DNA from: Clostridiales bacterium | GTDB taxonomy: Bacteria; Bacillota; Clostridia; Christensenellales; Aristaeellaceae | Direction: 5' to 3' | Assembly (NCBI GenBank): GCA_017569285.1 | Contig: CP069419.1 | Location: 1,116,001 to 1,180,000, forward strand | DNA length: 64,000 nt | Notes under the pieces: model-generated | Told to the model about the DNA's origin: nothing | Seen by the model: the letters and a program-made list of their open reading frames with translations, nothing else | Database searches by the model: none | Shown here: one piece after another, positions 1 to 64,000 of the stretch | Layout of the letters: the number at the start of each line of letters is the position of its first letter | Position numbering within the stretch: the stretch's first letter is position 1 | Made by a program: the position numbers and the translations under genes

Positions 1-286
1 AGCATACGATCAGGGTGTTTTTGTATCCGCTCCACAGGAAGTTCGCGCTGAGCATGTGCCTGTAGGCGTCAGTGGAGAATTTCTGGGGCCACAGCCGGAA
101 TCCCGCTGCGGAGGCAAAATCCGGCGTGGTGAAGGAATTCACCAGTACATGCCAATAGGGATAAAGGAAGGTAATGCTGAGCAGGGCGAAAAAGATCACC
201 AGGAACGCCTGGAAATACGGCTCACCCTTGCTTTCATATATCCGGTGCTTCTTCCGCTTCGGAGCCGCCGTGGCAACAGTGCTCAT
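1..286 (-). CDS. Sugar ABC transporter permease, MalG/LplC type (partial; 3' end outside window)
   Basis: Membrane subunit of a carbohydrate ABC importer. Only the first 95 codons are in the window. The protein starts MSTVATAAPKRKKH, has a first membrane segment around residues 24-42 (AFLVIFFALLSITFLYPYWH), then the NSFTTPDF stretch typical of MalG-family permeases. The start is fixed by an AGGAGGGAAG ribosome-binding site directly upstream. It lies 13 bp after the stop of the LplB-type permease, so the two are almost certainly one operon and form a heterodimeric channel. The substrate is not visible; neighbouring glycosidases suggest an oligosaccharide. Confidence 0.88.
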   Translation of the reverse strand, partial: MSTVATAAPKRKKHRIYESKGEPYFQAFLVIFFALLSITFLYPYWHVLVNSFTTPDFASAAGFRLWPQKFSTDAYRHMLSANFLWSGYKNTLIVC

Positions 287-299
287 TCTGCTTCCCTCC

Positions 300-1241
300 T
301 TACCAAAGGCCGTATTCGTTGATACGCTTGGAGATGAAATTGGCGCTCAGCACCAGCACCAGGGAAATGATATTGCGGAACAGCTCCACAGCTGTGGCAT
401 ATCCGTAATCCAGGTTTTTCACGCCCTGGCGGTAAATAAACGTTCCCAGGACGTCGCCGACACCCAGGACCGCGTCGTTCAGCAGGTTGAAGATCTGGTC
501 AAAATCATCCTCCACCAGGCTGCCCATGTTCAGGATCAGCATGATGGTCACCACCGGGGCGATGCCGGGCAGCGTCACATGCCAGATCCGGCCCCACCGG
601 CCGCATCCGTCCACCCGTGCCGCGTCATACAGTTCCTCGTTGACGCCGCCCAGGGCGGCCAGGTACACGATGGAACCCCAGCCGATACCCTTCCAGATGC
701 CGGTCACCACCAGCGTTCCCCGGAAATACTTGGGATCGCCCAGGAAATAGATGCTTTCCATGCCCATGGATTTGAGCAGCGTGTTCACCGGACCGCGGGT
801 TGGGGAAAGAATGACCATGAAGATACCGGTCAAGATAACCCAGGAGATGAAATGCGGCAGGTAGCTCAGGGACTGGACCACCCGCTTGTATTTCTGCCCC
901 CGCAGCTCGTTGAGCATCAGGGCCAGGATGATGGGTGCGGGGAAGCCGAACAGGAATTTCAGTCCGGCAATAATAATGGTATTCTGGAATACATTCCAGA
1001 AGTTATTGCTGTTGAAAAGCCGGTTGAAGTTGTCCAGGCCGACCCACGGGCTTCCCGTGATGCCCTTGAGCAGCTGGAATTCCTTGAAAGCCAGCGTGAC
1101 GCCGTACAGGGGGCCGTACTTGAACAGCAGGTACCAGAGGATCACCGGGATGATCATCATAAGATGAAGCTTATGCTTTTTTACCCGCCGCAGGAAGGAA
1201 CGCCGTTTTTTGAACCGGTCTGTCTGAACTGAAACCGTCAC
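300..1241 (-). CDS. Sugar ABC transporter permease, LplB/MalF type
   Basis: First permease subunit of the sugar importer, 313 residues and about six membrane segments. A basic N-terminus (FKKRRSFLRRVKKHK) precedes membrane segment 1. The EAA loop that contacts the ATPase is seen at YDAARVDGCGRWGRIWHVTLP, near residues 205-225. The family is the LplB/YteP-type complex polysaccharide importers of Bacillota. The start is a GTG at 1239-1241 with AGGAGG about nine bases upstream; no nearer ATG fits. A minus-strand promoter lies at 1319-1347. No binding protein or ATPase gene is in the window; Clostridia often use a shared MsmK-type ATPase. Confidence 0.9.
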   Translation of the reverse strand: MTVSVQTDRFKKRRSFLRRVKKHKLHLMMIIPVILWYLLFKYGPLYGVTLAFKEFQLLKGITGSPWVGLDNFNRLFNSNNFWNVFQNTIIIAGLKFLFGFPAPIILALMLNELRGQKYKRVVQSLSYLPHFISWVILTGIFMVILSPTRGPVNTLLKSMGMESIYFLGDPKYFRGTLVVTGIWKGIGWGSIVYLAALGGVNEELYDAARVDGCGRWGRIWHVTLPGIAPVVTIMLILNMGSLVEDDFDQIFNLLNDAVLGVGDVLGTFIYRQGVKNLDYGYATAVELFRNIISLVLVLSANFISKRINEYGLW

Positions 1242-1318
1242 GGCCGTTACCTCCTTTCATCATTTAGATTTGGGATCCGGATCACGTCTTCTGTTTTTTG
1301 CCTCGTTCTGATACTCAA

Positions 1319-1347
1319 AGCATAGCAATCATGTCTGAAATTGACAA
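1319..1347 (-). promoter_or_regulatory. Promoter for the sugar ABC permease operon
   Basis: On the minus strand TTGTCA (1342-1347) and TATGCT (1319-1324) are separated by 17 bases, upstream of the GTG start at 1241. This is a sigma-A-type assignment by eye. Confidence 0.5.
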
Positions 1348-1461
1348 GTTAAAACATCTGATGTTGACACCAATTTTATGATATTTGTCCATTTTTAAAC
1401 CAGATTATACATTTTTAAGCGTCTTTTTTTATGATTTGCACACCATTTTCCTGATATCGGC

Positions 1462-1488
1462 TTTACACGCGCAGGGGAATACTATAAG
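1462..1488 (+). promoter_or_regulatory. Possible promoter for the GH127-like gene
   Basis: TTTACA (1462-1467) and TATAAG (1483-1488) with a short 15-base spacer lie 44 bases before the start at 1532. The spacer is shorter than ideal, so this is tentative. Confidence 0.35.
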
Positions 1489-1531
1489 ATGAAGTCAATC
1501 AGAAAACGCTTATGGAAAGGCGGTCATACCC

Positions 1532-3229
1532 ATGCCGGGATATCAGCATTTCGATCCATGGAATATGGCGAAACTGGCGCACCATTACCTCACCAGCATG
1601 GTCGATGAAAAAAACGGATATCTGCCCTACTGGCTGATTCTGCCGAACCAGAAACCGGCGGAAGCGGCCCATTGCCGCGTGGACGACGCGGAACTGGTCG
1701 GCTCCTGGTACGAGGGGCTGGACAGCGCGATGCAGGTCCTGGGCACCGAGGAGGGAAAGGAAGTGCTGGCGGGATTTGAGGCTTTCCTGCGCGACAGCTG
1801 GGGGCCGAAGGGCCTGCGCTATCACCGGCCTTATCCCTGGACGCACACCATGCACGCCTCTTTCCACGAGATGGGCTATATCCTCCCGGCCCTGAACCGC
1901 ATTCTCCGCAAAAATCCCGGGGATCAGGAAATGGAAACCCGGATTTCGGGCCTGATCCACGGAATGCGTTCCCTGGTTATCGAGCGGAAGGTACGGACAT
2001 TCTGGTCCGGGGATTCTCCGGAGGAGAAGCCGATCTATGAGTTCCCCAACGATGTTTACCTGCTGGACGGCGGGTTTGACCTCACCCGCCATACCGGGCG
2101 CGGCGAGCAGCCCATCCGCAATGGCGTGGTCATCCCCGCCCTCATGACCCGGGCGCTGGAATGGGGGGACGAAGCCGCGCTGGACCTTGCGCAGGGCCTG
2201 GCCAACCAGCTGCTGGGGCCGTCCCGGTATTTCAGCTGGCAGTACGCGTTCTTCGGCCACGTCCATTCCGCTGTCTGGGTCGCTTCCGGCCTCGCGGACC
2301 TGACGGAGGCCGCCGGCGATCCCGGATACCTGGCTGCCGCGAAAGGCATCTATGATTATGTGCGCTCCCTGTCCTCCTCCTTTGGCTGGGTGCCGGAATA
2401 TGCCCAGTGGCATCCCATGGCGGAGGAGCACTGTGAAACATGCTGCATCAAGGATATGCTCGTGATGGCGGATAAGCTGGTCCGCCGCGGTTACCCGGAA
2501 TACTGGCAGGATATCGTGCTGTTCTCCCGCAACCAGTTGGTGGAAAACCAGGTCACCAGTGCCTCCTATGTCGTGGAGGACAACAGCCGTCCCGACACGG
2601 AAAGCACCACCTGGCACGATATCGGCAGTCGGATGATCGGCGGGTTTACCGGCGGTTCCCTGCCCAACAGCATTTCCCTCTCCAAATTCCGCTCCATCGC
2701 AGGCTGCTGTGCGGGCACCGCGCCGGTCGCGATTCAGCTGGTATGGGACCGGGCGGTTACGGAAGAAGGCAGCGCTTTTGTGGTGAATATTCCGCTGGAC
2801 CGGGAAACCTCCGCCTGGCGGCTTGAAAGCGATTATCCGGACCGCGGCGGAATGCGGCTGACGCTGAAAGACGGCGGCCGTGCCGCCTTCCGGCGGTATC
2901 CCTTTATGGGGAATCAGCCGGAATGCGCGGTGAACGGAAATCCCGTTCCCCTCCGGGAGGAAAACGGCCTGATCCTGTCCCCTGAGCTTGCCCCCGGCGA
3001 TACCTTTACCCTGCGTCATCCCCTGCGCACCGTGCGGAAAAAGGAAACCGCCGCCGGCCGGGAGTACACCGTATTCTGGCGCGGCCCGGACGTCGTGGAT
3101 ATCACTCCCCACGGAGAGCACCTGCGCCTGTACCAGCGGGACCTGCGCAAAGAAAAGGTGCTGCCCGGCCCCGATGACGTGATCTACACCGGCGCGGCCA
3201 ATTACGGCCCTACCCAGCAGAAGCGGTAA
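1532..3229 (+). CDS. GH127-like (beta-L-arabinofuranosidase superfamily) glycoside hydrolase
   Basis: Predicted cytoplasmic six-hairpin glycosidase of 565 residues with no signal peptide. The supporting motif is the zinc/thiolate site known from GH127: an E-x-C pair at E299-H-C301 and a Cys-Cys pair at C392-C393 (GCCAG), matching Glu338/Cys340/Cys417/Cys418 of Bifidobacterium HypBA1, in which one of the paired Cys is the nucleophile. The C-terminal part (from about residue 415) is a beta-rich domain. The substrate is inferred, not seen; it may be another member of the GH127/GH142/GH146 clan. The gene runs away from the sugar permeases and is followed by a PHP gene on the same strand. AAAGG at 1515-1519 serves as a modest ribosome-binding site. 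Confidence 0.68.
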   Translation: MPGYQHFDPWNMAKLAHHYLTSMVDEKNGYLPYWLILPNQKPAEAAHCRVDDAELVGSWYEGLDSAMQVLGTEEGKEVLAGFEAFLRDSWGPKGLRYHRPYPWTHTMHASFHEMGYILPALNRILRKNPGDQEMETRISGLIHGMRSLVIERKVRTFWSGDSPEEKPIYEFPNDVYLLDGGFDLTRHTGRGEQPIRNGVVIPALMTRALEWGDEAALDLAQGLANQLLGPSRYFSWQYAFFGHVHSAVWVASGLADLTEAAGDPGYLAAAKGIYDYVRSLSSSFGWVPEYAQWHPMAEEHCETCCIKDMLVMADKLVRRGYPEYWQDIVLFSRNQLVENQVTSASYVVEDNSRPDTESTTWHDIGSRMIGGFTGGSLPNSISLSKFRSIAGCCAGTAPVAIQLVWDRAVTEEGSAFVVNIPLDRETSAWRLESDYPDRGGMRLTLKDGGRAAFRRYPFMGNQPECAVNGNPVPLREENGLILSPELAPGDTFTLRHPLRTVRKKETAAGREYTVFWRGPDVVDITPHGEHLRLYQRDLRKEKVLPGPDDVIYTGAANYGPTQQKR

Positions 3230-3260
3230 AAGATCTGTCTGTGACTGAAAAATATGGAAA

Positions 3261-3282
3261 GCCGGACCGTTTCCGGTCCGGC
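3261..3282 (+). other. GC-rich intergenic hairpin without a T-tract
   Basis: A perfect inverted repeat, GCCGGACCG (3261-3269) and CGGTCCGGC (3274-3282), lies between the GH127-like gene and the PHP gene. No run of T follows, so it is more likely an mRNA-stabilising or processing hairpin than a terminator. Confidence 0.5.
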
Positions 3283-3317
3283 CTGAATCAAAATCTGAAG
3301 AACAGGAGACGGATACC

Positions 3318-4277
3318 ATGCGCTGGATTTCTCCCTATTATGAAGACGGCACCTGGCTGCGGGGAAACTTCCATACCCATACCACCGTATCGGACGGCGG
3401 CCATACACTGGAGGATACGGCAGATCATTACTTCCGTTTCTGCCGCTACAAATCATCTCCCTGGATGCAGTACCGCTTCCTGGCGATCACCGATCACACC
3501 ACTTCCGGAAAAAAGGAGATGTACCGGCCCATCGAAGGCACCGATCCGGATAACGGCCGGTGCATCCTGATCGAAGGCCGTGAGGATTCCTACGGCCACC
3601 ACATCCTGGGCATCGGCTGCCGCATGACCTTCCAGGAAGATATTATTCAGAAGGATTCGGAGGATTACACCCTGGAGGACTACCAGCGCGTGATCGATGA
3701 AATCGTGAAGGACGGCGGTATCGCAATCCTCGCGCATCCCCACTGGCGGTTCAGCGACTACTTCTCCGGTGAAATGGCCCAAAAGCTGGAAAACTACACC
3801 GCCATCGAAATCATCAACGGCGATCTGTTTACCGGTCCCGGCCACCTGGCCACCGACGTATGGGACGCTGCCCTGACCGCGGGAAAGCGTGTATGGTGTA
3901 CCGGCAACGATGATTTCCACAGCATCAGGGATATGCACAATGCCTGGAACATGGTGCAGGTAAAGGAAGAAACGAAGGAAGGCATCCTGGACGCGCTGCG
4001 CCATGGCAGCCTCTATGCTTCCAACGGTGCCGTTTTTGAGCGCCTGTATACCGACGGCGAATGGATCGTGGCCGAATGCCACCATGATTCCGTTTTCGAC
4101 CTGCCGGAAAAAACCTTCCGCTTCATCGGCCAGGGCGGCCAGCTGCGCCAGCTGCAGACCGGCAAGGGAAAAACAGCCGCCTATAAATACCAGGGCGACG
4201 AGCAGTATATCCGCGTGGAGATGTGCCTGAGCTGGGGTATGGCCGCGTTCTCCCAGCCGTTCTTCCCGGAAAAATAA
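3318..4277 (+). CDS. PHP-domain phosphoesterase
   Basis: Metal-dependent phosphoesterase of 319 residues. Conserved PHP motifs are in order: NFHTHTTVSDG (H19, H21), AITDH (D59, H60), an AHPHW motif near residue 140 and GNDDFH near residue 198; these supply the metal ligands. The family includes PHP hydrolases acting on small phosphoesters; which one is not evident. The last third (from about 220) is a small beta domain often appended to such proteins. It follows the GH127-like gene with an 88-base gap and its own AGGAGA site, and converges on the GH125 gene 10 bases downstream. Confidence 0.82.
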   Translation: MRWISPYYEDGTWLRGNFHTHTTVSDGGHTLEDTADHYFRFCRYKSSPWMQYRFLAITDHTTSGKKEMYRPIEGTDPDNGRCILIEGREDSYGHHILGIGCRMTFQEDIIQKDSEDYTLEDYQRVIDEIVKDGGIAILAHPHWRFSDYFSGEMAQKLENYTAIEIINGDLFTGPGHLATDVWDAALTAGKRVWCTGNDDFHSIRDMHNAWNMVQVKEETKEGILDALRHGSLYASNGAVFERLYTDGEWIVAECHHDSVFDLPEKTFRFIGQGGQLRQLQTGKGKTAAYKYQGDEQYIRVEMCLSWGMAAFSQPFFPEK

Positions 4278-4287
4278 CCGGCCGGAA

Positions 4288-5565
4288 TTACAGGTCGCTC
4301 ACCGCTTTTTCCACGAACTCGCTGAAGATGGAATTGGCCCATGCAAACCACGGGCGGGTGTACTGTGCGGGATCATCCTTGTAAACGCCCTCGTGCATCA
4401 GCAGGGTGCCTGCGTCCATGTTTTCGAGCAGTCGGGCAGTCTCCCGTATTTCTTCCGGGTCCGTCGATGTCAGTCCCTGGATGCACAGGGAAATGGGCCA
4501 GATGTAATCCGGCGGGGTATGGGGGCTTCCGATTCCCCGCCCGCAGGTCCCTGAGTAATAATATGGGTTTGCCGGGCTGAGCAGCATGCGGCGGGTCGCC
4601 TGGTATACCGGATCACCGGCATCCACGCATCCCAGGTACGGCAGGCTGAGCAGGCTGGGGACATTGGCGTCATCCATCAGGTTGAACTGTCCCATGCCGT
4701 CCGTTTCATAGGCATATACCGTGCCGAATTCAGGATGCTCTGTCACTGCGTATTTCCGCAGGCCTTCCTGGATCTGCTCCCGAAGTGCGCGGATACGCCC
4801 GGTCATGTTTTCTTCCGGCAGCAGCGCTTCAAAGATTTCTTCCATCTGCTCCAGCGATTTTGCAGCAAAGAAATTGGCCGGGATCAGGTAGCCGTACATG
4901 CAGGCGTCATCACTGGGGCGGAAGCCGCTCCAGGTCATGCCGGTCCAGGCTGCCAGAGCCCCGTGGCCGTCATGGGACAGCGTATCAGAAGCCCGGCGGC
5001 AGACCCGGCGGAAATAATACGGGGATTGTTCCGCATGGTGCTGCTCCGTTGCCCAGGTGGAAAGGATCTGCTTCGCAGCCTGCAGGAAAGACTCGCCGCA
5101 CCAGGCGGCGGATCCTGTTGTTTTCCAGAAATGATATGCCAGGCGGACCGGATAGCACAGGGAGTCCACTTCATATTTGCGTTCCCAGATCCAGGGCCGC
5201 GCTTCCTCCGTCCAGCTGGTGTCATCCAGGTGGCTCCGGTGGTCGTTCGCTTCCCGGTTGAACGCGTTGGCATACGGATCCAGGATGATATAGCGGAACT
5301 GCCGCTCCAGCAGTCCCAGGATTGCCTCGGAAACCTCCCGGTATTTCCCGGCATGCGGCACATAATGGTATACCTGGGCGGAAGAATCCCGAAGCCACAT
5401 GGCGGGAATGTCTCCCGTCACCAGGAACACCGTGCCGTCTGACCGCTGCAGGGTGGTATCCCAGGTGCTGCGAAAACAGGCGCGGTACATCTGCGCCAGT
5501 TTGTTCCTTCCGAGCGCTGTCAGCCTGTCAAAAACAGGCTGTGTCGCTTCCTCCAGCCAATCCAT
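4288..5565 (-). CDS. GH125 exo-alpha-1,6-mannosidase family protein
   Basis: Glycoside hydrolase of 425 residues, the usual GH125 length, without a signal peptide. Recognised from the signature TGDIPAMWLRDSSAQ near residues 49-63, WERKYEVDSLCYP near 127-139, SGFRPSDDACMYGYLIPANFF near 213 and the C-terminal ARPWFAWANSIF-type block (here TRPWFAWANSIF). Characterised GH125 enzymes are metal-independent, inverting alpha-1,6-mannosidases; the acid is an Asp in the FRPSDD block and the base a Glu near the end. It probably trims imported mannose-containing glycans in the cytoplasm. The start has an AGGAGG site 9 bases upstream. Confidence 0.9.
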   Translation of the reverse strand: MDWLEEATQPVFDRLTALGRNKLAQMYRACFRSTWDTTLQRSDGTVFLVTGDIPAMWLRDSSAQVYHYVPHAGKYREVSEAILGLLERQFRYIILDPYANAFNREANDHRSHLDDTSWTEEARPWIWERKYEVDSLCYPVRLAYHFWKTTGSAAWCGESFLQAAKQILSTWATEQHHAEQSPYYFRRVCRRASDTLSHDGHGALAAWTGMTWSGFRPSDDACMYGYLIPANFFAAKSLEQMEEIFEALLPEENMTGRIRALREQIQEGLRKYAVTEHPEFGTVYAYETDGMGQFNLMDDANVPSLLSLPYLGCVDAGDPVYQATRRMLLSPANPYYYSGTCGRGIGSPHTPPDYIWPISLCIQGLTSTDPEEIRETARLLENMDAGTLLMHEGVYKDDPAQYTRPWFAWANSIFSEFVEKAVSDL

Positions 5566-5684
5566 GCTGCCTGTCCTCCTGTTTTTTTCTTTTACCTTAC
5601 CAGATTGCCCCGCGCTTTTCCAGATGATTTCCGAAAATTGGTTCTCCGATCACAAAAATGTACCCGAGAAGGAAGGAAATGGAC

Positions 5685-6458
5685 ATGAAATTCGTCACGT
5701 TCAATCTGCGCGTCGACCGCCCGCAGGATGGAGAAAACAGTTTTGTTTACCGCCAGCCCCTGATCAAGCGGACCATCAGCCGTGAAAAGCCGGACGTCAT
5801 CTGTTTCCAGGAAGTGGAACCGCATATGTCCGCATGGCTGAAAAAGAGCTTTCCGGATTATTACGCGGTCGGCTGCGGCCGCAGTGAAAAGCTGGACGGC
5901 GAGCAGATGACGGTCATGTTCCGGAAGGATAATTACCAGCTGCTGGAAATGCACACCTTCTGGCTGTCCGAAACCCCGTCGGTACCCGGAAGCCGCTACC
6001 CCGGCCAGAGCTCCTGCCCCCGCTGCTGCACAGACGCGGTGTTGATGGAGGAAGCAAGCGGACAGGTGTTCCGCGTGCTCAACACCCACCTGGATCACCG
6101 GGGAAAAGAAGCCCGCGAACAGGGCCTTGCCCTGATCCTGCGTCATGCGGAGGAACCCGGAACATTTTCGGGCGTTCCGTTGATTCTGGCCGGGGATTTT
6201 AATGCTGAACCGGACAGTGAGGAAATGGGAATCCTGAAACAGGATCCCGGCCTCACGGATGTCACCCGTTCCATTGGAATCACTTTTCACAATTACGGAA
6301 GAAACATTCCGGCCGATCCGCCCTGCCAGATCGATTACATCGTGCTGAAGGGTGCTTTATGCTGCAGCAGCGTCTGCAAATGGACAGATCAGGAGAATGG
6401 TGTTTACCTGTCCGACCATTACCCGGTCTGTGCGGAAATCAGCTTCTGCCGGGCATGA
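5685..6458 (+). CDS. Endonuclease/exonuclease/phosphatase (EEP) superfamily hydrolase
   Basis: Predicted cytoplasmic hydrolase of 257 residues. All EEP fold motifs are visible: VTFNLRVD at the N-terminus (Asn), CFQEVEP (Glu metal ligand), LNTHLDHRG, LAGDFNAEPDS (Asp/Asn pair), IDYIVLKG and LSDHYPV (Asp-His at the end). The start at 5685 is preferred because GGAAGG at 5671-5676 is eight bases upstream; in-frame ATGs at 5658 and 5679 are possible but worse placed. Proteins of this size cover phosphodiesterases and sphingomyelinase-like enzymes; the substrate is not known. Followed after 30 bases by an MFS carrier. Confidence 0.85.
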   Translation: MKFVTFNLRVDRPQDGENSFVYRQPLIKRTISREKPDVICFQEVEPHMSAWLKKSFPDYYAVGCGRSEKLDGEQMTVMFRKDNYQLLEMHTFWLSETPSVPGSRYPGQSSCPRCCTDAVLMEEASGQVFRVLNTHLDHRGKEAREQGLALILRHAEEPGTFSGVPLILAGDFNAEPDSEEMGILKQDPGLTDVTRSIGITFHNYGRNIPADPPCQIDYIVLKGALCCSSVCKWTDQENGVYLSDHYPVCAEISFCRA

Positions 6459-6488
6459 TCGAAAAACCGGAGAAGAATGTGAAACGCC

Positions 6489-7700
6489 ATGAAACGCTAT
6501 ACGAAAAATGAGCTTTGTTTGCTGATCGCATGCTTTGCAGCGTATACATCGGCATATATCTCACGCTGCAATCTGTCACCGTCCCTGAATGCAATCGCTG
6601 AAACATTCGGCATCAGTGCCGCGCAGGCGGGACTGATCCCCACATGCTTTGCCATCCCCTATGCCGCCGGGCAGATCATTTCTGGCCTGCTGGCAGACCG
6701 GTATCCCGCGCCGCGCCTGATGCTGATCGGCCTGCTGGGTTCATCGCTGGTCAACGTGGTTTTTTCTGTCTCCGCGGCCTTCCCGCTGCTGGTGGCACTC
6801 TGGTTTGTCAACGGACTGCTTCAGTCCATGATCTGGACACCCATCATGCGGATTATTGTTTCCCAGTTTCGGGAGACCGTGCGGGATCACGCGGCATTTT
6901 TCATGTCCCTGACCCTGATTATCGGCTATCTCCTGGCCTGGGCGCTTTCCGGGCTGCTCACCAGTCTGCTCAGCTGGCGCGCGGCATTCCTGGTTTCCGG
7001 TCTGGTCACGGCAGGGATCGCCGTACCGTCCATTCTGGTCATCCGGAATACTTCCGCCGATATCCAGGCACAGAACAGGGAGCAGCCGCAGGAGCGCGCC
7101 CCGGTCTGGAAACTGCTGCTGGGTACCAACCTGATCCTGCTGCTGGTCTGCTGTGCTGCCGAAGGGTATGTGCGCGACAGCATTGCCTACTGGGCTGCCA
7201 AACTGCTCATGGATACGCAGGGTATTGACCTGAACAGCGCGGTCGGAATCATCCTGATCATCCCCTGCGTCAATTTCCTGGGTATTCAGATGGGCCGGGC
7301 CGCATATAAACGGACAGGTAACCTGTTCCTTTCCTCGGGCATCCTGTTCGCCGTATGCACAGTGCTGAGCCTGGCGCTTGGGCCTGTCTCGGGACAGAGC
7401 TTTCCGGGCTGCGTCGTTGTACTGGTGCTGGTTTCCGCCATGGCTTACGGGCTGAATCCGCTGCTGACAAACCTGATGCCCCTGATGTACTCCCGTCTGA
7501 ACCGCGTGGCACTGGCTGCCGGCCTGCTGGATGCGATGGTCTATGTCGGCAGCGCGTTCTCCGGTTCCTTCGCCGGATATCTGAGCGACAGCTTTGGCTG
7601 GGACGGCGTGTTCATTTCCTGGGCCGTGGTCAGCCTGATCGGTACATTGCTGCTGGAAATTGCTCGCCGGATGGCAAAACGCGGCACGGAAAACACGTAA
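6489..7700 (+). CDS. MFS transporter
   Basis: Twelve-segment major facilitator protein of 403 residues. The conserved cytoplasmic loop between segments 2 and 3 reads GLLADRYPAPRLM, near residues 65-77. The N-terminus resembles organophosphate:phosphate antiporter-like members (YISRCNLSPSLNAI after the first segment), which would fit a role next to a phosphohydrolase, but this is only suggestive. A central basic/polar loop lies near residues 190-205. It probably shares a transcript with the EEP gene. A strong bidirectional terminator follows. Confidence 0.85.
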   Translation: MKRYTKNELCLLIACFAAYTSAYISRCNLSPSLNAIAETFGISAAQAGLIPTCFAIPYAAGQIISGLLADRYPAPRLMLIGLLGSSLVNVVFSVSAAFPLLVALWFVNGLLQSMIWTPIMRIIVSQFRETVRDHAAFFMSLTLIIGYLLAWALSGLLTSLLSWRAAFLVSGLVTAGIAVPSILVIRNTSADIQAQNREQPQERAPVWKLLLGTNLILLLVCCAAEGYVRDSIAYWAAKLLMDTQGIDLNSAVGIILIIPCVNFLGIQMGRAAYKRTGNLFLSSGILFAVCTVLSLALGPVSGQSFPGCVVVLVLVSAMAYGLNPLLTNLMPLMYSRLNRVALAAGLLDAMVYVGSAFSGSFAGYLSDSFGWDGVFISWAVVSLIGTLLLEIARRMAKRGTENT

Positions 7701-7754
7701 AACGGATGTCAGCTTCTGCCGGGCATGATGCGCAATGCGCGCCCGGAAAAACAG

Positions 7755-7817
7755 TGCGGCTGTCCGCGCCGGTTTTTTCACAGGCCGGTGCGGACAGCCG
7801 CATTCATTTTTTTACAT
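7755..7817. terminator. Bidirectional intrinsic terminator
   Basis: Arms 7755-7772 and 7784-7801 pair over 18 bases with one mismatch and are followed by a T-rich tract (7807-7813) on the plus strand. The A-rich flank lets it also serve the convergent flavin reductase gene. Confidence 0.85.
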
Positions 7818-8350
7818 CATCGGATGATATAGGCATCCACGATCTCGCCGACGTACATGGTGTGGAAGTCCCGGTTGGCCATCGGGTAATCGCCCTCCAC
7901 GTCCTGCGGATACATCCTTTCCAGGATATCCTTCGGGATTTTTTCCAGGTCCTGGTCCTGGGAATACAGGATCCGGCACTCAATCGTCAGGGGATACTGC
8001 CGGATTCCCGGGGTATGGATCACCTCCGCCTTTTCCAGTTTCAGCCCGGCTTCCTTCACCTTGTCGATTTTGTATCCGGACTGCCAGCCGCAGATTTTGG
8101 TGATCGCGGGGTCCGGCTTGTCCAGCGGAACGCTGACCGTAAACTCACCGGTTTTGTCCAGCTGGCTCTTGGTATAGCGTCCCTGCCGGACATACACATG
8201 GAAGGTGGGTTTGCTCCACAGGGTCCCGATATGGCCCCATCCGATCACCATCGCGTTGAACTTGTCACCGTTGGTGTTCAGCAGGATTCCTTTCGGCAGT
8301 GCCCGGGTAATCAGGTTCGCGTAATCCGTAACATTGATTTTCTCTTTCAT
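7817..8350 (-). CDS. Flavin reductase-like (FMN-binding split-barrel) protein
   Basis: 177 residues with the flavin reductase-like fold. The N-terminal half carries PKGILLNTNGDKFNAMVIGWG near residues 19-39, where the family binds the isoalloxazine ring, and FTVSVP near residue 90. Such proteins reduce or carry FMN and often lie beside flavoproteins; here a flavodoxin is encoded divergently about 0.9 kb away. The start has GGGGAGGAAG upstream. No partner oxygenase is encoded nearby. Confidence 0.85.
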   Translation of the reverse strand: MKEKINVTDYANLITRALPKGILLNTNGDKFNAMVIGWGHIGTLWSKPTFHVYVRQGRYTKSQLDKTGEFTVSVPLDKPDPAITKICGWQSGYKIDKVKEAGLKLEKAEVIHTPGIRQYPLTIECRILYSQDQDLEKIPKDILERMYPQDVEGDYPMANRDFHTMYVGEIVDAYIIR

Positions 8351-8468
8351 CGTTTTCTTCCTCCCCGTTCTTTCTTCCCGTCCTGATGATTGTAATGCCT
8401 TGAGCAGGCTCTAAGTCAATGGCCTGTCGGTTTCCCCGTCGTTTTCCGGAAGCGGTTTTTAAAAACAG

Positions 8469-8498
8469 TTGACAATCCCCACTCTCCTATGATATTAA
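8469..8498 (+). promoter_or_regulatory. Promoter of the DUF3793-flavodoxin operon
   Basis: TTGACA at 8469-8474, followed by GATATT (8491-8496, spacing 16) or TATTAA (8493-8498, spacing 18). A palindromic operator begins seven bases after the -10, covering the expected transcription start. Confidence 0.65.
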
Positions 8499-8504
8499 TA
8501 TGTC

Positions 8505-8520
8505 GTTAGTTTTGTCTAAC
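8505..8520 (+). promoter_or_regulatory. Operator box 1, GTTAG-N6-CTAAC
   Basis: GTTAGTTTTGTCTAAC, a perfect 5-bp-arm palindrome just downstream of the -10 element. The TTAG-N6-CTAA geometry resembles DtxR/MntR-family metal-repressor sites; which repressor binds is inferred. Confidence 0.6.
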
Positions 8521-8586
8521 GCTCTTTGAATCCCGGTTCATTTTGTATTTGGAAATCTTCAAGGGCTTTTTATTTTTTGCATAATG

Positions 8587-8602
8587 GTTAGTTTTGGCTA
8601 AC
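8587..8602 (+). promoter_or_regulatory. Operator box 2, GTTAG-N6-CTAAC
   Basis: GTTAGTTTTGGCTAAC differs from box 1 by one base and lies 82 bases downstream, immediately before the GGAGGA ribosome-binding site of the DUF3793 gene. Confidence 0.6.
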
Positions 8603-8616
8603 ATTATGGAGGAACG

Positions 8617-9165
8617 ATGTCGAACGAAATGCTGATCCGCTGCTGCGCGCCCACCATGGCCAGCCTGAAAACCGGAAATATGTTCAACTGCCCGTTTGAC
8701 AGCCGGGAACATATGACGGAAGAACTGCGCCGGCTGAACCGGCTCCTGGGCCGCAAGGGGCTTCGTGCGCTTCCCCTGCGGTGGGAAAACGGACGCGCGC
8801 TGGTATATCTCTATCGTCCGAAAATGCTGGAAAAGGATCTCCGGAATGAACTGGCCGCTCAGCTTCTTGCGGAATGCGGATATGCCTGCGGAAATCCGAA
8901 CGCCTGCATCGCCCGGCTGATTTCCCGGCTCCGCGGCAGCCGGGACTTCCCCCATGAAATCGGATTGTTCCTGGGGTATCCGCCTGCGGATGTGGACGGA
9001 TTCATGCACAGGAAGCATGCGTGCAAGCTTTCCGGCATCTGGAAAGTGTATGACGATGTGGAAGGCGCAGCCCGGCAATTCGCGCGCTGCAGGCGCTGCA
9101 CGGAAGTATACCTGCGCTGCTGGCAGCAGGGATACTCCCTGGAGAGGCTGGCAGTTCCAGCCTGA
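8617..9165 (+). CDS. DUF3793 family protein
   Basis: 182 residues matching the DUF3793 pattern: an early CAPTMASLKTGNMF segment, repeated Arg/Leu helices, HEIGLFLGYPPADVDGF near residues 113-129, a KYxGxWKVY-like block (here LSGIWKVYDDVE) near 140, and a Cys-rich end (CRRCTEVYLRCWQQG). No enzymatic activity is established for the family. From experience the family is found in Clostridia next to flavodoxin and ferrous-iron uptake genes. Here it leads an operon with flavodoxin under a doubled palindromic operator, consistent with a role in metal or iron limitation. GGAGGA lies four bases before the ATG. Confidence 0.85.
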   Translation: MSNEMLIRCCAPTMASLKTGNMFNCPFDSREHMTEELRRLNRLLGRKGLRALPLRWENGRALVYLYRPKMLEKDLRNELAAQLLAECGYACGNPNACIARLISRLRGSRDFPHEIGLFLGYPPADVDGFMHRKHACKLSGIWKVYDDVEGAARQFARCRRCTEVYLRCWQQGYSLERLAVPA

Positions 9166-9233
9166 TCAATTTGCTGTTCTGGTTCCCGCAAGGGAGTGGA
9201 ATAGACTATAAAACGAAAGGCAGGTTTTTTACA

Positions 9234-9650
9234 ATGAGCAAAGTTGCGGTTATTTACTGGAGCGGTACCGGAAACACGGAGGCAATGGCAAACGCTGTCG
9301 CCGAAGGCGCAAAGGCCGCCGGTGCGGATGTGGATCTCCTGACCTGTGCGGATGTGAACGGCGTGGACGGCTATGATGCGGTTGCGCTCGGATGCCCCGC
9401 GATGGGCGCGGAAGAGCTGGAGGACAGCGAATTCCAGCCGATGCTGGAAGGAATTGAGCCGGCCCTTCCCGGAAAAAAGGTCGTCCTGTTCGGCAGCTAT
9501 GACTGGGGTGTCGGCGAATGGCTGAGCAACTGGGAAGCCCGCTGCGCGGAAAAGGGAATCACCCTCGCGGCCGAAAGCGTAAAGGCCAACAACACCCCTG
9601 ATGACGAAGCGCTGTCCGCCTGCAAAGCCCTGGGCAAGGCAATTGTATAA
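9234..9650 (+). CDS. Flavodoxin
   Basis: Short-chain flavodoxin of 138 residues, a soluble FMN electron carrier that substitutes for ferredoxin when iron is scarce. The phosphate-binding loop WSGTGNTEAMA sits at residues 9-19, with GSYDWGVGEW near 88 stacking on the flavin and a GCPAMGAEEL loop near 60. It lies 68 bases after the DUF3793 gene in the same operon. The ATG at 9234 is chosen as the usual MSKVAVIYWSGTGNT start, with GAAAGG upstream; an earlier in-frame start at 9171 would add a non-homologous extension. Confidence 0.93.
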   Translation: MSKVAVIYWSGTGNTEAMANAVAEGAKAAGADVDLLTCADVNGVDGYDAVALGCPAMGAEELEDSEFQPMLEGIEPALPGKKVVLFGSYDWGVGEWLSNWEARCAEKGITLAAESVKANNTPDDEALSACKALGKAIV

Positions 9651-9665
9651 CAGCAGGAAACCCAA

Positions 9666-9752
9666 ATGCTGAAAAAGATTTTTGCCCGGCTGATTCCGTT
9701 TCTGCTGGCTGTTGCGCTGATGATCACGCTCAGGATCGCTGCAGGCGCCTGA
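9666..9752 (+). CDS. 28-residue single-span membrane peptide (small ORF)
   Basis: A small frame 15 bases after flavodoxin. It begins MLKKIFARLIPF, continues as a single hydrophobic helix and ends with AAGA. It has a CAGGAAA ribosome-binding site and is followed at once by a terminator, so it is the last gene of the DUF3793-flavodoxin operon. The Lys/Arg N-terminus predicts an N-in orientation. No function is known to me; it is easily missed by gene callers. Confidence 0.5.
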   Translation: MLKKIFARLIPFLLAVALMITLRIAAGA

Positions 9753-9767
9753 GCCGGCAGCTCCCCG

Positions 9768-9799
9768 GTGCACCGCTTCCGCGGTGCACTTCTTTGTTA
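9768..9799 (+). terminator. Intrinsic terminator of the flavodoxin operon
   Basis: GTGCACCGC (9768-9776), loop TTCC, GCGGTGCAC (9781-9789), then TTCTTTGTTATT. Confidence 0.8.
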
Positions 9800-9964
9800 T
9801 TCCCGGAAACTGGTTTTTCGATTAATTGCCATGTATTCCGGATCATTCCTGTTTTCCGGATCCGGTAAACTGTTGATTTCACGGAGCAAAAAGATTAGTA
9901 TAGTGCTCCGTCCCCCAAAAACGGGAACCGGCTGTTCCCGCTCAGAAACGGAGGAAACAGGATC

Positions 9965-10582
9965 ATGACAGAAAAAGATCTTTATAAGGAACTGGGTACG
10001 CTGACCAAAAACCGGGATCAGTGGGAAGAAAAGATTCCGTATCTTGCCTCCCTCCTGGCGCATGAATCGGCCAGGATCCAGGCCAAAGCCCTCTGGCTGC
10101 TGGGCGAAGCCGGCCTCGTATATCCCCTGTCGGTAAAGGAGCATGTCCCCTCAATTGCTTCCTTCTGCGAGAGTCCGGCAGCGCTCCTGCGGGAGCGTGC
10201 GGTCAATGCCCTCGGCCGCATCGGGCGGGGCAGTTTCCCCGTCATCGAAGCATATTGGGAAAACCTGTTCCGCTTTGCCGGCGACGAGGACGCAAACGTC
10301 CGGCTCAGCTTCATCTGGGCGTCTGAAAATATTGCCGTAAACACCCCGGATCTCTATGCGGATCATATGCCGGTATTCGAAAAGCTCCTGCACGATCCGG
10401 TGGACAGGGTCCGCATGGAATCACCGGAAATCTTCCGTGTCCTCGGCAAACGCCGGCCGGAATTTGTCCGTCCGTATGCGGAACGGCTGCGGGAAATGTC
10501 TGAAACCGACAGCAACCGCGTGGTCCGCATCCATTCCCTGGGCGCACTGAAAGCAGCCGGGCTCGACCCGGCCGATTCGTGA
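9965..10582 (+). CDS. HEAT-repeat protein
   Basis: 205 residues made of helical HEAT/PBS-lyase-like repeats: ARIQAKALWLLGEAG (about 36-50), LLRERAVNALGRIGRG (about 74-89), ANVRLSFIWASENIA (about 110-124), DRVRMESPEIFRVLGK and NRVVRIHSLGALKAAG at the end. Such repeats bind proteins; no catalytic residues are evident. It stands alone between two terminators. The start MTEKDLYKEL has GGAGG at 9951-9955, nine bases upstream. The partner is unknown. Confidence 0.75.
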   Translation: MTEKDLYKELGTLTKNRDQWEEKIPYLASLLAHESARIQAKALWLLGEAGLVYPLSVKEHVPSIASFCESPAALLRERAVNALGRIGRGSFPVIEAYWENLFRFAGDEDANVRLSFIWASENIAVNTPDLYADHMPVFEKLLHDPVDRVRMESPEIFRVLGKRRPEFVRPYAERLREMSETDSNRVVRIHSLGALKAAGLDPADS

Positions 10583-10622
10583 TCTGAATATCAGGTTTTG
10601 ATGACAGCAGATTTGCTTCCTG

Positions 10623-10650
10623 CCCGTCCCGGCGGACGGGCCGTTTTTTA
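10623..10650. terminator. Intrinsic terminator between convergent genes
   Basis: CCCGTCC (10623-10629) and GGACGGG (10634-10640) form a short GC stem followed by CCGTTTTTT. It serves the HEAT-repeat gene; the tail overlaps the stop codon of the convergent DUF5107 gene. Confidence 0.75.
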
Positions 10651-13600
10651 TTTCTCCGTTTCCCGCAGTCCCCTGCGGCCCAGCTCCGCCAGGCGGCGGC
10701 AATAGTCGTCGCTGCGCTTCTGGATGTCATCCTGGTACACTTCCAGTTCCGGCATGGAAACGGCAAAGAAGTCATAGCCGACCTTGTCGTGCATATGCGC
10801 CTCCCCAAACTCCGCCAGGCTGCGGAAGGATTTCCGGGCTTCCTCTTCTTCTCCCAGCGCGCGGAAAGCCAGTCCCTGGTAGTAGATGTAGTCGGAAGGC
10901 TGGTCGTTGTAATACCGTACAGGTTCGGGAATCCGTGGTCCGGCGGCTGCCTTTTCGAAGAGTTCCCGGGCCGCAGCCTCATCACCCATGGCGCGCCGGG
11001 CACAGCCCATCACATAATATGCCCGGTTATCCGGAACATTGTCCAGTTTTCCCTCTCCCAGGTTTTCCGGATAGGTAATGGTCCGCTCCGCATATGCAAA
11101 GGCATCCTCCGGCTTTCCGTCCGCCATGGCCTTCTCCGCAAGGGCAAACAGCGCCGCCTTGTATTCATCCGCGACCTTGCCTTCCCCGCCTTCCCATACA
11201 TGGAAGGTGTAGTGTTCCAGCAGGTCCAGTGCCTTTTCATACTGCCCGTCCTGGTTCAGCAGCGATATAAACGCCAGCATCAGCGGGCAGCGGTCCGAAA
11301 CGATTTCCCGGTGCGCCTCCAGGATGGCCAGCCGGTCCGTTGCCGAACGGTCCAGCCGTTTCAGCAGCTGGTCCTGCTCCAGCAGGCAGCGGCTGTTTTC
11401 CGGCTCCAGCCGTACCGCCTCCGCGATTTCCCCTTCCGCCAGGCTCCGGTCGCCGTGGTTGTAATACGCAATGGACAGGTTCCGGTGGGCCGGCGCCAGG
11501 CCGGGCTGTTCCTTCACGGCCGCCTGCCAGTGGCATACCGCGGCGTCATACTGCTTTTTGTCATACAGCAGCTCGCCCAGGTAGTAATGGGCTTTCGGCG
11601 CGGTATCCAGGATGGATACGGCGTATTCCAGCATAGTCTTTTCCTCCGTCCGGTTCGGGAAGCAGAAATCCGTCGGCAGGGCTTCCGCTTTTTCCGCGTC
11701 CGCCTTCGCGGCGTCCTTCTGTCCCAGCTTCCCTTCCGCAAAGGCTTTGGCGTAGTATTTCATCGGCGTCTCCGCCGGGCACTTCGCCAGCAGGTCTGCC
11801 GCGTCCTGCGGGAATCCGAAAGCGGTCAGCTCATAGGCGGCGTTCAGGTACGCCTCCGCCCGTCCCCCGGTTGCCCGGTCAAAGGCTTCCTGGCCGTTCC
11901 GGAACAGCAGGCTGCTGTACAGCGGGTCAATTTCTATGCTTTCATCCACAAAGCGCCGGTATTCCGGGCTTTCCCCGCACAGGTGCGCCAGAATGGATGC
12001 CTTCAGGGACCGGGTTTTCATATCATGCCAGCCCCGGAACAGGCTCTCGTCGGCAAACCGCAGGGCTTTTTCCAGGTCCCCCTGCTTTACGCAGATGCAG
12101 GCCAGGTGATACCAGGCCGCGCCTGCCGTCTCCGCGCTCCAGGTTGCCTTGAAGAACGCGTCATATGCTTCCGGCAGTTTCTCCAGCGTTTCCAGCGCAA
12201 GGCCCAGGTTGAAGTACGCCTCCCCGGAATACGGGTTGGGATTGCGCCAGGTCTGTTTGCGGATGGCCGCCCGGAAGAACGGAACGCTCTCCTCCGCCCG
12301 GGCATTGCGCAGCAGGAACAGCCCGTAGGCATTGTTCAGCCGGATATCGGTCGGGTCCCGCCGCAGTCCTTCCCGGTAGTAATCATCCGGCAGGAAGGTG
12401 GCGTGCCGGTACTGCTCCAGGTGCTGTCCCGCCAGGTACAGCTCTTCTGTCGTTCCGATTTCCCCGGGCGCCTTCAGTGCTTCCGCGGGTTCCGGAATCG
12501 GCAGGTCCTCCCGGATGTATTCCCGGTATTCGCAGAGCAGCGCTCCGTTTTCGTCATATACGGCAATCCGGTAATCGCCTGGGCTGTCCAGCGTGTCCGT
12601 AAAGGCGGCCTTCGGCGAGAGATCCACCTTTTTCCGGTAGACTTCCTTTCCGCCAGCTTCCAGGACGATTTCGGCATTCCGGTACTCCCCGGTGGCATAC
12701 ACCTTCAGGCGGGCGGACGCGGCTTTCGCCTGTACCGCCCGGTTCGCTTCCACGCCGTACGCGAAGGGATCCGGTTCAATGGGTTTCCCGTTTCCGTCCA
12801 GGAAATCAAGGCCCAGTACGATGTCCCTGGTCGCGTTGCGGACGCGTCCCACGGTCTTGTAGGGCATGAAGTACTGCACGAATTCCTTCTCTTCCTGCGG
12901 CTTCAGCCAGGTGAAATCCGGCTGGTTGTCGCAGAATACACCGGTCATCAGCTCGATATAGGAGCCGTCCTCATCGGTCAGGTTCCGGTCCCAGGTTTTG
13001 CCGAAATCACCGCATCCCCAGGTCCACTGCTTTTTCCCGGGGCTGATATGGTGGTCCGCCACATGCAGCAGTCCGGCATCCTTTCCCTCGTCAAAATTCC
13101 CGACGAAGTCAAAGTCCGAATGCGCCGCCATATAGGAAGTCGGCACCCGGATATTCTTATACCGGGAAATGTCCACCCCGGCGGAGTAATCGGCCTTGTA
13201 ATACTCGCCCGTGGCGATCGGGAAGGTGGAAACCGCCCGCTTCCCGTGGTCCATCACGGCGTTCACATCCGGCGGGAACACGGAGAAGGTGTTGTCATTC
13301 ACGGATACGGCCGGATTCGCCCACCACAGGAAAGTCTGGGGATAATCAGTCGGGTTGAACAGCCGGCCCCGGATCTCGATATACGCCTTGTCCGGATACA
13401 GGGTCATGCTGGCGTTTCCCTTGGTCCCGTTGATGCGGTCGGTCTCCCCGATCGTCACCGTGGCGGATCCGTCCGGGTTTTCGCGGAAGGTGTAATCCAC
13501 CGGCATAAAGGTGGAAGGCCGGTGGTGCTGCGGCCAGTTGAACTCAATTCCCCCGCTGATCCACGGCCCGGCCAGTCCTACCAGTGCGGGCTTGATCACC

Positions 13601-13890
13601 CGGTTGTAGTATACAAAGTCATAGCCGTTCGTCTTGTCCAGCGCCCGCTGGATTCGGCCGCCCAGCTCCGGCAGGATCATCACATACAGGTAATCATTCT
13701 CCAGGATCACCGCTTTGTATTCAGCATCCTCTTTGGTATCGCTGATTTTCTCGCAGATCGGGACCGGGTACACCTTTCCCGTGGAGCCCTGGTAGGCGCG
13801 TTTTTCAATAAACAGCGGATCCTTCTCCATGCTTCCGGTACGGTAGGTGGGAATGGTGACAATCTCCTCGTAAACCTTTGCCTTGTTCAT
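10648..13890 (-). CDS. Large DUF5107 / tetratricopeptide-repeat protein
   Basis: 1080 residues. The N-terminal part (about 40-330) is a DUF5107 domain with a galactose-mutarotase-like beta sandwich: ILPELGGRIQRALDK near residues 78-92, SGGIEFNWPQHHRPS near 124-138 and TLYPDKAYIEIRGRLFN near 170. Residues from about 510 on are mostly TPR helices (for example AYFNLGLALETLEKLPEAYDAF). DUF5107-TPR proteins recur in glycan-degrading Bacillota and Bacteroidota, and a carbohydrate-binding or isomerising role is commonly assumed but unproven. No signal peptide is visible, so it should be cytoplasmic. The ATG at 13888-13890 follows GGGGAGAG; frames extending to 14037 lack homology. Confidence 0.82.
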   Translation of the reverse strand: MNKAKVYEEIVTIPTYRTGSMEKDPLFIEKRAYQGSTGKVYPVPICEKISDTKEDAEYKAVILENDYLYVMILPELGGRIQRALDKTNGYDFVYYNRVIKPALVGLAGPWISGGIEFNWPQHHRPSTFMPVDYTFRENPDGSATVTIGETDRINGTKGNASMTLYPDKAYIEIRGRLFNPTDYPQTFLWWANPAVSVNDNTFSVFPPDVNAVMDHGKRAVSTFPIATGEYYKADYSAGVDISRYKNIRVPTSYMAAHSDFDFVGNFDEGKDAGLLHVADHHISPGKKQWTWGCGDFGKTWDRNLTDEDGSYIELMTGVFCDNQPDFTWLKPQEEKEFVQYFMPYKTVGRVRNATRDIVLGLDFLDGNGKPIEPDPFAYGVEANRAVQAKAASARLKVYATGEYRNAEIVLEAGGKEVYRKKVDLSPKAAFTDTLDSPGDYRIAVYDENGALLCEYREYIREDLPIPEPAEALKAPGEIGTTEELYLAGQHLEQYRHATFLPDDYYREGLRRDPTDIRLNNAYGLFLLRNARAEESVPFFRAAIRKQTWRNPNPYSGEAYFNLGLALETLEKLPEAYDAFFKATWSAETAGAAWYHLACICVKQGDLEKALRFADESLFRGWHDMKTRSLKASILAHLCGESPEYRRFVDESIEIDPLYSSLLFRNGQEAFDRATGGRAEAYLNAAYELTAFGFPQDAADLLAKCPAETPMKYYAKAFAEGKLGQKDAAKADAEKAEALPTDFCFPNRTEEKTMLEYAVSILDTAPKAHYYLGELLYDKKQYDAAVCHWQAAVKEQPGLAPAHRNLSIAYYNHGDRSLAEGEIAEAVRLEPENSRCLLEQDQLLKRLDRSATDRLAILEAHREIVSDRCPLMLAFISLLNQDGQYEKALDLLEHYTFHVWEGGEGKVADEYKAALFALAEKAMADGKPEDAFAYAERTITYPENLGEGKLDNVPDNRAYYVMGCARRAMGDEAAARELFEKAAAGPRIPEPVRYYNDQPSDYIYYQGLAFRALGEEEEARKSFRSLAEFGEAHMHDKVGYDFFAVSMPELEVYQDDIQKRSDDYCRRLAELGRRGLRETEK

Positions 13891-13961
13891 ATGGTTCTCT
13901 CCCCGGATTTTATCCTGATGAATCTGGCACCTATCATACCATGGACATCCCATTCCGTCCA

Positions 13962-13990
13962 TTGTCCTGCAGGATGCAAAATGATAAAAT
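13962..13990 (+). promoter_or_regulatory. Promoter of the pyruvate kinase gene
   Basis: TTGTCC (13962-13967), 17-base spacer, TAAAAT (13985-13990), about 90 bases upstream of the ATG. Confidence 0.6.
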
Positions 13991-14080
13991 ATGGAAAAGA
14001 CTGAAAACAGCATACCGTGTGTCCGCCAAACCGGCACCGGAAGAATCGGACCGTCCTACTGACCGGAGGAGGAATACCTG

Positions 14081-15496
14081 ATGCGGAAAACCAAGATCAT
14101 CTGTACCATCGGTCCCGCCTGTGACAACGAAGAAACGCTGACCGCCCTTTGCAAAGCCGGAATGAATGTCGCGCGGCTGAACTTTTCCCACGGCACGCAG
14201 GAAGAGCACCTGAGCCGGATCAACCTCATCAAATCCGTCCGGGAAAAGTTAGAACTCCCCATCGCCATCATGCTGGATACCAAAGGGCCCGAGTACCGGA
14301 TCGGAACGTTCCGGAACGGCCCAGTCACCCTGCAGGACGGTGCGGAATTCACCTTGACCACGGAACCCATTACCGGGGACGAAACCCGCGTTTCCGTTTC
14401 CTACCGAAAACTCACGGAAGAGCTTTCCGAAGGGGATACAGTACTGATCAACAACGGCCTGGTCATCCTGATCGTGGAGCAGGTTGCCGGGAATGATATC
14501 CGCTGCCGTGTCGCCGCGGGCGGGACGCTGAGCGACCGGAAAAGCATGAACTTCCCGGGCAAGGTGCTGCGCCAGGATTTCCTGTCCGAACAGGATCGGA
14601 AGGATATCCTTTTCGGCCTGGAAAACGATATTGACTTCGTGGCCGCCTCCTTTGTCAGCACCCGGGAGGATGTCCAGTCCATCCGGGACCTGCTCGACCA
14701 AAACGGCGGGCAGGATGTGGACCTGATTGCCAAAATCGAAAACCGGAGCGGTGTGGACCATATCGAGGACATCTGCGAGGTGGCGGACGGAATCATGGTG
14801 GCCCGCGGTGACCTGGGCGTGGAAATCCCCTTCATGGAGGTGCCGGCCCTGCAGAAATACCTGATCAGCAAGTGCCGGATGCTCGGAAAGCGTGTCATCA
14901 CCGCCACGGAAATGCTGGAGAGCATGATCCACAATCCGCGGCCGACCCGGGCTGAAATCTCCGACGTGGCAAACGCCGTTTATGACGGTTCCTCCGCGAT
15001 CATGCTCAGCGGTGAAACCGCTGCCGGCAAGTATCCCGTACAGGCCGTTTCCACCATGGCGCAGACCGCGGAGTTTACGGAAGCCGGAATTGATTACGCG
15101 GAGCGGTTCCACACCATGGAATTCCGGATCCACAACAACCTCGACGCCATCTCCCACGCCACCTGTTCCATGGCAGTGGATGTCGGTGCGAAAGCCATCG
15201 TGGTCAATTCACTTTCCGGCCGCACCGCCCGGATGGTCAGCCGTTTCCGCTGCCCGGTGAATATCATCGGCACCACGACCAGTCCCAAAGCATGGCGGAA
15301 GCTGAACCTGTCCTGGGGCGTCACCCCGGTGCTCACTGAGGCGTTCTCCTCCATTGATGTCATGTTCTGGCAGGACCTGAAGCTTGCGAAGGATCTGTTC
15401 CGCCTGCAACCCGGCGACAACGTCGTGCTCACCGGCGGACAGATCAACGGCGCGCCCGGCAACACCAACACCATCAAGGTGGAAACCGTCCGGTAA
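14081..15496 (+). CDS. pyk: Pyruvate kinase
   Basis: Catalyses phosphoenolpyruvate + ADP to pyruvate + ATP, the last step of glycolysis. 471 residues, the compact form lacking the extra C-terminal phosphohistidine-like domain of Bacillus Pyk. The N-terminal block KTKIICTIGPACDNEETL and FSHGTQEEH are typical; DLIAKIENRSGVDHIEDI supplies the catalytic Lys; MVARGDLGVEIP and VITATEMLESMIHNPRPTRAE are family signatures (most homologues have Q where this has E in ATQML). GGAGGA precedes the start. Monocistronic, followed by a strong terminator. Confidence 0.96.
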   Translation: MRKTKIICTIGPACDNEETLTALCKAGMNVARLNFSHGTQEEHLSRINLIKSVREKLELPIAIMLDTKGPEYRIGTFRNGPVTLQDGAEFTLTTEPITGDETRVSVSYRKLTEELSEGDTVLINNGLVILIVEQVAGNDIRCRVAAGGTLSDRKSMNFPGKVLRQDFLSEQDRKDILFGLENDIDFVAASFVSTREDVQSIRDLLDQNGGQDVDLIAKIENRSGVDHIEDICEVADGIMVARGDLGVEIPFMEVPALQKYLISKCRMLGKRVITATEMLESMIHNPRPTRAEISDVANAVYDGSSAIMLSGETAAGKYPVQAVSTMAQTAEFTEAGIDYAERFHTMEFRIHNNLDAISHATCSMAVDVGAKAIVVNSLSGRTARMVSRFRCPVNIIGTTTSPKAWRKLNLSWGVTPVLTEAFSSIDVMFWQDLKLAKDLFRLQPGDNVVLTGGQINGAPGNTNTIKVETVR

Positions 15497-15526
15497 TCCT
15501 CCCTGTTTCCGGGAAATAACAAAAAG

Positions 15527-15580
15527 CGCCCCGTTTGCGGCACAGGCACGGATGCCTGCCGTAAACGGGGTGTTATTGTA
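15527..15580 (+). terminator. Intrinsic terminator of pyk
   Basis: A long hairpin: the arm starting CGCCCCGTTT (15527-15536) pairs with AAACGGGGTG (15563-15572), and an inner AGGCA/TGCCT stem closes the loop. TTATTGTATT follows. The IS200-type element begins a few bases downstream. Confidence 0.8.
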
Positions 15581-15587
15581 TTCATAA

Positions 15588-15610
15588 AACCCCACGCTAG
15601 GCGTGGGGTT
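15588..15610 (+). repeat. IS200 left-end hairpin
   Basis: AACCCCACGC (15588-15597), loop TAG, GCGTGGGGTT (15601-15610). This is the structure recognised by TnpA in the family and commonly also blocks read-through transcription. Confidence 0.8.
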
Positions 15611-15668
15611 CGGGAGAGCTTATAGCTATGCGAATGAAAGAGAAACTCCTTTTGCTATAATGCCAATG

Positions 15669-16197
15669 CGGTCTGCCAACTGCAAAGGAGCAAAAGGAGG
15701 TCATTAGATGGCTAACGACTTACAGAGTTTAGCACACACGAGATGGAACTGCAAATATCACATAGTGTTTGCGCCGAAGTATCGAAGGATGGTGTTTTAC
15801 GGGGAAAAGAAAACGGAGATCGGAAAGATCATCCGACAGTTATGTGAATGGAAAGGTGTAGAAATCCATGAAGCAGAGGTATGCCCGGATCATATCCACA
15901 TGTTGGTGAGCATACCACCCAAGGTAGCGGTATCAAGTTTCATGGGTTACCTGAAAGGAAAAAGCAGTGTGCTAATCTACGAAAAGTTTGGGGAACTAAA
16001 GTACAAGTACAGGAACCGTGAATTTTGGTGCCGGGGTATTACGTAGATACGGTAGGAAAGAATACTAAGGCAATCGCAGAGTATATCCGGCATCAGTTGG
16101 AAGAGGACAAGATGGGAGAACAGTTAACAATGCTGGGAAAGGCCAACGATAACCCGTTTACGGGTGGCCAGTAACAGTCTACGCGGTTGGCAGACCG
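15669..16197. repeat. 12-bp inverted repeat flanking tnpA
   Basis: CGGTCTGCCAAC at 15669-15680 and its exact reverse complement GTTGGCAGACCG at 16186-16197 bracket the transposase gene inside the element. In the mRNA they could pair and close off the tnpA leader. Confidence 0.7.
15708..16174 (+). pseudogene. tnpA: IS200-type transposase TnpA, frameshifted
   Basis: Y1 HUH single-strand transposase. The N-terminal 110 residues are intact, with YHIVFAPKYRR at 18-28 and the HUH pair as PDHIHMLVSIPP (His-Ile-His) near residues 60-71. At 16031-16036 one G appears to be missing, so the frame reads FWCRGIT and stops at 16044-16046. In the +1 frame the conserved continuation GYYVDTVGKNTKAI is found, running to a stop at 16172-16174. 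The active-site Tyr helix (AIAEYIRHQL, around 16069-16098) falls after the shift and is lost from the main product. AAAGGAGG precedes the ATG. Confidence 0.85.
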
Positions 16198-16255
16198 TAA
16201 TTGCGCCTGCGAGGGCGCGGGCTAGTATTCTAGGCCTATGGCCGCATAAGAAAAG

Positions 16256-16274
16256 CCACCGGCTATGCCGGTGG
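16256..16274 (+). repeat. IS200 right-end hairpin
   Basis: CCACCGGC (16256-16263), loop TAT, GCCGGTGG (16267-16274), followed by ATCTTTAC. Confidence 0.75.
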
Positions 16275-16309
16275 ATCTTTACTTACTGTGGTTTGATTCG
16301 TTCCGGGTG

Positions 16310-17125
16310 TCAGCAGTCCTTCACGGTCACGATGTATTCCACACCTTCCGGAATAGCGATTCCGGGGTTTTCGGTCACGATTTCCGGCTTTTTCCCCTGG
16401 GCTTCCAGTCCGGACATAAAGTGGCACAGGGCAATTCCGATGTCGATCTTCTGCATGTCCCCGACTTTTTCATTCACATAGCCTTTGTCGTGCTTCTCGT
16501 AGAAATGGTAATCATTTCCGGAAACAATGATCCGCCAGGGCTGCTTGTTCACCGCGGAAGGCGCCAGGCGCACCATCTCGATCAGGTCGGCAATCGGCGC
16601 CTGTTTCTCCCCGGGCAGGCCCGCGTCCCACTCCCCGTCAAAGAAGATCTTTTCCGCGGGCATCCGGTTGTCCGCGCCGACTCCCCGGCGCATCAGCGCT
16701 TCCCTGATCGAAAGCCGGTTCGCGGGATAGCCGAGGGGGCTGATGCAGGGCATCATTTCCCCGTCTTCCAGGCCGGCTGCCTTTTCGAACACTTCCCGCT
16801 TCATCGTGCCGCCGATCCAGGTGGTGCCGATTCCCAGCGACCACGCGTACAGCACCAGCTTTTCAAAAGAGTAGCCGAACGCAACGTCCGCATAGGGAAC
16901 CTTGTCCACCTTGCCGGCCACATACAGCTTTTCCCCGGAAATCACCGGGCTGGACAGGCCGTATTTTCCGGCGTCCAGCAGGACAAACCGCACCGGAATA
17001 CCAAACGGATTCGTAATCTGGCGCATATACCGTTCCAGCCGGTCCCGGTCTTCTTCGCTGACAGGAATCCCGTCAAACGTGCGGACACTCCGCCGGCCCT
17101 GGATGGTCTTCATCAGGTCAGTCAT
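16310..17125 (-). CDS. Nitroreductase family protein (FMN-dependent)
   Basis: 271 residues; predicted FMN-binding oxidoreductase of the putative nitroreductase group. IQGRRSVRTFDG at residues 8-19 is the FMN-phosphate-binding Arg-rich start, GTTWIGGTM near 100 and APSAVNKQPWRIIV near 188 line the flavin site. The protein is longer than minimal nitroreductases because of a second similar half. It is the last gene of a leftward run from the OhrR-type regulator at 20.4 kb, 23 bases after the radical SAM gene, so a redox or peroxide-stress role is plausible. Confidence 0.85.
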   Translation of the reverse strand: MTDLMKTIQGRRSVRTFDGIPVSEEDRDRLERYMRQITNPFGIPVRFVLLDAGKYGLSSPVISGEKLYVAGKVDKVPYADVAFGYSFEKLVLYAWSLGIGTTWIGGTMKREVFEKAAGLEDGEMMPCISPLGYPANRLSIREALMRRGVGADNRMPAEKIFFDGEWDAGLPGEKQAPIADLIEMVRLAPSAVNKQPWRIIVSGNDYHFYEKHDKGYVNEKVGDMQKIDIGIALCHFMSGLEAQGKKPEIVTENPGIAIPEGVEYIVTVKDC

Positions 17126-17148
17126 CAGATCATTCCCCGCTTTCTTTT

Positions 17149-18240
17149 TTATGGTTTCAGGAGGGCTTCCACCTGCGCCCGTTTCTCATACAGCACGCAT
17201 CCGCCCGCGTGATCGTCGTCCAGGAGCCCGCCGTCCTGCAAGGCCCGGAACAGGGGTGAATGCAGGGCTTCCTTCAGGGAGGTGTCCCGCACGTTGATAT
17301 CCGAGAAAGGAGAGAACGGGCAGGGTTCCGCGCCCCCGTGGGAATTGATATGGAAGAACCCGCGTCCCGCCGCCACGCATCCGCCGCTGCTTTTCTCGTC
17401 TCCCGGGAATGAAATGTACACCATCTCGGGATGTTCTTCCCGCAGGCGGGCAATTTCCCGGCTCAGGTATTCCCGTTCAGTATCCCCCGGTGCAAGCTCT
17501 TTGCTGTCGTCGGTCACCGGGACAAACTCCACGAAGATCACGGCCTTGCATCCCCGGTCGGACAGGCTCCGCAGGAATGCTTCGGACGATACCTCCCGGC
17601 TGTTCTGCGTGGTCACCGTAACGGACGCGCCGAAGATCAGGCCTTTCTCATGGAGGATGTCCATATTGCGGATCAGCCGGTCATACACGCCCGCTCCCCG
17701 GCGGCGGTCGGTCATTTCCTTCCCGCCCTCAATGCTCATAATGGGCACCAGGTTCCGGCACTTGTCAAACAGCCGGAAATACGCCTCATCCATATAGGTC
17801 CCGTTGGTAAAAATGGGAAACAGGATATTCGGGTGCTTCCCGGCACTTTCGATAATATCCCGCCGGATCATGGGTTCCCCGCCGGCCAGCAGGATAAAGC
17901 TGATTCCGAGCTCATCCGCCTCCCCGAAAACGCGCAGCCATTCTTCGGCGGTCATCTGGCGCACCGGCGCCGCGTCCACCGTGGCATGGTTGTAGCGGGA
18001 GTAGCATCCCGCGCAGTGCAGGTTGCACTGGCTCGTAATGCTGGCAATCAGGAACGGCGGAATATGCTCTCCCGCGTCCTCCGCCTTCCGGCGCTTTGCG
18101 GATGCCTTCCGGCTGGTCAGCGCAAATTTCGCCATATAGGCGCTCTCCCGGGGATTCCGGAATGTCGCTTTGATAATATCGCCCACAACGCGCTCCACGC
18201 CGTGTGTCATATAAGCCTGGATGTCAAATTCCCGGTTCAT
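17149..18240 (-). CDS. Radical SAM protein with C-terminal Cys-containing (SPASM-like) region
   Basis: 363 residues. The CX3CX2C cluster motif is ITSQCNLHCAGCYSRY near residues 69-84, binding the 4Fe-4S that cleaves SAM. LLAGGEPMIRRDI is the SAM-binding GGE motif, near residues 116-128. The end has GGCVAAGRGFFHINSHGGAEPCPFSP (split here as GGCVAAGRGFFHINS and GAEPCPFSP), typical of peptide- or cofactor-modifying members. No precursor peptide gene is visible next to it. The start at 18240 follows GGAAGAAAG; longer frames extend into the preceding intergenic region without homology. Confidence 0.85.
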   Translation of the reverse strand: MNREFDIQAYMTHGVERVVGDIIKATFRNPRESAYMAKFALTSRKASAKRRKAEDAGEHIPPFLIASITSQCNLHCAGCYSRYNHATVDAAPVRQMTAEEWLRVFGEADELGISFILLAGGEPMIRRDIIESAGKHPNILFPIFTNGTYMDEAYFRLFDKCRNLVPIMSIEGGKEMTDRRRGAGVYDRLIRNMDILHEKGLIFGASVTVTTQNSREVSSEAFLRSLSDRGCKAVIFVEFVPVTDDSKELAPGDTEREYLSREIARLREEHPEMVYISFPGDEKSSGGCVAAGRGFFHINSHGGAEPCPFSPFSDINVRDTSLKEALHSPLFRALQDGGLLDDDHAGGCVLYEKRAQVEALLKP

Positions 18241-18316
18241 TTCTTTCTTCCTGTCTTTTCCGAAACCGGAAAACCGCCCCGGCTCATCCGTCCGAATCGC
18301 AGGGGCAGCCTTCCTG

Positions 18317-19447
18317 TTATGCTTTTCCGATATCGCTGAAATCGATGTCCATGGCAATCTGCAGTGTATAGTCCGGGTACGCTTTCTGTACGCGTTCTGT
18401 CACATCCCGGTGAACTTCCCGGCGGTCCTTCGCGTCAAAGCTCACCACAATGTCAAACCGGAGTGTCTTCTCCTCCTTGTCCATGTAAAAACCATGCATC
18501 TGGAGGACGTATGGGTTCTCCTTCACGATCCGGCGCACCTTTTCCCGGATTTCCGCCGCTTCAGGATCCTTGGTGTTATAGGAATACACACCGATTGCCG
18601 TCAGGATCACGTTATGCTTCCGAACAACGTCGGTTGTCACCCTCCGCACCAGCTTGTCCAGCTCATCCGCGGACAGCGTGTCCGGAACCTCAATATGGAC
18701 GGATCCGTTGTAGGAGTCCGGTCCGTAGTTATGCAGCACCAGGTCGTACGCGCCGCTGATCTCCGGATAGCTGTTGATGGTTGCCTTGATATCCCGCACC
18801 ATCTGGGCATCCGCCCGCTCCCCGAGGATCCGGGAAATCGTCTCGCTCAGCATCCCCAGGCCGGATTTGATGATTACAAGGGCGATGATCGCGCCAAGCC
18901 AGGCCTCCAGGGAGATATGGAAGAGGAGGTAGATCCCGGCCGCCACCAGCGTGGAGGCGGAAATCACGGAATCCAGTACCGCGTCTTCCCCGGAGTTGAC
19001 CAGGGAGTCAGAATTCACCTGTTCTCCGGTCCGTTTCACAAACCGGCCCAGGAAAACCTTCACCAGGACTGCGGCCGCCACGATAATCAGCGCGGCCGCG
19101 GAATAATCCGGTGTGTCCGGCGTGATGATCTTCTTCACGGACTCGACAAACGCCGTGATCCCGGCATACAGCACCAGGAAGGAAATGACCATGGCGCTCA
19201 GGTATTCCACCCGGCCGTATCCGAAGGGATGTTTCCGGTCGGGTTCCTTTCCGGCCAGCTTTGTTCCGGCAATGGTAATCACGGAGCTTGCCGCATCCGA
19301 CAGGTTGTTCACCGCATCCATCACAATGGCGATGGAGTTGGCGGTCAGCCCGACGACCGCTTTGAAGCCCGCCAGGAACACATTGGCCAGGATTCCGATG
19401 ATGCTGGTCCGGATAATGATCCGGTCACGGCTTGTCTGTCCGCTCAT
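18317..19447 (-). CDS. Cation diffusion facilitator (CDF) metal exporter
   Basis: 376 residues, membrane proton-coupled efflux of Zn, Fe, Mn or similar divalent ions. Six membrane segments lie in the first 200 residues. Site A residues are visible as NSIAIVMDAVNNLSDAAS (about 36-53; N/D-D pattern) and as NSGEDAVLDSVIS near 146. KHPFGYGRVEYLSAM near 73 is the classical CDF loop. The C-terminal 170 residues form the cytoplasmic metal-sensing domain, longer than usual. The start overlaps the GGAG in the end of the glutathione peroxidase gene; gap 3 bases. Confidence 0.9.
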   Translation of the reverse strand: MSGQTSRDRIIIRTSIIGILANVFLAGFKAVVGLTANSIAIVMDAVNNLSDAASSVITIAGTKLAGKEPDRKHPFGYGRVEYLSAMVISFLVLYAGITAFVESVKKIITPDTPDYSAAALIIVAAAVLVKVFLGRFVKRTGEQVNSDSLVNSGEDAVLDSVISASTLVAAGIYLLFHISLEAWLGAIIALVIIKSGLGMLSETISRILGERADAQMVRDIKATINSYPEISGAYDLVLHNYGPDSYNGSVHIEVPDTLSADELDKLVRRVTTDVVRKHNVILTAIGVYSYNTKDPEAAEIREKVRRIVKENPYVLQMHGFYMDKEEKTLRFDIVVSFDAKDRREVHRDVTERVQKAYPDYTLQIAMDIDFSDIGKA

Positions 19448-19450
19448 TTC

Positions 19451-20002
19451 TTATTTCTCCAGTTCTGCGGCCACCGCGTCGCGCACTTCGTTCATGTCGG
19501 TCGTGGGCTCAAACCGGCCGATCACTTTGCCTTCCCGGTCCACCAGGAACTTGGTGAAATTCCAGCCGACGTAGGTCTTGTCGCCGTAAGCCTTGTTGTT
19601 CATGGCCGCGAACTTGTTCAGCGCCGCGTTCTTCAGTCCCTTGCCGAAACCCTTGAACGGTTTTTCGGACGCGAGATAAGCAAACAGCGGATCCGCGCTG
19701 TCGCCGTTCACGTCAATCTTCGCGAACTGCGGGAAATCCGCGCCGAACTTCAGCGTGCAGAACTGGTGGATCTCATCCGCGCTTCCGGGCGCCTGGTTGG
19801 CAAACTGGTTGCAGGGGAAATCCAGGATTTCCAGGCCCTGGTCCTTCATTTCCTTATACATCGCTTCCAGGGGCTCATAATGCGGGGTAAAGCCGCATCC
19901 GGTCGCCGTGTTGACGATCAGCAGCACCTTGCCGCGGTATTCGGAGAGGCTTACATCGTTTCCCTTGCGGTCTTTCACAGTAAAATCATAAACGGTCTTC
20001 AT
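19451..20002 (-). CDS. Glutathione peroxidase family (thiol peroxidase)
   Basis: 183 residues, cytoplasmic peroxide reductase. The peroxidatic residue is Cys36 in VNTATGCGFTPHYE, encoded TGC, not selenocysteine. The catalytic Gln is in FPCNQFANQAPG (about 73-84) and the Trp-Asn pair in VGWNFTKFLVD (about 145-155). In bacteria this family usually takes electrons from thioredoxin. It lies 3 bases after an OhrR-type regulator with a redox Cys, so expression is likely peroxide-induced. Confidence 0.93.
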   Translation of the reverse strand: MKTVYDFTVKDRKGNDVSLSEYRGKVLLIVNTATGCGFTPHYEPLEAMYKEMKDQGLEILDFPCNQFANQAPGSADEIHQFCTLKFGADFPQFAKIDVNGDSADPLFAYLASEKPFKGFGKGLKNAALNKFAAMNNKAYGDKTYVGWNFTKFLVDREGKVIGRFEPTTDMNEVRDAVAAELEK

Positions 20003-20005
20003 CTT

Positions 20006-20473
20006 TCATGCTCCTTCCTTTTTCCGGTCGTTTTTGTCCTTCTGGTTTCCAAGCAGTTCATAGAGCAGTGTATACAGCATCCGCGCCTTTTCCGGCGGCA
20101 GTTCGATACAGCCGGCCACATTGCCGGGAATATCCTTTGCCTTTTCCTGCAGTGCCCGGCCTGCTTCGGTCAGTGTGATTTCGACCACCCGGTCGTCCCC
20201 GCGGCTCCGCCGCCGTTCCACATAACCGGCCTGCTCCATCTTCTTCAGCAGCGGCGACAGGGTTCCGTTGTCCAGCATCAGCTTTTCGCCGATTTCCGTT
20301 ACGGAGACTCCGTCCTTTTCCCAGAGAACCAGGAAAACGATATACTGCGTGTAGGTCAGCCCCAGGGGCTTCAGCCATGGGGTGTACATGCCCGTCACAT
20401 TCCGCGCGGCGGCATAGAGCGGAAAACACAGCTGGTTATCCAGCTTCATCGCCTCGTGATAATCGTACTCCAT
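20006..20473 (-). CDS. MarR/OhrR-family peroxide-sensing repressor
   Basis: 155-residue winged-helix repressor. MKLDNQLCFPLYAAAR places Cys16 where OhrR proteins have their reactive thiol. The DNA-binding helix and wing are GEKLMLDNGTLSPLLKKME and ERRRSRGDDRVVEITLTEAG (near 66-110). Oxidation by organic peroxide would release DNA and switch on the operon with glutathione peroxidase downstream. The ATG at 20473 has GGAAGGAG six bases upstream; the ATG at 20488 lies inside that site. A matching promoter and palindrome lie just upstream. Confidence 0.88.
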   Translation of the reverse strand: MEYDYHEAMKLDNQLCFPLYAAARNVTGMYTPWLKPLGLTYTQYIVFLVLWEKDGVSVTEIGEKLMLDNGTLSPLLKKMEQAGYVERRRSRGDDRVVEITLTEAGRALQEKAKDIPGNVAGCIELPPEKARMLYTLLYELLGNQKDKNDRKKEGA

Positions 20474-20495
20474 GGTTTCTCCTTCCATTGCGTTT

Positions 20496-20535
20496 GATGC
20501 AAATATATTGTATCATACATATCTGGGTTTGTCAA
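20496..20535 (-). promoter_or_regulatory. Promoter and OhrR-type operator of the ohrR-gpx operon
   Basis: Minus strand: TTGACA (20530-20535), 17-base spacer, TACAAT (20507-20512). Overlapping the -10 is a 19-bp near-palindrome, 20496-20514, with arms GATRCAA/TTGYATC and an AT centre. Position and pairing with the first gene suggest autoregulation. Confidence 0.7.
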
Positions 20536-20614
20536 TACCCCAAATGAAGGTTTTTTTCAAAAAAGTTAAACGCATTAAACTTTATTTCCGCCGCAGCCGG
20601 CGCCGATGCCGCAA

Positions 20615-20644
20615 AAAGCATGCAGCACAAGTACTGCATGCTTT
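20615..20644 (-). terminator. Intrinsic terminator of the MMPL exporter gene
   Basis: AAAGCATGCAG (20615-20625) and CTGCATGCTTT (20634-20644); on the minus strand the stem is followed by a run of five T. Confidence 0.7.
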
Positions 20645-20760
20645 CCCCGCAGGAATATTCCTTTGCCGTCTGACGGCTTTATTCCGTTATTGAGTTTGTA
20701 TTCCTTAATTAAACAGGAAGGACCCATACCCCGCACCGCGCAGCCGTTCGTTCCCGGAAT

Positions 20761-22995
20761 TCACTTCCCGGTTCCCTTTCTGTCCCGGTACCGCACAAAC
20801 CGGTCCAGGGCAGCCAGCACGCCGGGCAGGACAAACACGATGATCAGGGTGGCGGAAATCGCCCCCCGGGAGATCGTCAGGCATATCTCCCCGATCGCCG
20901 GGTTTGCGAAAACATATCCCAGGATTCCCGCGGCGCCGATCATGATCAGCGCGGAGGTCAGGATGGTATGCAGCGCCCCGTCATAGGCACCGCTGATGGC
21001 CGCTGGTACGTCGCCGGTCCGCCGTTCCTCCCGGTAATAGGATGTATACAGGATCGCATAGTCGATCGTCGCGCCCATCAGGATGCACTGCACCATCAGG
21101 ATGGCCAGGTAGAACATCGCGCCGCCGCTCAGGCCGATGAATGCCATCGTCAGGTAAATCCCGCTCTGGACGGTCAGCACCAGCACCAGCGGGATCACCA
21201 GGGACCGGAATGTCAGCGCCACCACAATAAAAATGGCCAGGGCGGAAATCAGGGTAATCCGGTTCATCTCCGCGTCAAAGGTCTGTGCCATTTCCCGGTT
21301 CATCTCGGAAGTCCCGATCAGCCAGGCCTTCCCTTCCAGCATGGTTTCGCACCGCTGGGAGAGGGCATCCAGGAATTCCCGGGTTTCTTCCGAGTCTTCC
21401 GGATACATGGTTTCCAGGATCACCCGGCCGTAGTGTTCGCCCTCCAGCTTCGCGGTATTTTCCCGGATCATCTCCTCCGCGTCCGCAATCTGCTGCCGCG
21501 CGTCGTCTTTGATAAACGCGGAGTAGAGCGGATTGCTCAGGAAATGCTCCCGGATATGGGTAATCAGCTCCGCCGGCGTCATCGCCCAGTCCTCGTCATA
21601 GGCATTCCGCGAGCCCATGAACATCGAGATGGCGGATTTCCCCGCGCCGGACCCTTCCGAGAACTTGTCGCTGTAAACCATCCGGATCATGGAAAGGTCC
21701 AGCGCGGCATCCTCCCCGAAGAGCTCCGCGATCTCCCCGGCCTTGTACGCTTTTCCGAGGGTGTTGTAATATCCCGTGACCGATGTGACCTTTCCGTCCT
21801 CCTCCGCGGGCGCCAGCACCTCCGCGATACGGCCGCTGTCTTTCGTTTCATACAGCAGCACCAGGGAATGGTGGTCCTCAAACACATCCTCCACCGGGTT
21901 GTTGGTCTGCAGCATATACAGGATTTCCGTGTTGTTCTTCAGCAGGTAGGATCCGGCAAGCAGCACCGGCAGCAGGATCAGGAGGGCGAATCTCCCCCTG
22001 TACTCAAAACGGGAGCATTTCCCCATCGGAATCCGAAGTGCCTTTTTCCGGGTTTTCACAATCAGCTTGTCGCTCATCAGGATCAGGGACGGCAGCACGG
22101 TAAAGATGCACACCAGGCTGATCAGCACGCCCTTGGCCAGGGCGTATCCCATGTCCGCACCGAGCCGGAATCCCATAAACGCCAGGCACAGCAGCCCCGC
22201 GAAAGTCGTCAGTGAGCTGCCGGTCACAGCCGGGAAGGCCGCGGCGATGGCTGCCTTCATGGCGGAAGGATTGTCCGCATGCTTTTCCTTTTCCTGGGTA
22301 TACCGGTTCAGGAGGATAATGGAATAGTCCAGGGAAAGCACCAGCTGCATGATGCCCACAATGGAAAACGTAAACTCGGAAATATCCGGGAATACCACAT
22401 TGGTCCCGATATTCACCGCCACCGCAATCCCGATGTTCACCAGGATAATCACCGGTTCAAACCAGGAGTTGCACATCATCAGCAGCACCAGCAGCACCAG
22501 TCCGATGGCAATTGCCACCACATACGGCGGCAGCATCGGTACATTGGCCTCGTGGATCTCCCCGCCGGTCCGCACGTCCAGGGCGCCGTACTTTTCATAA
22601 ACGGCGCTGTACAGCCCGGCCGCCTCCCGGGAGTGGCTGTCATATTCCGTTGTCACCTCATACAGGCTGTACCCGTCCCGGTTATACTCCTCTCCCGGTT
22701 TCCAGGTGACCCCGGATACCTCGTCCCGGCTGCTGAGCCAGCTGAGTACCTCTTCCTTTTCCGTTTCCGAAAGTCCGGGAATCATCACCCGGAGCCGTGA
22801 GGATGCTTCCTTTCCGAATTCCTGCTCCATCAGGCGGGTTCCCTCTTTCATGCAGGATCCGTCCGGCAGGTATTTCGTCAGGTCATAATTCACCTTCACC
22901 TGTCCGGCCAGGAACAGGGAAGCAATCGTCAGCACCAGGAACAGTCCCAGGAGAATCTTCCGTTTCCCTACCAGGAATTCCGCCGCTTTATTCAT
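20761..22995 (-). CDS. MMPL-family RND transporter
   Basis: Large membrane exporter of 744 residues, two repeats of one membrane segment, an outside domain and five more segments. The first repeat ends with the conserved block SLDYSIILLNRYTQEK (near 228-243), the second with GATIDYAILYTSYYREE (near 620-636); the Asp-Tyr pairs are the proton-relay residues of the family. Substrate unknown; often lipids or amphiphilic drugs. The ATG at 22993-22995 follows AGGAGG; upstream extension to 23112 is unlikely. Divergent from a TetR regulator with shared control region, so the exporter is probably its target. Confidence 0.88.
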   Translation of the reverse strand: MNKAAEFLVGKRKILLGLFLVLTIASLFLAGQVKVNYDLTKYLPDGSCMKEGTRLMEQEFGKEASSRLRVMIPGLSETEKEEVLSWLSSRDEVSGVTWKPGEEYNRDGYSLYEVTTEYDSHSREAAGLYSAVYEKYGALDVRTGGEIHEANVPMLPPYVVAIAIGLVLLVLLMMCNSWFEPVIILVNIGIAVAVNIGTNVVFPDISEFTFSIVGIMQLVLSLDYSIILLNRYTQEKEKHADNPSAMKAAIAAAFPAVTGSSLTTFAGLLCLAFMGFRLGADMGYALAKGVLISLVCIFTVLPSLILMSDKLIVKTRKKALRIPMGKCSRFEYRGRFALLILLPVLLAGSYLLKNNTEILYMLQTNNPVEDVFEDHHSLVLLYETKDSGRIAEVLAPAEEDGKVTSVTGYYNTLGKAYKAGEIAELFGEDAALDLSMIRMVYSDKFSEGSGAGKSAISMFMGSRNAYDEDWAMTPAELITHIREHFLSNPLYSAFIKDDARQQIADAEEMIRENTAKLEGEHYGRVILETMYPEDSEETREFLDALSQRCETMLEGKAWLIGTSEMNREMAQTFDAEMNRITLISALAIFIVVALTFRSLVIPLVLVLTVQSGIYLTMAFIGLSGGAMFYLAILMVQCILMGATIDYAILYTSYYREERRTGDVPAAISGAYDGALHTILTSALIMIGAAGILGYVFANPAIGEICLTISRGAISATLIIVFVLPGVLAALDRFVRYRDRKGTGK

Positions 22996-23044
22996 AAGGT
23001 CGTCAACCTCCTGTTTTCCACGTTCATCGCAGGATGGCTCCTGC

Positions 23045-23093
23045 TTGACAATGCATATCATCTCCATTAAAATTTTAATCAACAGGTGTTGAT
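23045..23093 (+). promoter_or_regulatory. tetR promoter and palindromic operator
   Basis: TTGACA (23045-23050), 17 bases, TAAAAT (23068-23073). Directly downstream is the perfect palindrome ATCAACA-GG-TGTTGAT (23078-23093), overlapping the likely start of transcription. It lies in the gap between divergent tetR and MMPL genes and is the best candidate TetR site. Confidence 0.65.
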
Positions 23094-23182
23094 AAAGCAA
23101 CCGACAGTTCATTAGGAATTGGTTTGTTTGTCAACAGACCGGTCGTTTCGTGTCGATAATACGACAGAAAGGGGAAACCTGT

Positions 23183-23722
23183 ATGGAAAAGAAGGAAGAC
23201 CGCCGGGTCACAATGACAAAGCGTCTCCTGAAGGATGCCCTCACCGACATCCTGCGTACCGAGGATATTTACCATGTCTCCATCCGGGAGCTCTGCCAGC
23301 GGGCGGATGTCAACCGCACCACATTCTACAAATACTACGGCAACCAGTTTGACCTCCTGGCGGATATGGAAAACGACCTGCTGGAATTCCTGGTCAGCAC
23401 CATCCGGGAGCATGCCGCCAACCCGGTCAAAATCATTGAAACGATCTGTGAATACCTGGAGAGCCACCTGGAATTCGGGCGGCTGATCGTCAACAACAAT
23501 GTGGATCCCCTCTTCCCGCAGCGCCTGTTTGCCCAGGAAGTCCTGCGGGAAAGCGTCATGCAGAATTATGGGACCATGCCGGATGAAACCGCGCAGGAAT
23601 ACCTGTTCAATTACGTCATCTACGGCGCTTACCGCATTATCTGCCTGTGGATCAACAAGGAGCAGCGGGAACCCCCGGAGGAAATTGCGCAGCTGCTCAT
23701 CCGCCTCATCCGGATCAATTGA
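23183..23722 (+). CDS. TetR/AcrR-family regulator
   Basis: 179 residues. The N-terminal helix-turn-helix reads YHVSIRELCQRADVNRTTFYKYYGNQFDLL (here around residues 30-59), with the TTFYKYY recognition helix. The C-terminal ligand domain has ETICEYLESHLEF and a YGAYRIICLWINK helix resembling the TetR_C_33/DhaS-like group. It probably represses the divergent MMPL exporter. ATG at 23183 chosen because GAAAGGGG is nine bases upstream and MEKKEDRRV is a usual start; an earlier ATG at 23150 lies in the operator-promoter region. Confidence 0.87.
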   Translation: MEKKEDRRVTMTKRLLKDALTDILRTEDIYHVSIRELCQRADVNRTTFYKYYGNQFDLLADMENDLLEFLVSTIREHAANPVKIIETICEYLESHLEFGRLIVNNNVDPLFPQRLFAQEVLRESVMQNYGTMPDETAQEYLFNYVIYGAYRIICLWINKEQREPPEEIAQLLIRLIRIN

Positions 23723-23741
23723 AGGTTTCCCGAATCATACG

Positions 23742-23777
23742 AAAACCACCATGGCCGTATCGCCATGGTGGTTTTTT
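23742..23777. terminator. Bidirectional terminator between tetR and the MATE gene
   Basis: AAAACCACCATGGC (23742-23755), loop CGTATC, GCCATGGTGGTTTT (23762-23775), perfect 14-bp stem with T-tract on both strands. Confidence 0.9.
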
Positions 23778-23797
23778 CGAATCCATTTTTGCCGGTA

Positions 23798-25138
23798 TCA
23801 TGTCTGTATTTTTCGCAGTTCGCGGTAACAGCCGATGATCAGCAGTACAGCTGCCCCGGCCCATGCCGCGATCTCCGCCGTGTAAATGCCCCATACTCCC
23901 AGCATAAGCGGAAGCAGCAGCGCGCAGCCAACCCGCATTCCCAGCTCCACGAAACCGGAAATCATCGGAATGAAAGTATTCCCGAGGCCCTGGAGCGTGG
24001 ACCGGTAAACAAACAGGAGGTACAGCATCGGCAGGCCAGCCGCCATCACGCACAGGAACTGGTATCCGAAGGCGAGCACCTGTTCCGCGAGCGCCTGCTC
24101 GTCCCGGATAAACAGGCCCAGGATCTGCTTTCCGAACAGTATCATAATCCCGCCGATCACCAGCGCCATGCCCGTGCCGATCCGTGCGGAGGAATGCAGT
24201 CCCTTGCGCACCCGGTCCTTTTTCCCGGCGCCGATATTCTGTCCGGCAAATGTCCCGACTGCGTTTCCGAGGGAAGCGCCGGCCATCTCCACCAGGCCCT
24301 GGAGCCGGGATGCCGCGTTGTATCCGGCCATGAATACAAAGCCGAATCCGTTCACAACCCCCTGCAGGATCAGCCCGCCCACGGCGATGATTACGTTCTG
24401 GAATGCGATGGGAACTCCCAGGCGGATCAGCCTCGCTGTCATCCGGCGGTCCGGCCGGAGATCCTTCCGTTCCGGGTGAAGTATGTTCAGCCGGCGAACC
24501 GCACGGAAACTGATCAGCGCCGAGATCACCTGGGCGATGACGGTTGCGCACGCCCCTCCGTTGATCCCCATATGACAGGTTCCCACAAAGAACCAGTCCA
24601 GCACCATGTTGACGACCGACGCGACCGCCAGCGCAGCCAGCGGTGTGCGGCTGTTTCCCAACGCGTGCAGGAAACCGTTCAGCACATTCACCGCCATCAC
24701 AACCGGCAGTCCGCCGTAGATAATGCGGAGGTATCCCTCCGTCAGGGAGAACGTTTCCGCCGGGGTGTTCATCCATTCCAGCACCGGGGAAAGAAGCAGC
24801 TGGCTGGCAATCTCCAGCAGTACCGTTGTGGTCGCTGCGATCAGGATGCTCTGCCCCACCGTCCTGCGCAGTTCTTCCGGCCGGTTCGCGCCGAAGTACT
24901 GCGCCGCCTGGATGGAAAAGCCCTGGGCCAGGCCCATGGGAATGGAGAGTACCGCCCAGTCCAGCCATCCGGACGCGGATACCGCCGCCAGGGCTGTAAC
25001 GCCCAGGAGCTGGCCGACGATGAGTGAATCAACCAGGCTGTATAACTGCTGGATCAGGTTGCCTGCCAGGATCGGAATGGCAAAGGCAAGTATCAGGACG
25101 ACCGGTTTCCCGGTCGTCATATCCTTGGTTCGGGACAT
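23798..25138 (-). CDS. MATE-family multidrug/toxin exporter
   Basis: 446 residues, about twelve membrane helices in two equal halves. First-half signatures IPILAGNLIQQLYSLVDSLIVGQLLG (around residues 19-44) and ASGWLDWAV are typical of NorM/DinF-like bacterial MATE proteins; the second half has the corresponding GLVEMAGASLGNAVGTFAGQNIGAGKKDR stretch near 232-260. It would use Na+ or H+ gradients. AAGAGGTG precedes the ATG. The substrate cannot be told from sequence. Located 32 bases upstream of where larC ends, possibly one transcript. Confidence 0.9.
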   Translation of the reverse strand: MSRTKDMTTGKPVVLILAFAIPILAGNLIQQLYSLVDSLIVGQLLGVTALAAVSASGWLDWAVLSIPMGLAQGFSIQAAQYFGANRPEELRRTVGQSILIAATTTVLLEIASQLLLSPVLEWMNTPAETFSLTEGYLRIIYGGLPVVMAVNVLNGFLHALGNSRTPLAALAVASVVNMVLDWFFVGTCHMGINGGACATVIAQVISALISFRAVRRLNILHPERKDLRPDRRMTARLIRLGVPIAFQNVIIAVGGLILQGVVNGFGFVFMAGYNAASRLQGLVEMAGASLGNAVGTFAGQNIGAGKKDRVRKGLHSSARIGTGMALVIGGIMILFGKQILGLFIRDEQALAEQVLAFGYQFLCVMAAGLPMLYLLFVYRSTLQGLGNTFIPMISGFVELGMRVGCALLLPLMLGVWGIYTAEIAAWAGAAVLLIIGCYRELRKIQT

Positions 25139-25170
25139 GCTTGCACCTCTTGGTCTTCTGGAATTCTTTC

Positions 25171-26445
25171 TCAGTCCCGGGAATCCGTGCAGTATTCCGC
25201 CACCACGTTCCGGATGGTATCCAGCGGCACGCCGTGTTCCTTTGCCAGGGCTGCGACATCTTCATATTCGGGCTTGATCCGTTCCGCTCCCATACCGTGC
25301 GAATACTTCACCCGCACGTTTCCGTAGGGCGTATGGACCGTTTTCATTTCCCGCCGGAGCGTATACCGGCTCATCTCCTGCCTGCGGACTCCCAGGGTGG
25401 AGGTGTGCTTCATAATGACTTCCGCCAGCCGGTCCGCGTCCTCCGGCATGCAGATCACCGACAGCAGGATTCCCGGCCGGTTTTTCTTCATGCCGATTGC
25501 CTGTGTATACACGTCCCGCGCGCTGGCGGCAAACAGCTGCTCCATGGCAAAGCCAATATCCTCCCCGGTCATGTCATCCAGGTTGCATTCCAGCCGGATA
25601 ATGGTCTCCCGCTCCACTTCGCTTTCCCCCAGGAACGCGCGGACGCAGTTTGCCTGTTCAAAATCCTTCTTTCCCATCCCGTAGCCGATGGCTCCGGTTG
25701 CCATCACCGGTCGGTCGCCGAACCGGGAAACAAAATGCTTCAGCAGCGCGGCGCCGGTCGGCGTGCACAGTTCCCCGGAAATCTTTCCGCCGTAGCTCGG
25801 AATTCCCTGCAGGATCAGTGCAGTGGCGGGTGCCGGAACCGGCAGGATCCCGTGTGCGCAGTGCACATGTCCGCTTCCGGTATGCACCGAGGAAGCCAGC
25901 ACCTGGTCCGGGGCAATCATTTCCATCAGCAGGCAGACGCCCACCACGTCCGCCACCGCGTCCAGGGTTCCCACCTCGTGGAAATGGATCTCCGTCACCG
26001 GACGGCCATGCACCGCGCTTTCCGCCTCCGCAATCAGCGCGTAGACCGCCTTTGCGTCCGCCTTCACCTGTCCGGAAACATCCAGGCTGTCAATCATGCT
26101 TTCGATATCCGCCACAGAAGCATGGTGATGGTGCCCGTGATGATGGTCGTGATCATGTTCATGCTCGTGTTCATGATGGTGTTCATGGCCGTGGTCATGA
26201 TCATGATGGTGATCATGTCCGTCCGCGTCCAGGGATTCCTCTTCCTCGCCGTCTACGGTCACCTTCATATGGGTGCCGGTAATCCCGCACTTCACGGCTT
26301 CCTCCGCCTCGACCCGTACTCCGGGCAGTCCGATGGAGTTCATCTTCCGCAGGAACGCGTCCCTGTCTTCAACCAGTTCCAGCAATGCCGCGGTCAGCAT
26401 ATCACCGGCCGCGCCCATCGCGCATTCCAGATATAATGTTTTCAT
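25171..26445 (-). CDS. larC: Nickel-insertion protein LarC (His-rich, single-frame)
   Basis: 424 residues. In lactate racemase maturation LarC inserts nickel into the pyridinium bis-thiocarboxylate cofactor, using CTP. The N-terminus LYLECAMGAAGDMLTAALLEL is diagnostic, as are LTEIHFHEVGTLDAVADVVG-like (here VTEIHFHEVGTLDAVADVVG) near 130-160 and LECNLDDMTGEDIGFAMEQL near 260. Residues 77-108 are almost only His, Asp and Glu, a probable nickel store. Lactobacillus larC needs a ribosomal frameshift; here it is one uninterrupted frame. larA, larB and larE are not in the window. GGGAGGAACAGGCAG precedes the ATG. Confidence 0.92.
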   Translation of the reverse strand: MKTLYLECAMGAAGDMLTAALLELVEDRDAFLRKMNSIGLPGVRVEAEEAVKCGITGTHMKVTVDGEEEESLDADGHDHHHDHDHGHEHHHEHEHEHDHDHHHGHHHHASVADIESMIDSLDVSGQVKADAKAVYALIAEAESAVHGRPVTEIHFHEVGTLDAVADVVGVCLLMEMIAPDQVLASSVHTGSGHVHCAHGILPVPAPATALILQGIPSYGGKISGELCTPTGAALLKHFVSRFGDRPVMATGAIGYGMGKKDFEQANCVRAFLGESEVERETIIRLECNLDDMTGEDIGFAMEQLFAASARDVYTQAIGMKKNRPGILLSVICMPEDADRLAEVIMKHTSTLGVRRQEMSRYTLRREMKTVHTPYGNVRVKYSHGMGAERIKPEYEDVAALAKEHGVPLDTIRNVVAEYCTDSRD

Positions 26446-26629
26446 CTGCCTGTTCCTCCCTGCTGATCTGTCCTTGCCCGCCGGGGTGCTGTGGTTGTCT
26501 TTGATCATGGTAAACCTTAAAGCATGCTCAAAGTCAAGTCCCCTCCCAGTGATCCTGCCATGAATCCCCGGATTATATTTCCAGTCGTAGTTATAGTTTT
26601 AATCTATATCTCCGCATTGATCCTTCGTA

Positions 26630-26659
26630 TTGGACAATTACCAATTTATCTGGTAGGTT
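26630..26659 (+). promoter_or_regulatory. Possible metY promoter
   Basis: TTGGAC (26630-26635), 18 bases, TAGGTT (26654-26659), 32 bases before the leader ORF. A TACC/GGTA inverted repeat sits within the spacer. The -10 is weak. In the rest of the 382-base gap 26446-26827 I see only the leader ORF and small hairpins. Confidence 0.35.
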
Positions 26660-26690
26660 AGTTCCACCGAAACGAAAGGGGGTCCCGGCC

Positions 26691-26750
26691 ATGCGATGTC
26701 AATGCAGAATGAACGCCGTGCTGCTGAGCCGGAACCGAATGTGCCGCTGA
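26691..26750 (+). CDS. Candidate cysteine-sensing leader peptide upstream of metY
   Basis: A 19-codon frame reading MRCQCRMNAVLLSRNRMCR, with Cys at positions 3, 5 and 18. It has a good ribosome-binding site (GAAAGGGGG, 26674-26682) eight bases before its ATG and ends 77 bases before metY. Short Cys- and Arg-containing leader peptides precede sulfur-assimilation genes in several bacterial groups, where ribosome pausing at Cys codons controls the downstream gene. No clear terminator hairpin follows; CGGTTCA/TGAGCCG (around 26777-26792) could instead affect translation. Could be chance. Confidence 0.5.
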   Translation: MRCQCRMNAVLLSRNRMCR

Positions 26751-26827
26751 GCGCAAAACCCGGAAATACCATCCCGCGGTTCAGGTGAGCCGAAAAAATA
26801 AGATGAATGTAAAAGGAGAGAAATCCC

Positions 26828-28132
26828 ATGTCTGATATTAAGAATTCCGCCAACTGGTCTTTCGAAACCAAGCAGCTCCACATCGGCCAGGAGCAGGCCG
26901 ATCCGGCCACCGACTCCCGCGCCGTTCCGATTTATGCCACTGCCTCCTATGTATTCCATAATGCCCAGCATGCCGCCGACCGTTTCGGTCTGCGGGATGC
27001 CGGCAACATCTACGGCCGCCTGACCAACCCGACCCAGGGCGTTTTCGAGGAACGCATCGCCGCGCTGGAAAACGGCTCGGCCGCCCTTGCGGTTGCCTCC
27101 GGCGCCGCAGCCATCACTTACACCTTCCAGGCCCTGGCCAAGGCCGGTGAGCACATCGTGGCCTCCAAGACCATCTACGGCGGCACCTTCAACCTCCTCG
27201 AGCACACCCTGCCGCTGACCACCGGCATCACCACCACCTTCGTGGATCCGGCGCAGGAAGGCTCCTTCGAAGCCGCCATCAGGGAAAACACCAAAGCGAT
27301 CTTCATCGAGACGCTGGGCAACCCCAACAGCAATATCGTGGATATTGAGGAAGTGGCTAAGGTCGCCCATGCCCACGGCATCCCGCTGGTGGTGGACTCC
27401 ACCTTCGCGACACCCTACCTCGTCCGTCCCCTGGACTGGGGCGCGGATATCGTGGTCCACAGCGCCACTAAGTTCATCGGCGGCCATGGCACGGCCATCG
27501 GCGGCGTGATCGTGGAAGGCGGCAAGTTCAACTGGAAAGCCAGCGGCAAATATCCGTGGATCAGCGATCCGAACCCGAGCTATCACGGCATCAGCTTCTA
27601 TGATGCAGTCGGTCCCGCGGCCTTTGCCACCTATATCCGCGCGATCCTCCTGCGGGATACCGGTTCCACCCTGTCTCCCTTCCATGCGTTCCTGTTCCTG
27701 CAGGGGCTGGAAACCCTGTCCCTGCGCGTGGAGCGCCATGTGGAGAACGCCCTGAAGATCGTGGATTACCTCAGCAAACATCCACAGGTCGAGGCGGTTC
27801 ACCATCCGTCCCTGGAGAGCGAACCCAGCCATGCGCTGTACAAGAAGTACTTCCCGAACGGTGGCGGCAGCATCTTCACCTTCGAAGTGAAGGGCGACAG
27901 TGAAACCGCCAAGAAGTTCATCGACAACCTGGCCATCTTCTCCCTGCTGGCCAATGTGGCGGATGTGAAGAGCCTGGTCATCCATCCCTACACCACCACC
28001 CACAGCCAGCTGACCGATGAGGAGCTGCTGGACCAGGGCATCAAGCCGAACACGATCCGCCTGTCCATCGGCACGGAAAACGTGAAGGACCTGATCGCCG
28101 CCCTCGACGCTGCGTTCGAAGCGGTGAAATAA
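26828..28132 (+). CDS. metY: O-acetylhomoserine sulfhydrylase (aminocarboxypropyltransferase)
   Basis: PLP enzyme of 434 residues making homocysteine from O-acetylhomoserine and sulfide in the methionine pathway. YGRLTNPTQGVFEERIAALE near residues 60-79, ASGAAAITYTFQAL near 88, and HSATKFIGGHGTAIGG near 211-226, holding the PLP Lys in SATK, are clear. The length and the C-terminal SLLANVADVKSLVIHPYTTTHSQL block fit MetY rather than the shorter MetB/MetC. AAGGAGAG precedes the ATG. Expression is probably controlled by the Cys-containing leader peptide upstream. Confidence 0.95.
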   Translation: MSDIKNSANWSFETKQLHIGQEQADPATDSRAVPIYATASYVFHNAQHAADRFGLRDAGNIYGRLTNPTQGVFEERIAALENGSAALAVASGAAAITYTFQALAKAGEHIVASKTIYGGTFNLLEHTLPLTTGITTTFVDPAQEGSFEAAIRENTKAIFIETLGNPNSNIVDIEEVAKVAHAHGIPLVVDSTFATPYLVRPLDWGADIVVHSATKFIGGHGTAIGGVIVEGGKFNWKASGKYPWISDPNPSYHGISFYDAVGPAAFATYIRAILLRDTGSTLSPFHAFLFLQGLETLSLRVERHVENALKIVDYLSKHPQVEAVHHPSLESEPSHALYKKYFPNGGGSIFTFEVKGDSETAKKFIDNLAIFSLLANVADVKSLVIHPYTTTHSQLTDEELLDQGIKPNTIRLSIGTENVKDLIAALDAAFEAVK

Positions 28133-28153
28133 AAAACACAGGCAGCAGAAAAT

Positions 28154-28207
28154 CCGGCATCCGCCTCCGGGGAACACCTCCACCCCGGATGCAGATGCCG
28201 GTTCTTT
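28154..28207 (+). terminator. Intrinsic terminator of metY
   Basis: CCGGCATC (28154-28161) pairs with GATGCCGG (28194-28201), with an inner CCGGGG/CCCCGG stem, then TTCTTTTTG. Confidence 0.85.
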
Positions 28208-28257
28208 TTGCCTGTTTTCCCGGTCCGCCGTGATCATTTCATGCCCCCGGCCGGGTT

Positions 28258-28953
28258 TTATCCTTCCAGGATCATATCCCGGAATGCGTCGATCGCTTCC
28301 CGGCTGATTCCCAGCTTTTCCGTAATGAAGTTGTCTCCCATCGCTTTCCAGGCGGACCGCATGTAGCTCTCATCCGCGATGAATGCCCGGTAGACGTTGT
28401 CGGCAAATTCCTTCCCGTGGGTTTCCAGCAGCCGGTCATGGATTTCCGCCGCCTTCGGGATGTTCACCAGGTTGGTCTTCAGGTAGTCCTCCATGATCGT
28501 TTCCCGGTCCACTCCCAGCATCTCCAGCACCAGCGCGGCTGTAATCCCGCAGCGGTCCTTCCCCTCCGTGCAGTGCCAGAGGACTGCGCCTTTGGAGTAG
28601 TCATGCTGCATAATCCGCAGCAGGATCCTCCGGAACGCGTCCGGATACCGTTCAATCAGCATCCCGTACAGTACCGCCATATCCGGAATTGCCCGGTTCT
28701 TTGCCTTCTCCTCATGGCTGATCCCGGCGTTGATTTCCTCAAAAACGGGAATCGGGGTATATTCACACCGGTATGTCCGGTCCGGCGATTCCTGCCGTTC
28801 CGCCGGTGTCCGCAGGTCAATCACCTCGGAGATGTGTTCTGTGTCCTGTTCCTCCGCCTGCGCGAGATGCGCGGAGCGGATCAGCATCCGCGGTTTGATT
28901 TTCCTCCCGTCCGCGGCCTGCAGTCCGCCCAGGTCCCTCATGTTTCCGATCAT
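28258..28953 (-). CDS. Tyrosine-protein phosphatase (LipA/PTP-like, Y_phosphatase3)
   Basis: 231 residues. The catalytic P-loop is HCTEGKDRCGI with Cys128 and Arg134. NMRDLGGLQAADGRKIKPRMLIRSAHL at the N-terminus is the usual RDLGG start of this family, and VIDLRTPAER carries the substrate-loop Arg-Thr. Members dephosphorylate phosphotyrosine or phosphoinositides; the target is unknown. The ATG overlaps the stop of the DUF1653 gene by four bases, making it the last gene of a three-gene, translationally coupled operon. Confidence 0.9.
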   Translation of the reverse strand: MIGNMRDLGGLQAADGRKIKPRMLIRSAHLAQAEEQDTEHISEVIDLRTPAERQESPDRTYRCEYTPIPVFEEINAGISHEEKAKNRAIPDMAVLYGMLIERYPDAFRRILLRIMQHDYSKGAVLWHCTEGKDRCGITAALVLEMLGVDRETIMEDYLKTNLVNIPKAAEIHDRLLETHGKEFADNVYRAFIADESYMRSAWKAMGDNFITEKLGISREAIDAFRDMILEG

Positions 28954-29186
28954 GCTTCTTCTGTCCTCGTAAATCGTTGAATTGTTTTCCCTTCCCGGGT
29001 CACCGTTTCATTCCACATTTCCGCCGGCCGCACCCACAGTTCGTTGTTCCCGTACAGTGCGCGGTATACCACCATCGGTTCCCCGGTCTCTGAATGCCGG
29101 GCAATTCCAGCCACCTCATATTCGTTTCCCTTGAAATGGCGGTACTTTCCCGGGCGGATGGCCTCCACCGCTTCTTCGTATGTCAT
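28950..29186 (-). CDS. DUF1653 domain protein
   Basis: 78 residues. IRPGKYRHFKGNEYEVAGIARHSETGEPMVVYR (around residues 10-42, shown here across PGKYRHFKGNEYEV and MVVYRALYG) and ELWVRPAEMWNETV are the complete DUF1653 signature. The fold is a small beta barrel; function is not established. It overlaps both neighbours by four bases (ATGA), so translation is coupled to flavodoxin before it and the phosphatase after it. Confidence 0.9.
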   Translation of the reverse strand: MTYEEAVEAIRPGKYRHFKGNEYEVAGIARHSETGEPMVVYRALYGNNELWVRPAEMWNETVTREGKTIQRFTRTEEA

Positions 29187-29641
29187 TCCCGGATTCCTTC
29201 CAGCCAGGCGTCGGCGTCTGCTTTTTCCACCATGCTGGTGTAAAAATAATCCGTAATCTCACTGTCCGGCAGCAGGGCCTTCAGAGCGGCCAGGGATTCA
29301 TCCCGTCCGTTGTTGCCGGCTGTGGCAAACGGAATCACCCTTTTTCCCGCCAGGTCCGCCTGCCGGATATATTCCTGCAGGAAATCCGGAATCGTCGCCG
29401 CCCATACCGGGAATCCGATAAACACCGTATCATAGGCGCTGAAATCCGCCGGGGCTTCTTTCGGAGCAGGGATCTTCTTCCCCTTCTTTTCCCGGATCAC
29501 CCGGATAATGGCCCCCGGAAAGCTCTTATACGCCTTTTCCGGTTCCACAAAAATCATATCGGCATTGAACTTTGCCTGTACCTTCTCTGCAATCTTTTTT
29601 GTCACACCCGACCGGGAATAGTACACAACCGCTGCTTTCAT
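29183..29641 (-). CDS. Flavodoxin-like protein
   Basis: 152 residues with a flavodoxin fold. AAVVYYSRSGVTKKIAEKV at 3-21 is the FMN-phosphate loop (S-R-S-G-V-T), FIGFPVWAATIPDFLQEYI near 86-104 holds the Trp and the flavin-stacking loop, and FATAGNNGRDESLAAL near 117. This resembles NAD(P)H-oxidoreductase-associated flavodoxins rather than the short carrier at 9.2 kb. The ATG at 29641 is chosen for homology; in-frame upstream codons extend to 29734 without it. First gene of the flavodoxin-DUF1653-phosphatase operon. Confidence 0.88.
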   Translation of the reverse strand: MKAAVVYYSRSGVTKKIAEKVQAKFNADMIFVEPEKAYKSFPGAIIRVIREKKGKKIPAPKEAPADFSAYDTVFIGFPVWAATIPDFLQEYIRQADLAGKRVIPFATAGNNGRDESLAALKALLPDSEITDYFYTSMVEKADADAWLEGIRE

Positions 29642-29814
29642 ATTTACCTCCGTATCTCCCGGCAAGCCCGGGCTGGTCCCTGTCATTATATCGGAATCGG
29701 CCGAAAAATAAAAGCCGGTCCGGGGCGGTCTCATTGCGGCAGGATGCGGGATGTGATATCATTTCCGCAGGAGATCCTGTTTTTCAGAACCGGTTCATTT
29801 GAAAGGGGTATCGT

Positions 29815-31320
29815 ATGAAAATTCCCGGGCGGATCAGGCCATGGCTGGCACCTGTCCTCATTACGGCCGCTGTCTGGCTGCTCTGGCTGCCTTTTCTTGC
29901 CGGCGGGAGTATTCGTTTTGACAATGACCTGATGATTTCCCGGCCGGATACCGCGCTTTCCCGGTATATCAGCGAAGGCCGCCCCGGGCTGGTCGTTCTT
30001 TTGCATGTGTTGGGCCTCACCGCTTTCAATCCGCTCAAAAGTGCGCTGCTGTTCCTGGTGTTTTTCACCGGTGCCGCTTGGCTCCCGGTTCTTTTCCTCC
30101 GCCGGACCGGCAGTCCCGGGTCCGGCCGGAGTGACTGGCTTTTCGTCCTGCTCTGTGCCGCTTCGCCGGTCTGGGCATATCAGTTCTACTTCACACTCCA
30201 GCTGGCCCCGGTCGGCCTGGGCATGCTGCTCACCGCCGGTACCGCCTGCCTGGATACCTTCTGGTGCATGGAGGAGCGGAAAACCCCGCTGGTCCGTGTA
30301 CCGCAGATGCTGCTGTCTTCCCTGCTGCTGGGCCTGGCCGTATCCGTCTACCAGGCGCTGATCACCCATTACCTGGCCGTTGCAGCCATACTGGTCTTCT
30401 CCTGCCTGTGGAACGGGCAGCGGATCCGGCCGGGCAGGCTTCTCGTCTGGGTGCTTCGTGTCATCGCGTCGGTGGCCGCTTATCTGGCAATCGCCCGGCT
30501 GCTCCGGGGCGGGGAAAGCGCTTACCTCAACAACCAGGTCCTGTGGGGCCGCCAGCCTGTTTCCGAATCGCTCATCGGGCTGTTCCGCCAGGCCGGCAAA
30601 CTGCTTGTCCCGCTCTCTTCCGTCAGCCTTTCCCTGTATCCGGTTGGAATCATCCTGCTGGTCCTGCTGCTGCGGCAGCGCCGGAAAGCCGGGAAACCGC
30701 TCTTCATCATCACGCTGGCGGGCATCGCGGTGCTGATTCTTCCTCTGCTGATGAATATCGTCCTGGGCGGCGCCACTGTGCCGCGGACCCAGTTTGCCCT
30801 GCAGGTCGTTGCCGCATTCCTTCCCGTCTTCTATGCGGCCGCCGTGCCGGGAAAGCACCGCTTCCTGAAAGGGTTATGCATCGCCGCGGCTGTCCTGCAG
30901 GCCGCCTGCGTCATCCGCCTCTGGCATACCGACACCCTCCGAAGCCGGCAGGACCAGGCCGCCGCCCGGGAAATCGCGGCCGTGCTGGAGGAGGCCAACC
31001 CTTCCGGAAAGCCCGTACTCTTCTATGGCACCCTTCCGTTTGAGGATTCCTCCGTTCTCACCGAAAAGAAGGATGTCATCGGCATGTCGTTCTTTGAATG
31101 GGGCGGATACAGCCCGGAGCGGCCCGGCTATTCCACTCCCGGCGGCGTCCGGCTGCTGGAAGCTGTTACAGATATTACGCCGGTCCCCTATCATTACTGG
31201 AGCATCCCCGCGGACCTGGATGCGCTCGTGCGTTCCATGCCGGAATGGCCTGCGGAGGGTAGCGTCCGGGAAACCGAAGAGGCCGTGGTCATCCGGCTCC
31301 GCCTGGATCCGGAAAACTGA
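29815..31320 (+). CDS. GtrII-type glucosyltransferase-domain membrane protein
   Basis: 501 residues and about ten membrane segments. The first loop reads FDNDLMISRPDTALSRYISEGRPGL, where Glucos_trans_II (GtrII) proteins have an acidic catalytic loop and a Y-x-x-x-G-R-x-G motif. Members move glucose from a lipid carrier to surface polysaccharides. The C-terminal 130 residues are soluble and probably extracytoplasmic. No bactoprenol glucosyltransferase or flippase gene adjoins it, so the acceptor is unknown. GAAAGGGG lies about eight bases before the ATG. Confidence 0.72.
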   Translation: MKIPGRIRPWLAPVLITAAVWLLWLPFLAGGSIRFDNDLMISRPDTALSRYISEGRPGLVVLLHVLGLTAFNPLKSALLFLVFFTGAAWLPVLFLRRTGSPGSGRSDWLFVLLCAASPVWAYQFYFTLQLAPVGLGMLLTAGTACLDTFWCMEERKTPLVRVPQMLLSSLLLGLAVSVYQALITHYLAVAAILVFSCLWNGQRIRPGRLLVWVLRVIASVAAYLAIARLLRGGESAYLNNQVLWGRQPVSESLIGLFRQAGKLLVPLSSVSLSLYPVGIILLVLLLRQRRKAGKPLFIITLAGIAVLILPLLMNIVLGGATVPRTQFALQVVAAFLPVFYAAAVPGKHRFLKGLCIAAAVLQAACVIRLWHTDTLRSRQDQAAAREIAAVLEEANPSGKPVLFYGTLPFEDSSVLTEKKDVIGMSFFEWGGYSPERPGYSTPGGVRLLEAVTDITPVPYHYWSIPADLDALVRSMPEWPAEGSVRETEEAVVIRLRLDPEN

Positions 31321-31405
31321 TTTTCAATCCTGCACAGCGCCGCCCGTTGCCAATCCTCCCGCAAAATGGTACAATCCACCTGTGCCATCGAAGGGAGATG
31401 ATTGT

Positions 31406-31612
31406 ATGGCCGGTTTTGTCCCGAAGAACAAACTGAGCAAAAAGGCTCAGAAGGAGCTCAACCGCCGGCGGCGCGTGATGTGGGAGTTCAGTCCCGTCAC
31501 CAAAACCGTCGAAAGCAAAAAGGTGTACTCCAGGAAGAAAAACGCTCACGTCCGTGATGATTACGGCATGAGCGATTTTCATATCTCCCTCCCGGCCCTG
31601 CTCCCTGTATAA
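31406..31612 (+). CDS. Small basic protein, unknown function
   Basis: 68 residues, start MAGFVPKNKLSKKAQKEL with AAGGGAG upstream. It is strongly basic in the first two thirds (RRRRVMWEF, ESKKVYSRKKNA). The pattern is that of small conserved hypothetical proteins in Clostridia, perhaps RNA- or ribosome-associated, but I recognise no domain. It stands between the GtrII-like gene and a small hydrolase. Confidence 0.6.
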   Translation: MAGFVPKNKLSKKAQKELNRRRRVMWEFSPVTKTVESKKVYSRKKNAHVRDDYGMSDFHISLPALLPV

Positions 31613-31651
31613 ATCGCCGACCCGCCGGCAGTCATGGAATGGTGATTCGCT

Positions 31652-32185
31652 ATGAAGAAACTCGCCTGCCTTTTCCCGGGAATCGGATACACGTGTGACA
31701 AGCCCCTCCTGTATTACAGCTGGAAAATGCTGGCCGCATCCGGCTGGGAAGTCATCCCGGTCGGTTACTCCGGCACGCTTTTCGGCCTGCCGGATGAGCA
31801 GGTGATTTCCACCGCGCTGCAGAAAGCGGAGGAAATCCTCTCCGGTGTGAAATGGGAGGAATACGGCAGCGTCCTGTTCGTTTCCAAAAGCCTGGGAACA
31901 ATCGTATCCGGCATCTACGCCCGTCAGCACCGGATTGCGTGCCGGAACATCCTGTTCACGCCCGTGGAGTCCACCTTCCGGGAGCCCTTCACAGATGCGG
32001 TGGCCTTCAACGGCACCGCCGATCCGATCGCGGATACGCCGCTCATCCGCGGGCTGTGCGAAAAAGCAGGGATTCCCCTGTATATCACGGAAGGCGGCAA
32101 TCACTCGCTGGAAACCGGCAATGTGGACGCGGATATCGCTGAAATGCGCCGCATCATGGGAATCGTCCGGAATTATATCGGATAA
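31652..32185 (+). CDS. Small alpha/beta-hydrolase
   Basis: 177 residues, compact alpha/beta-hydrolase fold. LFPGIGYTCDKPLLYY is the oxyanion strand-loop (residues 8-23), VSKSLGTIVS near 77-86 the nucleophile elbow with a Ser in SKSLG, FNGTADPIAD near 119 the acid loop and GGNHSLE near 148 the His loop. No lid domain. Substrate unknown. The ATG has only AATGGTGA upstream, a weak ribosome-binding site. Confidence 0.78.
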   Translation: MKKLACLFPGIGYTCDKPLLYYSWKMLAASGWEVIPVGYSGTLFGLPDEQVISTALQKAEEILSGVKWEEYGSVLFVSKSLGTIVSGIYARQHRIACRNILFTPVESTFREPFTDAVAFNGTADPIADTPLIRGLCEKAGIPLYITEGGNHSLETGNVDADIAEMRRIMGIVRNYIG

Positions 32186-32309
32186 TACATCGAATGTGTA
32201 TTGCACCGACAGGCTGTTTTTCTATTTTTACTGTTTTCTTTTGTTCAATCATAGTATATGATGTATATCAGTCAGAGGAACTATATTGAACAAGGGAGGG
32301 ATCCTTCAG

Positions 32310-32837
32310 ATGGAAACCCGCAGGAAGAACTACGGCTGGACTGTCCGGGGAATTCTCGGCTTCATTTTCGGACCCATGGGACTGCTGTTCCTCACGCTCG
32401 GCCTGCTGCTTTGGTATTTCCGGGTCGGTAATGACCCGGAGGATCCGGAAATTCTCCTTTATATCTTCGGGGGAATGGGAGCCGCGTTCCTGCTGGTCGG
32501 CATCATCCTCCTGGGGATGGACCTGTACCGCCGTGCGCGGCTGCGCCGGGCCTATGAGGGCGGGTACTGTGTCATGGCCAAAATTGCCGGCAAGAGCGCC
32601 GTGGAAAATGTCAGCTTTCACAACGGCCGTCATCCCTGGGTCGTGGAATGCCACTATACAGATCCCGCCACCGGTACCGTCCACGTATTCTACAGCCGGT
32701 ACCTGAATGTCCAGGTCATGGACCTGCTCAAGTCCGATGAGGTTCCGGTCTATCTCGACCGGATGGACCAGCGCGTCGGTTTTGTGGATATCGACGCGGT
32801 CCTGCCTAAAATCGAAGTACACGGGCCCGGATACTGA
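32310..32837 (+). CDS. Two-span membrane protein, DUF3592-like
   Basis: 175 residues. Two membrane segments (around 12-32 and 50-70) are followed by a soluble beta-rich domain of about 100 residues (VMAKIAGKSAVENVSFHN through VPVYLDRMDQRVGFVDID), the arrangement of DUF3592-like proteins. No catalytic residues are evident. GGGAGGG at 32294-32300 selects the ATG at 32310 over a TTG at 32286. Followed after 20 bases by a thioesterase. Confidence 0.68.
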   Translation: METRRKNYGWTVRGILGFIFGPMGLLFLTLGLLLWYFRVGNDPEDPEILLYIFGGMGAAFLLVGIILLGMDLYRRARLRRAYEGGYCVMAKIAGKSAVENVSFHNGRHPWVVECHYTDPATGTVHVFYSRYLNVQVMDLLKSDEVPVYLDRMDQRVGFVDIDAVLPKIEVHGPGY

Positions 32838-32857
32838 TCCGCCCGGAAGGAGTCGCC

Positions 32858-33274
32858 ATGGAAGAACCGTATGTCCGCAAAGTGCAGTATTATGAAACGG
32901 ATATGATGGGCGTAGTCCATCATGCCAATTTCATCCACTGGATGGAGGAGGCGCGGATTCTCTTCATGGACCGGCTGGGTTTCCCGTATGCCGCCATGGA
33001 GGCAAAGGGCATCATTTCCCCGGTCCGGTCGCTTTCCTGCGATTATAAGCATCCCTGCACCTTCGGGGATGAAATCCGCGTCTTCCTGTCGGTCAAGGCT
33101 TTCAACGGCGTGGTGATGACCATCGGTTATGAAATGAAAAACCAGAAGAATGAAACCGTGATGACCGGCAGCTCCGACCATATGTTCCTTCACCGGGACG
33201 GCAGCTTTGCCCGCCTGAAACGGGAAATTCCGGAATTCTGCGAAGCGATTGATAAGGAAATGAACAACGGCTGA
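32858..33274 (+). CDS. Acyl-CoA thioesterase, YbgC/4HBT hot-dog fold
   Basis: 138 residues. The YbgC-type active-site block is YYETDMMGVVHHANFIHWMEEAR (around residues 11-33), with the catalytic Asp in ETD and the invariant HHANF. Members hydrolyse short- or medium-chain acyl-CoA or acyl-ACP. GGAAGGAG precedes the ATG. Followed by a terminator, so it ends the short transcript with the DUF3592-like gene. Confidence 0.92.
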   Translation: MEEPYVRKVQYYETDMMGVVHHANFIHWMEEARILFMDRLGFPYAAMEAKGIISPVRSLSCDYKHPCTFGDEIRVFLSVKAFNGVVMTIGYEMKNQKNETVMTGSSDHMFLHRDGSFARLKREIPEFCEAIDKEMNNG

Positions 33275-33311
33275 TCGGGATCAGCTTCCGTATCGCCGTC
33301 GGATCATAACG

Positions 33312-33348
33312 GACTCCCGCGGAGTGATATGAACCCCGTGGGAGTTTT
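33312..33348 (+). terminator. Intrinsic terminator
   Basis: ACTCCCGCGG... pairs with ...CCGTGGGAGT across a short loop, followed by TTTTTCGTTTTT. In the rest of 33275-33657 I see only the promoter listed next and a repeated TATGGGAAT. Confidence 0.75.
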
Positions 33349-33428
33349 TCGTTTTTGCGGCCCTGTTTTTTCCGGAAACCCGTACCGGCAGTATGGGAAT
33401 CTGCACATAATATGGGAATGCTGTTATC

Positions 33429-33458
33429 TTTACGGCATCCGGCTCCCTGAAGTATAAT
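33429..33458 (+). promoter_or_regulatory. Promoter of the eight-gene modifying-enzyme operon
   Basis: TTTACG (33429-33434), 18 bases, TATAAT (33453-33458). It gives a 5' leader of about 195 bases. Two copies of TATGGGAAT lie just upstream (about 33392 and 33412) and may be regulatory. Confidence 0.55.
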
Positions 33459-33657
33459 GCTGTTAATTCCCAAAAAGAAGCGGCAGGGTATGGGCATCGC
33501 CGCAGGAAAGGCTGGCGGCTGCCGTCCGGTCCCGGTATCATCATCGGATGAAACCCCCGGGCGCCGCCCGCATGGCCGGCGGTGGTGATCCGTTTTATGA
33601 AAAGCCCGGGCATGGATAGGGCATCCACTGGACATTCTGGAAACGAGGATGAATCAC

Positions 33658-35187
33658 ATGATAGAAACTGAACGCCTGCTCCTGCGGGAATACACGCCGG
33701 ATGATTTTAACGCCCTTTATGAAATCGTGTCCGATCCGGAGACGATGGCTCACTATCCCGCGCCCTTTGACGAAGCCCGCACCCGGCGCTGGATCGACTG
33801 GAACCTGGAAAATTACGCGCAGTATGGATTTGGCCTGTGGGCCGTAGTGCTGAATGAAACGGGAGAATTCATCGGGGACTGCGGACTGACCCTGCAGAAC
33901 ATCGACGGGGAGATGCTCCCGGAAATCGGGTATCATATCCATAGGAAATACTGGCGCCGGGGCTTTGCGAAGGAAGCGGCCCGGGCTGTCCGGGACTGGG
34001 CATTTTCAAACACAGGGTATAACGTGCTGTATTCCTACATGAAGTATACCAACGAAGGTTCCTGGCGCACTGCCCTGGCCAACGGCATGAAAAAGGTGAA
34101 GGAATACCCGGATCCGAAAAACACGATTTCCTATGCTTTTGCCATAACCCGGGAAGAATGGGAAAAGCGGAAAACTGTGGAGCGGTTCCCGGGAATCGGC
34201 TGCGCATGGATGAACGCAGCGGGAAAAGAATCAGCGGAATACTTCGGCGAAGCGGATCGGGAAAACCATATCGCTGTAACTGATCAGACCATTTTCCCGG
34301 CGTGCTCCATATCCAAGTTTGTGACCGCCATTTGCATAATGAAGCTGCACGGGAAGCAGGTAATCGATATAGACAAACCGGTCAATGATTACCTCCGGCA
34401 GTGGAAGCTGCTCAAACTGGAGGAAAAGGAAAGCGATGCCGCTGTCCGGGCCCTCCTGTGCCATACAGCCGGGATCATGGATGGTGACGACGGCTTTTAC
34501 GGTCTTCGCCGCGGAGATCCCGAAGTCAGCCTGATCGATATCCTGGACGGCAGGACGGCGTACAACAATCGTCCGGCACGGGCGGAAAAACAGCCTGGGA
34601 CAGCATTTGAATACTCGGATGCCGGTTACTGTGTCCTGCAGCTGATGGTGCAGGAGGTGACGTGCAAAGCCTTTGAAGACGTTGCGCAGGAACTGGTGTT
34701 TGATCCGCTGCGCCTGGAGAATACATTTTTCGCATCCCCCGAAAGGATTGCCCGTTTTGAAAACAGGATGGCGACTGGATATGACGACAGCGGACTGCCC
34801 GTTCCGGGAAAATTCCCCCGGGTTCCGGACCTGGCGGCATCCGGACTGTGGAGCACACCGAAGGAACTCCTGATGATCGCAGAGGCGTTTATCGGGGCGC
34901 TGCATGGTGAAAGCACATTCCTGCAGGCAGAAACAGCACGGGAAATAGCAAAGCCGGTAAAGGATTTCCCCTGGACAGGCCTTGGCGTGTTCACAGGCGG
35001 AGAAGGCATTCTTGTCTCACAGGGCTGGGGGGAGAACGGACAGTGTATGCTGAAGATGAACACCCGGACAAAACGGATCGCCGCGGTGATGACGAACCGG
35101 AATCCCGGGGTTGATCAGAAGGAATCCGGCATCGAATGGCTGGCGGACAGCAGGCTGAACGAAGGAAAAGACGAAACTTTGTTCTGA
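33658..35187 (+). CDS. GNAT acetyltransferase fused to a serine beta-lactamase-like hydrolase
   Basis: 509 residues, two domains. Residues 1-165 are a RimJ-type GNAT domain: IETERLLLREYTPDDF start, WRRGFAKEAARAVRDWA acetyl-CoA pyrophosphate loop and SITREEWE-like end (YAFAITREEWEK). Residues about 170-509 are a class C beta-lactamase/esterase-like domain: the S-x-x-K motif is S217-I-S-K220 and the Tyr motif Y319-S-D, where beta-lactamases have Y-x-N. No signal peptide, so both act in the cytoplasm, which argues against a classical beta-lactamase. The ATG at 33658 has GAGG nine bases upstream; the ATG at 33649 abuts that site. First gene of the operon. Confidence 0.87.
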   Translation: MIETERLLLREYTPDDFNALYEIVSDPETMAHYPAPFDEARTRRWIDWNLENYAQYGFGLWAVVLNETGEFIGDCGLTLQNIDGEMLPEIGYHIHRKYWRRGFAKEAARAVRDWAFSNTGYNVLYSYMKYTNEGSWRTALANGMKKVKEYPDPKNTISYAFAITREEWEKRKTVERFPGIGCAWMNAAGKESAEYFGEADRENHIAVTDQTIFPACSISKFVTAICIMKLHGKQVIDIDKPVNDYLRQWKLLKLEEKESDAAVRALLCHTAGIMDGDDGFYGLRRGDPEVSLIDILDGRTAYNNRPARAEKQPGTAFEYSDAGYCVLQLMVQEVTCKAFEDVAQELVFDPLRLENTFFASPERIARFENRMATGYDDSGLPVPGKFPRVPDLAASGLWSTPKELLMIAEAFIGALHGESTFLQAETAREIAKPVKDFPWTGLGVFTGGEGILVSQGWGENGQCMLKMNTRTKRIAAVMTNRNPGVDQKESGIEWLADSRLNEGKDETLF

Positions 35188-35218
35188 TCCGGATCAGAAA
35201 AAAATGATGGAGGATCTT

Positions 35219-36016
35219 ATGGAAAAGTATATTGAAGGCAATAAAGCGGCGTGGGAGGAAGCATTTGACAACCGGGATGCTTCCTGGGGCGCCGACATCA
35301 CAGAGCGCATACTGAAGGAAGATTATCCGTTCTTCAACGAAGAAACAAAAAGCGTGCTGAAAAAGCTCCCTGCGGAAGGCGCCGTGATCGGCCAGTTCTG
35401 CTGCAACAACGGGCGCGAACTGCTTTCCCTGGTCAAAAGTGGCAGGGCAAAGAAAGGTATCGGCTTTGACATTGCCGAAAACCAGGTGGCCTTTGCCAAT
35501 GAAAAAGCAAAGGAACTGGGACTGCCCTGTGAGTTCGTGGCAGCGAATGTATACGATATTGACGACCGGTACAGGGAAACGTTTGACGTTGTGATAATCA
35601 CCATCGGCGCGCTCTGCTGGTTTGATGACCTGAACCGCTTTTTCGCGGTTATTGCGAAATGCATGAAACCGGGCGCTGTCATCGTGATCAATGAAGAACA
35701 CCCCCTCCGGAATATGCTTGCCGCGGAAGGCGACGAACCATATGATCCGGATCACAAAGCGGAATGCGTGTATTCGTATTTTGAGCATGAGTGGACCGGA
35801 AACGGCGGAATGTATTATATAACACAGAAACAATATCACTCAAAGACGTTTACCGATTATACCCATCCCATGTCAGAGATCATCACGGGGATGTGCGGCA
35901 ACGGTATCGTTGTGACCGGACTGCAGGAATTCGACCATGATATCGGCGGGGCTTTCGGCGCGCTCGATCACAGCGGTTTCCCCCTTTCCATGATCATTCA
36001 GGGACGGAAAGAATAA
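35219..36016 (+). CDS. SAM-dependent methyltransferase (class I)
   Basis: 265 residues. Motif I is GAVIGQFCCNNGRELLSL (the glycine-rich SAM loop, here with C-C-N-N-G), followed by GIGFDIAENQVAFANEKA (acidic residue binding ribose) and VVIITIGALCWFDDLNRFF (motif IV region). The late VINEEHPLRNML and Tyr-rich segments suggest a small-molecule substrate. GGAGG at 35209-35213 selects the ATG at 35219. Second gene of the operon, 31 bases after the fusion gene. Confidence 0.85.
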   Translation: MEKYIEGNKAAWEEAFDNRDASWGADITERILKEDYPFFNEETKSVLKKLPAEGAVIGQFCCNNGRELLSLVKSGRAKKGIGFDIAENQVAFANEKAKELGLPCEFVAANVYDIDDRYRETFDVVIITIGALCWFDDLNRFFAVIAKCMKPGAVIVINEEHPLRNMLAAEGDEPYDPDHKAECVYSYFEHEWTGNGGMYYITQKQYHSKTFTDYTHPMSEIITGMCGNGIVVTGLQEFDHDIGGAFGALDHSGFPLSMIIQGRKE

Positions 36017-36075
36017 AGATAAACAGCGATGGGCCGCAAAAAACGGAAGGGCGGTCAGCCGGGAGGAGCAGAAGA

Positions 36076-36690
36076 ATGGATACGATAAGATTTATCATCG
36101 GGGGGCTCTGCCTTCTGTTCCTGCTGCTCCTGCTTTACCTTCTTTTCCGGATTTGGCTGGAAGGCCGCCGGGAACAGGTCTCTCCCAGGGAAATCCCCGG
36201 TGAAGTTCTGCCGGATGAACTGCGGGAGAATGCCCTGCGTCCCCTCAGGCGCATGAATGCCTGTTATGAAAAGCGGGATCCTGAACAGGCGGACGCCTGC
36301 ATTGATGAAGTGATGCTGCCGGAACAGATTCTGATCCTCGGAACAAACCCGGGGGAAATCTTTCATGGACGGGATTGTGCCAGAGGCCTGCTGCAGGGAG
36401 ACTGGAAATACTGGGGAAAGCTGGCGCTGGACGTGGATACGACATCCCTTTCCCGAACGGGCAGCGCCCTGTATTTCGCCACGCGGGGCCGGATCCGGCT
36501 GGACCGTATTGGCTGCCGCGTCCCGGTGAGAATCACCGGGGTACTGGAGGAACGGGACGGCTTGTGGTATATCAGCAAGATCCAGTTTATCCATAACCTG
36601 AACTTCGGATACGCAATTGCCGCCTGGGTTCCCGCGTTGGCGCTGACAGTAAACCTGATGCTGTTTGGCCTGTCATGGCTCCTGTTCTGA
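36076..36690 (+). CDS. Membrane protein with central SnoaL/NTF2-like domain
   Basis: 204 residues. A membrane helix at about 5-27, a soluble segment of about 130 residues resembling SnoaL-type NTF2 folds (RMNACYEKRDPEQADACIDEV and HGRDCARGLLQGDWKYWG), and a C-terminal membrane helix (about 180-202). In SnoaL-type domains the cone-shaped cavity holds small molecules; catalytic residues are not certain here. GGAGGAG precedes the ATG. Third gene of the operon. Confidence 0.6.
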   Translation: MDTIRFIIGGLCLLFLLLLLYLLFRIWLEGRREQVSPREIPGEVLPDELRENALRPLRRMNACYEKRDPEQADACIDEVMLPEQILILGTNPGEIFHGRDCARGLLQGDWKYWGKLALDVDTTSLSRTGSALYFATRGRIRLDRIGCRVPVRITGVLEERDGLWYISKIQFIHNLNFGYAIAAWVPALALTVNLMLFGLSWLLF

Positions 36691-36719
36691 AATGAAAGCA
36701 GGCTGGAAAGGACAATGAT

Positions 36720-37241
36720 ATGAAGGATTATCAGACTGAAAACCTGATCCTCCATTTTGTAACAGAGGAGGATTTACCCGAGGTCGCCCGGATCTGGCCG
36801 GCTGATCATCATCCGCTTTCGGACTCGGAGGCACAGGAAGCAGTTGCCTGTATGCGCGGGAATTACGAAAGGAATGCGAAAGGCCGGATCTGCCATCTTT
36901 GCCTTGCGGTATGCGGGAAGGATCATCCCGAAATGATGATGGGGTGGTGCGGGCTGGACGGCTCGATGAATCATGCGGAGCCTGAAATCTTCATCCTCCT
37001 GGATGAACCATACCGCAACCGGGGATACGGCACCCAGTGCGTCAGGGAACTGATCAGGATTGCGGTGGAGGACTATTCGCTTTCCGGCGTACACGGGGGC
37101 TGCGCCAAAGAGAACATTGCATCCGCCCGGGCAATGGAAAAGGGCGGTATGGTGCAGTATAGGACGGAAGAGAACGGCGATCCGCTATTCCGGTTCTGTG
37201 CCAAAAACGTATCCTGCCGGGAGGGGAACACCTGTGGATGA
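36720..37241 (+). CDS. GNAT family N-acetyltransferase
   Basis: 173 residues. The acetyl-CoA loop is DEPYRNRGYGTQCVRELIRIA (R/Q-x-x-G-x-G type, near residues 98-118); AKENIASARAMEKGGM is the usual C-terminal helix. The substrate is unknown. A ribosome-binding site GGAAAGG lies upstream. The end overlaps the GTG start of the deaminase gene by eight bases. Confidence 0.87.
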   Translation: MKDYQTENLILHFVTEEDLPEVARIWPADHHPLSDSEAQEAVACMRGNYERNAKGRICHLCLAVCGKDHPEMMMGWCGLDGSMNHAEPEIFILLDEPYRNRGYGTQCVRELIRIAVEDYSLSGVHGGCAKENIASARAMEKGGMVQYRTEENGDPLFRFCAKNVSCREGNTCG

Positions 37242-37752
37242 CAAGCATGTGAAATACATGAAACGGTGCTACGAGCTGGCAATCAGCGCCGGGAAAAAGG
37301 GCCATGATACCTTTGGCGCGGTTCTGGTGCATGACGGTAAAATCCTGGAGGAAGCGGAAAACACGGCCGATTATGCCCGCCGTATTTTCGGGCATGCGGA
37401 ATTCAATCTGGTGCACAAATGCGCCAACAAGTATTCCGATGAAATCCTGGAGCATGCTGTCGTCTATACCAGCTGTGCTCCCTGCGAACGATGCCTGGCA
37501 GCCATCGCTTCCCTTGGGGTTCATCAGATCGTGTGCGGCGTCTCCTATAAAGAGTTCTGCAGGCTGCTGCCTTTTGATTATCAGGCGGTGGATCGTGAAG
37601 GACTGCTGAAACAGCTGGGCATTCAGATGACGCTCACGGAATCCGTCCTCGAAGAGGAAGGGATGCATGTATTTGAGTGGTGGGGCGGCGAATACCATCC
37701 GCTGGAAGAGCTCATTGCGGAAATGGAAGCAGTGAAAAAGAAACAGGAATAG
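37234..37752 (+). CDS. Zinc-dependent nucleoside/CMP deaminase-family protein
   Basis: 172 residues. The zinc site is complete: H54-A-E56 and P83-C84-E-R-C87. The family deaminates cytosine, guanine, tRNA adenosine or related compounds, and a few members act on antibiotics such as blasticidin. The C-terminal tail (about 130-172), rich in Glu and Trp, is not typical. The start is a GTG at 37234, seven bases after GGGAGGGG and overlapping the previous gene; ATG codons further in lack such a site. Confidence 0.85.
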   Translation: MDDKHVKYMKRCYELAISAGKKGHDTFGAVLVHDGKILEEAENTADYARRIFGHAEFNLVHKCANKYSDEILEHAVVYTSCAPCERCLAAIASLGVHQIVCGVSYKEFCRLLPFDYQAVDREGLLKQLGIQMTLTESVLEEEGMHVFEWWGGEYHPLEELIAEMEAVKKKQE

Positions 37753-37762
37753 AGGGAATGGT

Positions 37763-38257
37763 ATGAACAAAAAGCTGATCCTCATCAGCGGCTCCCCCTG
37801 CGTGGGCAAAACGGCCGTGGGCACGCAGCTCTTTGAAAGCTGTAACAACAGCGCGTATCTGGACGGGGACTGGTGCTGGTGCGTGCATCCCTTTTCCGTC
37901 ACGGACAGCCGGCTTCGCAACGGGGATAAAAGCATGTCCTTTGTTCTCTCCAACTATCTGGATTCAGGTTTTGAATACGTGTTCTTTACGTCGGTTGTGC
38001 TCACGGATCCGATGATCCGGGAAAGCATCCTGAAGGGGATCACGGCAAAAGATTATGAAACCATCGCCTTTACACTCACCTGCTCGGAGGAAACGCTGAA
38101 GAGGCGGCACGACAGGCGCGGCGACAAGGGTGAAACGAATTATTACTGGCTGCATCTGCCGCCCTGCCCGGGGGATATTGTCATTGACACAGAGAATAAG
38201 AGTATCCGGGATGTCGTCAGGGAAATGAAAAAACAGATTGATTCTGTGAGCGAATAA
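37763..38257 (+). CDS. P-loop (AAA/kinase-like) NTPase
   Basis: 164 residues. Walker A is ISGSPCVGKTAVG at residues 8-20. DGDWCW near 34 and TCSEETLKRRHDRRGDKG near 110-127 correspond to the acceptor-binding Asp and the Arg-rich lid of small-molecule kinases such as shikimate, gluconate or chloramphenicol phosphotransferases. A specific substrate cannot be named. AGAGGGAATGGT precedes the ATG; gap of ten bases from the deaminase gene. Confidence 0.82.
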   Translation: MNKKLILISGSPCVGKTAVGTQLFESCNNSAYLDGDWCWCVHPFSVTDSRLRNGDKSMSFVLSNYLDSGFEYVFFTSVVLTDPMIRESILKGITAKDYETIAFTLTCSEETLKRRHDRRGDKGETNYYWLHLPPCPGDIVIDTENKSIRDVVREMKKQIDSVSE

Positions 38258-38284
38258 ATCCGGCTATAAACAGGAGGAATGGTA

Positions 38285-39283
38285 TTGAAGCGAATTCTTG
38301 AACAGGCGAAATCTCTTTATGCCCTGGAGGGCTGCACATTCAACCCGGTATCCGGCCATGAAGGCGGACGGAACCGGATCGTGATCGTCAGCCGGAACGG
38401 CGAAAAACAGTATGTCCTCCGGATCTCCGCCCTCGGGGACCGAAGCGAAAACGATTACCTTGCCGAAACAGAGTTTGTCCGCTTCCTGGCTGAAAACGGC
38501 GCGCCTGTTGCGAATGTGGTCCCGTCTGTACAGGGCCGGCTGGTGGAACGCCTGGATTCAAAGGGCAAAGCAATATATGTCAGCCTGTTTGCCTACGCCA
38601 GGGGCATGCTGCTTGCGGACAACGGTTACCGCTATCGGGAAGGTGCGCCGCTGGGCGAATACTTTTTCAACGCCGGCAAAGCCCTGGGGGCGATCCACAG
38701 GCTGTCCCGGGAATATACACCTGTCCATCCCCGCCCGGATTACTTTGACAAGTACAACATGGCATACCTGGACCGCCTGATCCCGGATGAATACGGCGAG
38801 CTGAAAAAGGCCGTTGCCAGACGCCTGGAGGAGTTCCGTGCGCTCCCGCAGGATAAAGGCTGCTACGGCCTGATCCATTTTGATTTCAGCGACGGCAACT
38901 GGCATATCGATATGGATACAGGTGCAGTCACGGTGTTCGATTTTGACAACTGCATGAACTGCTGGTATATGTTCGACCTGGCCAATCTCTGGCTCCACAA
39001 TGAAGGCTGGACACGGCATGAATCCGATCCCGTCAAACGCTTTGCGCTGATGCAGCAGTGCTTCAGCCTGCAGCTGCAGGGCTACAAAACCGAAACAGAC
39101 CTTCCCGAGGCGATGCTGGAAAAACTGCCGCTGTTCATCGATATGGTGCTGATCGAAAACATCGTGGATGAGCTGGAATGCTGTGCCCGGGAAGGTGAAG
39201 ACCTGGTCTGGGAAGACATTGAGGATGCGGCGGAATGCCTGGTCAATGATATCCCTTATGCGGGATTCGGAGAAGTCTCATGA
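38285..39283 (+). CDS. Aminoglycoside phosphotransferase-like (APH/choline kinase fold) kinase
   Basis: 332 residues. The catalytic loop is GLIHFDFSDGNWHID (H-x-D-x-x-x-x-N, near residues 199-213) and the metal-binding DFD is VTVFDFDNCMNCWYMFDLA near 220. The N-terminal lobe has the QYVLRIS Lys/Arg strand. Members phosphorylate aminoglycosides, homoserine, choline or other hydroxyls. Start: AGGAGG at 38272-38277 is only one base from the ATG at 38279, but seven from TTG at 38285, so TTG is the more likely initiator. Its stop overlaps the next gene by four bases. Confidence 0.85.
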   Translation: MKRILEQAKSLYALEGCTFNPVSGHEGGRNRIVIVSRNGEKQYVLRISALGDRSENDYLAETEFVRFLAENGAPVANVVPSVQGRLVERLDSKGKAIYVSLFAYARGMLLADNGYRYREGAPLGEYFFNAGKALGAIHRLSREYTPVHPRPDYFDKYNMAYLDRLIPDEYGELKKAVARRLEEFRALPQDKGCYGLIHFDFSDGNWHIDMDTGAVTVFDFDNCMNCWYMFDLANLWLHNEGWTRHESDPVKRFALMQQCFSLQLQGYKTETDLPEAMLEKLPLFIDMVLIENIVDELECCAREGEDLVWEDIEDAAECLVNDIPYAGFGEVS

Positions 39284-39939
39284 ATACGCCGCTTTTATAC
39301 CGGGCAGCCCTGCGGGGCGCTTTCGGCAGGCGGGAACAGTTCAGCCGGAGCAGTATTACAGATGCGCTGTTTGTTTACCTGGATGGAGAACCGGAAGAGG
39401 ACTCCATCGGCGTAGTGGATTCCCGTTTCAGGAAGAGGCCGTTGGTGTGCCTGACAAAAGCATGGGAAGAGCAGATCAGGTCCCGTTATCCCGATGCGGC
39501 AGTATACCGGCGGACAGTGATGAATCCTGCATGCCGCTTTGCCGTACCGGAAAGCACGGAGCTTCCGGAAGGATACCGGCTGGCCGGGATGGATGAAGCC
39601 GCTTTTGCACAGCATCCTTTTTCCCATGGGGAAAATTATCCCTGCTGGGCGGCTTTTCAGGCGGAAGGCTCCGGAGCAGTTGTATATCACGGCGGAGAGA
39701 TTGTATCCGCGGCTTCTTCCTTCCTGAGCCTGGACGGAGAGATTGAGCTGGACGTATTCACAAAGGAATCCCACCGGGGCAAAAAACTGGCAGCCGCCTG
39801 TATTTCCCGGATGCTGCAGGACTGTATGGAACGCGGAATCACGGTTCACTGGGATGCGCAGAACGATATTTCACGTCATTTGGCGGAGAAATTCGGCTTT
39901 GAGGCGGAAACAGAATATTCGGTCTGCTGGCTTTCATAA
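39280..39939 (+). CDS. GNAT family acetyltransferase (two-lobed, ZmaR-like)
   Basis: 219 residues. The C-terminal half is the catalytic GNAT lobe: VSAASSFLSLDGEIELDVFTKES, then HRGKKLAAACISRMLQDC as the acetyl-CoA loop, and HLAEKFGFEAETEY. The N-terminal half is a degenerate lobe as in GNAT_acetyltran (PF12746) proteins related to zwittermicin resistance protein ZmaR. Last gene of the operon, ATGA-coupled to the kinase; a terminator stem overlaps its final codons. Confidence 0.82.
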   Translation: MNTPLLYRAALRGAFGRREQFSRSSITDALFVYLDGEPEEDSIGVVDSRFRKRPLVCLTKAWEEQIRSRYPDAAVYRRTVMNPACRFAVPESTELPEGYRLAGMDEAAFAQHPFSHGENYPCWAAFQAEGSGAVVYHGGEIVSAASSFLSLDGEIELDVFTKESHRGKKLAAACISRMLQDCMERGITVHWDAQNDISRHLAEKFGFEAETEYSVCWLS

Positions 39940-39956
39940 AGCCGGCAGTTTTTTCT
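39924..39956 (+). terminator. Intrinsic terminator of the modifying-enzyme operon
   Basis: CTGCTGGCTTT (39924-39934), loop CAT, AAAGCCGGCAG (39938-39948), one G-U pair, followed by TTTTTTCTTT. The stem includes the stop codon of the last gene. Confidence 0.8.
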
Positions 39957-40075
39957 TTATAGATCAGCCTTTATTCGCCTGTTCCCGGTTGCCGGTTCGT
40001 TCCCGGATGAAATCATTTCCTGCACCGGATGGGCCGGAGCTTCCCGCAAAGGATACCGGCAGGGTTCCCGGCCTG

Positions 40076-40104
40076 TTGCATTATGCGGACAATTCGGTTA
40101 TGAT
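40076..40104 (+). promoter_or_regulatory. Promoter of the PL11 lyase gene
   Basis: TTGCAT (40076-40081), 17 bases, TATGAT (40099-40104), 88 bases upstream of the start. Nothing else is visible in 39957-40191. Confidence 0.6.
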
Positions 40105-40191
40105 GACCAAAAAGAAAACCGGCAGGCCGGAATGATCCCGGCAGCTGGACACAGCCAGGGTAAAGAAGAGAGCGGAAGAGGAGTATTTGAT

Positions 40192-43020
40192 ATGCGTAGG
40201 ATGGAACGCCTGAACCGGGGGCTGATTGCTGCCCGGGCGGAAAATGGAATGTACCTGAGCTGGAGATACCTGGGAGACGAACCGGACGGAATCACCTGGC
40301 GGGTCTTCCGCAGGCGGGATGGCGGTTCCTGGGAACAGCTGGCGGAGATCCGGCCCCGGGACGTGGCGCCTGAAAGCCATTATGGCAGCAATCCGGGAAT
40401 CGTGAAAAAGAACACGACCCCCTGCTGCTATGTGGATCCTGATGGGCAACCGGAGGATACTTATGCGGTTGCTCCGGTGATTAACGGTGTGGAAGGCGAT
40501 CGGGAGCAGTCCTCCCTGCCCGTGCTGGAGCCCCTCCCCGGTGCCGACGGCCAGGCTTTCCGCGCCGCGGTTCATCGGATCCCCCTGTGCCCGCCGCCTG
40601 AAAGGGTCCCGCTGGTGCATTTTACCTACCGCGGGGTTTCAGTCGGACCCGGATGTACGCCCGACCGGAGCGTCTTCCGCCTGGAAAACGGCGAGGACTG
40701 GTACCGGGTGGATATGGATCTCCTGCGTTCCTTCCGGGTACCGTATGAGAACGGGGAAACTGTAAGCGAAGAGATGCTCCGTGATATTTGCGGAAGGCTT
40801 TCCAGGTATCTCGGCGCGCCGCTGGTGCTTCAGTCCGGCCTGGAAAACGGGAAGATCACGAACGGGCTGTACAAAGAACTGGAGGCGGCGTTCATCCGTT
40901 ACGTGCGGGCACTGGACTGCGGGGAATCCCTGCCCTTCGCGCTCACGCCTTCCGGTGCGGTCGAAACCTCCCTGTCTTCGGAGTACCATACCCAGGATAT
41001 GAGTGTCGGCGATTTCGACGGGGACGGCGAGTACGAAATCGTGGTGAAATGGCGCGCGGAAAGCCCGGACCCCATGTTCTCGGATCCCATTTACAGCCCC
41101 GGCTTCAATCTCAGCGCGCCGGAATATATCGACGTCTATAAGCTCAATGGAAAACTGCTCATGCGGATCGATATGGGCTATAACGTCAAATCCTCCAATG
41201 ATCATGAAACCATGCTGCACGTCCAGGATTTCAACCGGGACGGCAAGGCGGAAATCATCCTGAAAACGGCCCCGGGAACCCGGGTCGGCTTCTGGGATCC
41301 GGAAAAAGGCGGCGTGGTTTATCCCGATGATCCGGAGCATGTGGTCGGCGGCGAAGAAGGGCTCCTGTGCACAACCGACCGGTTCATCCGGGATTTCAGC
41401 GATGGAAACACGGAGGAGCTGAAGCGCAAGTGGTCCCTGCTAAACAATTTTGATATCTGCTACCGGTATCCCGTCTTTACCGAGGGCAACGACGGTCCCA
41501 ATGATCCCGCGAAGAAGGCGTGGATCAAATCCTATCACATCGGGCCTATGGGGCCGGGACACCGGGAATATGTAACGGCCATCGGGTACAATGGACAGCA
41601 GGGCGTCATCCTGGATACCGTGGATTACGCGTTCCCCTGGACGGCCGTTTCCTCGGACGGGGACGATTTCGCCCTGGATCCCATGACCCAGCGGGGAAAC
41701 TTCTGCACGATCACTGTTCCGCTGCCCGGCGCCGATACGATGGACAGCTATAAGGTGCAGGTCATGCAGGAGAAGGACGGATATTTCCTTGCGCACCGCT
41801 GGAAATATCCCGTATGGGGCGACGGCCAGGGTAACCGGGCCAACCGTTACGCGGGCGGTGTCGCGTGCCTGGACGGAGAAAACTGGTATGCGGTCATCCA
41901 GCGCGGATACTACCAGCGGACCACCTTTGCCGCCTATACCATGCGGGGAGCAAAGCTGATGCCCCCGGCCGTGTTTGATTCGGAGGACCCCCATTGCTGG
42001 ACGCTGGGAGACGGCCCGGATCTCTACCGGGCACGGGGAAACCACTTCACGGACATGGCGGATATCGATCGCGACGGCCGGGATGAAGTCGTGCTCAAAG
42101 GCTTGAACCTCAGCCTGTCCGAAGACGGGAAATACCTGCTTCCCCGGGTGCTGTGCGGGGATATCCTGCCCATGCTGGAGGGCACCGGAAAACAGCCGGC
42201 CTTCGGGGAAAACATCGCTACCGATGAAATCCGCAGAACCCCGGGCAATGCCTGGGCCGGCCTGCAGCACGGAGACCGCAGCGCCCTGCTGCCGGTCAAC
42301 GCGGCCGGGGATATCCGCCTCTATTCGGGAACCGAGGAATATACGCTGGATAACCGGCACACAGGCCGCCAGTTCGGCTGGCTTCCGGGCCCGGAAGCCC
42401 ATGATCCCAATAAAGGCCTCCGGCAGGAGAACGGCACCCTGGTTTATGAAAGCTCCCTGGTCTTCGGCGAGTTCTCCGGGGATGACGATGAGGGTTCCGT
42501 CGCCGGCAATTTCTCCAACCGCTGGCCGGGCGCCATGGCAGGCGGTTCCGAGTGCGGATGCCGGGTGCGCAGCCTTACCGATGGGCGCGTTCTGCTGGAA
42601 ACCGACTGCCCGCGGGGAATCCCCCAGGGAGAAAACGCGGTCTGGTTCGGCTCGGGGCTGACCCACTACGCCTGCAACGGAAGCGAAGTGCATATTCCGG
42701 ATCAGGATACGCTGAAGTTCCTTCCCTATCTCACCACCGGGCTGGTTTCCACCGGAAGCAAACGGACCCCCACCCTGAAAGCGGACCTGTTCGGCGACTG
42801 GCGGGAAGAGCTGATCCTCACGGATGAGCAGAACCATATTGTGATTGTGCGGACGCTTGCGCCGACAGAATACGGAATCCGCTGCCTCATGCACGATCCC
42901 TGGTACCGCAATTCCGCGGCCAACCAGAACATCTGCTACAACCAGGTCGGTTTTGCCTCTTTCTACCTGGGCGATGAAGCTCCCCTGCCCGCAAAGCGGA
43001 CGGATATCTGCTTCGGCTGA
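40192..43020 (+). CDS. Polysaccharide lyase family 11 (rhamnogalacturonan lyase)
   Basis: 942 residues, longer than the roughly 620-residue Bacillus YesW/YesX core. The N-terminus MERLNRGLIAARAENGMYLSWRYLG is the standard PL11 start with an Ig-like domain. The catalytic eight-bladed propeller has calcium-binding loops such as DFDGDGEYEI (about 274), DFNRDGKAEI (about 344) and DIDRDGRDEV (about 623). It cleaves the rhamnogalacturonan-I backbone of pectin by beta-elimination. No signal peptide is seen, so it would act on imported oligomers or be exported another way. GAAGAGGAG lies eight bases before ATG 40192; a frame back to 40132 exists but lacks such a site. Confidence 0.88.
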   Translation: MRRMERLNRGLIAARAENGMYLSWRYLGDEPDGITWRVFRRRDGGSWEQLAEIRPRDVAPESHYGSNPGIVKKNTTPCCYVDPDGQPEDTYAVAPVINGVEGDREQSSLPVLEPLPGADGQAFRAAVHRIPLCPPPERVPLVHFTYRGVSVGPGCTPDRSVFRLENGEDWYRVDMDLLRSFRVPYENGETVSEEMLRDICGRLSRYLGAPLVLQSGLENGKITNGLYKELEAAFIRYVRALDCGESLPFALTPSGAVETSLSSEYHTQDMSVGDFDGDGEYEIVVKWRAESPDPMFSDPIYSPGFNLSAPEYIDVYKLNGKLLMRIDMGYNVKSSNDHETMLHVQDFNRDGKAEIILKTAPGTRVGFWDPEKGGVVYPDDPEHVVGGEEGLLCTTDRFIRDFSDGNTEELKRKWSLLNNFDICYRYPVFTEGNDGPNDPAKKAWIKSYHIGPMGPGHREYVTAIGYNGQQGVILDTVDYAFPWTAVSSDGDDFALDPMTQRGNFCTITVPLPGADTMDSYKVQVMQEKDGYFLAHRWKYPVWGDGQGNRANRYAGGVACLDGENWYAVIQRGYYQRTTFAAYTMRGAKLMPPAVFDSEDPHCWTLGDGPDLYRARGNHFTDMADIDRDGRDEVVLKGLNLSLSEDGKYLLPRVLCGDILPMLEGTGKQPAFGENIATDEIRRTPGNAWAGLQHGDRSALLPVNAAGDIRLYSGTEEYTLDNRHTGRQFGWLPGPEAHDPNKGLRQENGTLVYESSLVFGEFSGDDDEGSVAGNFSNRWPGAMAGGSECGCRVRSLTDGRVLLETDCPRGIPQGENAVWFGSGLTHYACNGSEVHIPDQDTLKFLPYLTTGLVSTGSKRTPTLKADLFGDWREELILTDEQNHIVIVRTLAPTEYGIRCLMHDPWYRNSAANQNICYNQVGFASFYLGDEAPLPAKRTDICFG

Positions 43021-43057
43021 AAAGAGCAGTCAGGACATCCGGGCTTTGGACGAAACC

Positions 43058-43090
43058 AAAGGGAAGGCATGAAAATGCCCTCCCTTTTTT
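43058..43090 (+). terminator. Intrinsic terminator of the PL11 gene
   Basis: AAAGGGAAGGCAT (43058-43070), loop of four A-rich bases, ATGCCCTCCCTTT (43075-43087), ending in a run of six T. Confidence 0.8.
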
Positions 43091-43127
43091 CATGGGAGGG
43101 CGCAGCCCGGGTTTCCGGGGTTTATGT

Positions 43128-44132
43128 TCATTTCATATTCGTTTCAATCCACCGGACAGCCCGTTCCGTCCATCCGGCCATGCACATACCCGTTCCGTCC
43201 GCGAATCCGTGGCCGCCGGTCGGGCCGATCTCCAGCCGGCAGGGAATGCCGGCTTTTTCCAGTACCCGGGCGAGGATTTTCGAGTGTTCCGGATCCACCA
43301 GCTCATCGCCGGCCGCCAGGAATACGGCGCACGGCGGGAAGCCCTCGGCATGCTCGGGGATCTCATAATCCTTCTCGATAGCATCCCAGAGGGAGCTTCC
43401 GTACAGGCGGAGATCGTCTTTCAGGTCTTCTTCCGTATCGGTTCCCGGCTCTTCGCCGGCAGCTGCCAGCTTCGGGCTGACAAACGGATATACCGGGATC
43501 ACCGCCTGCGGCTTTGGCAGCCCATGGGCCGGGTATCCCATTCCGGTGTTCCAGAGGCATACCAGGTATCCGCCCGCGGAGAAGCCGCAGGTGATGTACC
43601 GGTCTGCGTCCGCATGGAAGAAATCCCGCTTGTCCCGGATCAGCCGCAGTGCCCGGGCGAAATCCTCCATGTCCTTTTCCAGCAGGCGTTCCGTACCGTC
43701 CACCTGGTAGGTCAGCACTGCCGTGTGGTATCCCAGCTCATTGAACTGCGCTGCGATCGGCCAGCCCTCCGTCAGGTTCCACACATTCACGAATCCGCCG
43801 CCCGGTACCAGCAGGACAAACGGCTTCTTTGCCGCTTCCGGGTCCGCCGATGGAAGCCATACCACGTTCACGCCTTTGCGTGCGCTGTCCTGGGCGCATT
43901 CTTCCTCGCTGTACAGCGGGAAATACCAGCTGCCGGAATCTGCTGCGGCGTACAGCCGCTCCATTCCCCGGCCGATATCGGATGTGAAAAAATGCTCGCT
44001 GCTGATTTCCGCCAGCGTCTTATTCCATGTTTCTTCATTCCGCAGGTCCCGTCTCCGGATAGCGTCCGGGGCAATCGGCCGGATCCGGGGATCGTCCAGC
44101 AGTTCTCCCAGTGTTTTGTTTTCAAATGCCAT
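43128..44132 (-). CDS. Alpha/beta-hydrolase esterase (HSL/acetyl-esterase type)
   Basis: 334 residues, cytoplasmic. Oxyanion motif VPGGGFVNVW near 109-118, nucleophile elbow CGFSAGGYLV near 178-187, acid in AAGDELVDPEH near 272 and His in GPTGGHGFADG near 306. Such esterases remove acetyl groups from sugars. Its position convergent with the pectin lyase fits deacetylation of rhamnogalacturonan oligomers, which is inference. The substrate could be another acyl ester. Confidence 0.85.
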   Translation of the reverse strand: MAFENKTLGELLDDPRIRPIAPDAIRRRDLRNEETWNKTLAEISSEHFFTSDIGRGMERLYAAADSGSWYFPLYSEEECAQDSARKGVNVVWLPSADPEAAKKPFVLLVPGGGFVNVWNLTEGWPIAAQFNELGYHTAVLTYQVDGTERLLEKDMEDFARALRLIRDKRDFFHADADRYITCGFSAGGYLVCLWNTGMGYPAHGLPKPQAVIPVYPFVSPKLAAAGEEPGTDTEEDLKDDLRLYGSSLWDAIEKDYEIPEHAEGFPPCAVFLAAGDELVDPEHSKILARVLEKAGIPCRLEIGPTGGHGFADGTGMCMAGWTERAVRWIETNMK

Positions 44133-44203
44133 ATGGTTTCTCCGTTCCGCGCTTTCCGCTTTTTGGGTATTATACCATGTCTTTGCGCAGAAGGATATGT
44201 TTT

Positions 44204-44983
44204 TCAGCCCAGCGCCACGTCCAGGATCATCATCACGACAAATCCGAGGGAGAACGCAATCGTCCCCAGGTTGGAGTGCTTCCCTTCCGACATTTCCGGA
44301 ATCAGCTCCTCCACCACCACGTACATCATCGCTCCGGCGGCAAACGCCAGGAAATAGGGCATCACCGGCACCACTGCCCCTGCGGCTGCCACGGTAATCA
44401 CCGCCGCAATCGGTTCCACCACGCCGCTCAGCATGCCGAACAGGAAGGTTTTCCCTTTGTTCATTCCCTCTGCCCGCAGTGGCATGGAAACAATCGCGCC
44501 TTCCGGAAAGTTCTGGATGGCGATTCCCAGCGCCAGCGCCAGGGCGCCCGCGGCACTGATCCCGGTATTCCCGGCCAGGAAGCCTGCATATACCACGCCC
44601 ACAGCCATGCCTTCCGGAATGTTGTGCAGCGTTACCGCCAGGATCAGCTTGGTCGTCCGCTTCAGTCCGGATTTCGGTCCCTCGTCCTGGTTGTTGAAAT
44701 GCATGTGCGGCGTCACCTCATCCAGCAGCAGCAGGAATCCGACGCCGATGAGAAATCCGATTGCCGCCGGAAGGAATGAAAGCTTTCCCATTCCCGCACT
44801 GCTTTCCAGCGCTGGCTCCAGCAGGCTCCAGAAGGAAGCGGCCACCATCACCCCGGCCGCAAATCCGGTCAGGATCTTGTTCAGTCCGTCCGAAATCTGC
44901 CGGCGCAGGATAAATACCATCGCCGCGCCGAGACTGGTTCCCGCGAACGGAATCAGGATACCCAGTATGGTTTCCCCTGTCAT
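44204..44983 (-). CDS. ZIP family metal transporter
   Basis: 259 residues, eight membrane segments. The metal-path residues are HNIPEGMAVGVVYAG (segment 4; His, Asn, Pro, Glu) and QNFPEGAIVSMPL (segment 5). This is the GufA-like branch of ZIP importers, which take up Zn, Fe or Mn. A histidine/glutamate loop is short (DEVTPHMHFNNQDEG). It lies 21 bases after the AraC-type gene, so both are one operon behind the GTTAG-type operators. Confidence 0.92.
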   Translation of the reverse strand: MTGETILGILIPFAGTSLGAAMVFILRRQISDGLNKILTGFAAGVMVAASFWSLLEPALESSAGMGKLSFLPAAIGFLIGVGFLLLLDEVTPHMHFNNQDEGPKSGLKRTTKLILAVTLHNIPEGMAVGVVYAGFLAGNTGISAAGALALALGIAIQNFPEGAIVSMPLRAEGMNKGKTFLFGMLSGVVEPIAAVITVAAAGAVVPVMPYFLAFAAGAMMYVVVEELIPEMSEGKHSNLGTIAFSLGFVVMMILDVALG

Positions 44984-45004
44984 AATCTGCCTGTCTTTCC
45001 CCGG

Positions 45005-45385
45005 TTACTTCTCCATATGGTCATTCCGGTATTCCGACGGAGTCATTCCCGTCATCTTCTTGAAAATATGCGTGAAGTGCGAAGAAGAAGCAAACCCGAC
45101 TGCCTCTCCCGCTTCGGAAATGCTGAAGCGGCCATCCGCGAGGATCTCGCCGGCTTTTTCGCAGCGCACATGGTGATGGTACCACAGCAGCGTATGTCCC
45201 GTATTGGCCTTGAACAGCCGCAGCAGGTAGCTGCCGTTTACATACAGGGATCCGGCAATCCGTTTCAGCGAAAATTTCTCTTTATAATGCTTCTCAATAT
45301 ATTCCCGCGCTTCGGCTACATGCTCCGTGCTTCCGCTGCGCCTTCTCCCGTTTGCCTTCAGCTCGTTTTCCAGTCGGCCCGCCAT
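45005..45385 (-). CDS. Short AraC-family regulator (DNA-binding domain only)
   Basis: 126 residues, consisting of little more than the double helix-turn-helix: HVAEAREYIEKHYKEKFSLKRIAGSLYVNGSYLLRLFK (around 22-59; first helix pair) and ISEAGEAVGFASSSHFTHIFKKMTGMTPSEYR (around 88-119; second pair, with the family signature). No ligand domain precedes it: the first 20 residues are polar. AAAGGAGGAG precedes the ATG. It leads an operon with a ZIP transporter, and two palindromic boxes lie in its upstream region. It may sense metal indirectly or act with another protein. Confidence 0.88.
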   Translation of the reverse strand: MAGRLENELKANGRRRSGSTEHVAEAREYIEKHYKEKFSLKRIAGSLYVNGSYLLRLFKANTGHTLLWYHHHVRCEKAGEILADGRFSISEAGEAVGFASSSHFTHIFKKMTGMTPSEYRNDHMEK

Positions 45386-45446
45386 GGTTTCTCCTCCTTT
45401 ACCGGTCCCGGTGCTTCCGGGAAGTCCGGCGCATCTCCGCTATTAT

Positions 45447-45462
45447 GTTAGCACAAGCTAAC
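45447..45462 (-). promoter_or_regulatory. Operator box 3, GTTAG-N6-CTAAC, upstream of araC-ZIP
   Basis: GTTAGCACAAGCTAAC, same 5-6-5 geometry as the boxes at 8505 and 8587. On the minus strand it overlaps a likely -10 (CATAAT, 45442-45447), 62 bases before the AraC start. No good -35 is visible. Confidence 0.6.
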
Positions 45463-45536
45463 CATTTAATCCAGTATTTTTTGGATTCTTCCCTTTGTTT
45501 TATGGATTATCTTGAGATGCAAGGGGAAATTAACCA

Positions 45537-45566
45537 AAAAAGTATTAGTATTGGCTAATACTTTTT
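45537..45566. promoter_or_regulatory. Operator box 4 within a 30-bp perfect palindrome
   Basis: AAAAAGTATTAG (45537-45548), TATTGG, CTAATACTTTTT (45555-45566). The core ATTAG-N6-CTAAT matches the other boxes. The long AT-rich stem ending in T5 could also act as a weak terminator for the secreted-protein gene whose stop is at 45596. Confidence 0.55.
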
Positions 45567-45595
45567 ATCGAAGCAGGTCTCCGCCGGAAAGCGGA

Positions 45596-46069
45596 TTACT
45601 GAACCGGTACCAGGGTATATCCGCCGGTTTCATCCGAAACCAGTTCATAATCCGCAAATTCGCCGAAAGCCGGCTCCAGGGTCATTTCGCAGCATTCCTC
45701 CTCCGTAACTGGATTGCCCATCATGGCCGAGAGAATCGCGTCCTCCGGCTCCTGCTCCGAATATCCGAAGCTGAGCACGATCCGGAGCGGTTCCGCCGGT
45801 TCCCCGTCGACGGTTTTCATCTGGTCGGCATATACCGGGCAGCGGCAGAAATCCTCGCCTTCGTTCGGGCAGGACAGCACATAGCCCAGCTGGGCATCCC
45901 CCTGCCAAAGCGCGAAACGGATATACGCGCATTCCACTCCGCTCCGGTCCCACAGCCGGATCATGCATTCATCCGCTGCCGGGCTTCCGTCCTCCGCTGG
46001 AGCCTCCTCTGCGGCCGCGGCACACAGCAGCATACACAGGGACAGAAAAACCAGGAACACCTTTTTCAT
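45596..46069 (-). CDS. Secreted protein of unknown function
   Basis: 157 residues. A clear signal peptide, MKKVFLVFLSLCMLLCAAAA, is cut probably after AAAA at 18-20 (no lipobox Cys at the right position). The mature part is acidic with pairs of Cys (DECMIR, CPNEGEDFCRCPVY, EEECCEMT), perhaps disulfide-bonded or metal-binding. No family recognised. The start has GGAGAAGAT upstream. It is divergent from the ABC exporter operon and upstream of the araC-ZIP operon. Confidence 0.65.
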   Translation of the reverse strand: MKKVFLVFLSLCMLLCAAAAEEAPAEDGSPAADECMIRLWDRSGVECAYIRFALWQGDAQLGYVLSCPNEGEDFCRCPVYADQMKTVDGEPAEPLRIVLSFGYSEQEPEDAILSAMMGNPVTEEECCEMTLEPAFGEFADYELVSDETGGYTLVPVQ

Positions 46070-46293
46070 ATCTTCTCCATCCTTTCCGGCTTTTTTCAGC
46101 CGCGGTGATCATATCATCGGAAAAAGAACACAGCATGAAACGGATGTAAACCTTATATGAATATTTCCCGCAAACAGTCACCCTGGGTCAGGCACTGTGC
46201 TGTATATCCTTATTCCGGCATATCCGGCGGATTACCCTCCCATATTCCTGCGAATCCGGATGATATACCAATTTAACTTTCCATTGTATATTA

Positions 46294-46348
46294 TTGACAA
46301 CCGGATCCACGAATGCTAATATTCTCATCGTTAGTTAACCATAACTAA
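46294..46348 (+). promoter_or_regulatory. Promoter and TTAGTTA-N4-TAACTAA operator of the ABC exporter operon
   Basis: TTGACA (46294-46299), 17 bases, TAATAT (46317-46322), then the perfect palindrome TTAGTTA-ACCA-TAACTAA (46331-46348) at the expected start of transcription. The half-sites resemble the GTTAG/CTAAC boxes but with a ten-base centre. In the remaining gap 46070-46401 nothing else is seen. Confidence 0.65.
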
Positions 46349-46401
46349 TGCTGAACTGCTTTGGTTCTGATATCCCATTGCACTGAAAAGAGGTTAAGGA
46401 A

Positions 46402-47103
46402 ATGGCAATTGTTGAGTTCAAGGATGTATCCCGGGTATACCGCAACGGCGAGCACGAGCAGCGGGCGCTGGACCACGTGAACCTGTCCCTGGATGAAGGG
46501 CAGTTTATTGTGATCCTGGGGCCCAGCGGTGCGGGCAAAAGCACGCTGCTGAATATGCTCGGCGGGCTGGACAGTCCGACCGAAGGCACCATTCTCGTCG
46601 GAGGAAAGGATATCTCAACCCTCACTCCCAACGAACTGGCGGAATACCGTGCCGCCAATGTCGGCTTCATCTTCCAGAGCTATAACCTGATCCCCACCCT
46701 GACTGTCATCGAGAATGTGGCGCTCGTCAAGGAAATCGCGCCCAATCCGCTTTCCAGCCATGACATGCTGAAGGCCGTCGGCCTGGAGGATCATATCCAC
46801 AACTTCCCCTCCGAGCTTTCCGGCGGAGAACAGCAGCGGGTGTCCATTGCCCGGGCGCTGACGAAGAATCCCCGGATCCTCCTGTGCGATGAGCCCACCG
46901 GCGCGCTGGATTCCGAAACCGGCGTCCTCGTGCTGAAGCTCCTGCTGTCCATGGCCCGGGATATGGGCAAGACCATCATCATCGTCACCCATAACCAGAA
47001 CATCGCGAAGATGGCGGATGTTGTGGTCCGCGTCAAAAACGGAAAAATCAAATCCTGTGAGAAACAGGAACATCCCCTGGCAGTGGAAGAGGTGGATTGG
47101 TAA
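46402..47103 (+). CDS. ABC transporter ATP-binding protein (LolD/MacB type)
   Basis: 233 residues. Walker A GPSGAGKST (40-48), Q-loop in FIFQSYNLIPTLTV near 89-102, signature LSGGEQQR near 140, Walker B RILLCDEPTGALD near 156-168 and the H-loop in IIVTHNQN. The EPTGALD sequence and downstream FtsX-type permease place it with MacB/BceA-like mechanotransmission exporters. GAGGTTAAGG lies before the ATG. Its stop overlaps the permease start (TAATG). Confidence 0.95.
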   Translation: MAIVEFKDVSRVYRNGEHEQRALDHVNLSLDEGQFIVILGPSGAGKSTLLNMLGGLDSPTEGTILVGGKDISTLTPNELAEYRAANVGFIFQSYNLIPTLTVIENVALVKEIAPNPLSSHDMLKAVGLEDHIHNFPSELSGGEQQRVSIARALTKNPRILLCDEPTGALDSETGVLVLKLLLSMARDMGKTIIIVTHNQNIAKMADVVVRVKNGKIKSCEKQEHPLAVEEVDW

Positions 47104-49400
47104 TGCTGTTCAGAAAACTGTTCCGTACCCTGTGGCACTACAAATCCCAGTTCATCTCCATGGTCCTCATGATCGCGCTGGGCGTAGGAGTTTTCCTGGG
47201 TTTCAATATCGAGTGGTATTCCCTGGATGTCAACACCGCGGAAATCTATGAATCCACCGGCTTTGCGGATTACCGCATCTTTTCGGACAAAGGTTTTTCC
47301 GAATCCGACCTGGAGAAAATCCTCGCCGTGGACGGCGTGGAGGATGCCACGCGCTTCCTCAGCATCAACACGTCTGTGAAGGATAATACCGACGTCATCG
47401 CCCTCACTGTCAGCACCAACATGGATGTTTCCGGCATTCTTCTTATAGATGGTGAGCCGTACAGCGATACTGACCTGGACGGCTTCTGGCTGTCCGATTC
47501 CTACGCAAGAGCCAACAACATCTCCCTGGGTGACAGCCTGGCGCTGACCTATAAGTCCATCACCGTGAAAGGCTCGGTCAAAGGCCTGGTCAAATCCTCC
47601 GAATACCTGATCTGCCTGCTGGACGAAACACAGATGATGCCGGACTATTCCAGCTACGGCTATGCCTATATCTCCCCGGCCATGATGAACGCAGCCGTTC
47701 CGGCCATGTACCGGGCGTTCATCGGTAATTCCCTCTATCACCAGATCAATGTGAAATCCTCCCTGAACAAGCCGGAATTCGTGAAGCGGGCGGATGAAGC
47801 GCTCGGCGCCACCCGCCTGGTCCTGGACAGGAGCGAAACCGTCTCCTGGTCTGAGGTGCGCGGCGAGGTCAATGAAGGCATCACCATGGGTTCCATCCTG
47901 CCGGTCCTGTTCCTGGCCATCGCGATCCTGACCATGGTCACCACCATGCACCGGATCACCGCCAGCGAGAAAACACAGATCGGCACCTTCAAAGCCCTCG
48001 GCTTTAAGGACCGCCGGATCCTCCGCCACTATTCCGCCTATGCCCTGATCATCGGCCTGCTCGGCTCCCTGCTCGGCATTGGAATCGGTTTCTGGCTGGG
48101 CCGGTTTATCCTCAGCCCGGACGGCGCCATGGCAACGTATATCGACCTGCCGGCCTGGCCGCTCCATGCGCCGGCGTTCACCTGGATCGTCATCGCCCTC
48201 ATCAATGTGTTCCTGACGGTGATTGGCTTCCTGTCCGTCCGGAAAATGCTGCAGGGCACCGCGGCCGATGCGCTGCGCCCCTATGTGCCGAAGCACATCA
48301 AACACCTCCGGATTGAGGAAACCAAGCGCTTCAAGGCGCTCAGCTTCAGCACCAAGTGGAACCTGCGCGACTGCCTGCGCCATAAATCCCGCAGTTTCAT
48401 GACGCTCTTCGGCGTCATCGGCTGCATGATCCTGCTCGTCGGCGGCATGGGCATGAAGGATACCATGGATTCCTTCCTGGATACCTTCTTCGAAAGTGCC
48501 ATCAACTACCGTTACCGGGTCAACCTGGATGCGGAAAGTGTCACCAATGAGGAAGCGCTTGCCCTGGCGGAACAGCTGGAAGGCGACTGGTGCGCCCAGA
48601 GCGCCGTCCAGGTCGGTGACAAGGGGTACGGCCTGGAGATCTGGTCCGTCACCCGCGACAAGGTCCGCTTTGCCGATACGGATATGAAGCTGATTCCCCT
48701 TTCCGATGACGGCGCGTACGTCTGCGGCCGCATTGCCCGGGACTTCCGCCTGTCCGCCGGGGATGAGCTTACCTTCTCCCCCTATGGCGGCAGCGAAAAA
48801 TACACCGTGCGGATTGCCGGCGTGCTGGATTCCATGACGGAAAGCATCGTCATGACGTCCGCGTATGCCGATGCTTCCGGCATCCCCTATACCGTCAGCG
48901 CCGTGGTTACGGACCATGAGGATCTTCCATCCGGCGGCCATATTCTGAATGTGCAGTCCAAGCAGTCCATCATGGACTCCTTTGACACCTTCATGGACCT
49001 GATGAACAAGATGATCTGGCTGCTGGTCGTCGCCGCGGTCCTGCTGGGCATCGTGGTGCTCTACAACCTCGGTGTCATGAGCTATACCGAGCGCTACCGG
49101 GAAATGGCCACGCTGAAAGTGGTCGGCTTTAAGGATTCGCGGATCGGCCGTCTCCTCATCGGCCAGAACCTGTGGCTCACCGTCATCGGAATCCTGATCG
49201 GCATCCCGGCCGGCGTAGGCGTCCTGCAGTACCTGCTCACGGCGCTGGCTTCGGAGTATGAGCTGAAGCTCACCCTCGGCCCGGCCACCTGGATTGTCAG
49301 CGTCCTGCTCACCTTCTGCGTCTCGCTGGCGGTCGGCCTGATGATCTCCCGCAAAAACCGGACCATCGATATGGTCGCGGCCCTGAAAACCGAGGAATAA
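47103..49400 (+). CDS. FtsX/MacB-domain ABC transporter permease
   Basis: 765 residues with two FtsX units: membrane segment at about 17-37, an outside domain, three segments at about 260-380, then another segment near 440, a second outside domain and three segments near 640-755. The final block DMVAALKTEE is typical. In this family the outside domains bind peptides, lipoproteins or antimicrobials. The operator at its promoter suggests metal-responsive control, so siderophore or metallophore export is possible but unsupported by sequence. ATG at 47103 with GGAAGAGGTGG seven bases upstream. Confidence 0.9.
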   Translation: MLFRKLFRTLWHYKSQFISMVLMIALGVGVFLGFNIEWYSLDVNTAEIYESTGFADYRIFSDKGFSESDLEKILAVDGVEDATRFLSINTSVKDNTDVIALTVSTNMDVSGILLIDGEPYSDTDLDGFWLSDSYARANNISLGDSLALTYKSITVKGSVKGLVKSSEYLICLLDETQMMPDYSSYGYAYISPAMMNAAVPAMYRAFIGNSLYHQINVKSSLNKPEFVKRADEALGATRLVLDRSETVSWSEVRGEVNEGITMGSILPVLFLAIAILTMVTTMHRITASEKTQIGTFKALGFKDRRILRHYSAYALIIGLLGSLLGIGIGFWLGRFILSPDGAMATYIDLPAWPLHAPAFTWIVIALINVFLTVIGFLSVRKMLQGTAADALRPYVPKHIKHLRIEETKRFKALSFSTKWNLRDCLRHKSRSFMTLFGVIGCMILLVGGMGMKDTMDSFLDTFFESAINYRYRVNLDAESVTNEEALALAEQLEGDWCAQSAVQVGDKGYGLEIWSVTRDKVRFADTDMKLIPLSDDGAYVCGRIARDFRLSAGDELTFSPYGGSEKYTVRIAGVLDSMTESIVMTSAYADASGIPYTVSAVVTDHEDLPSGGHILNVQSKQSIMDSFDTFMDLMNKMIWLLVVAAVLLGIVVLYNLGVMSYTERYREMATLKVVGFKDSRIGRLLIGQNLWLTVIGILIGIPAGVGVLQYLLTALASEYELKLTLGPATWIVSVLLTFCVSLAVGLMISRKNRTIDMVAALKTEE

Positions 49401-49422
49401 TCCCGCATCCGCGGGAATCCGG

Positions 49423-49452
49423 GGATCCGGCAGCATGCCGGATCCTTTTTTT
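49423..49452 (+). terminator. Intrinsic terminator of the ABC exporter operon
   Basis: GGATCCGGCA (49423-49432), loop GCA, TGCCGGATCC (49436-49445), followed by seven T. Confidence 0.9.
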
Positions 49453-49477
49453 CGGGAAAACAGTCAATAACCGGCTG

Positions 49478-49528
49478 TTGACAACCGGTCCGGAAAGAGG
49501 TACGATAAATATACCCCCTGGGGGTATA
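49478..49528 (+). promoter_or_regulatory. Promoter and CsoR operator of the copper operon
   Basis: TTGACA (49478-49483), 17 bases, TACGAT (49501-49506). TATACCCCC-T-GGGGGTATA (49510-49528) is a perfect palindrome of the known CsoR type directly after the -10, so apo-CsoR would block initiation and Cu(I) would release it. Confidence 0.88.
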
Positions 49529-49542
49529 TTGGAGGAGATTGT

Positions 49543-49845
49543 ATGGCACATGAAACCTGCCCCGCCTGCGCCCGGCATACCGAGCGCAGCGATGAACAGA
49601 AGAAAAAGCTGGCCAACCGGCTCAGCCGGATGGAGGGCCAGCTCCGCGGCATCCGCAAAATGATCGATGAAGACGCCTACTGCTATGATGTCCTCATGCA
49701 GTCTGCTGCCGTCCTGTCCGCGCTCAAATCCTTCAACCGGGAGCTGCTGCGTTCCCACATGGACCACTGCGTGGTCCGGGATATCCGCGCGGAAAAGCCC
49801 GGCGTAACGGATGAGCTGATGACCATCCTGGAAAAGCTGATGTAA
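49543..49845 (+). CDS. csoR: Copper-sensing repressor CsoR
   Basis: 100 residues, all-helical CsoR/RcnR fold. The Cu(I) ligands Cys47, His72 and Cys76 keep the exact 25- and 4-residue spacing of Mycobacterium CsoR (C36, H61, C65). [22 protein letters not shown] is the DNA-facing first helix. The N-terminus has an extra CPACARH motif that may bind metal too. GGAGGAG lies seven bases before the ATG. It controls its own operon with copA. Confidence 0.95.
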
Positions 49846-49861
49846 CCGGAGGATTCAACAG

Positions 49862-52414
49862 ATGAAACAGTATCAGGTCACCGGCATGAGCTGCGCCGCA
49901 TGCAGCGCCCGGGTGGAAAAGGCCGTCAGCGCCGTGCCGGGCGTCACCGCATGCTCGGTCAGTCTGCTCACCAATTCCATGGGCGTGGAAGGCTCCGCCG
50001 CCCCGGCGGAAATCATCCGTGCCGTGGAGGAAGCCGGCTATGGTGCCAGCGAAAAAGGTTCTGCCGCGGCCGCGCCTTCCGCCGCCGCGGCGGAGGAAGC
50101 CCTCCGGGATACGGAAACGCCCCGCCTCCGGCGCCGGCTGTTCGCCTCCCTCGGCTTCCTGCTCGTGCTCATGTATTTCTCCATGGGCGTGCACATGGCC
50201 GGTTTCCCGGCGCCGGCTTTCCTGGCCGGCAACCATGTGGCCCTCGCCCTCCTGCAGATGATCCTCAGTGCTGTTGTGCTCGTCATCAACCAGAAGTTCT
50301 TTATCTCCGGCTGGAAAGGGCTCATCCACCGCGCGCCCAATATGGATACGCTGGTGGCCATGGGCTCCGGCGTGTCCTTTGCCTGGAGTGTCTTCATGCT
50401 CTTCCGCATGGTGGACGCGCATCACCACGGGGACATGCCCGCCGTCATGGACGGGATGAACCAGCTGTATTTTGAGTCTGCCGCCATGATCCTCACGCTG
50501 ATCACCGTCGGCAAGATGCTGGAAGCCCGCAGCAAGGGCCGCACTACCGACGCGCTGAAGAGCCTCATGAAGCTCGCGCCGCAGACGGCCGTCCTCCTGC
50601 GGGACGGGACGGAGATTACCGTCCCCATCGCTGAGGTACATACCGGCGATGTGTTTGTGGTCCGGCCCGGGGAGAATATCCCGGTCGATGGAACTGTGCT
50701 TTCCGGCAGCGGCTCCGTGGATGAATCCGCCCTCACCGGGGAGAGCATCCCGGTGGACAAGACGGAAGGCGATACCGTTTCCGCGGCAACCGTCAACCGC
50801 TCCGGCTTCCTCACCTGCCGCGCCTCCCGCGTCGGTGAGGATACCACCCTCAGCCAGATCATCCGCATGGTATCCGATGCGGCCGCTACCAAGGCGCCCA
50901 TCGCGAAGATCGCGGACCGCGTCAGCGGCGTGTTCGTCCCGGTGGTCCTGGCCATTGCGGCAGTGACGACCGTTGTCTGGCTGGTCGCCGGGCAGACCGT
51001 GGCCTATGCGCTGGCCCGCGGAATCTCCGTCCTGGTTATCTCCTGCCCCTGCGCCCTGGGCCTGGCCACGCCGGTGGCCATCATGGTCGGCAACGGACTG
51101 GGGGCGAAAAACGGCATCCTGTTCAAAACCGCCGTCTCCCTGGAGGAGGCCGGCAAGGCGCAGATCATCGCGCTGGATAAAACCGGTACGGTCACCGAAG
51201 GCCTGCCGAAGGTCACCGATGTCCTGCCCGCAGGCGGAATCACGGAAAACGAGCTGCTCACCGCAGCGCTCGCGCTGGAAAGCAAGTCCGAGCATCCGCT
51301 CGCCCGCGCGGTCGTCGCGTACGCGGAAGCCAGAGGGCTTTCCGCCCCGGAAACGGAAAACTTCACTGCCCTGCCCGGCAACGGCCTGCAGGCGGAGCTG
51401 TCCGGTGCCCGGCTCATCGGCGGCAGCCGCAGATACATCGGCGGCCTGGTCCGCCTGCCGGAGGATGCCGTGCAGGCTGCAGACCGGCTCTCCGGCGAGG
51501 GAAAGACGCCCCTCTTCTTTGTCCGGGATGACTGCCTGCTCGGGATGATTGCCGTGGCGGATACCCTCCGGGAGGACAGCCGGGAAGCCATCGCGGCGCT
51601 GAAGAATATGGGCATGAAGGTCGTCATGCTCACCGGCGACAACCTGCGCACCGCGCAGGCCATCGGAAAGGCGGCCGGGGTGGATGAGGTCATCGCCGGC
51701 GTCCTGCCGGATGAGAAGGAAGGCGTCATCCGCCGCCTGCAGGCGCTCGGCAAAACGATCATGGTCGGTGACGGAATCAACGATGCCCCGGCCCTCACCC
51801 GGGCGGATACCGGCATCGCTGTCGGCGCAGGTACGGATGTTGCGATCGACGCGGCGGACGTGGTGGTCATGAAGAGCCGCCTGTCCGATGTCGCGGCCGC
51901 CGTCCGGCTCAGCCGCGCCACCCTGCGGAACATCCGGGAGAACCTGTTCTGGGCGTTTTTCTACAATGTCATCGGCATTCCGCTTGCGGCCGGCGTATGG
52001 ATTCCCGTTTTCGGCTGGGAGCTGAATCCCATGTTCGGTGCCGCGGCGATGAGCCTTTCCAGCTTCTGTGTCGTCACCAACGCACTGCGCCTGAATCTCT
52101 TCAGGCTGCATGATTCTGGCAAAGACCGGGCACTCACGCCGGTCGCGGAGGAAGACTTCCGCGCGGCGGTTGAAAATATCCAGTCCGAATTATTGAAGGA
52201 GGAACAGACTATGACGAAAACCATCGGAATCAAGGGAATGATGTGCATGCACTGTGAAGCACGCATGAAGAAGGCGCTCGAGGCGGTGGACGGCGTTGTC
52301 AGCGCCGCGCCGGACCATGAGAAGAACCAGGCCGTCCTGGAGCTCTCCAAAGACGTGCCGGAAGCCGTGCTCCGCAAGACCGTGGAAGACGCCGGCTACG
52401 AATTCGTCGGCTGA
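49862..52414 (+). CDS. copA: Cu(I)-exporting P1B-type ATPase with fused C-terminal CopZ-like domain
   Basis: 850 residues, longer than usual. N-terminal HMA domain with [11 protein letters not shown] (residues 8-18). Membrane CPC motif in [18 protein letters not shown] actuator loop, phosphorylated Asp439 in [18 protein letters not shown] and GDGINDAPA hinge are all present, so the pump is complete by about residue 750. From residue 784 follows a second HMA domain, [19 protein letters not shown], with an M-x-C-x-x-C-type Cu site (MCMHCE). It detoxifies copper across the cytoplasmic membrane. Start 16 bases after csoR with GGAGG. A good internal ribosome-binding site precedes the second HMA domain. 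Confidence 0.95.
52196..52213 (+). promoter_or_regulatory. Internal ribosome-binding site and start for a free CopZ-like protein
   Basis: AAGGAGGA (52196-52203) and an in-frame ATG (52211-52213) with a seven-base gap lie inside copA, just at the border of the C-terminal HMA domain. Initiation here would give a separate 67-residue copper chaperone. Inferred from sequence only. Confidence 0.55.
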
Positions 52415-52446
52415 TTTTTCCGGTATGTGAAAAAGGAGGCAGCATC

Positions 52447-52472
52447 TGATATGTACCCTCTTTACTGGACAC
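52447..52472 (+). repeat. Left terminal inverted repeat of the IS3-family element
   Basis: Begins TGATATGTACCC and pairs with 53898-53923; mismatches at positions 13, 14 and 18. Confidence 0.9.
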
Positions 52473-52492
52473 CCAGTAAGGAGGGTATTTTT

Positions 52493-53878
52493 ATGCGTTA
52501 CAGTTATGAGTACAAGATGAAATGTATTGAGATGTACAGAGAAGGAAGGTGGCCTGAGACCCCTACAGGTATTAAAGAAGCGCGATACTTTCATAATATG
52601 ATCCTGCGATGGTTTCATGTAGTAGAAGCAAATGGGCCAGATATTCTCAAACCCCGGGAAACTAATAAGGATTGGACCCCAGAAGAGAGATATGAGCTGG
52701 TTGCAAAAGTCCTAGGTGGTTCATCAATCCAGTTTGTAGCTAATGAGGCGGGTATAAATAGCGGATTACTTACTTGCTGGGTTCGCAAATATAAGAACGA
52801 GGGGTATAATGGCCTTATAAACAAGAGAAAAGGTCGACCACCAAAGGAGCCCCATATGAAGAAAATCAATTACAACAACCCTAGGAAACTTAATGAGTCC
52901 GAGTATGAAGAACTCGTAAGGCTAAGGGCTGAAAACGAGTATATCAAAGCGGAAATCGAAGTCATAAAAAAAGAGATCGCCTTGAGAGAAGAAAAGGAAG
53001 CTGCGCGTCTCAAGGCGAAAAAGCAAACGATCATCAAAGAACTCAGAGAAGAAGGATACCAACTGAAGTATCTTCTTAAAGCGATGTGCCTTTCCAGATC
53101 AACGTACTATTACGAAGTTTCAAAAGAAGATGTGGTAGCCAAAAGGAGCGAAGCAGTCGCAAGTGTGATCAGGGAAATCTTTGAACATAATAAAGGTCGA
53201 TACGGTGTCCGGAGAGTACACCACGAACTGATCAACAGAGGCTATAAGGTAAACCACAAAAAGGTCCAGCGATTAATGCACTGCATGGACCTTAAAGGCA
53301 AACGCCCGAAAGAAAAATACCATTCTTATCAGGGAGAAGTTGGAAAGGTGGCAGATAACCTCATTAACCGAGACTTCAGTACAACAAAGCCTTTGCAAAA
53401 ATGGACAACAGATGTTTCTCAATTCAATTTATCTTGGGGAAAATGCTATCTTTCTCCAATTCTGGATATGCACACAAATGAGGTCATCTCATACGATCTC
53501 TCGTTAAGTCCAAACATGGAACAGATCCGACGGATGCTGGATAAGGGGCTGAGCAGGTTTTCCTCACTTAATGGTCTGATCTTTCATTCTGACCAGGGTT
53601 GGCAGTACCAACATGCTTATTTCAGAAATACGATTGAGAAACGTGGCATTATTCAGTCCATGTCCCGAAAAGGAAACTGTTATGACAACAGTATTATGGA
53701 GACATTCTTCGGACGACTAAAGAACGAGATGTTTTATGGATACGAGAAAGACTACAAATCATATGAGGAATTCTCCAAAGCTATGGCCAAGTATATTGAC
53801 TACTACAACAATGAGCGCATCCAGGCAAAAACAAAATGGATGCCACCCGTAAAATACAGGTTGGCATCCATGGGTTGA
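52493..53878 (+). CDS. IS3-family transposase, OrfA and OrfB in one frame
   Basis: 461 residues. The N-terminal 120 residues are a helix-turn-helix DNA-binding part (VANEAGINSGLLTCWVRKYK), followed by a coiled coil (about 145-185), the HTH_21 region (RYGVRRVHHELINRGY) and the rve DDE core: Asp in KWTTDVSQF, Asp in FHSDQGWQYQ and Glu in NSIMETFFGRLKNE. Usual relatives join OrfA and OrfB by frameshift at an A6G site; here a seven-A run plus G (52966-52973) is present but reading is continuous. The ATG at 52493 follows AAGGAGGG; the frame is open to 52427, partly outside the element. Confidence 0.93.
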   Translation: MRYSYEYKMKCIEMYREGRWPETPTGIKEARYFHNMILRWFHVVEANGPDILKPRETNKDWTPEERYELVAKVLGGSSIQFVANEAGINSGLLTCWVRKYKNEGYNGLINKRKGRPPKEPHMKKINYNNPRKLNESEYEELVRLRAENEYIKAEIEVIKKEIALREEKEAARLKAKKQTIIKELREEGYQLKYLLKAMCLSRSTYYYEVSKEDVVAKRSEAVASVIREIFEHNKGRYGVRRVHHELINRGYKVNHKKVQRLMHCMDLKGKRPKEKYHSYQGEVGKVADNLINRDFSTTKPLQKWTTDVSQFNLSWGKCYLSPILDMHTNEVISYDLSLSPNMEQIRRMLDKGLSRFSSLNGLIFHSDQGWQYQHAYFRNTIEKRGIIQSMSRKGNCYDNSIMETFFGRLKNEMFYGYEKDYKSYEEFSKAMAKYIDYYNNERIQAKTKWMPPVKYRLASMG

Positions 53879-53897
53879 GCCTCGAGCATAAATCAAT

Positions 53898-53923
53898 GTG
53901 TCCAGGAAACTGGGTACATATCA
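53898..53923 (-). repeat. Right terminal inverted repeat of the IS3-family element
   Basis: Ends in CATATCA; inverted copy of the left end with three mismatches. The ATC duplication follows. Confidence 0.9.
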
Positions 53924-53943
53924 ATCCGCTGCCTCCTTTTGTG

Positions 53944-55395
53944 TTATCCGCGTTTTTTCTTCCGGCCGGTTTTCGGTTTTTCCTCCGGTGCGTCTCCGGA
54001 GGAGGGTTCCGCCGGAAGCACAATCTCGAAGGTCGTTCCCGTGCCCACCTTGGAACGGACGCGCAGTTTGCCGCTGTGCGCCACCACGATGATCCGCGCG
54101 ATGGACAGGCCCAGTCCGTGGCCGCCCGTTTCCGAGTTGCGCGCGGCGTCCGCGCGGTAGAAGCGCTCGAAAATCTTCGGCAGGTCTTCCTCGGAGATGC
54201 CGGCGCCGTGGTCCGTCACGGTCAGGATGCACCCGTTCCCGTTCGGCCGGGTGCCGAGCGTCACGGTGCTGTCCACCGGGGAATACTTCACGGCGTTGTC
54301 CACCAGGATCCGCATCACCTGCTTGATCATGCCCCGGTCCGCGTGGATCAGGCTGCTTTCGCAGGGATTCACCTCAAACCGGTGGTCGCCGGAGACCATG
54401 CCGGCTTCCTGGCACACTTCCTTCACGACGTCCGCCGGGTCAAACTCGCTGATCTCCAGCAGCAGCGTCTTCTTGTCATGCCGGGCCAGGAACAGCAGGT
54501 TTTCCACCAGCTCGCGCATGGCCACGGTTTCCTGGGAAATCGCACCGATGCCCTCGTCCAGCACCTCGGGATCCTCTTTGCCCCAGCGCCGCAGCATATC
54601 CGTATACCCCTGGATCACCGCGATCGGGGTCCGCAGCTCGTGGGACGCGTCGGAAACAAACTGTTTCTGGCTGTTGTAGCTCTGCTCAATCCGGTCCAGC
54701 ATGGAGTTGATAACCATGGCCAGGTCCTGCAGTTCATATTTCATTCCCGCGACGTTGATCCGGTTGGACAGGTTCGCCGCCGACAGGGTTTTCGTAATCT
54801 CCGTCATTTCGCGGATCGGGGAAAGCACCTTCTTGTCCAGCACCTTACGCCTCCGCAGGAAGGACATCATCCGCAGCAGGTCCGCCAGGACAATCCCGGC
54901 GATCATCACCGCCCAGATGAACAGGCTTTCCCGCAGGTCCAGGGACAGCCGGATAATATGCCCTTCCGTTCCGTTGTCCAGCATGAATACCGGGCGCCAC
55001 GGCGCCCCGCCGGATGTCAGCACGGTAAAGAATTCCTTCACCTGGTCGCCAAAGTTATCCGGCGCTGTCCGTTCCACCATCACGGCGTCCGCGCGGGCAT
55101 CCTGCAGGATCAGCTGACTGTACCGCCCGTCCTCCAGGTCCGGCGCTTCCGTGGCCACCCGCCGCGCCAGCGAAATGGCGCCCGGAACATTGCCGGCCGC
55201 CAGGGCCAGCGTCATGATCACCGCCGCCAGCAGGAATGTGCGTGCCAGCCGCCCGCAGTAATGCCCGGCAATCCGCAGCGACAGGGAAAGCCGGATCCGG
55301 GAGCTGATGCGTCCCAGTCCGGCATGCACGGTCTCTGCCGCCTGGTTATAAGTACGGGCTTCCCGCACGCTTTGTACCTGTTTCTTTTCACTCAT
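53944..55395 (-). CDS. Sensor histidine kinase (OmpR-type partner)
   Basis: 483 residues. Membrane segments around 52-70 and 157-175 flank an outside sensor domain of about 85 residues. HAMP domain near 180-235, phosphorylated His252 in SDASHELRTP, and an HATPase domain with N-box MRILVDNAVKYSP, G1 DHGAGI and G2 GGHGLGLSI. The end is basic and Pro/Lys rich. Its start overlaps the regulator stop by eight bases. Ligand unknown. Its terminator has been split by the IS element, so read-through into the IS is likely. Confidence 0.95.
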   Translation of the reverse strand: MSEKKQVQSVREARTYNQAAETVHAGLGRISSRIRLSLSLRIAGHYCGRLARTFLLAAVIMTLALAAGNVPGAISLARRVATEAPDLEDGRYSQLILQDARADAVMVERTAPDNFGDQVKEFFTVLTSGGAPWRPVFMLDNGTEGHIIRLSLDLRESLFIWAVMIAGIVLADLLRMMSFLRRRKVLDKKVLSPIREMTEITKTLSAANLSNRINVAGMKYELQDLAMVINSMLDRIEQSYNSQKQFVSDASHELRTPIAVIQGYTDMLRRWGKEDPEVLDEGIGAISQETVAMRELVENLLFLARHDKKTLLLEISEFDPADVVKEVCQEAGMVSGDHRFEVNPCESSLIHADRGMIKQVMRILVDNAVKYSPVDSTVTLGTRPNGNGCILTVTDHGAGISEEDLPKIFERFYRADAARNSETGGHGLGLSIARIIVVAHSGKLRVRSKVGTGTTFEIVLPAEPSSGDAPEEKPKTGRKKKRG

Positions 55396-56074
55396 AGCTG
55401 AACAGATATCCCACCGACCGGATGGTCTGGATGGTCTTCACGCCGAAGCGTTCGTCAATCTTGTGCCGCAGGTAGCGGATGTAGACGTCCACCACGTTGG
55501 TGTCCCCGGTATATTCATATCCCCAGATGTTCTCCAGCAGCTCATCCCGGGTCACCGCCCTGTCGCGGTGGGTCATCAGGTAGTACAGGAGGTCGTATTC
55601 CTTCTTGGTCAGCTGCAGCAGCTCGTCTCCGAAGCGCACCTCATAGTTCGCGGGGTTGACGGAGAGCTGCCCGATCCGGCAGATCTCCGCCTCCGCCGGC
55701 GCTTCCTTCACAGCCCGCGGCTTGCGCAGGGCGACGCGGATCCGCGCCAGCAGTTCCTCAATCGCGAAGGGTTTGGTCATATAATCGTCCGCGCCCATAT
55801 CCAGGCCCATCACCTTGTCCGACACGTCGTCCTTGGCGGTCAGCATGATGATCGGCACGTCACTTTCATGCCGCAGCCGGCGGCATACCTCGATGCCGCT
55901 CAGTTCCGGCAGCATCAGGTCCAGCACCAGCAGGTCGGGAGATCCCTCCAGGGCGCGCTCCAGCCCGGTCCGGCCGTCCCCGGCCGTCTCCACCTCGTAT
56001 CCCTCATGGCGGAGCTCCAGCTCCAGGAAGCGTGCGATCTTCCGTTCGTCCTCAATCACCAGGATCTTGCTCAC
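55388..56074 (-). CDS. OmpR-family response regulator
   Basis: 228 residues. Receiver with acidic pair in VIEDERK, phospho-acceptor Asp52 in VLDLMLPELSG, Thr in MLTAKDD and Lys in MTKPFAIEEL. The C-terminal winged helix (about 133-228) has LTKKEYDLLYYLMTH, TRDELLENIWGYEYTGDTNVVDVYI and the YLRHKID wing. Forms a two-component system with the overlapping histidine kinase; targets are not known. Confidence 0.96.
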   Translation of the reverse strand: MSKILVIEDERKIARFLELELRHEGYEVETAGDGRTGLERALEGSPDLLVLDLMLPELSGIEVCRRLRHESDVPIIMLTAKDDVSDKVMGLDMGADDYMTKPFAIEELLARIRVALRKPRAVKEAPAEAEICRIGQLSVNPANYEVRFGDELLQLTKKEYDLLYYLMTHRDRAVTRDELLENIWGYEYTGDTNVVDVYIRYLRHKIDERFGVKTIQTIRSVGYLFSYE

Positions 56075-56136
56075 AGTGCTCTCCCTCCCTCAGCGCCCAT
56101 TGTATCACACAACGGTCCTCAGGAAAACCGGATTCA

Positions 56137-56910
56137 TTATCCGATCGTGGCGGTATGGTAGCCGTTGCCCTCTTCCGTCACTTCCACGCTGCCGTCGGTG
56201 CTCTCGGAGCGCAGCGGCACCTGGATCGTGGGCACGGCGGGGCCGTTCAGCTGGCGGTCCATTTCCTGCAGGATCTCAGCGTTCATGTCCTTCACGGGTT
56301 CCGCCTTCACAGTCTCAGCCTTTACGGTTTCGGTCTTCACGGTTTCAGCGGCAGGGGCTTCCGGGGCAGCGGCGGCCTTCGCGGCTTCCTCGGCCTTTTT
56401 CTTCTCCACGGCGGTGTTGATCTCGCGGGAGATGCCGTTCACAGTCTTCTTCACGTTGTCGGCCGCGTTGCGGACGATTTTCTCCACCTTCTCCTGGGTG
56501 AAAGCTTCGTCGTTGTTGTCGATGTTGATCTGGTAGCCCATCATCAGGCCCAGGATCAGTCCGAGCGCCGCGATGCCGAACGCGCGGTGCAGGCCCATCA
56601 GCAGGGCGGCCGCCACGACGAAGAGCACGGACAGGTTGATGATCAGTGTATCTCCCTTGCGGACCTTGATGCGGGTCCGGATCATTTTCTGGATGAAGTT
56701 CATGAATTTTCCTCCCTTTTTGCTGCTGTCTGCCTGGGGTGCCTGGGTCCGGGTGGTGTTCACTTCATGCAGCCGGCCGTTCTTTTCCAGGTCGATCAGC
56801 ACGCGGGCCACATCTCCGTTGTGGTAATCCAGCATGGACACCGCTTCCTCATAGGTGATCCCGCTCTTCCGGCGGATCAGTTCAATGTCTTCCATCGAGT
56901 AAGTCGCCAT
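56137..56910 (-). CDS. DUF4342 protein with UBA-like N-terminus
   Basis: 257 residues. ELIRRKSGITYEEAVSMLDYHNGDVARVLIDLEK (around 9-42, UBA/TS-N-like helix bundle) is followed by the DUF4342 membrane region (LSVLFVVAAALLMGLHRAFGIAALGLILGLMM, about 92-123) and a cytoplasmic tail with coiled-coil and repeated KTETVKAETVKAEPVK motifs. Function unknown. ATG at 56910 has AAAGGAG upstream; extension to 56964 is not homologous. It is just upstream of the two-component genes on the same strand and could share their transcript. Confidence 0.8.
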   Translation of the reverse strand: MATYSMEDIELIRRKSGITYEEAVSMLDYHNGDVARVLIDLEKNGRLHEVNTTRTQAPQADSSKKGGKFMNFIQKMIRTRIKVRKGDTLIINLSVLFVVAAALLMGLHRAFGIAALGLILGLMMGYQINIDNNDEAFTQEKVEKIVRNAADNVKKTVNGISREINTAVEKKKAEEAAKAAAAPEAPAAETVKTETVKAETVKAEPVKDMNAEILQEMDRQLNGPAVPTIQVPLRSESTDGSVEVTEEGNGYHTATIG

Positions 56911-57083
56911 TTTCGTTCTCCTTTCGCTGCCGGGTTCTCCCACCCGACACCGGCATGATATCACGCCTTCCGCCGTGTTGCTTGAGAAACAGCTTACTTT
57001 TAAATGAGAATCAGATTAAAAAACCCGGAAAAACCGGCCGGTTTTCTTAAGCTTCATCCGAAAAGACCTTCCCGGAGCATGCG

Positions 57084-57114
57084 AAAGCCCCCGGCCCGCA
57101 GGGCCGGGGCTTTC
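57084..57114. terminator. GC-rich hairpin downstream of tcdA
   Basis: AAAGCCCCCGGCCC (57084-57097) pairs with GGGCCGGGGCTTT (57101-57113) with one bulged C. The T-tract is short, so termination strength is uncertain. Confidence 0.6.
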
Positions 57115-57132
57115 ATCCGGGTCATTCCGGGG

Positions 57133-57885
57133 TTATTTCTGCAGCAGGTCCTTCACCACTTCACCTGCGAGGATCAGCCCTGCCACCGACGGCACAAACG
57201 CCGTGGATCCGGGAATATCCCGGCGCACGGTGCACTTCCGGGTGTCCGGCGGACAGATACAGTGGTTCCGGCAGCTGATGGCCGGGTCCTCCAGCGGGCG
57301 CGTCGGAATCTCCGTGGAATATACCACCTTCAGGTGTTTGATCCGGCGCTTGCGGCATTCCGCCCGCATCACCCGGGCCAGCGGGCACACCGACGTCTTG
57401 TAGATATCGGCCACGCGAAACGCGGTGGGATCCGTCTTGTTGCCTGCTCCCATGCAGGAGATAATGGGCGTTCCCGCCGCCTTCGCCGCTTCCACCAGCG
57501 TCAGTTTCCCCTTCACGGTGTCGATCGCGTCCACAATATAGTCGTATTCGGTAAAGTCAAACTGGTCCTGGGTATCCGGCATATAGAACGTCTTCCACGC
57601 GCGCACCCGGCAGTCCGGGTTGATGTCGCGGATGCGTTCCTCCGCCACCTCCACCTTGTACCGGCCCACCGTGGACCGCGTCGCGTACAGCTGCCGGTTC
57701 ACATTGGTCAGGCACACCTTGTCGTCGTCAATCAGGTCCAGCGCGCCGATTCCGGACCGTGCCAGCGCTTCCACGGCATATCCGCCCACACCGCCGATCC
57801 CGAACACCGCCACGTGGCTGTTCTTCAGTTTTTCCATTCCCTCCGGGCCGAACAGCAGCCGCGTACGGGAGAACTGATCCTGCAT
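57133..57885 (-). CDS. tcdA: tRNA threonylcarbamoyladenosine dehydratase, ThiF/E1-like
   Basis: 250 residues. ATP-dependent cyclisation of t6A37 to ct6A on tRNAs. FSRTRLLFGPEGMEKLKNSHVAVFGIGGVGGYAVEAL is the diagnostic N-terminus (shown for residues 5-41; Gly-rich GIGGVGG nucleotide loop). DDDKVCLTNVNRQLYA holds the Arg finger, and Cys residues ISCRNHCICPP sit where the family has its zinc or catalytic Cys region. It lies 32 bases after the Rrf2 gene in one operon. Confidence 0.92.
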   Translation of the reverse strand: MQDQFSRTRLLFGPEGMEKLKNSHVAVFGIGGVGGYAVEALARSGIGALDLIDDDKVCLTNVNRQLYATRSTVGRYKVEVAEERIRDINPDCRVRAWKTFYMPDTQDQFDFTEYDYIVDAIDTVKGKLTLVEAAKAAGTPIISCMGAGNKTDPTAFRVADIYKTSVCPLARVMRAECRKRRIKHLKVVYSTEIPTRPLEDPAISCRNHCICPPDTRKCTVRRDIPGSTAFVPSVAGLILAGEVVKDLLQK

Positions 57886-57917
57886 TCTGTCTTCGTTCCT
57901 TTCGTTCTCTCCCGGCC

Positions 57918-58316
57918 TTATTCCGCCAGGTCACTCAGCCGCTTGCTGTAGAAAAAGTTGTGGATCAGCTGGTTGTATTCCTTCCACATCGGCAGCGTCT
58001 CGCACATATCCGCCCGCGGGCACGGTTCCGCACCGTTTTCCAGGCAGGCGACGGAGCCGAATCTTCCCTCCGTCAGTTCTATGATCTCGCCCACGGGGAT
58101 GTCCTCCGGCTTGCGGGACAGCCTGTATCCGCCGCCCTTGCCGCTGATGCCGGTCACCAGCTTGCCGTTCACCAGGTCGCGCACGATAATCTCCAGGTAC
58201 TTTTTGGAGATCCCCTGCCGCTCCGCGATATCCTTCAGCGGGATATAGTGGTCCTGCGGCTGCTTGGCCAGGTCAATCATCACGCGCAGCGCGTATCTTC
58301 CCCGGGTGGAAATCAT
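57918..58316 (-). CDS. Rrf2-family regulator (IscR/CymR-like)
   Basis: 132 residues. ISTRGRYALRVMIDLA at the N-terminus and IAERQGISKKYLEIIVRDL recognition helix are typical. Three Cys (C91, C99, C105) lie where IscR has its Fe-S ligands (C92, C98, C104), so it may sense Fe-S status; CymR-type members lack these. The wing GKGGGYRLSRKPEDI is complete. GGAGGAAGAG precedes the ATG. A long palindrome covers its own promoter. Confidence 0.92.
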   Translation of the reverse strand: MISTRGRYALRVMIDLAKQPQDHYIPLKDIAERQGISKKYLEIIVRDLVNGKLVTGISGKGGGYRLSRKPEDIPVGEIIELTEGRFGSVACLENGAEPCPRADMCETLPMWKEYNQLIHNFFYSKRLSDLAE

Positions 58317-58341
58317 GGTCTCTTCCTCCTCCGACTCAGTA

Positions 58342-58376
58342 CGCCTATTTTACCGCAGGGTAAATAGGCGAGTCAA
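58342..58376 (-). promoter_or_regulatory. Promoter and long palindromic operator of the Rrf2 gene
   Basis: Minus strand: TTGACT (58371-58376), 18 bases, TAAAAT (58347-58352). The spacer and -10 are covered by CGCCTATTTTACC-GCAG-GGTAAATAGGCG (58342-58370, one extra T in one arm), flanked by GACTC/GAGTC. Strong candidate for autoregulation. Confidence 0.75.
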
Positions 58377-58398
58377 GCTTCAATCCTGTTTTCCGCAG

Positions 58399-58430
58399 GA
58401 AAAAACCCGCAGTGTTCATCATTGCGGGTT
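58399..58430 (-). terminator. Intrinsic terminator of the VanW gene operon
   Basis: Minus strand: AACCCGCA (58423-58430), loop, TGCGGGTT (58404-58411), then TTTTT. The stem includes the last codons of the VanW gene. Confidence 0.8.
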
Positions 58431-60182
58431 GTATTCCACCGTTTCCTGGTAAGCCTTGTAGGTGGTGGTGTACAGCAGCTCTTCCCTCACCACCCGGTTC
58501 CCCTGGTACCAGGTCTTCCAGGTTTCCACCACGTATCCCGGCCGCCCGGTCACGGTTTTTTTGGTCTCTCCCGGTGCCAGGCTGCTGTTGATCTCGTATT
58601 TGGTGCCCGACGGCTGGTCGATTGTCCGTACCGTCTTGCTTTGCAGGTCGATCTTCATGTCCGCGCCGAGGCTCATGCCGTAGATGTTCACGGTGATCTT
58701 CCGGTTGGAATACCCCGCCACGATAAAGATTGGCCAGTTCGTGTTGTTTTTGAATTTCATGTCCAGCCCCGGCCAGTTGACCGTGGCGTCAAATCCCTTT
58801 TCGATATAGGAGGACGGCCACGCGTGGGGATTCCGCTCCACAATCTCCATATCCGCCCGCACCGCCGCGTTGAACAGCGTGGAGCTGGTCTGGCATACGC
58901 CGCCGCCGATCTCATCGCGCGTGGTGCCGCCGGAAATCGCCGCGGCTTCCTTGTATCCCTTGGCTGCCGTTCGTTCCCCGGTCGCCTGGTTGAAGGAGAA
59001 GGTTTCTCCCGGCTGCACGGTAATCCCGTTGATCGCCTGGGCGCTCAGCTGGATGTTTGTGTTCCGGTTCTTGTTGTTCGTTGTCGTGGTGGTATAGGCG
59101 GAGATCAGGCCGAAGCGGTTCATCAGCTCCGTTTTGGTCATTTCCGCCAGCACCTTTTCCGGCGTTACCCGGATGGTGGTCGCGGTCACGCCGTTATCCA
59201 GCAGCGTGGTCAGCCGCTCGTACAGTTCGTCCGGATCAATCCGTGCCCCGGGCCGGTCTTCCGTAAAGGTAAACTTCTTGGTGGTGAAGTCAAATGTCGC
59301 CACCATGCTGTTCACCGGATCGCAGTTAACATAGTTCACAATGCCGTCCGTCATCACGCGCAGCGCCTTGTGGTCATAGTCCTGCTTCGTCGTAAAGGAT
59401 ACAGGATTGGCCTGCAGGGAGGACGCCCGGTTTACGCGCTCCTGGAACGGCGTCATGCTGCTGCCCTGCAGCTCCGTGGTGTTGCCCCGTCCGGCCGCCC
59501 AGGCTTTTTCCACCGTTTCCGCAATGTTCCGGGAAATCGGGACGCGTTCACTGTTCACGTGCCAGCTTTCGTTGCCCACCGATACAATGATATCGAACGT
59601 GGTGTCCGTCTTCACGTTCACGGCTTCCACGGCCTTGGCTGCCTGCTCGCGGGTCATGCCGCCCACGTCCACGTTGTCAATGAACACGCCGGGATAGATT
59701 TTGTCGGAGTACAGGAGGTCCCGCCATTCGTCAATCGCTTCATCCTGCTGCGGTTCCTGGGTCAGCACGCTTCCGTTCGCGAATCCGATCGTCGGCAGGA
59801 ATTTATAGGGAATGCCGGTCACCTGCGGGAACATCAGCACGCCGATCCCCGTCAGGATCACCAGGCATACCGCGATCACCGCTGCCCATGCGCCGCGGTT
59901 TTTCGTCTCTTTCCGGGGCCGCCGCCATTCCGGCTCGTCCCGGTTGCTGCTGAACCGGTCAAAATCGTCAAACAGCGGGGACGGTGACCCCAGCCCGTCA
60001 TTCTCATTTCCGGTGAAATAGCGCCGCCGATCCGCAGGCTGCTCCGGCCTCCGGGCATCCTCTGTCCGGCCGTAGGGCATTTTTCCGGGCAGGGTCGGAT
60101 CACCGGTCCGTTTCGGCCCGGTGTACTCACCCGGAATGGTATCCCCGTCTCCGTAGAGCTCGTATCGTTTCAGCTTCGCCAT
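58419..60182 (-). CDS. VanW-family cell-wall protein (YoaR-like)
   Basis: 587 residues. A polar 95-residue cytoplasmic start, one membrane helix (about 96-117: AWAAVIAVCLVILTGIGVLMF), then two peptidoglycan-binding_4 (YoaR-like) domains up to about 370, the VanW domain (NRNTNIQLSAQAINGITVQPGETFSFN and GGGVCQTSSTLFNAAVRA, about 385-520) and a G5-like end. VanW proteins occur with vancomycin-resistance clusters and widely in Clostridia; their activity is unproven. Last gene of a leftward run with U32, MltG and YlbF. Confidence 0.9.
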   Translation of the reverse strand: MAKLKRYELYGDGDTIPGEYTGPKRTGDPTLPGKMPYGRTEDARRPEQPADRRRYFTGNENDGLGSPSPLFDDFDRFSSNRDEPEWRRPRKETKNRGAWAAVIAVCLVILTGIGVLMFPQVTGIPYKFLPTIGFANGSVLTQEPQQDEAIDEWRDLLYSDKIYPGVFIDNVDVGGMTREQAAKAVEAVNVKTDTTFDIIVSVGNESWHVNSERVPISRNIAETVEKAWAAGRGNTTELQGSSMTPFQERVNRASSLQANPVSFTTKQDYDHKALRVMTDGIVNYVNCDPVNSMVATFDFTTKKFTFTEDRPGARIDPDELYERLTTLLDNGVTATTIRVTPEKVLAEMTKTELMNRFGLISAYTTTTTNNKNRNTNIQLSAQAINGITVQPGETFSFNQATGERTAAKGYKEAAAISGGTTRDEIGGGVCQTSSTLFNAAVRADMEIVERNPHAWPSSYIEKGFDATVNWPGLDMKFKNNTNWPIFIVAGYSNRKITVNIYGMSLGADMKIDLQSKTVRTIDQPSGTKYEINSSLAPGETKKTVTGRPGYVVETWKTWYQGNRVVREELLYTTTYKAYQETVEYNPQ

Positions 60183-60194
60183 TTTCCTTCTCCG

Positions 60195-61424
60195 TTATCT
60201 CCTGTGGTTCCTCACCGGTCCCCGCAGGATATCCCCGGCTTCGCAGCCCGGCAGTTCCATACGGATCGTTTCTCCGGCAATTCCCAGTGTCTCCAGTATC
60301 TCGCCCGTCTTTTCCCGCAGGAAGGGCTTTGCGGTAATCTTCCGTACGCCCGCAGGCGTCATCAGTTCCAGTTCCTCTCCCGCAAAAAAGCGGTTTTTCA
60401 GCAGCAGCTGCGCTTCCCCCCTGGCCGCGTCATAGGCGGTCACCCGGGCGCAGAATTCGCGCTCCTGGTGGAAGCCCTCCGCGCCGCCCGGCTCTTCCGG
60501 TTTTCCCAGCAGGAAGCCCGTGTCGCTGTCCCGGTGGCTGGCGCATTTCAGCTCCTCCGCCAGTTCCGGCAGTGCCTGCGCAAAAGCTTCCCGTCCCTGC
60601 GCCAGCAGGTCCAGCGCCCGGCGGTATGCGCCGGTAACCACCGCCACGTAGTATTCGGTCTTCATCCGGCCTTCAATCTTCAGGCTGGATATCCCGGCCT
60701 CCGCCAGTTCCGGCAGGATCGGCATCAGGCACAGGTCTTTGGCGGAGAACAGGTAGGTGCCCCGTTCATCCTCCTCCACCGGCAGGTACACGCCCGGCCG
60801 TTTTTCTTCCATCACGGCGTACTGCCACCGGCAGGGCTGGGCGCATTCGCCCCGGTTGCCGCTCCGCCCGGTCAGGTAAGCGCTCAGCATGCACCGCCCG
60901 GAATAGGCCATGCAGCTGGCTCCGTGCACAAAGGTTTCCAGCTGGATGCTGTCCCCCACGGCTTCCTTCATCCGGGCAATCCGCTCCAGGCTCATTTCCC
61001 GGGCCAGGATCACCCGCTCGCAGCCCATGTCCCGGTACATCTTCACGGCGTCCGTATTCACGGTGTTCGCCTGCGTGCTCACATGCACCGGCAGCTCCGG
61101 CAGTTCCCGCCGCAGCCGGCGGATCGCGCCGGGATCGCTCACGATCACCGCGTCCGCCCCGGCATCCCGCGCCTCGCGGGCGGCGTCCACGAACCCCTCC
61201 ATCTCGTCGTCGAAGGGGAAAATATTCATCGTCACATAAAACCGGGCGCCGCATTCATGGGTCCGCCCGATGGCTGTGCGCAGCTCATCGCCGTCAAAGT
61301 TGCCGGCGTATGCCCGCAGGCCGTAATGCTTCATGCCGCCGTATACCGCGTCCGCCCCGAAGTGCAGCGCGGCCTCCAGCGATTCCCGGTTTCCCGCCGG
61401 GCACAGCAGCTCCGGCACCTTCAT
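60195..61424 (-). CDS. Peptidase U32 family protein
   Basis: 409 residues. The U32 signature is ETFVHGASCMAYSGRCMLS near residues 164-182, with GNRGECAQPCRW following; these Cys bind a metal or Fe-S centre in relatives. ELLCPAGNRESLEAALHFGADAVYGG is the canonical N-terminus. Relatives include collagenase-like and RlhA/TrhP-type RNA-hydroxylation proteins, so peptidase activity is not certain. The ATG at 61424 overlaps the MltG stop (TGATG); a GTG one codon earlier is an alternative. Confidence 0.9.
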   Translation of the reverse strand: MKVPELLCPAGNRESLEAALHFGADAVYGGMKHYGLRAYAGNFDGDELRTAIGRTHECGARFYVTMNIFPFDDEMEGFVDAAREARDAGADAVIVSDPGAIRRLRRELPELPVHVSTQANTVNTDAVKMYRDMGCERVILAREMSLERIARMKEAVGDSIQLETFVHGASCMAYSGRCMLSAYLTGRSGNRGECAQPCRWQYAVMEEKRPGVYLPVEEDERGTYLFSAKDLCLMPILPELAEAGISSLKIEGRMKTEYYVAVVTGAYRRALDLLAQGREAFAQALPELAEELKCASHRDSDTGFLLGKPEEPGGAEGFHQEREFCARVTAYDAARGEAQLLLKNRFFAGEELELMTPAGVRKITAKPFLREKTGEILETLGIAGETIRMELPGCEAGDILRGPVRNHRR

Positions 61425-62605
61425 CACTGGATCCCCCTGCTCTGGTCATACTGCTCCCAGGAATTCCGGTAGGCGTTCACCGCGCGCTCATGCTCCGCCA
61501 GTGTCCGGGAGAAGTACAGCTCGCCGCTCTCCGGCTCCTTGGCGCAGAAGAACAGGTAGTTCTGGGCCACCATCGTCTCGTCGGGATACAGCGCCGCGCG
61601 GATTGCCGCCGGCGAGGGATTGCAGATTGGTCCGGGCGGAAGTCCCTTGTTGGCATAGGTGTTGTAGGGGTTGTTCACGCTGACGTCGCTCTGGGTCAGC
61701 GCCATTTTCCGCACACCGGTCACATAGTGCACGGTCACGTCACTCTCCAGCTTCATGCCCGCCTTCAGCCGGTTGTGGAACACCGCGCTCACGCGCGCGA
61801 AGTCCGTCTCCCGGCCTTCCTTTTCGATCAGGCTGGCCAGCGTCAGGGCTTCGTCCATCGTCATGCCCAGCTTTTCCGCCTGTTCCTGGTATTCCTCCGG
61901 GAACACCGCCTCGGTCTGGCTCAGCAGCTTCCGGATGATTTCCTCCTCCGTCGCGCTCACGTATACTTCATACGTGTTCGGCGCCAGGTATCCTTCCAGG
62001 ATATACTTCCGCTGCGCCGCGTTCCGGTTGGCCAGCACGTCCGCGATATAGTAGTAATCCCGGAATTCCGTTCCCTCCCGGCACAGCCGCAGGAAGGTGT
62101 CCGCGTTCTCCAGCGTGCCGTTCTTCACCAGCTTGGCCGCGAAGTCCTCCACCGTTTCGCCGGGAATCAGCGTAATATTGCGCACCAGCGGGTTGCCGTC
62201 GCCGGCCGCCAGCTGCTCCGCGATTTCCGTCATATTCATGTTTTTGCGCAGCGCGTAGGTGCCGACCTGGATCTTCTGTCCCATACCGACAAAGTCGCAG
62301 TAATACTTGAACACCGTCTTGCTGCGGATCAGCCCGGCCGCCTCCAGGTTCGCCGAAACGCGGTTCAGGCTCTGCCCGGAGGTGATTTCAAACGGGTATT
62401 CGGCTGTATCTTCCACGTCCACAGGCGCGGCAAACGTACCGTACAGCTTGTTCCATACGGTCGTTCCGATTCCCACAATCAGTACCAGTACCGTCAGCGC
62501 GATCAGGATCGGGCGCAGGATCTGCCACAGCCCGCTGTACCAGTACAGGCCGTACTGCCGCTCATCCCGCATGCTGCGGTAGGTGTAATTCTTCCGTTCC
62601 TTCAA
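61424..62605 (-). CDS. mltG: Endolytic murein transglycosylase MltG
   Basis: 393 residues. Cuts nascent peptidoglycan strands to release them from synthesis. One membrane helix (about 27-48: ILRPILIALTVLVLIVGIGTTVW), a LysM-like part, then the YceG core with LASLIEKEG (catalytic Glu), VSAVFHNRLKAGMKLESDVTVHY and YNTYANKGLPPGPICNPSPAAIRAAL. Longer basic Tyr-rich N-terminus than E. coli MltG. Lies 3 bases after ylbF and overlaps the U32 gene. Confidence 0.95.
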   Translation of the reverse strand: MKERKNYTYRSMRDERQYGLYWYSGLWQILRPILIALTVLVLIVGIGTTVWNKLYGTFAAPVDVEDTAEYPFEITSGQSLNRVSANLEAAGLIRSKTVFKYYCDFVGMGQKIQVGTYALRKNMNMTEIAEQLAAGDGNPLVRNITLIPGETVEDFAAKLVKNGTLENADTFLRLCREGTEFRDYYYIADVLANRNAAQRKYILEGYLAPNTYEVYVSATEEEIIRKLLSQTEAVFPEEYQEQAEKLGMTMDEALTLASLIEKEGRETDFARVSAVFHNRLKAGMKLESDVTVHYVTGVRKMALTQSDVSVNNPYNTYANKGLPPGPICNPSPAAIRAALYPDETMVAQNYLFFCAKEPESGELYFSRTLAEHERAVNAYRNSWEQYDQSRGIQ

Positions 62606-62608
62606 TGT

Positions 62609-62959
62609 TTACCCCTCAAGCCCCGGAATGGACATATCGACGTCCGCCGCTTCCGTCACAATCCGGAAAATATCCGCCAGCGCCTGCTGCAGCCGCATCT
62701 CGGCCATCAGGAACTGGCTGACCTCCTCCTTGGAGAACAGCAGCGCAGAGATGCCGGAAAACCGCTGCATGTCCTCGCTGTCCGCCTGCTGTCCGCTCAT
62801 CACGGCCATCTGGATCGTCACCTGCAGCTTCCGGTATTCCTTGATCAGCGCGGCGGTGGTTTCATCCGCCATCACGGATTCCTTCAGGTCATGGTAAGTC
62901 CGGTATTCCTCGCTGTCGCGGATATCCTGCGCAAGGCGGTAAGTGGATGAATAATCCAT
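62609..62959 (-). CDS. YlbF/YmcA-family regulator
   Basis: 116 residues, mainly helical. LAQDIRDSEEYRTYHDLKESVMADETTAALIKEYRKLQ spans the family pattern (residues 9-46), followed by FLMAEMRLQQALADIFRIV. In Bacillus, YlbF with YmcA and YaaT directs RNase Y; the gene here adjoins ribonuclease J, in keeping with an RNA-decay role. It could instead be one of several YlbF paralogues. GAAGGAGG precedes the ATG. Confidence 0.85.
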   Translation of the reverse strand: MDYSSTYRLAQDIRDSEEYRTYHDLKESVMADETTAALIKEYRKLQVTIQMAVMSGQQADSEDMQRFSGISALLFSKEEVSQFLMAEMRLQQALADIFRIVTEAADVDMSIPGLEG

Positions 62960-62981
62960 GTCGGATGCCTCCTTCGGTTAT

Positions 62982-63019
62982 AAAAACGGCCAGCAGGGGT
63001 TTTTCCTTCCCCGCTGACC
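62982..63019 (-). terminator. Intrinsic terminator after ribonuclease J
   Basis: Minus strand: GGTCAGCGGGG (63009-63019) pairs with CCCC-GCTGGCC (62988-62999, one bulged base), followed by GTTTTTAT. Confidence 0.8.
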
Positions 63020-63057
63020 TGTATTATACCGTTTTCCGCTGCTTTTCGCAACGAATG

Positions 63058-64000
63058 TCAGATGTCCAGGATGATCGGCAGGATCATCGGGTTCCGCTTG
63101 ATCTTCTCGAAAATGAAGCGGTGCACCTCGTCCTTGATCAGGTTCTTCAGGTCCGGCCAGTTGTCGCCCTGGAGGTTGTTCTCCGCCAGGATGTTCCGCA
63201 CCAGCACCTGGGTGTTGTCGATGATATCCTCGTTCTCCTTCACGTAGATGAAGCCGCGGCTCACGATATCCGGGCCACTCACCAGCTTGCCCTCGTCGCG
63301 GTCGATGGCCATCGCCACGATCACCAGGCCGTCCTGGCTCAGGTGTTTCCGGTCGCGCAGCACGATGTTGCCGACGTCGCCCACGCCCAGGCCGTCCACC
63401 AGGACGCCGCCCACGGGAACCTGCTCGCCCAGGGCCAGCACGTCCTCGTTCATCTCGATCACCTGGCCCAGCTCGGGAATCACGATGTTCTGGCTCGGCA
63501 CGCCCATGGACTCGGCCAGCAGCGCGTGCTGCCACATCATGCGGTATTCACCGTGCACGGGGATGAAGTACTTCGGGCGGATCAGCGCGTGCAGCAGTTT
63601 CAGCTCTTCCTTGCAGGCGTGGCCGGAAACGTGCACCTCCGCCATCGCGCTGTACACCACCTGCGCGCCCAGCCGGTACAACTGGTTGATCACGCGGGAG
63701 ATAAACTTCTCGTTGCCGGGAATCGGCGTCGCGGAAATGATGACCATGTCGCTCTGGCGGATCTGCAGCTTCCGGTGTTCGGCGTACGCCATCCGGGTCA
63801 GGCCGGCCATCGGCTCGCCCTGGCTGCCTGTGGTCATCACCAGGATCTCGTTGTCGGGATACTGGTCCAGCATGTCCATATCAATCAGGCATTCTTCCGG
63901 AATCTGCAGCTCGCCGATGCTCATCGCCACGCGGCTGACGTTCACCATGCTCCGGCCGATAAAGCATACGCGCCGGCCGAACCGGATTGCGCTGTCGATA
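63058..64000 (-). CDS. rnj: Ribonuclease J (C-terminal part; 5' end outside window)
   Basis: The last 314 codons of a metallo-beta-lactamase/beta-CASP exo- and endoribonuclease that matures rRNA and degrades mRNA. Seen in order: GRSMVNVSRVAM, NEILVMTTGSQGEPMAGLTRMA, VIISATPIPGNEKFISRVINQLYRLGA, HVSGHACKEELKLLHALIRPKYFIPVHGEYRMM (beta-CASP and metal motifs; quoted across residues but each known), then the RNase J C-terminal region GDVGNIVLRDRKHL. The frame is open to the window edge, reading IDSAIRFGRRVCFIGRSM before the first ATG at 63948, so that ATG is not the start. No stop is lost. Confidence 0.95.
   Translation of the reverse strand, partial: IDSAIRFGRRVCFIGRSMVNVSRVAMSIGELQIPEECLIDMDMLDQYPDNEILVMTTGSQGEPMAGLTRMAYAEHRKLQIRQSDMVIISATPIPGNEKFISRVINQLYRLGAQVVYSAMAEVHVSGHACKEELKLLHALIRPKYFIPVHGEYRMMWQHALLAESMGVPSQNIVIPELGQVIEMNEDVLALGEQVPVGGVLVDGLGVGDVGNIVLRDRKHLSQDGLVIVAMAIDRDEGKLVSGPDIVSRGFIYVKENEDIIDNTQVLVRNILAENNLQGDNWPDLKNLIKDEVHRFIFEKIKRNPMILPIILDI

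What the first reader, a model, noticed from the sequence alone, without database searches (positions are those of the whole stretch)
52430..53940. Insertion sequence placed exactly in the loop of a bidirectional terminator
The IS3-family element is bounded by a 3-bp duplication (ATC) and sits precisely in the four-base loop of a perfect 13-bp stem whose arms are now 1.5 kb apart (AAAAGGAGGCAGC at 52431 and GCTGCCTCCTTTT at 53928). The stem closes the gap between convergent copA and a histidine kinase gene. Insertion in a terminator loop harms no gene and may change read-through of both neighbours. Known elements of other groups prefer hairpins; I do not know of this preference being described for this element.
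Basis: seen in the sequence. Interest (0 to 1): 0.72.

Follow-up and report, generated by a model that had tools for sequence, protein, structure and literature searches.

The report
Jumping gene targeting terminator hairpin loops
A common kind of bacterial jumping gene tends to insert itself into the loop of the hairpin that ends transcription, apparently recognising the hairpin's shape rather than its sequence, which lets it land beside genes without breaking them.

Summary
A 1477-bp IS3-family element (52447-53923) with an ATC duplication splits a perfect 13-bp stem in its ATCC loop, between convergent copA and a histidine-kinase gene. A close relative has the empty site with the hairpin intact.

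It is not a one-off. Of 55 insertions with a target duplication from relatives at 60-100% identity, 34 sit centrally in a strict hairpin, against 0.75% of flank positions and 2.2% of positions just past stop codons. A second, more distant sample from the IS150 subgroup gives 17 of 26. The stems share no sequence; 31 of 34 have A and T tracts on both sides; 0 of 46 intergenic sites are divergent (background 30 of 102).

Nearly the same enzyme uses a REP-like palindrome in one genome (6 of 6) and unrelated terminators in this one, so structure is probably read.

Precedents: IS1397, ISKpn1, ISPsy8 (IS3 family, REP palindromes) and IS1272 (structure-directed, stem-loop replacing). My searches of open papers found no report of terminator-loop targeting across the IS150 subgroup. 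The preference is not absolute: 21 of 55 sites fail the strict test, and one of six copies here is no clear hairpin. Effects on transcription and the physical mechanism are untested.

The parts
52431..52443 (.). left arm of the target terminator hairpin (AAAAGGAGGCAGC)
   Evidence: intact hairpin in relative G015
52444..52446 (.). target site duplication ATC, left copy; part of the ATCC loop
52447..53923 (+). IS3-family element, IS150 subgroup, 1477 bp
   Evidence: ends and by six genome copies; NF033516 E 1.1e-100; tree
52447..52472 (+). left terminal inverted repeat
52453..52488 (+). 16-pair terminator-like hairpin at the IS left end followed by TTTTATG; it encloses the likely Shine-Dalgarno (52477-52486) of orfA
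   Evidence: pair changes on both sides across 48 distinct left ends
52493..53878 (+). transposase; here orfA and orfB are fused by a 1-bp insertion (IS position 579), 461 aa; L002-L005 keep a long separate orfB overlapping orfA near an A6/A7 run
53836..53871 (-). hairpin in the 3' end of orfB, on the minus strand followed by a T-rich stretch; possible inward-facing terminator
   Evidence: inside coding sequence, not listed by the terminator scan
53898..53923 (-). right terminal inverted repeat
53924..53926 (.). target site duplication ATC, right copy
53928..53940 (.). right arm of the target terminator hairpin (GCTGCCTCCTTTT)
49862..52414 (+).
53944..55395 (-).

Best explanation
This is an IS3-family element of the IS150 subgroup whose transposition machinery selects targets by structure: it strand-transfers into the loop of DNA hairpins or cruciforms, most often those of intrinsic (often bidirectional) terminators, and of REP-like palindromes where a genome has them. 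Shown from sequence: the excess of hairpins, the central position, the lack of shared sequence, the A/T-tract flanks, the gene context, two empty sites, and occurrence in both sampled clades of the subgroup. Inferred: that the transposase reads an extruded structure, joining the two IS ends 3 bp apart across the loop so that about the loop is duplicated; that the benefit to the element is landing just past stop codons without breaking genes; and that its own left-end hairpin with T tract (perhaps also the right-end one) blocks incoming transcripts and partly replaces the split terminator.
For: Own genome: 4 of 6 copies pass the strict stem score, 5 of 6 by folding. Clade I: 34 of 55 TSD sites score 7 or more (29 of 50 without the five G023 sites), against 0.745% of 41,492 flank positions and 1.76% of 5,747 non-ORF positions, and 2.2% of 11,898 positions 5-80 nt past stop codons. 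Clade II: 17 of 26 TSD sites score 8 or more against 0.55% of 26,417 positions. Inner 8-nt arms differ at 5.81 of 8 positions on average; 31 of 34 have A and T tracts on both sides, against 43 of 289 background hairpins. Gene context of 46 intergenic TSD sites: 25 convergent, 14 and 7 co-directional, 0 divergent, against 12/60/30 of 102 background pairs (Fisher p 4e-6 for divergent). G023, with orfB 95.7% identical over 300 residues: 6 of 6 full copies in one palindrome family of which I count 18 members; G000 has the exact arm motif only twice, never as a palindrome, and its targets are unrelated stems. Intact hairpins at two empty sites in G015, one with a compensatory stem change. Tree: both clades and E. 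coli IS150 form one 100/98 group. The left-end hairpin covaries.
Against: 21 of 55 TSD sites fail the strict score; some are long-loop or off-axis hairpins (L066, L068, L096), others are not hairpins (L058, L110, L006). 7 of the 55 fall inside an ORF by a simple ORF caller. Sites without TSD pass less often (4 of 20 in clade I; 1 of 6 in clade II), and one of their 13 classified intergenic contexts is divergent. Thresholds were set after seeing the data. Most targets are both hairpin and terminator, so structure and transcription cannot be fully separated. IS150 in E. coli lies beside hok genes with only weak long-loop pairing. The clade II plasmid and phage loci were picked by hand from listed hits. 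No transposition was observed. The non-hairpin control IS (group A) has no TSD, so it is a weak control.
Confidence: 0.8

Rival explanations
1. Survivorship: insertion is random, and only copies in harmless places past gene ends, rich in terminators, survive.
For: 0 of 46 intergenic TSD sites are divergent and 25 of 46 are convergent, as selection against promoter and gene damage would give.
Against: Even 5-80 nt past stop codons only 2.2% of positions are centred in such a hairpin, against 34 of 55 sites. Survival alone would not place insertions at the loop to within a few bases.
Confidence: 0.05
2. Sequence-specific recognition of a repeat family (REP type), as described for IS1397 and ISKpn1; the hairpin is incidental.
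For: In G023 6 of 6 full copies lie in the GGACACYGGGGAC palindrome. Published IS3-family cases are REP-specific (PMC1525189, passages).
Against: Stems of clade I share no sequence (5.81 of 8 mismatches, 32 different inner arms of 34). G000 has no exact copy of that palindrome, yet its near-identical element uses unrelated stems.
Confidence: 0.06
3. The target is read through transcription: the nascent RNA hairpin or the paused RNA polymerase at a terminator attracts the transposase, not a DNA cruciform.
For: 31 of 34 strict targets have terminator-like tracts; background hairpins of similar strength have them less often (27 of 29 against 20 of 43 at score 10 or more).
Against: No significant IS orientation bias at co-directional sites (14 against 7, p 0.19), though the sample is small. 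Many sites are bidirectional. A/T flanks also favour cruciform extrusion (recalled). A cruciform is the substrate in the model of PMC5678879 (passages).
Confidence: 0.25

Closest known systems
IS1397 / ISKpn1 / ISPsy8 (IS3 family, REP-targeting)
   Same: IS3 family; ISPsy8 gives a 3-bp repeat and inserts at the symmetry axis of a probable hairpin (PMC1525189, passages)
   Different: Described as specific for REP sequences. Here one enzyme type uses many unrelated stems, mostly terminator-like, and a REP-like repeat in one genome that has it. IS1397 itself was not compared by sequence.
IS1272 (IS1182 family), stem-loop replacing transposition
   Same: Targets inverted repeats of unrelated sequence, read as structure (PMC5678879, passages)
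   Different: IS1272 removes the stem-loop and leaves no TSD. Here both arms stay and about the loop is duplicated, which resembles the hypothetical pathway c of that paper's Fig. 13 legend.
Bacterial class C group II introns
   Same: Insert at Rho-independent terminators, which that paper views as self-limitation (PMC3522654, passages)
   Different: Retroelements that insert downstream of the terminator; here a DNA transposon inserts inside the loop.
IS150 of E. coli
   Same: Same 100/98 clade by orfB tree; TG..CA ends
   Different: The nine loci fetched (eight with ends read) lie beside hok genes, at a few related sites, with weak long-loop pairing.
IS1447 subgroup (IS3 family, Firmicutes)
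   Same: Firmicutes IS3 elements with an A run between the ORFs (PMC6211511)
   Different: Its ends begin with TA and its recoding is +1 slippage (abstract and passages); ours begin with TG. The passages read do not mention terminators as targets.

Membership tests
IS3 family | DDE rve-type transposase of the IS3 model | tested here: met
   NF033516 337.5 bits against cut-off 160; PF00665, PF13276, PF13333
IS3 family | TG..CA inverted repeats and short duplication of 3 (3-4) bp | tested here: met
   of 75 sites 49 with 3 bp, 6 with 4 bp, 20 with none of 3 bp or more
IS3 family | orfA/orfB overlap with -1 frameshift | tested here: inconclusive
   Overlapping frames near an A6/A7 run in L002-L005; the window copy is fused by a 1-bp insertion; frameshifting itself not measured
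IS150 subgroup | Groups with IS150 apart from other IS3 subgroups | tested here: met
   100/98 branch holding both clades and K-12 IS150; some outgroup rows have very long branches, which the tool flags as unsafe
REP-specific IS (IS1397 type) | Insertion into one repeated palindromic sequence family | tested here: not met
   G000: unrelated stems; met only in G023
Stem-loop-replacing IS (IS1272 type) | Stem-loop removed, no TSD | tested here: not met
   both arms and the TSD are kept in the window copy and L003, with empty sites in G015
Terminator-targeting element (works like) | Target is a functional intrinsic terminator | tested here: inconclusive
   A/T tracts, position past stop codons, no divergent context among 46; termination not assayed

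The most novel reading that the evidence does not exclude
Hairpin-loop targeting is an ancestral, sequence-independent property of the whole IS150 subgroup across phyla; REP targeting by IS1397-like elements is one special case of it; the transposase attacks both loops of a cruciform, duplicating about the loop, and the element carries inward-facing terminators of its own that replace the one it splits.
Probability: 0.4. Interest if true: 0.78.

Novelty: new variant of a known kind. Interest (0 to 1): 0.64.

Why it matters
As far as I recall, target choice of most IS3-family elements is described as weak, with REP-specific exceptions. A structure-only rule that puts elements into terminator loops would explain how these elements multiply without breaking genes. 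It would fit the reported excess of IS3-family copies (among those of nine other families) between convergent genes (PMC9208149, passages), join REP targeting and terminator targeting under one mechanism, and make cruciform or hairpin recognition by a DDE transposase directly testable. It also means that such insertions repeatedly alter the ends of transcripts.

Tried and rejected
A first pairing test based on summed RNA base-pair probabilities was too permissive: 47 of 55 TSD sites reached a sum of 10, but so did 22% of null positions. I used the strict stem score instead. The score (loop 3-8, one mismatch) and that (loop to 12, two mismatches) differ; thresholds 7 and 8 were chosen after seeing the data, and other thresholds are in those outputs.

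Fixed-register pairing around the TSD showed only a modest excess (for example 0.389 against 0.320 expected), because the axis varies by about 2 bases.

A strand or transcription polarity was looked for and not found (14 against 7). TSD length against loop length: too few 4-bp cases to say anything.

Controls: group A (IR TGGACTGTATCC; 10 copies in G069; 19 rows because nine were scored in both orientations) gave 0 hairpins, but has no TSD. Group C has duplications of about 20 bp or more and was not scored. Group B, intended as a control, turned out to lie in hairpins and was moved to clade II (three of its four pass the score, L239 does not).

IS1221A: ends not found. Three plasmid relatives at 65-69% identity (L248-L250) were not counted; L250 looks like a terminator hairpin, L248 and L249 do not clearly. 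Eight distant viral loci (L139-L146) and the partial contig-end copies were not counted. Of 84 loci tried for clade I, 22 were dropped for missing ends or short flanks (listed). Of the 25 rows outside the own genome, two duplicates and seven with unclear ends or contig edges were dropped.

Flanks of L002 and L005 found no match in six relatives; empty sites of L004 and L006 were not sought. No structure prediction was run. IS1397 was not found or compared.

Full report
What was checked. The sequence shows a 1477-bp element (52447-53923) flanked by ATC and by two perfectly complementary 13-nt arms. Taking out the IS and one ATC gives AAAAGGAGGCAGC-ATCC-GCTGCCTCCTTTT. A near relative, G015 (97% over the end of copA), has the uninterrupted site with loop GTCC. 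A second empty site in the same relative, matching copy L003 (88%), keeps the hairpin with a compensatory stem change (ATC/GAT to ACC/GGT). These two hairpins therefore predate the IS. In the window only four stems of 13 bp or more were found, one of them the IS's own.

Identity. The transposase hits the IS3-family model NF033516 at 337.5 bits, with rve, HTH_21 and rve_2 domains. An orfB tree places it in a clade with E. coli IS150, apart from the other IS3 elements included (100/98; some outgroup branches are very long). In the own genome there are six copies, 99-100% identical. The window copy is a single ORF because of one inserted base at IS position 579. L002-L005 keep a separate orfB of 314-315 codons overlapping orfA near an A6/A7 run; L006 is decayed by several indels.

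Targets in the genus. Five of the six own copies fold as hairpins split at or near the loop: L001, L002, L003, L004 (bulged, fails the strict score) and L005. L006 does not; it abuts another IS3-type element. G023 holds six full copies (90-92% DNA identity; orfB 95.7% over 300 residues), all in the palindrome GGACACYGGGGAC...GTCCCCRGTGTCC. From the list I count 12 intact palindromes of this family in G023 and 6 split by the IS, some in tandem, BIME-like. G000 has the exact arm motif twice and no such palindrome. Nearly the same enzyme thus uses a REP-like repeat in one species and unrelated terminators in another.

Targets across clade I. The search for related loci kept the best 80 of 543 confirmed loci, 60-83% identical, and viral contigs gave 12, of which the four nearest were used. 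Of these 84, 22 were dropped for missing ends or short flanks, which left 62; with 13 genus copies that makes 75 sites, 55 with a TSD (49 of 3 bp, 6 of 4 bp). A strict score (ungapped stem, one mismatch, loop 3-8, axis within 3 bases of the TSD centre) is 7 or more in 34 of 55, against 0.745% of 41,492 flank positions and 1.76% of 5,747 positions outside ORFs. Positions 5-80 nt past stop codons give 2.2% of 11,898 (binomial p about 4e-42). Sites without TSD give 4 of 20. Five of the 34 are G023 palindromes.

What the targets share. Not sequence: the inner eight bases of the arms differ at 5.81 of 8 positions on average, and 32 of 34 are different. They share tracts: A-rich before and T-rich after in 31 of 34, against 43 of 289 background hairpins. 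Of the 55 TSD sites, 46 have both neighbours called by a simple ORF caller: 25 convergent, 14 and 7 co-directional, none divergent; 7 fall inside an ORF and 2 lie at an edge. Background pairs are 12, 60 and 30 of 102 (p 4e-6 for divergent, 2e-7 for convergent). Of the 20 sites without TSD, 13 were classified, one of them divergent. These are the marks of intrinsic, often bidirectional terminators. IS orientation at co-directional sites is not significantly biased (14 against 7).

Depth of the trait. A second, more distant sample (clade II) has three sources: 12 loci picked by hand from plasmid, phage and E. coli hits (plasmid and phage hits 38-51% identical to the window's protein), 16 of 25 rows found in 398 genomes of the phylum with a Streptococcus equinus relative (46-87% identical to that relative), and four copies in G069. 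It has 32 sites, 26 with a TSD, of which 17 score 8 or more (loops to 12, two mismatches) against 0.55% of 26,417 positions; without TSD 1 of 6. Examples lie in Streptococcus equi, Fusobacterium polymorphum, Acinetobacter, Brevibacillus, Pantoea and Enterococcus phage Q69. A different IS3 element in G069, group A, gives 0 of 10, but has no TSD. IS150 of E. coli itself lies beside hok genes in the nine loci fetched (eight with ends read), which are a few related sites rather than nine independent ones, with weak long-loop pairing.

The element's own hairpins. The left end folds into a 16-pair hairpin followed by a T tract just before the orfA start, enclosing the likely Shine-Dalgarno; the scan that lists it finds 4 terminator-like sites in the stretch where shuffles give 2.7. 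Over 48 distinct left ends the pairs change together, for example T-A 27 against C-G 18 at position 13, and five pair types at position 18. The stem has a median of 18 pairs but as few as 5 in one end, and the T count after the longest stem is low (median 2 of 8) because the outermost pairs use up part of the tract. On the minus strand near the right end a hairpin of median 13 pairs (8 at least) precedes a T-rich stretch (median 7 of 12) in 54 distinct ends. It lies in coding sequence, so protein constraint may explain it, and the terminator scan did not list it. I infer that these hairpins block incoming transcripts and may replace the split terminator.

Mechanism. Most likely an extruded cruciform, or hairpin in one strand, is attacked across the loop with a 3-bp stagger, so that the loop is about duplicated. 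PMC5678879 drew this as a hypothetical pathway for structure-dependent transposition, while IS1272 itself removes the stem-loop (passages). A transcription-linked route is the main rival. Survivorship and repeat-specific recognition fit poorly.

Prior knowledge. IS3-family elements IS1397, ISKpn1 and ISPsy8 insert in REP palindromes, ISPsy8 at the symmetry axis with a 3-bp repeat (PMC1525189, passages). Class C group II introns insert downstream of terminators (PMC3522654, passages). A large survey reports that IS3-family copies, with nine other families, are over-represented between convergent genes (PMC9208149); none of its nine passages on terminators treats them as targets. My ten searches of the open-licence PMC library, of which I saw listings capped at 20-25 papers each, showed no report of terminator-loop targeting in the IS150 subgroup. 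Subscription papers, preprints and TnPedia or ISfinder notes were not searchable, so it may be known there.

Noticed in passing
G023:C1, G001, G036: A REP-like palindrome family GGACACYGGGGAC...GTCCCCRGTGTCC, sometimes in tandem pairs about 42 bp apart, frequent in three of the four genus members searched and absent as an exact palindrome from the window's genome; its own mobiliser is unknown.
   Followed up: partly
window 53025 (IS position 579): One inserted base fuses orfA and orfB of the window copy into a single 461-aa transposase frame; L002, L004 and L005 lack it and keep the two-frame layout.
   Followed up: partly
L246, L294-L301: IS150 of E. coli lies beside hok/mok genes on chromosomes and plasmids alike in the nine loci fetched, suggesting a hok-locus preference.
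   Followed up: partly
L240-L244 (G069): Five copies of another element (ends TGTAGG..CCTACA, weak match to the IS3 model) with direct duplications of roughly 20 bp or more.
   Followed up: no
L226, L227, L229, L231-L235 (G069): A third IS3-type element (group A, 10 copies) has no TSD and often lies next to recurring flanking sequences, including hairpins such as AAGGCGGTGTTGCAGATT; perhaps another repeat-linked target.
   Followed up: no
L063, L071, L074: Clade I elements whose left end is replaced by sequence resembling the end of another IS3 element, suggesting insertion into or recombination at the left-end hairpin.
   Followed up: no
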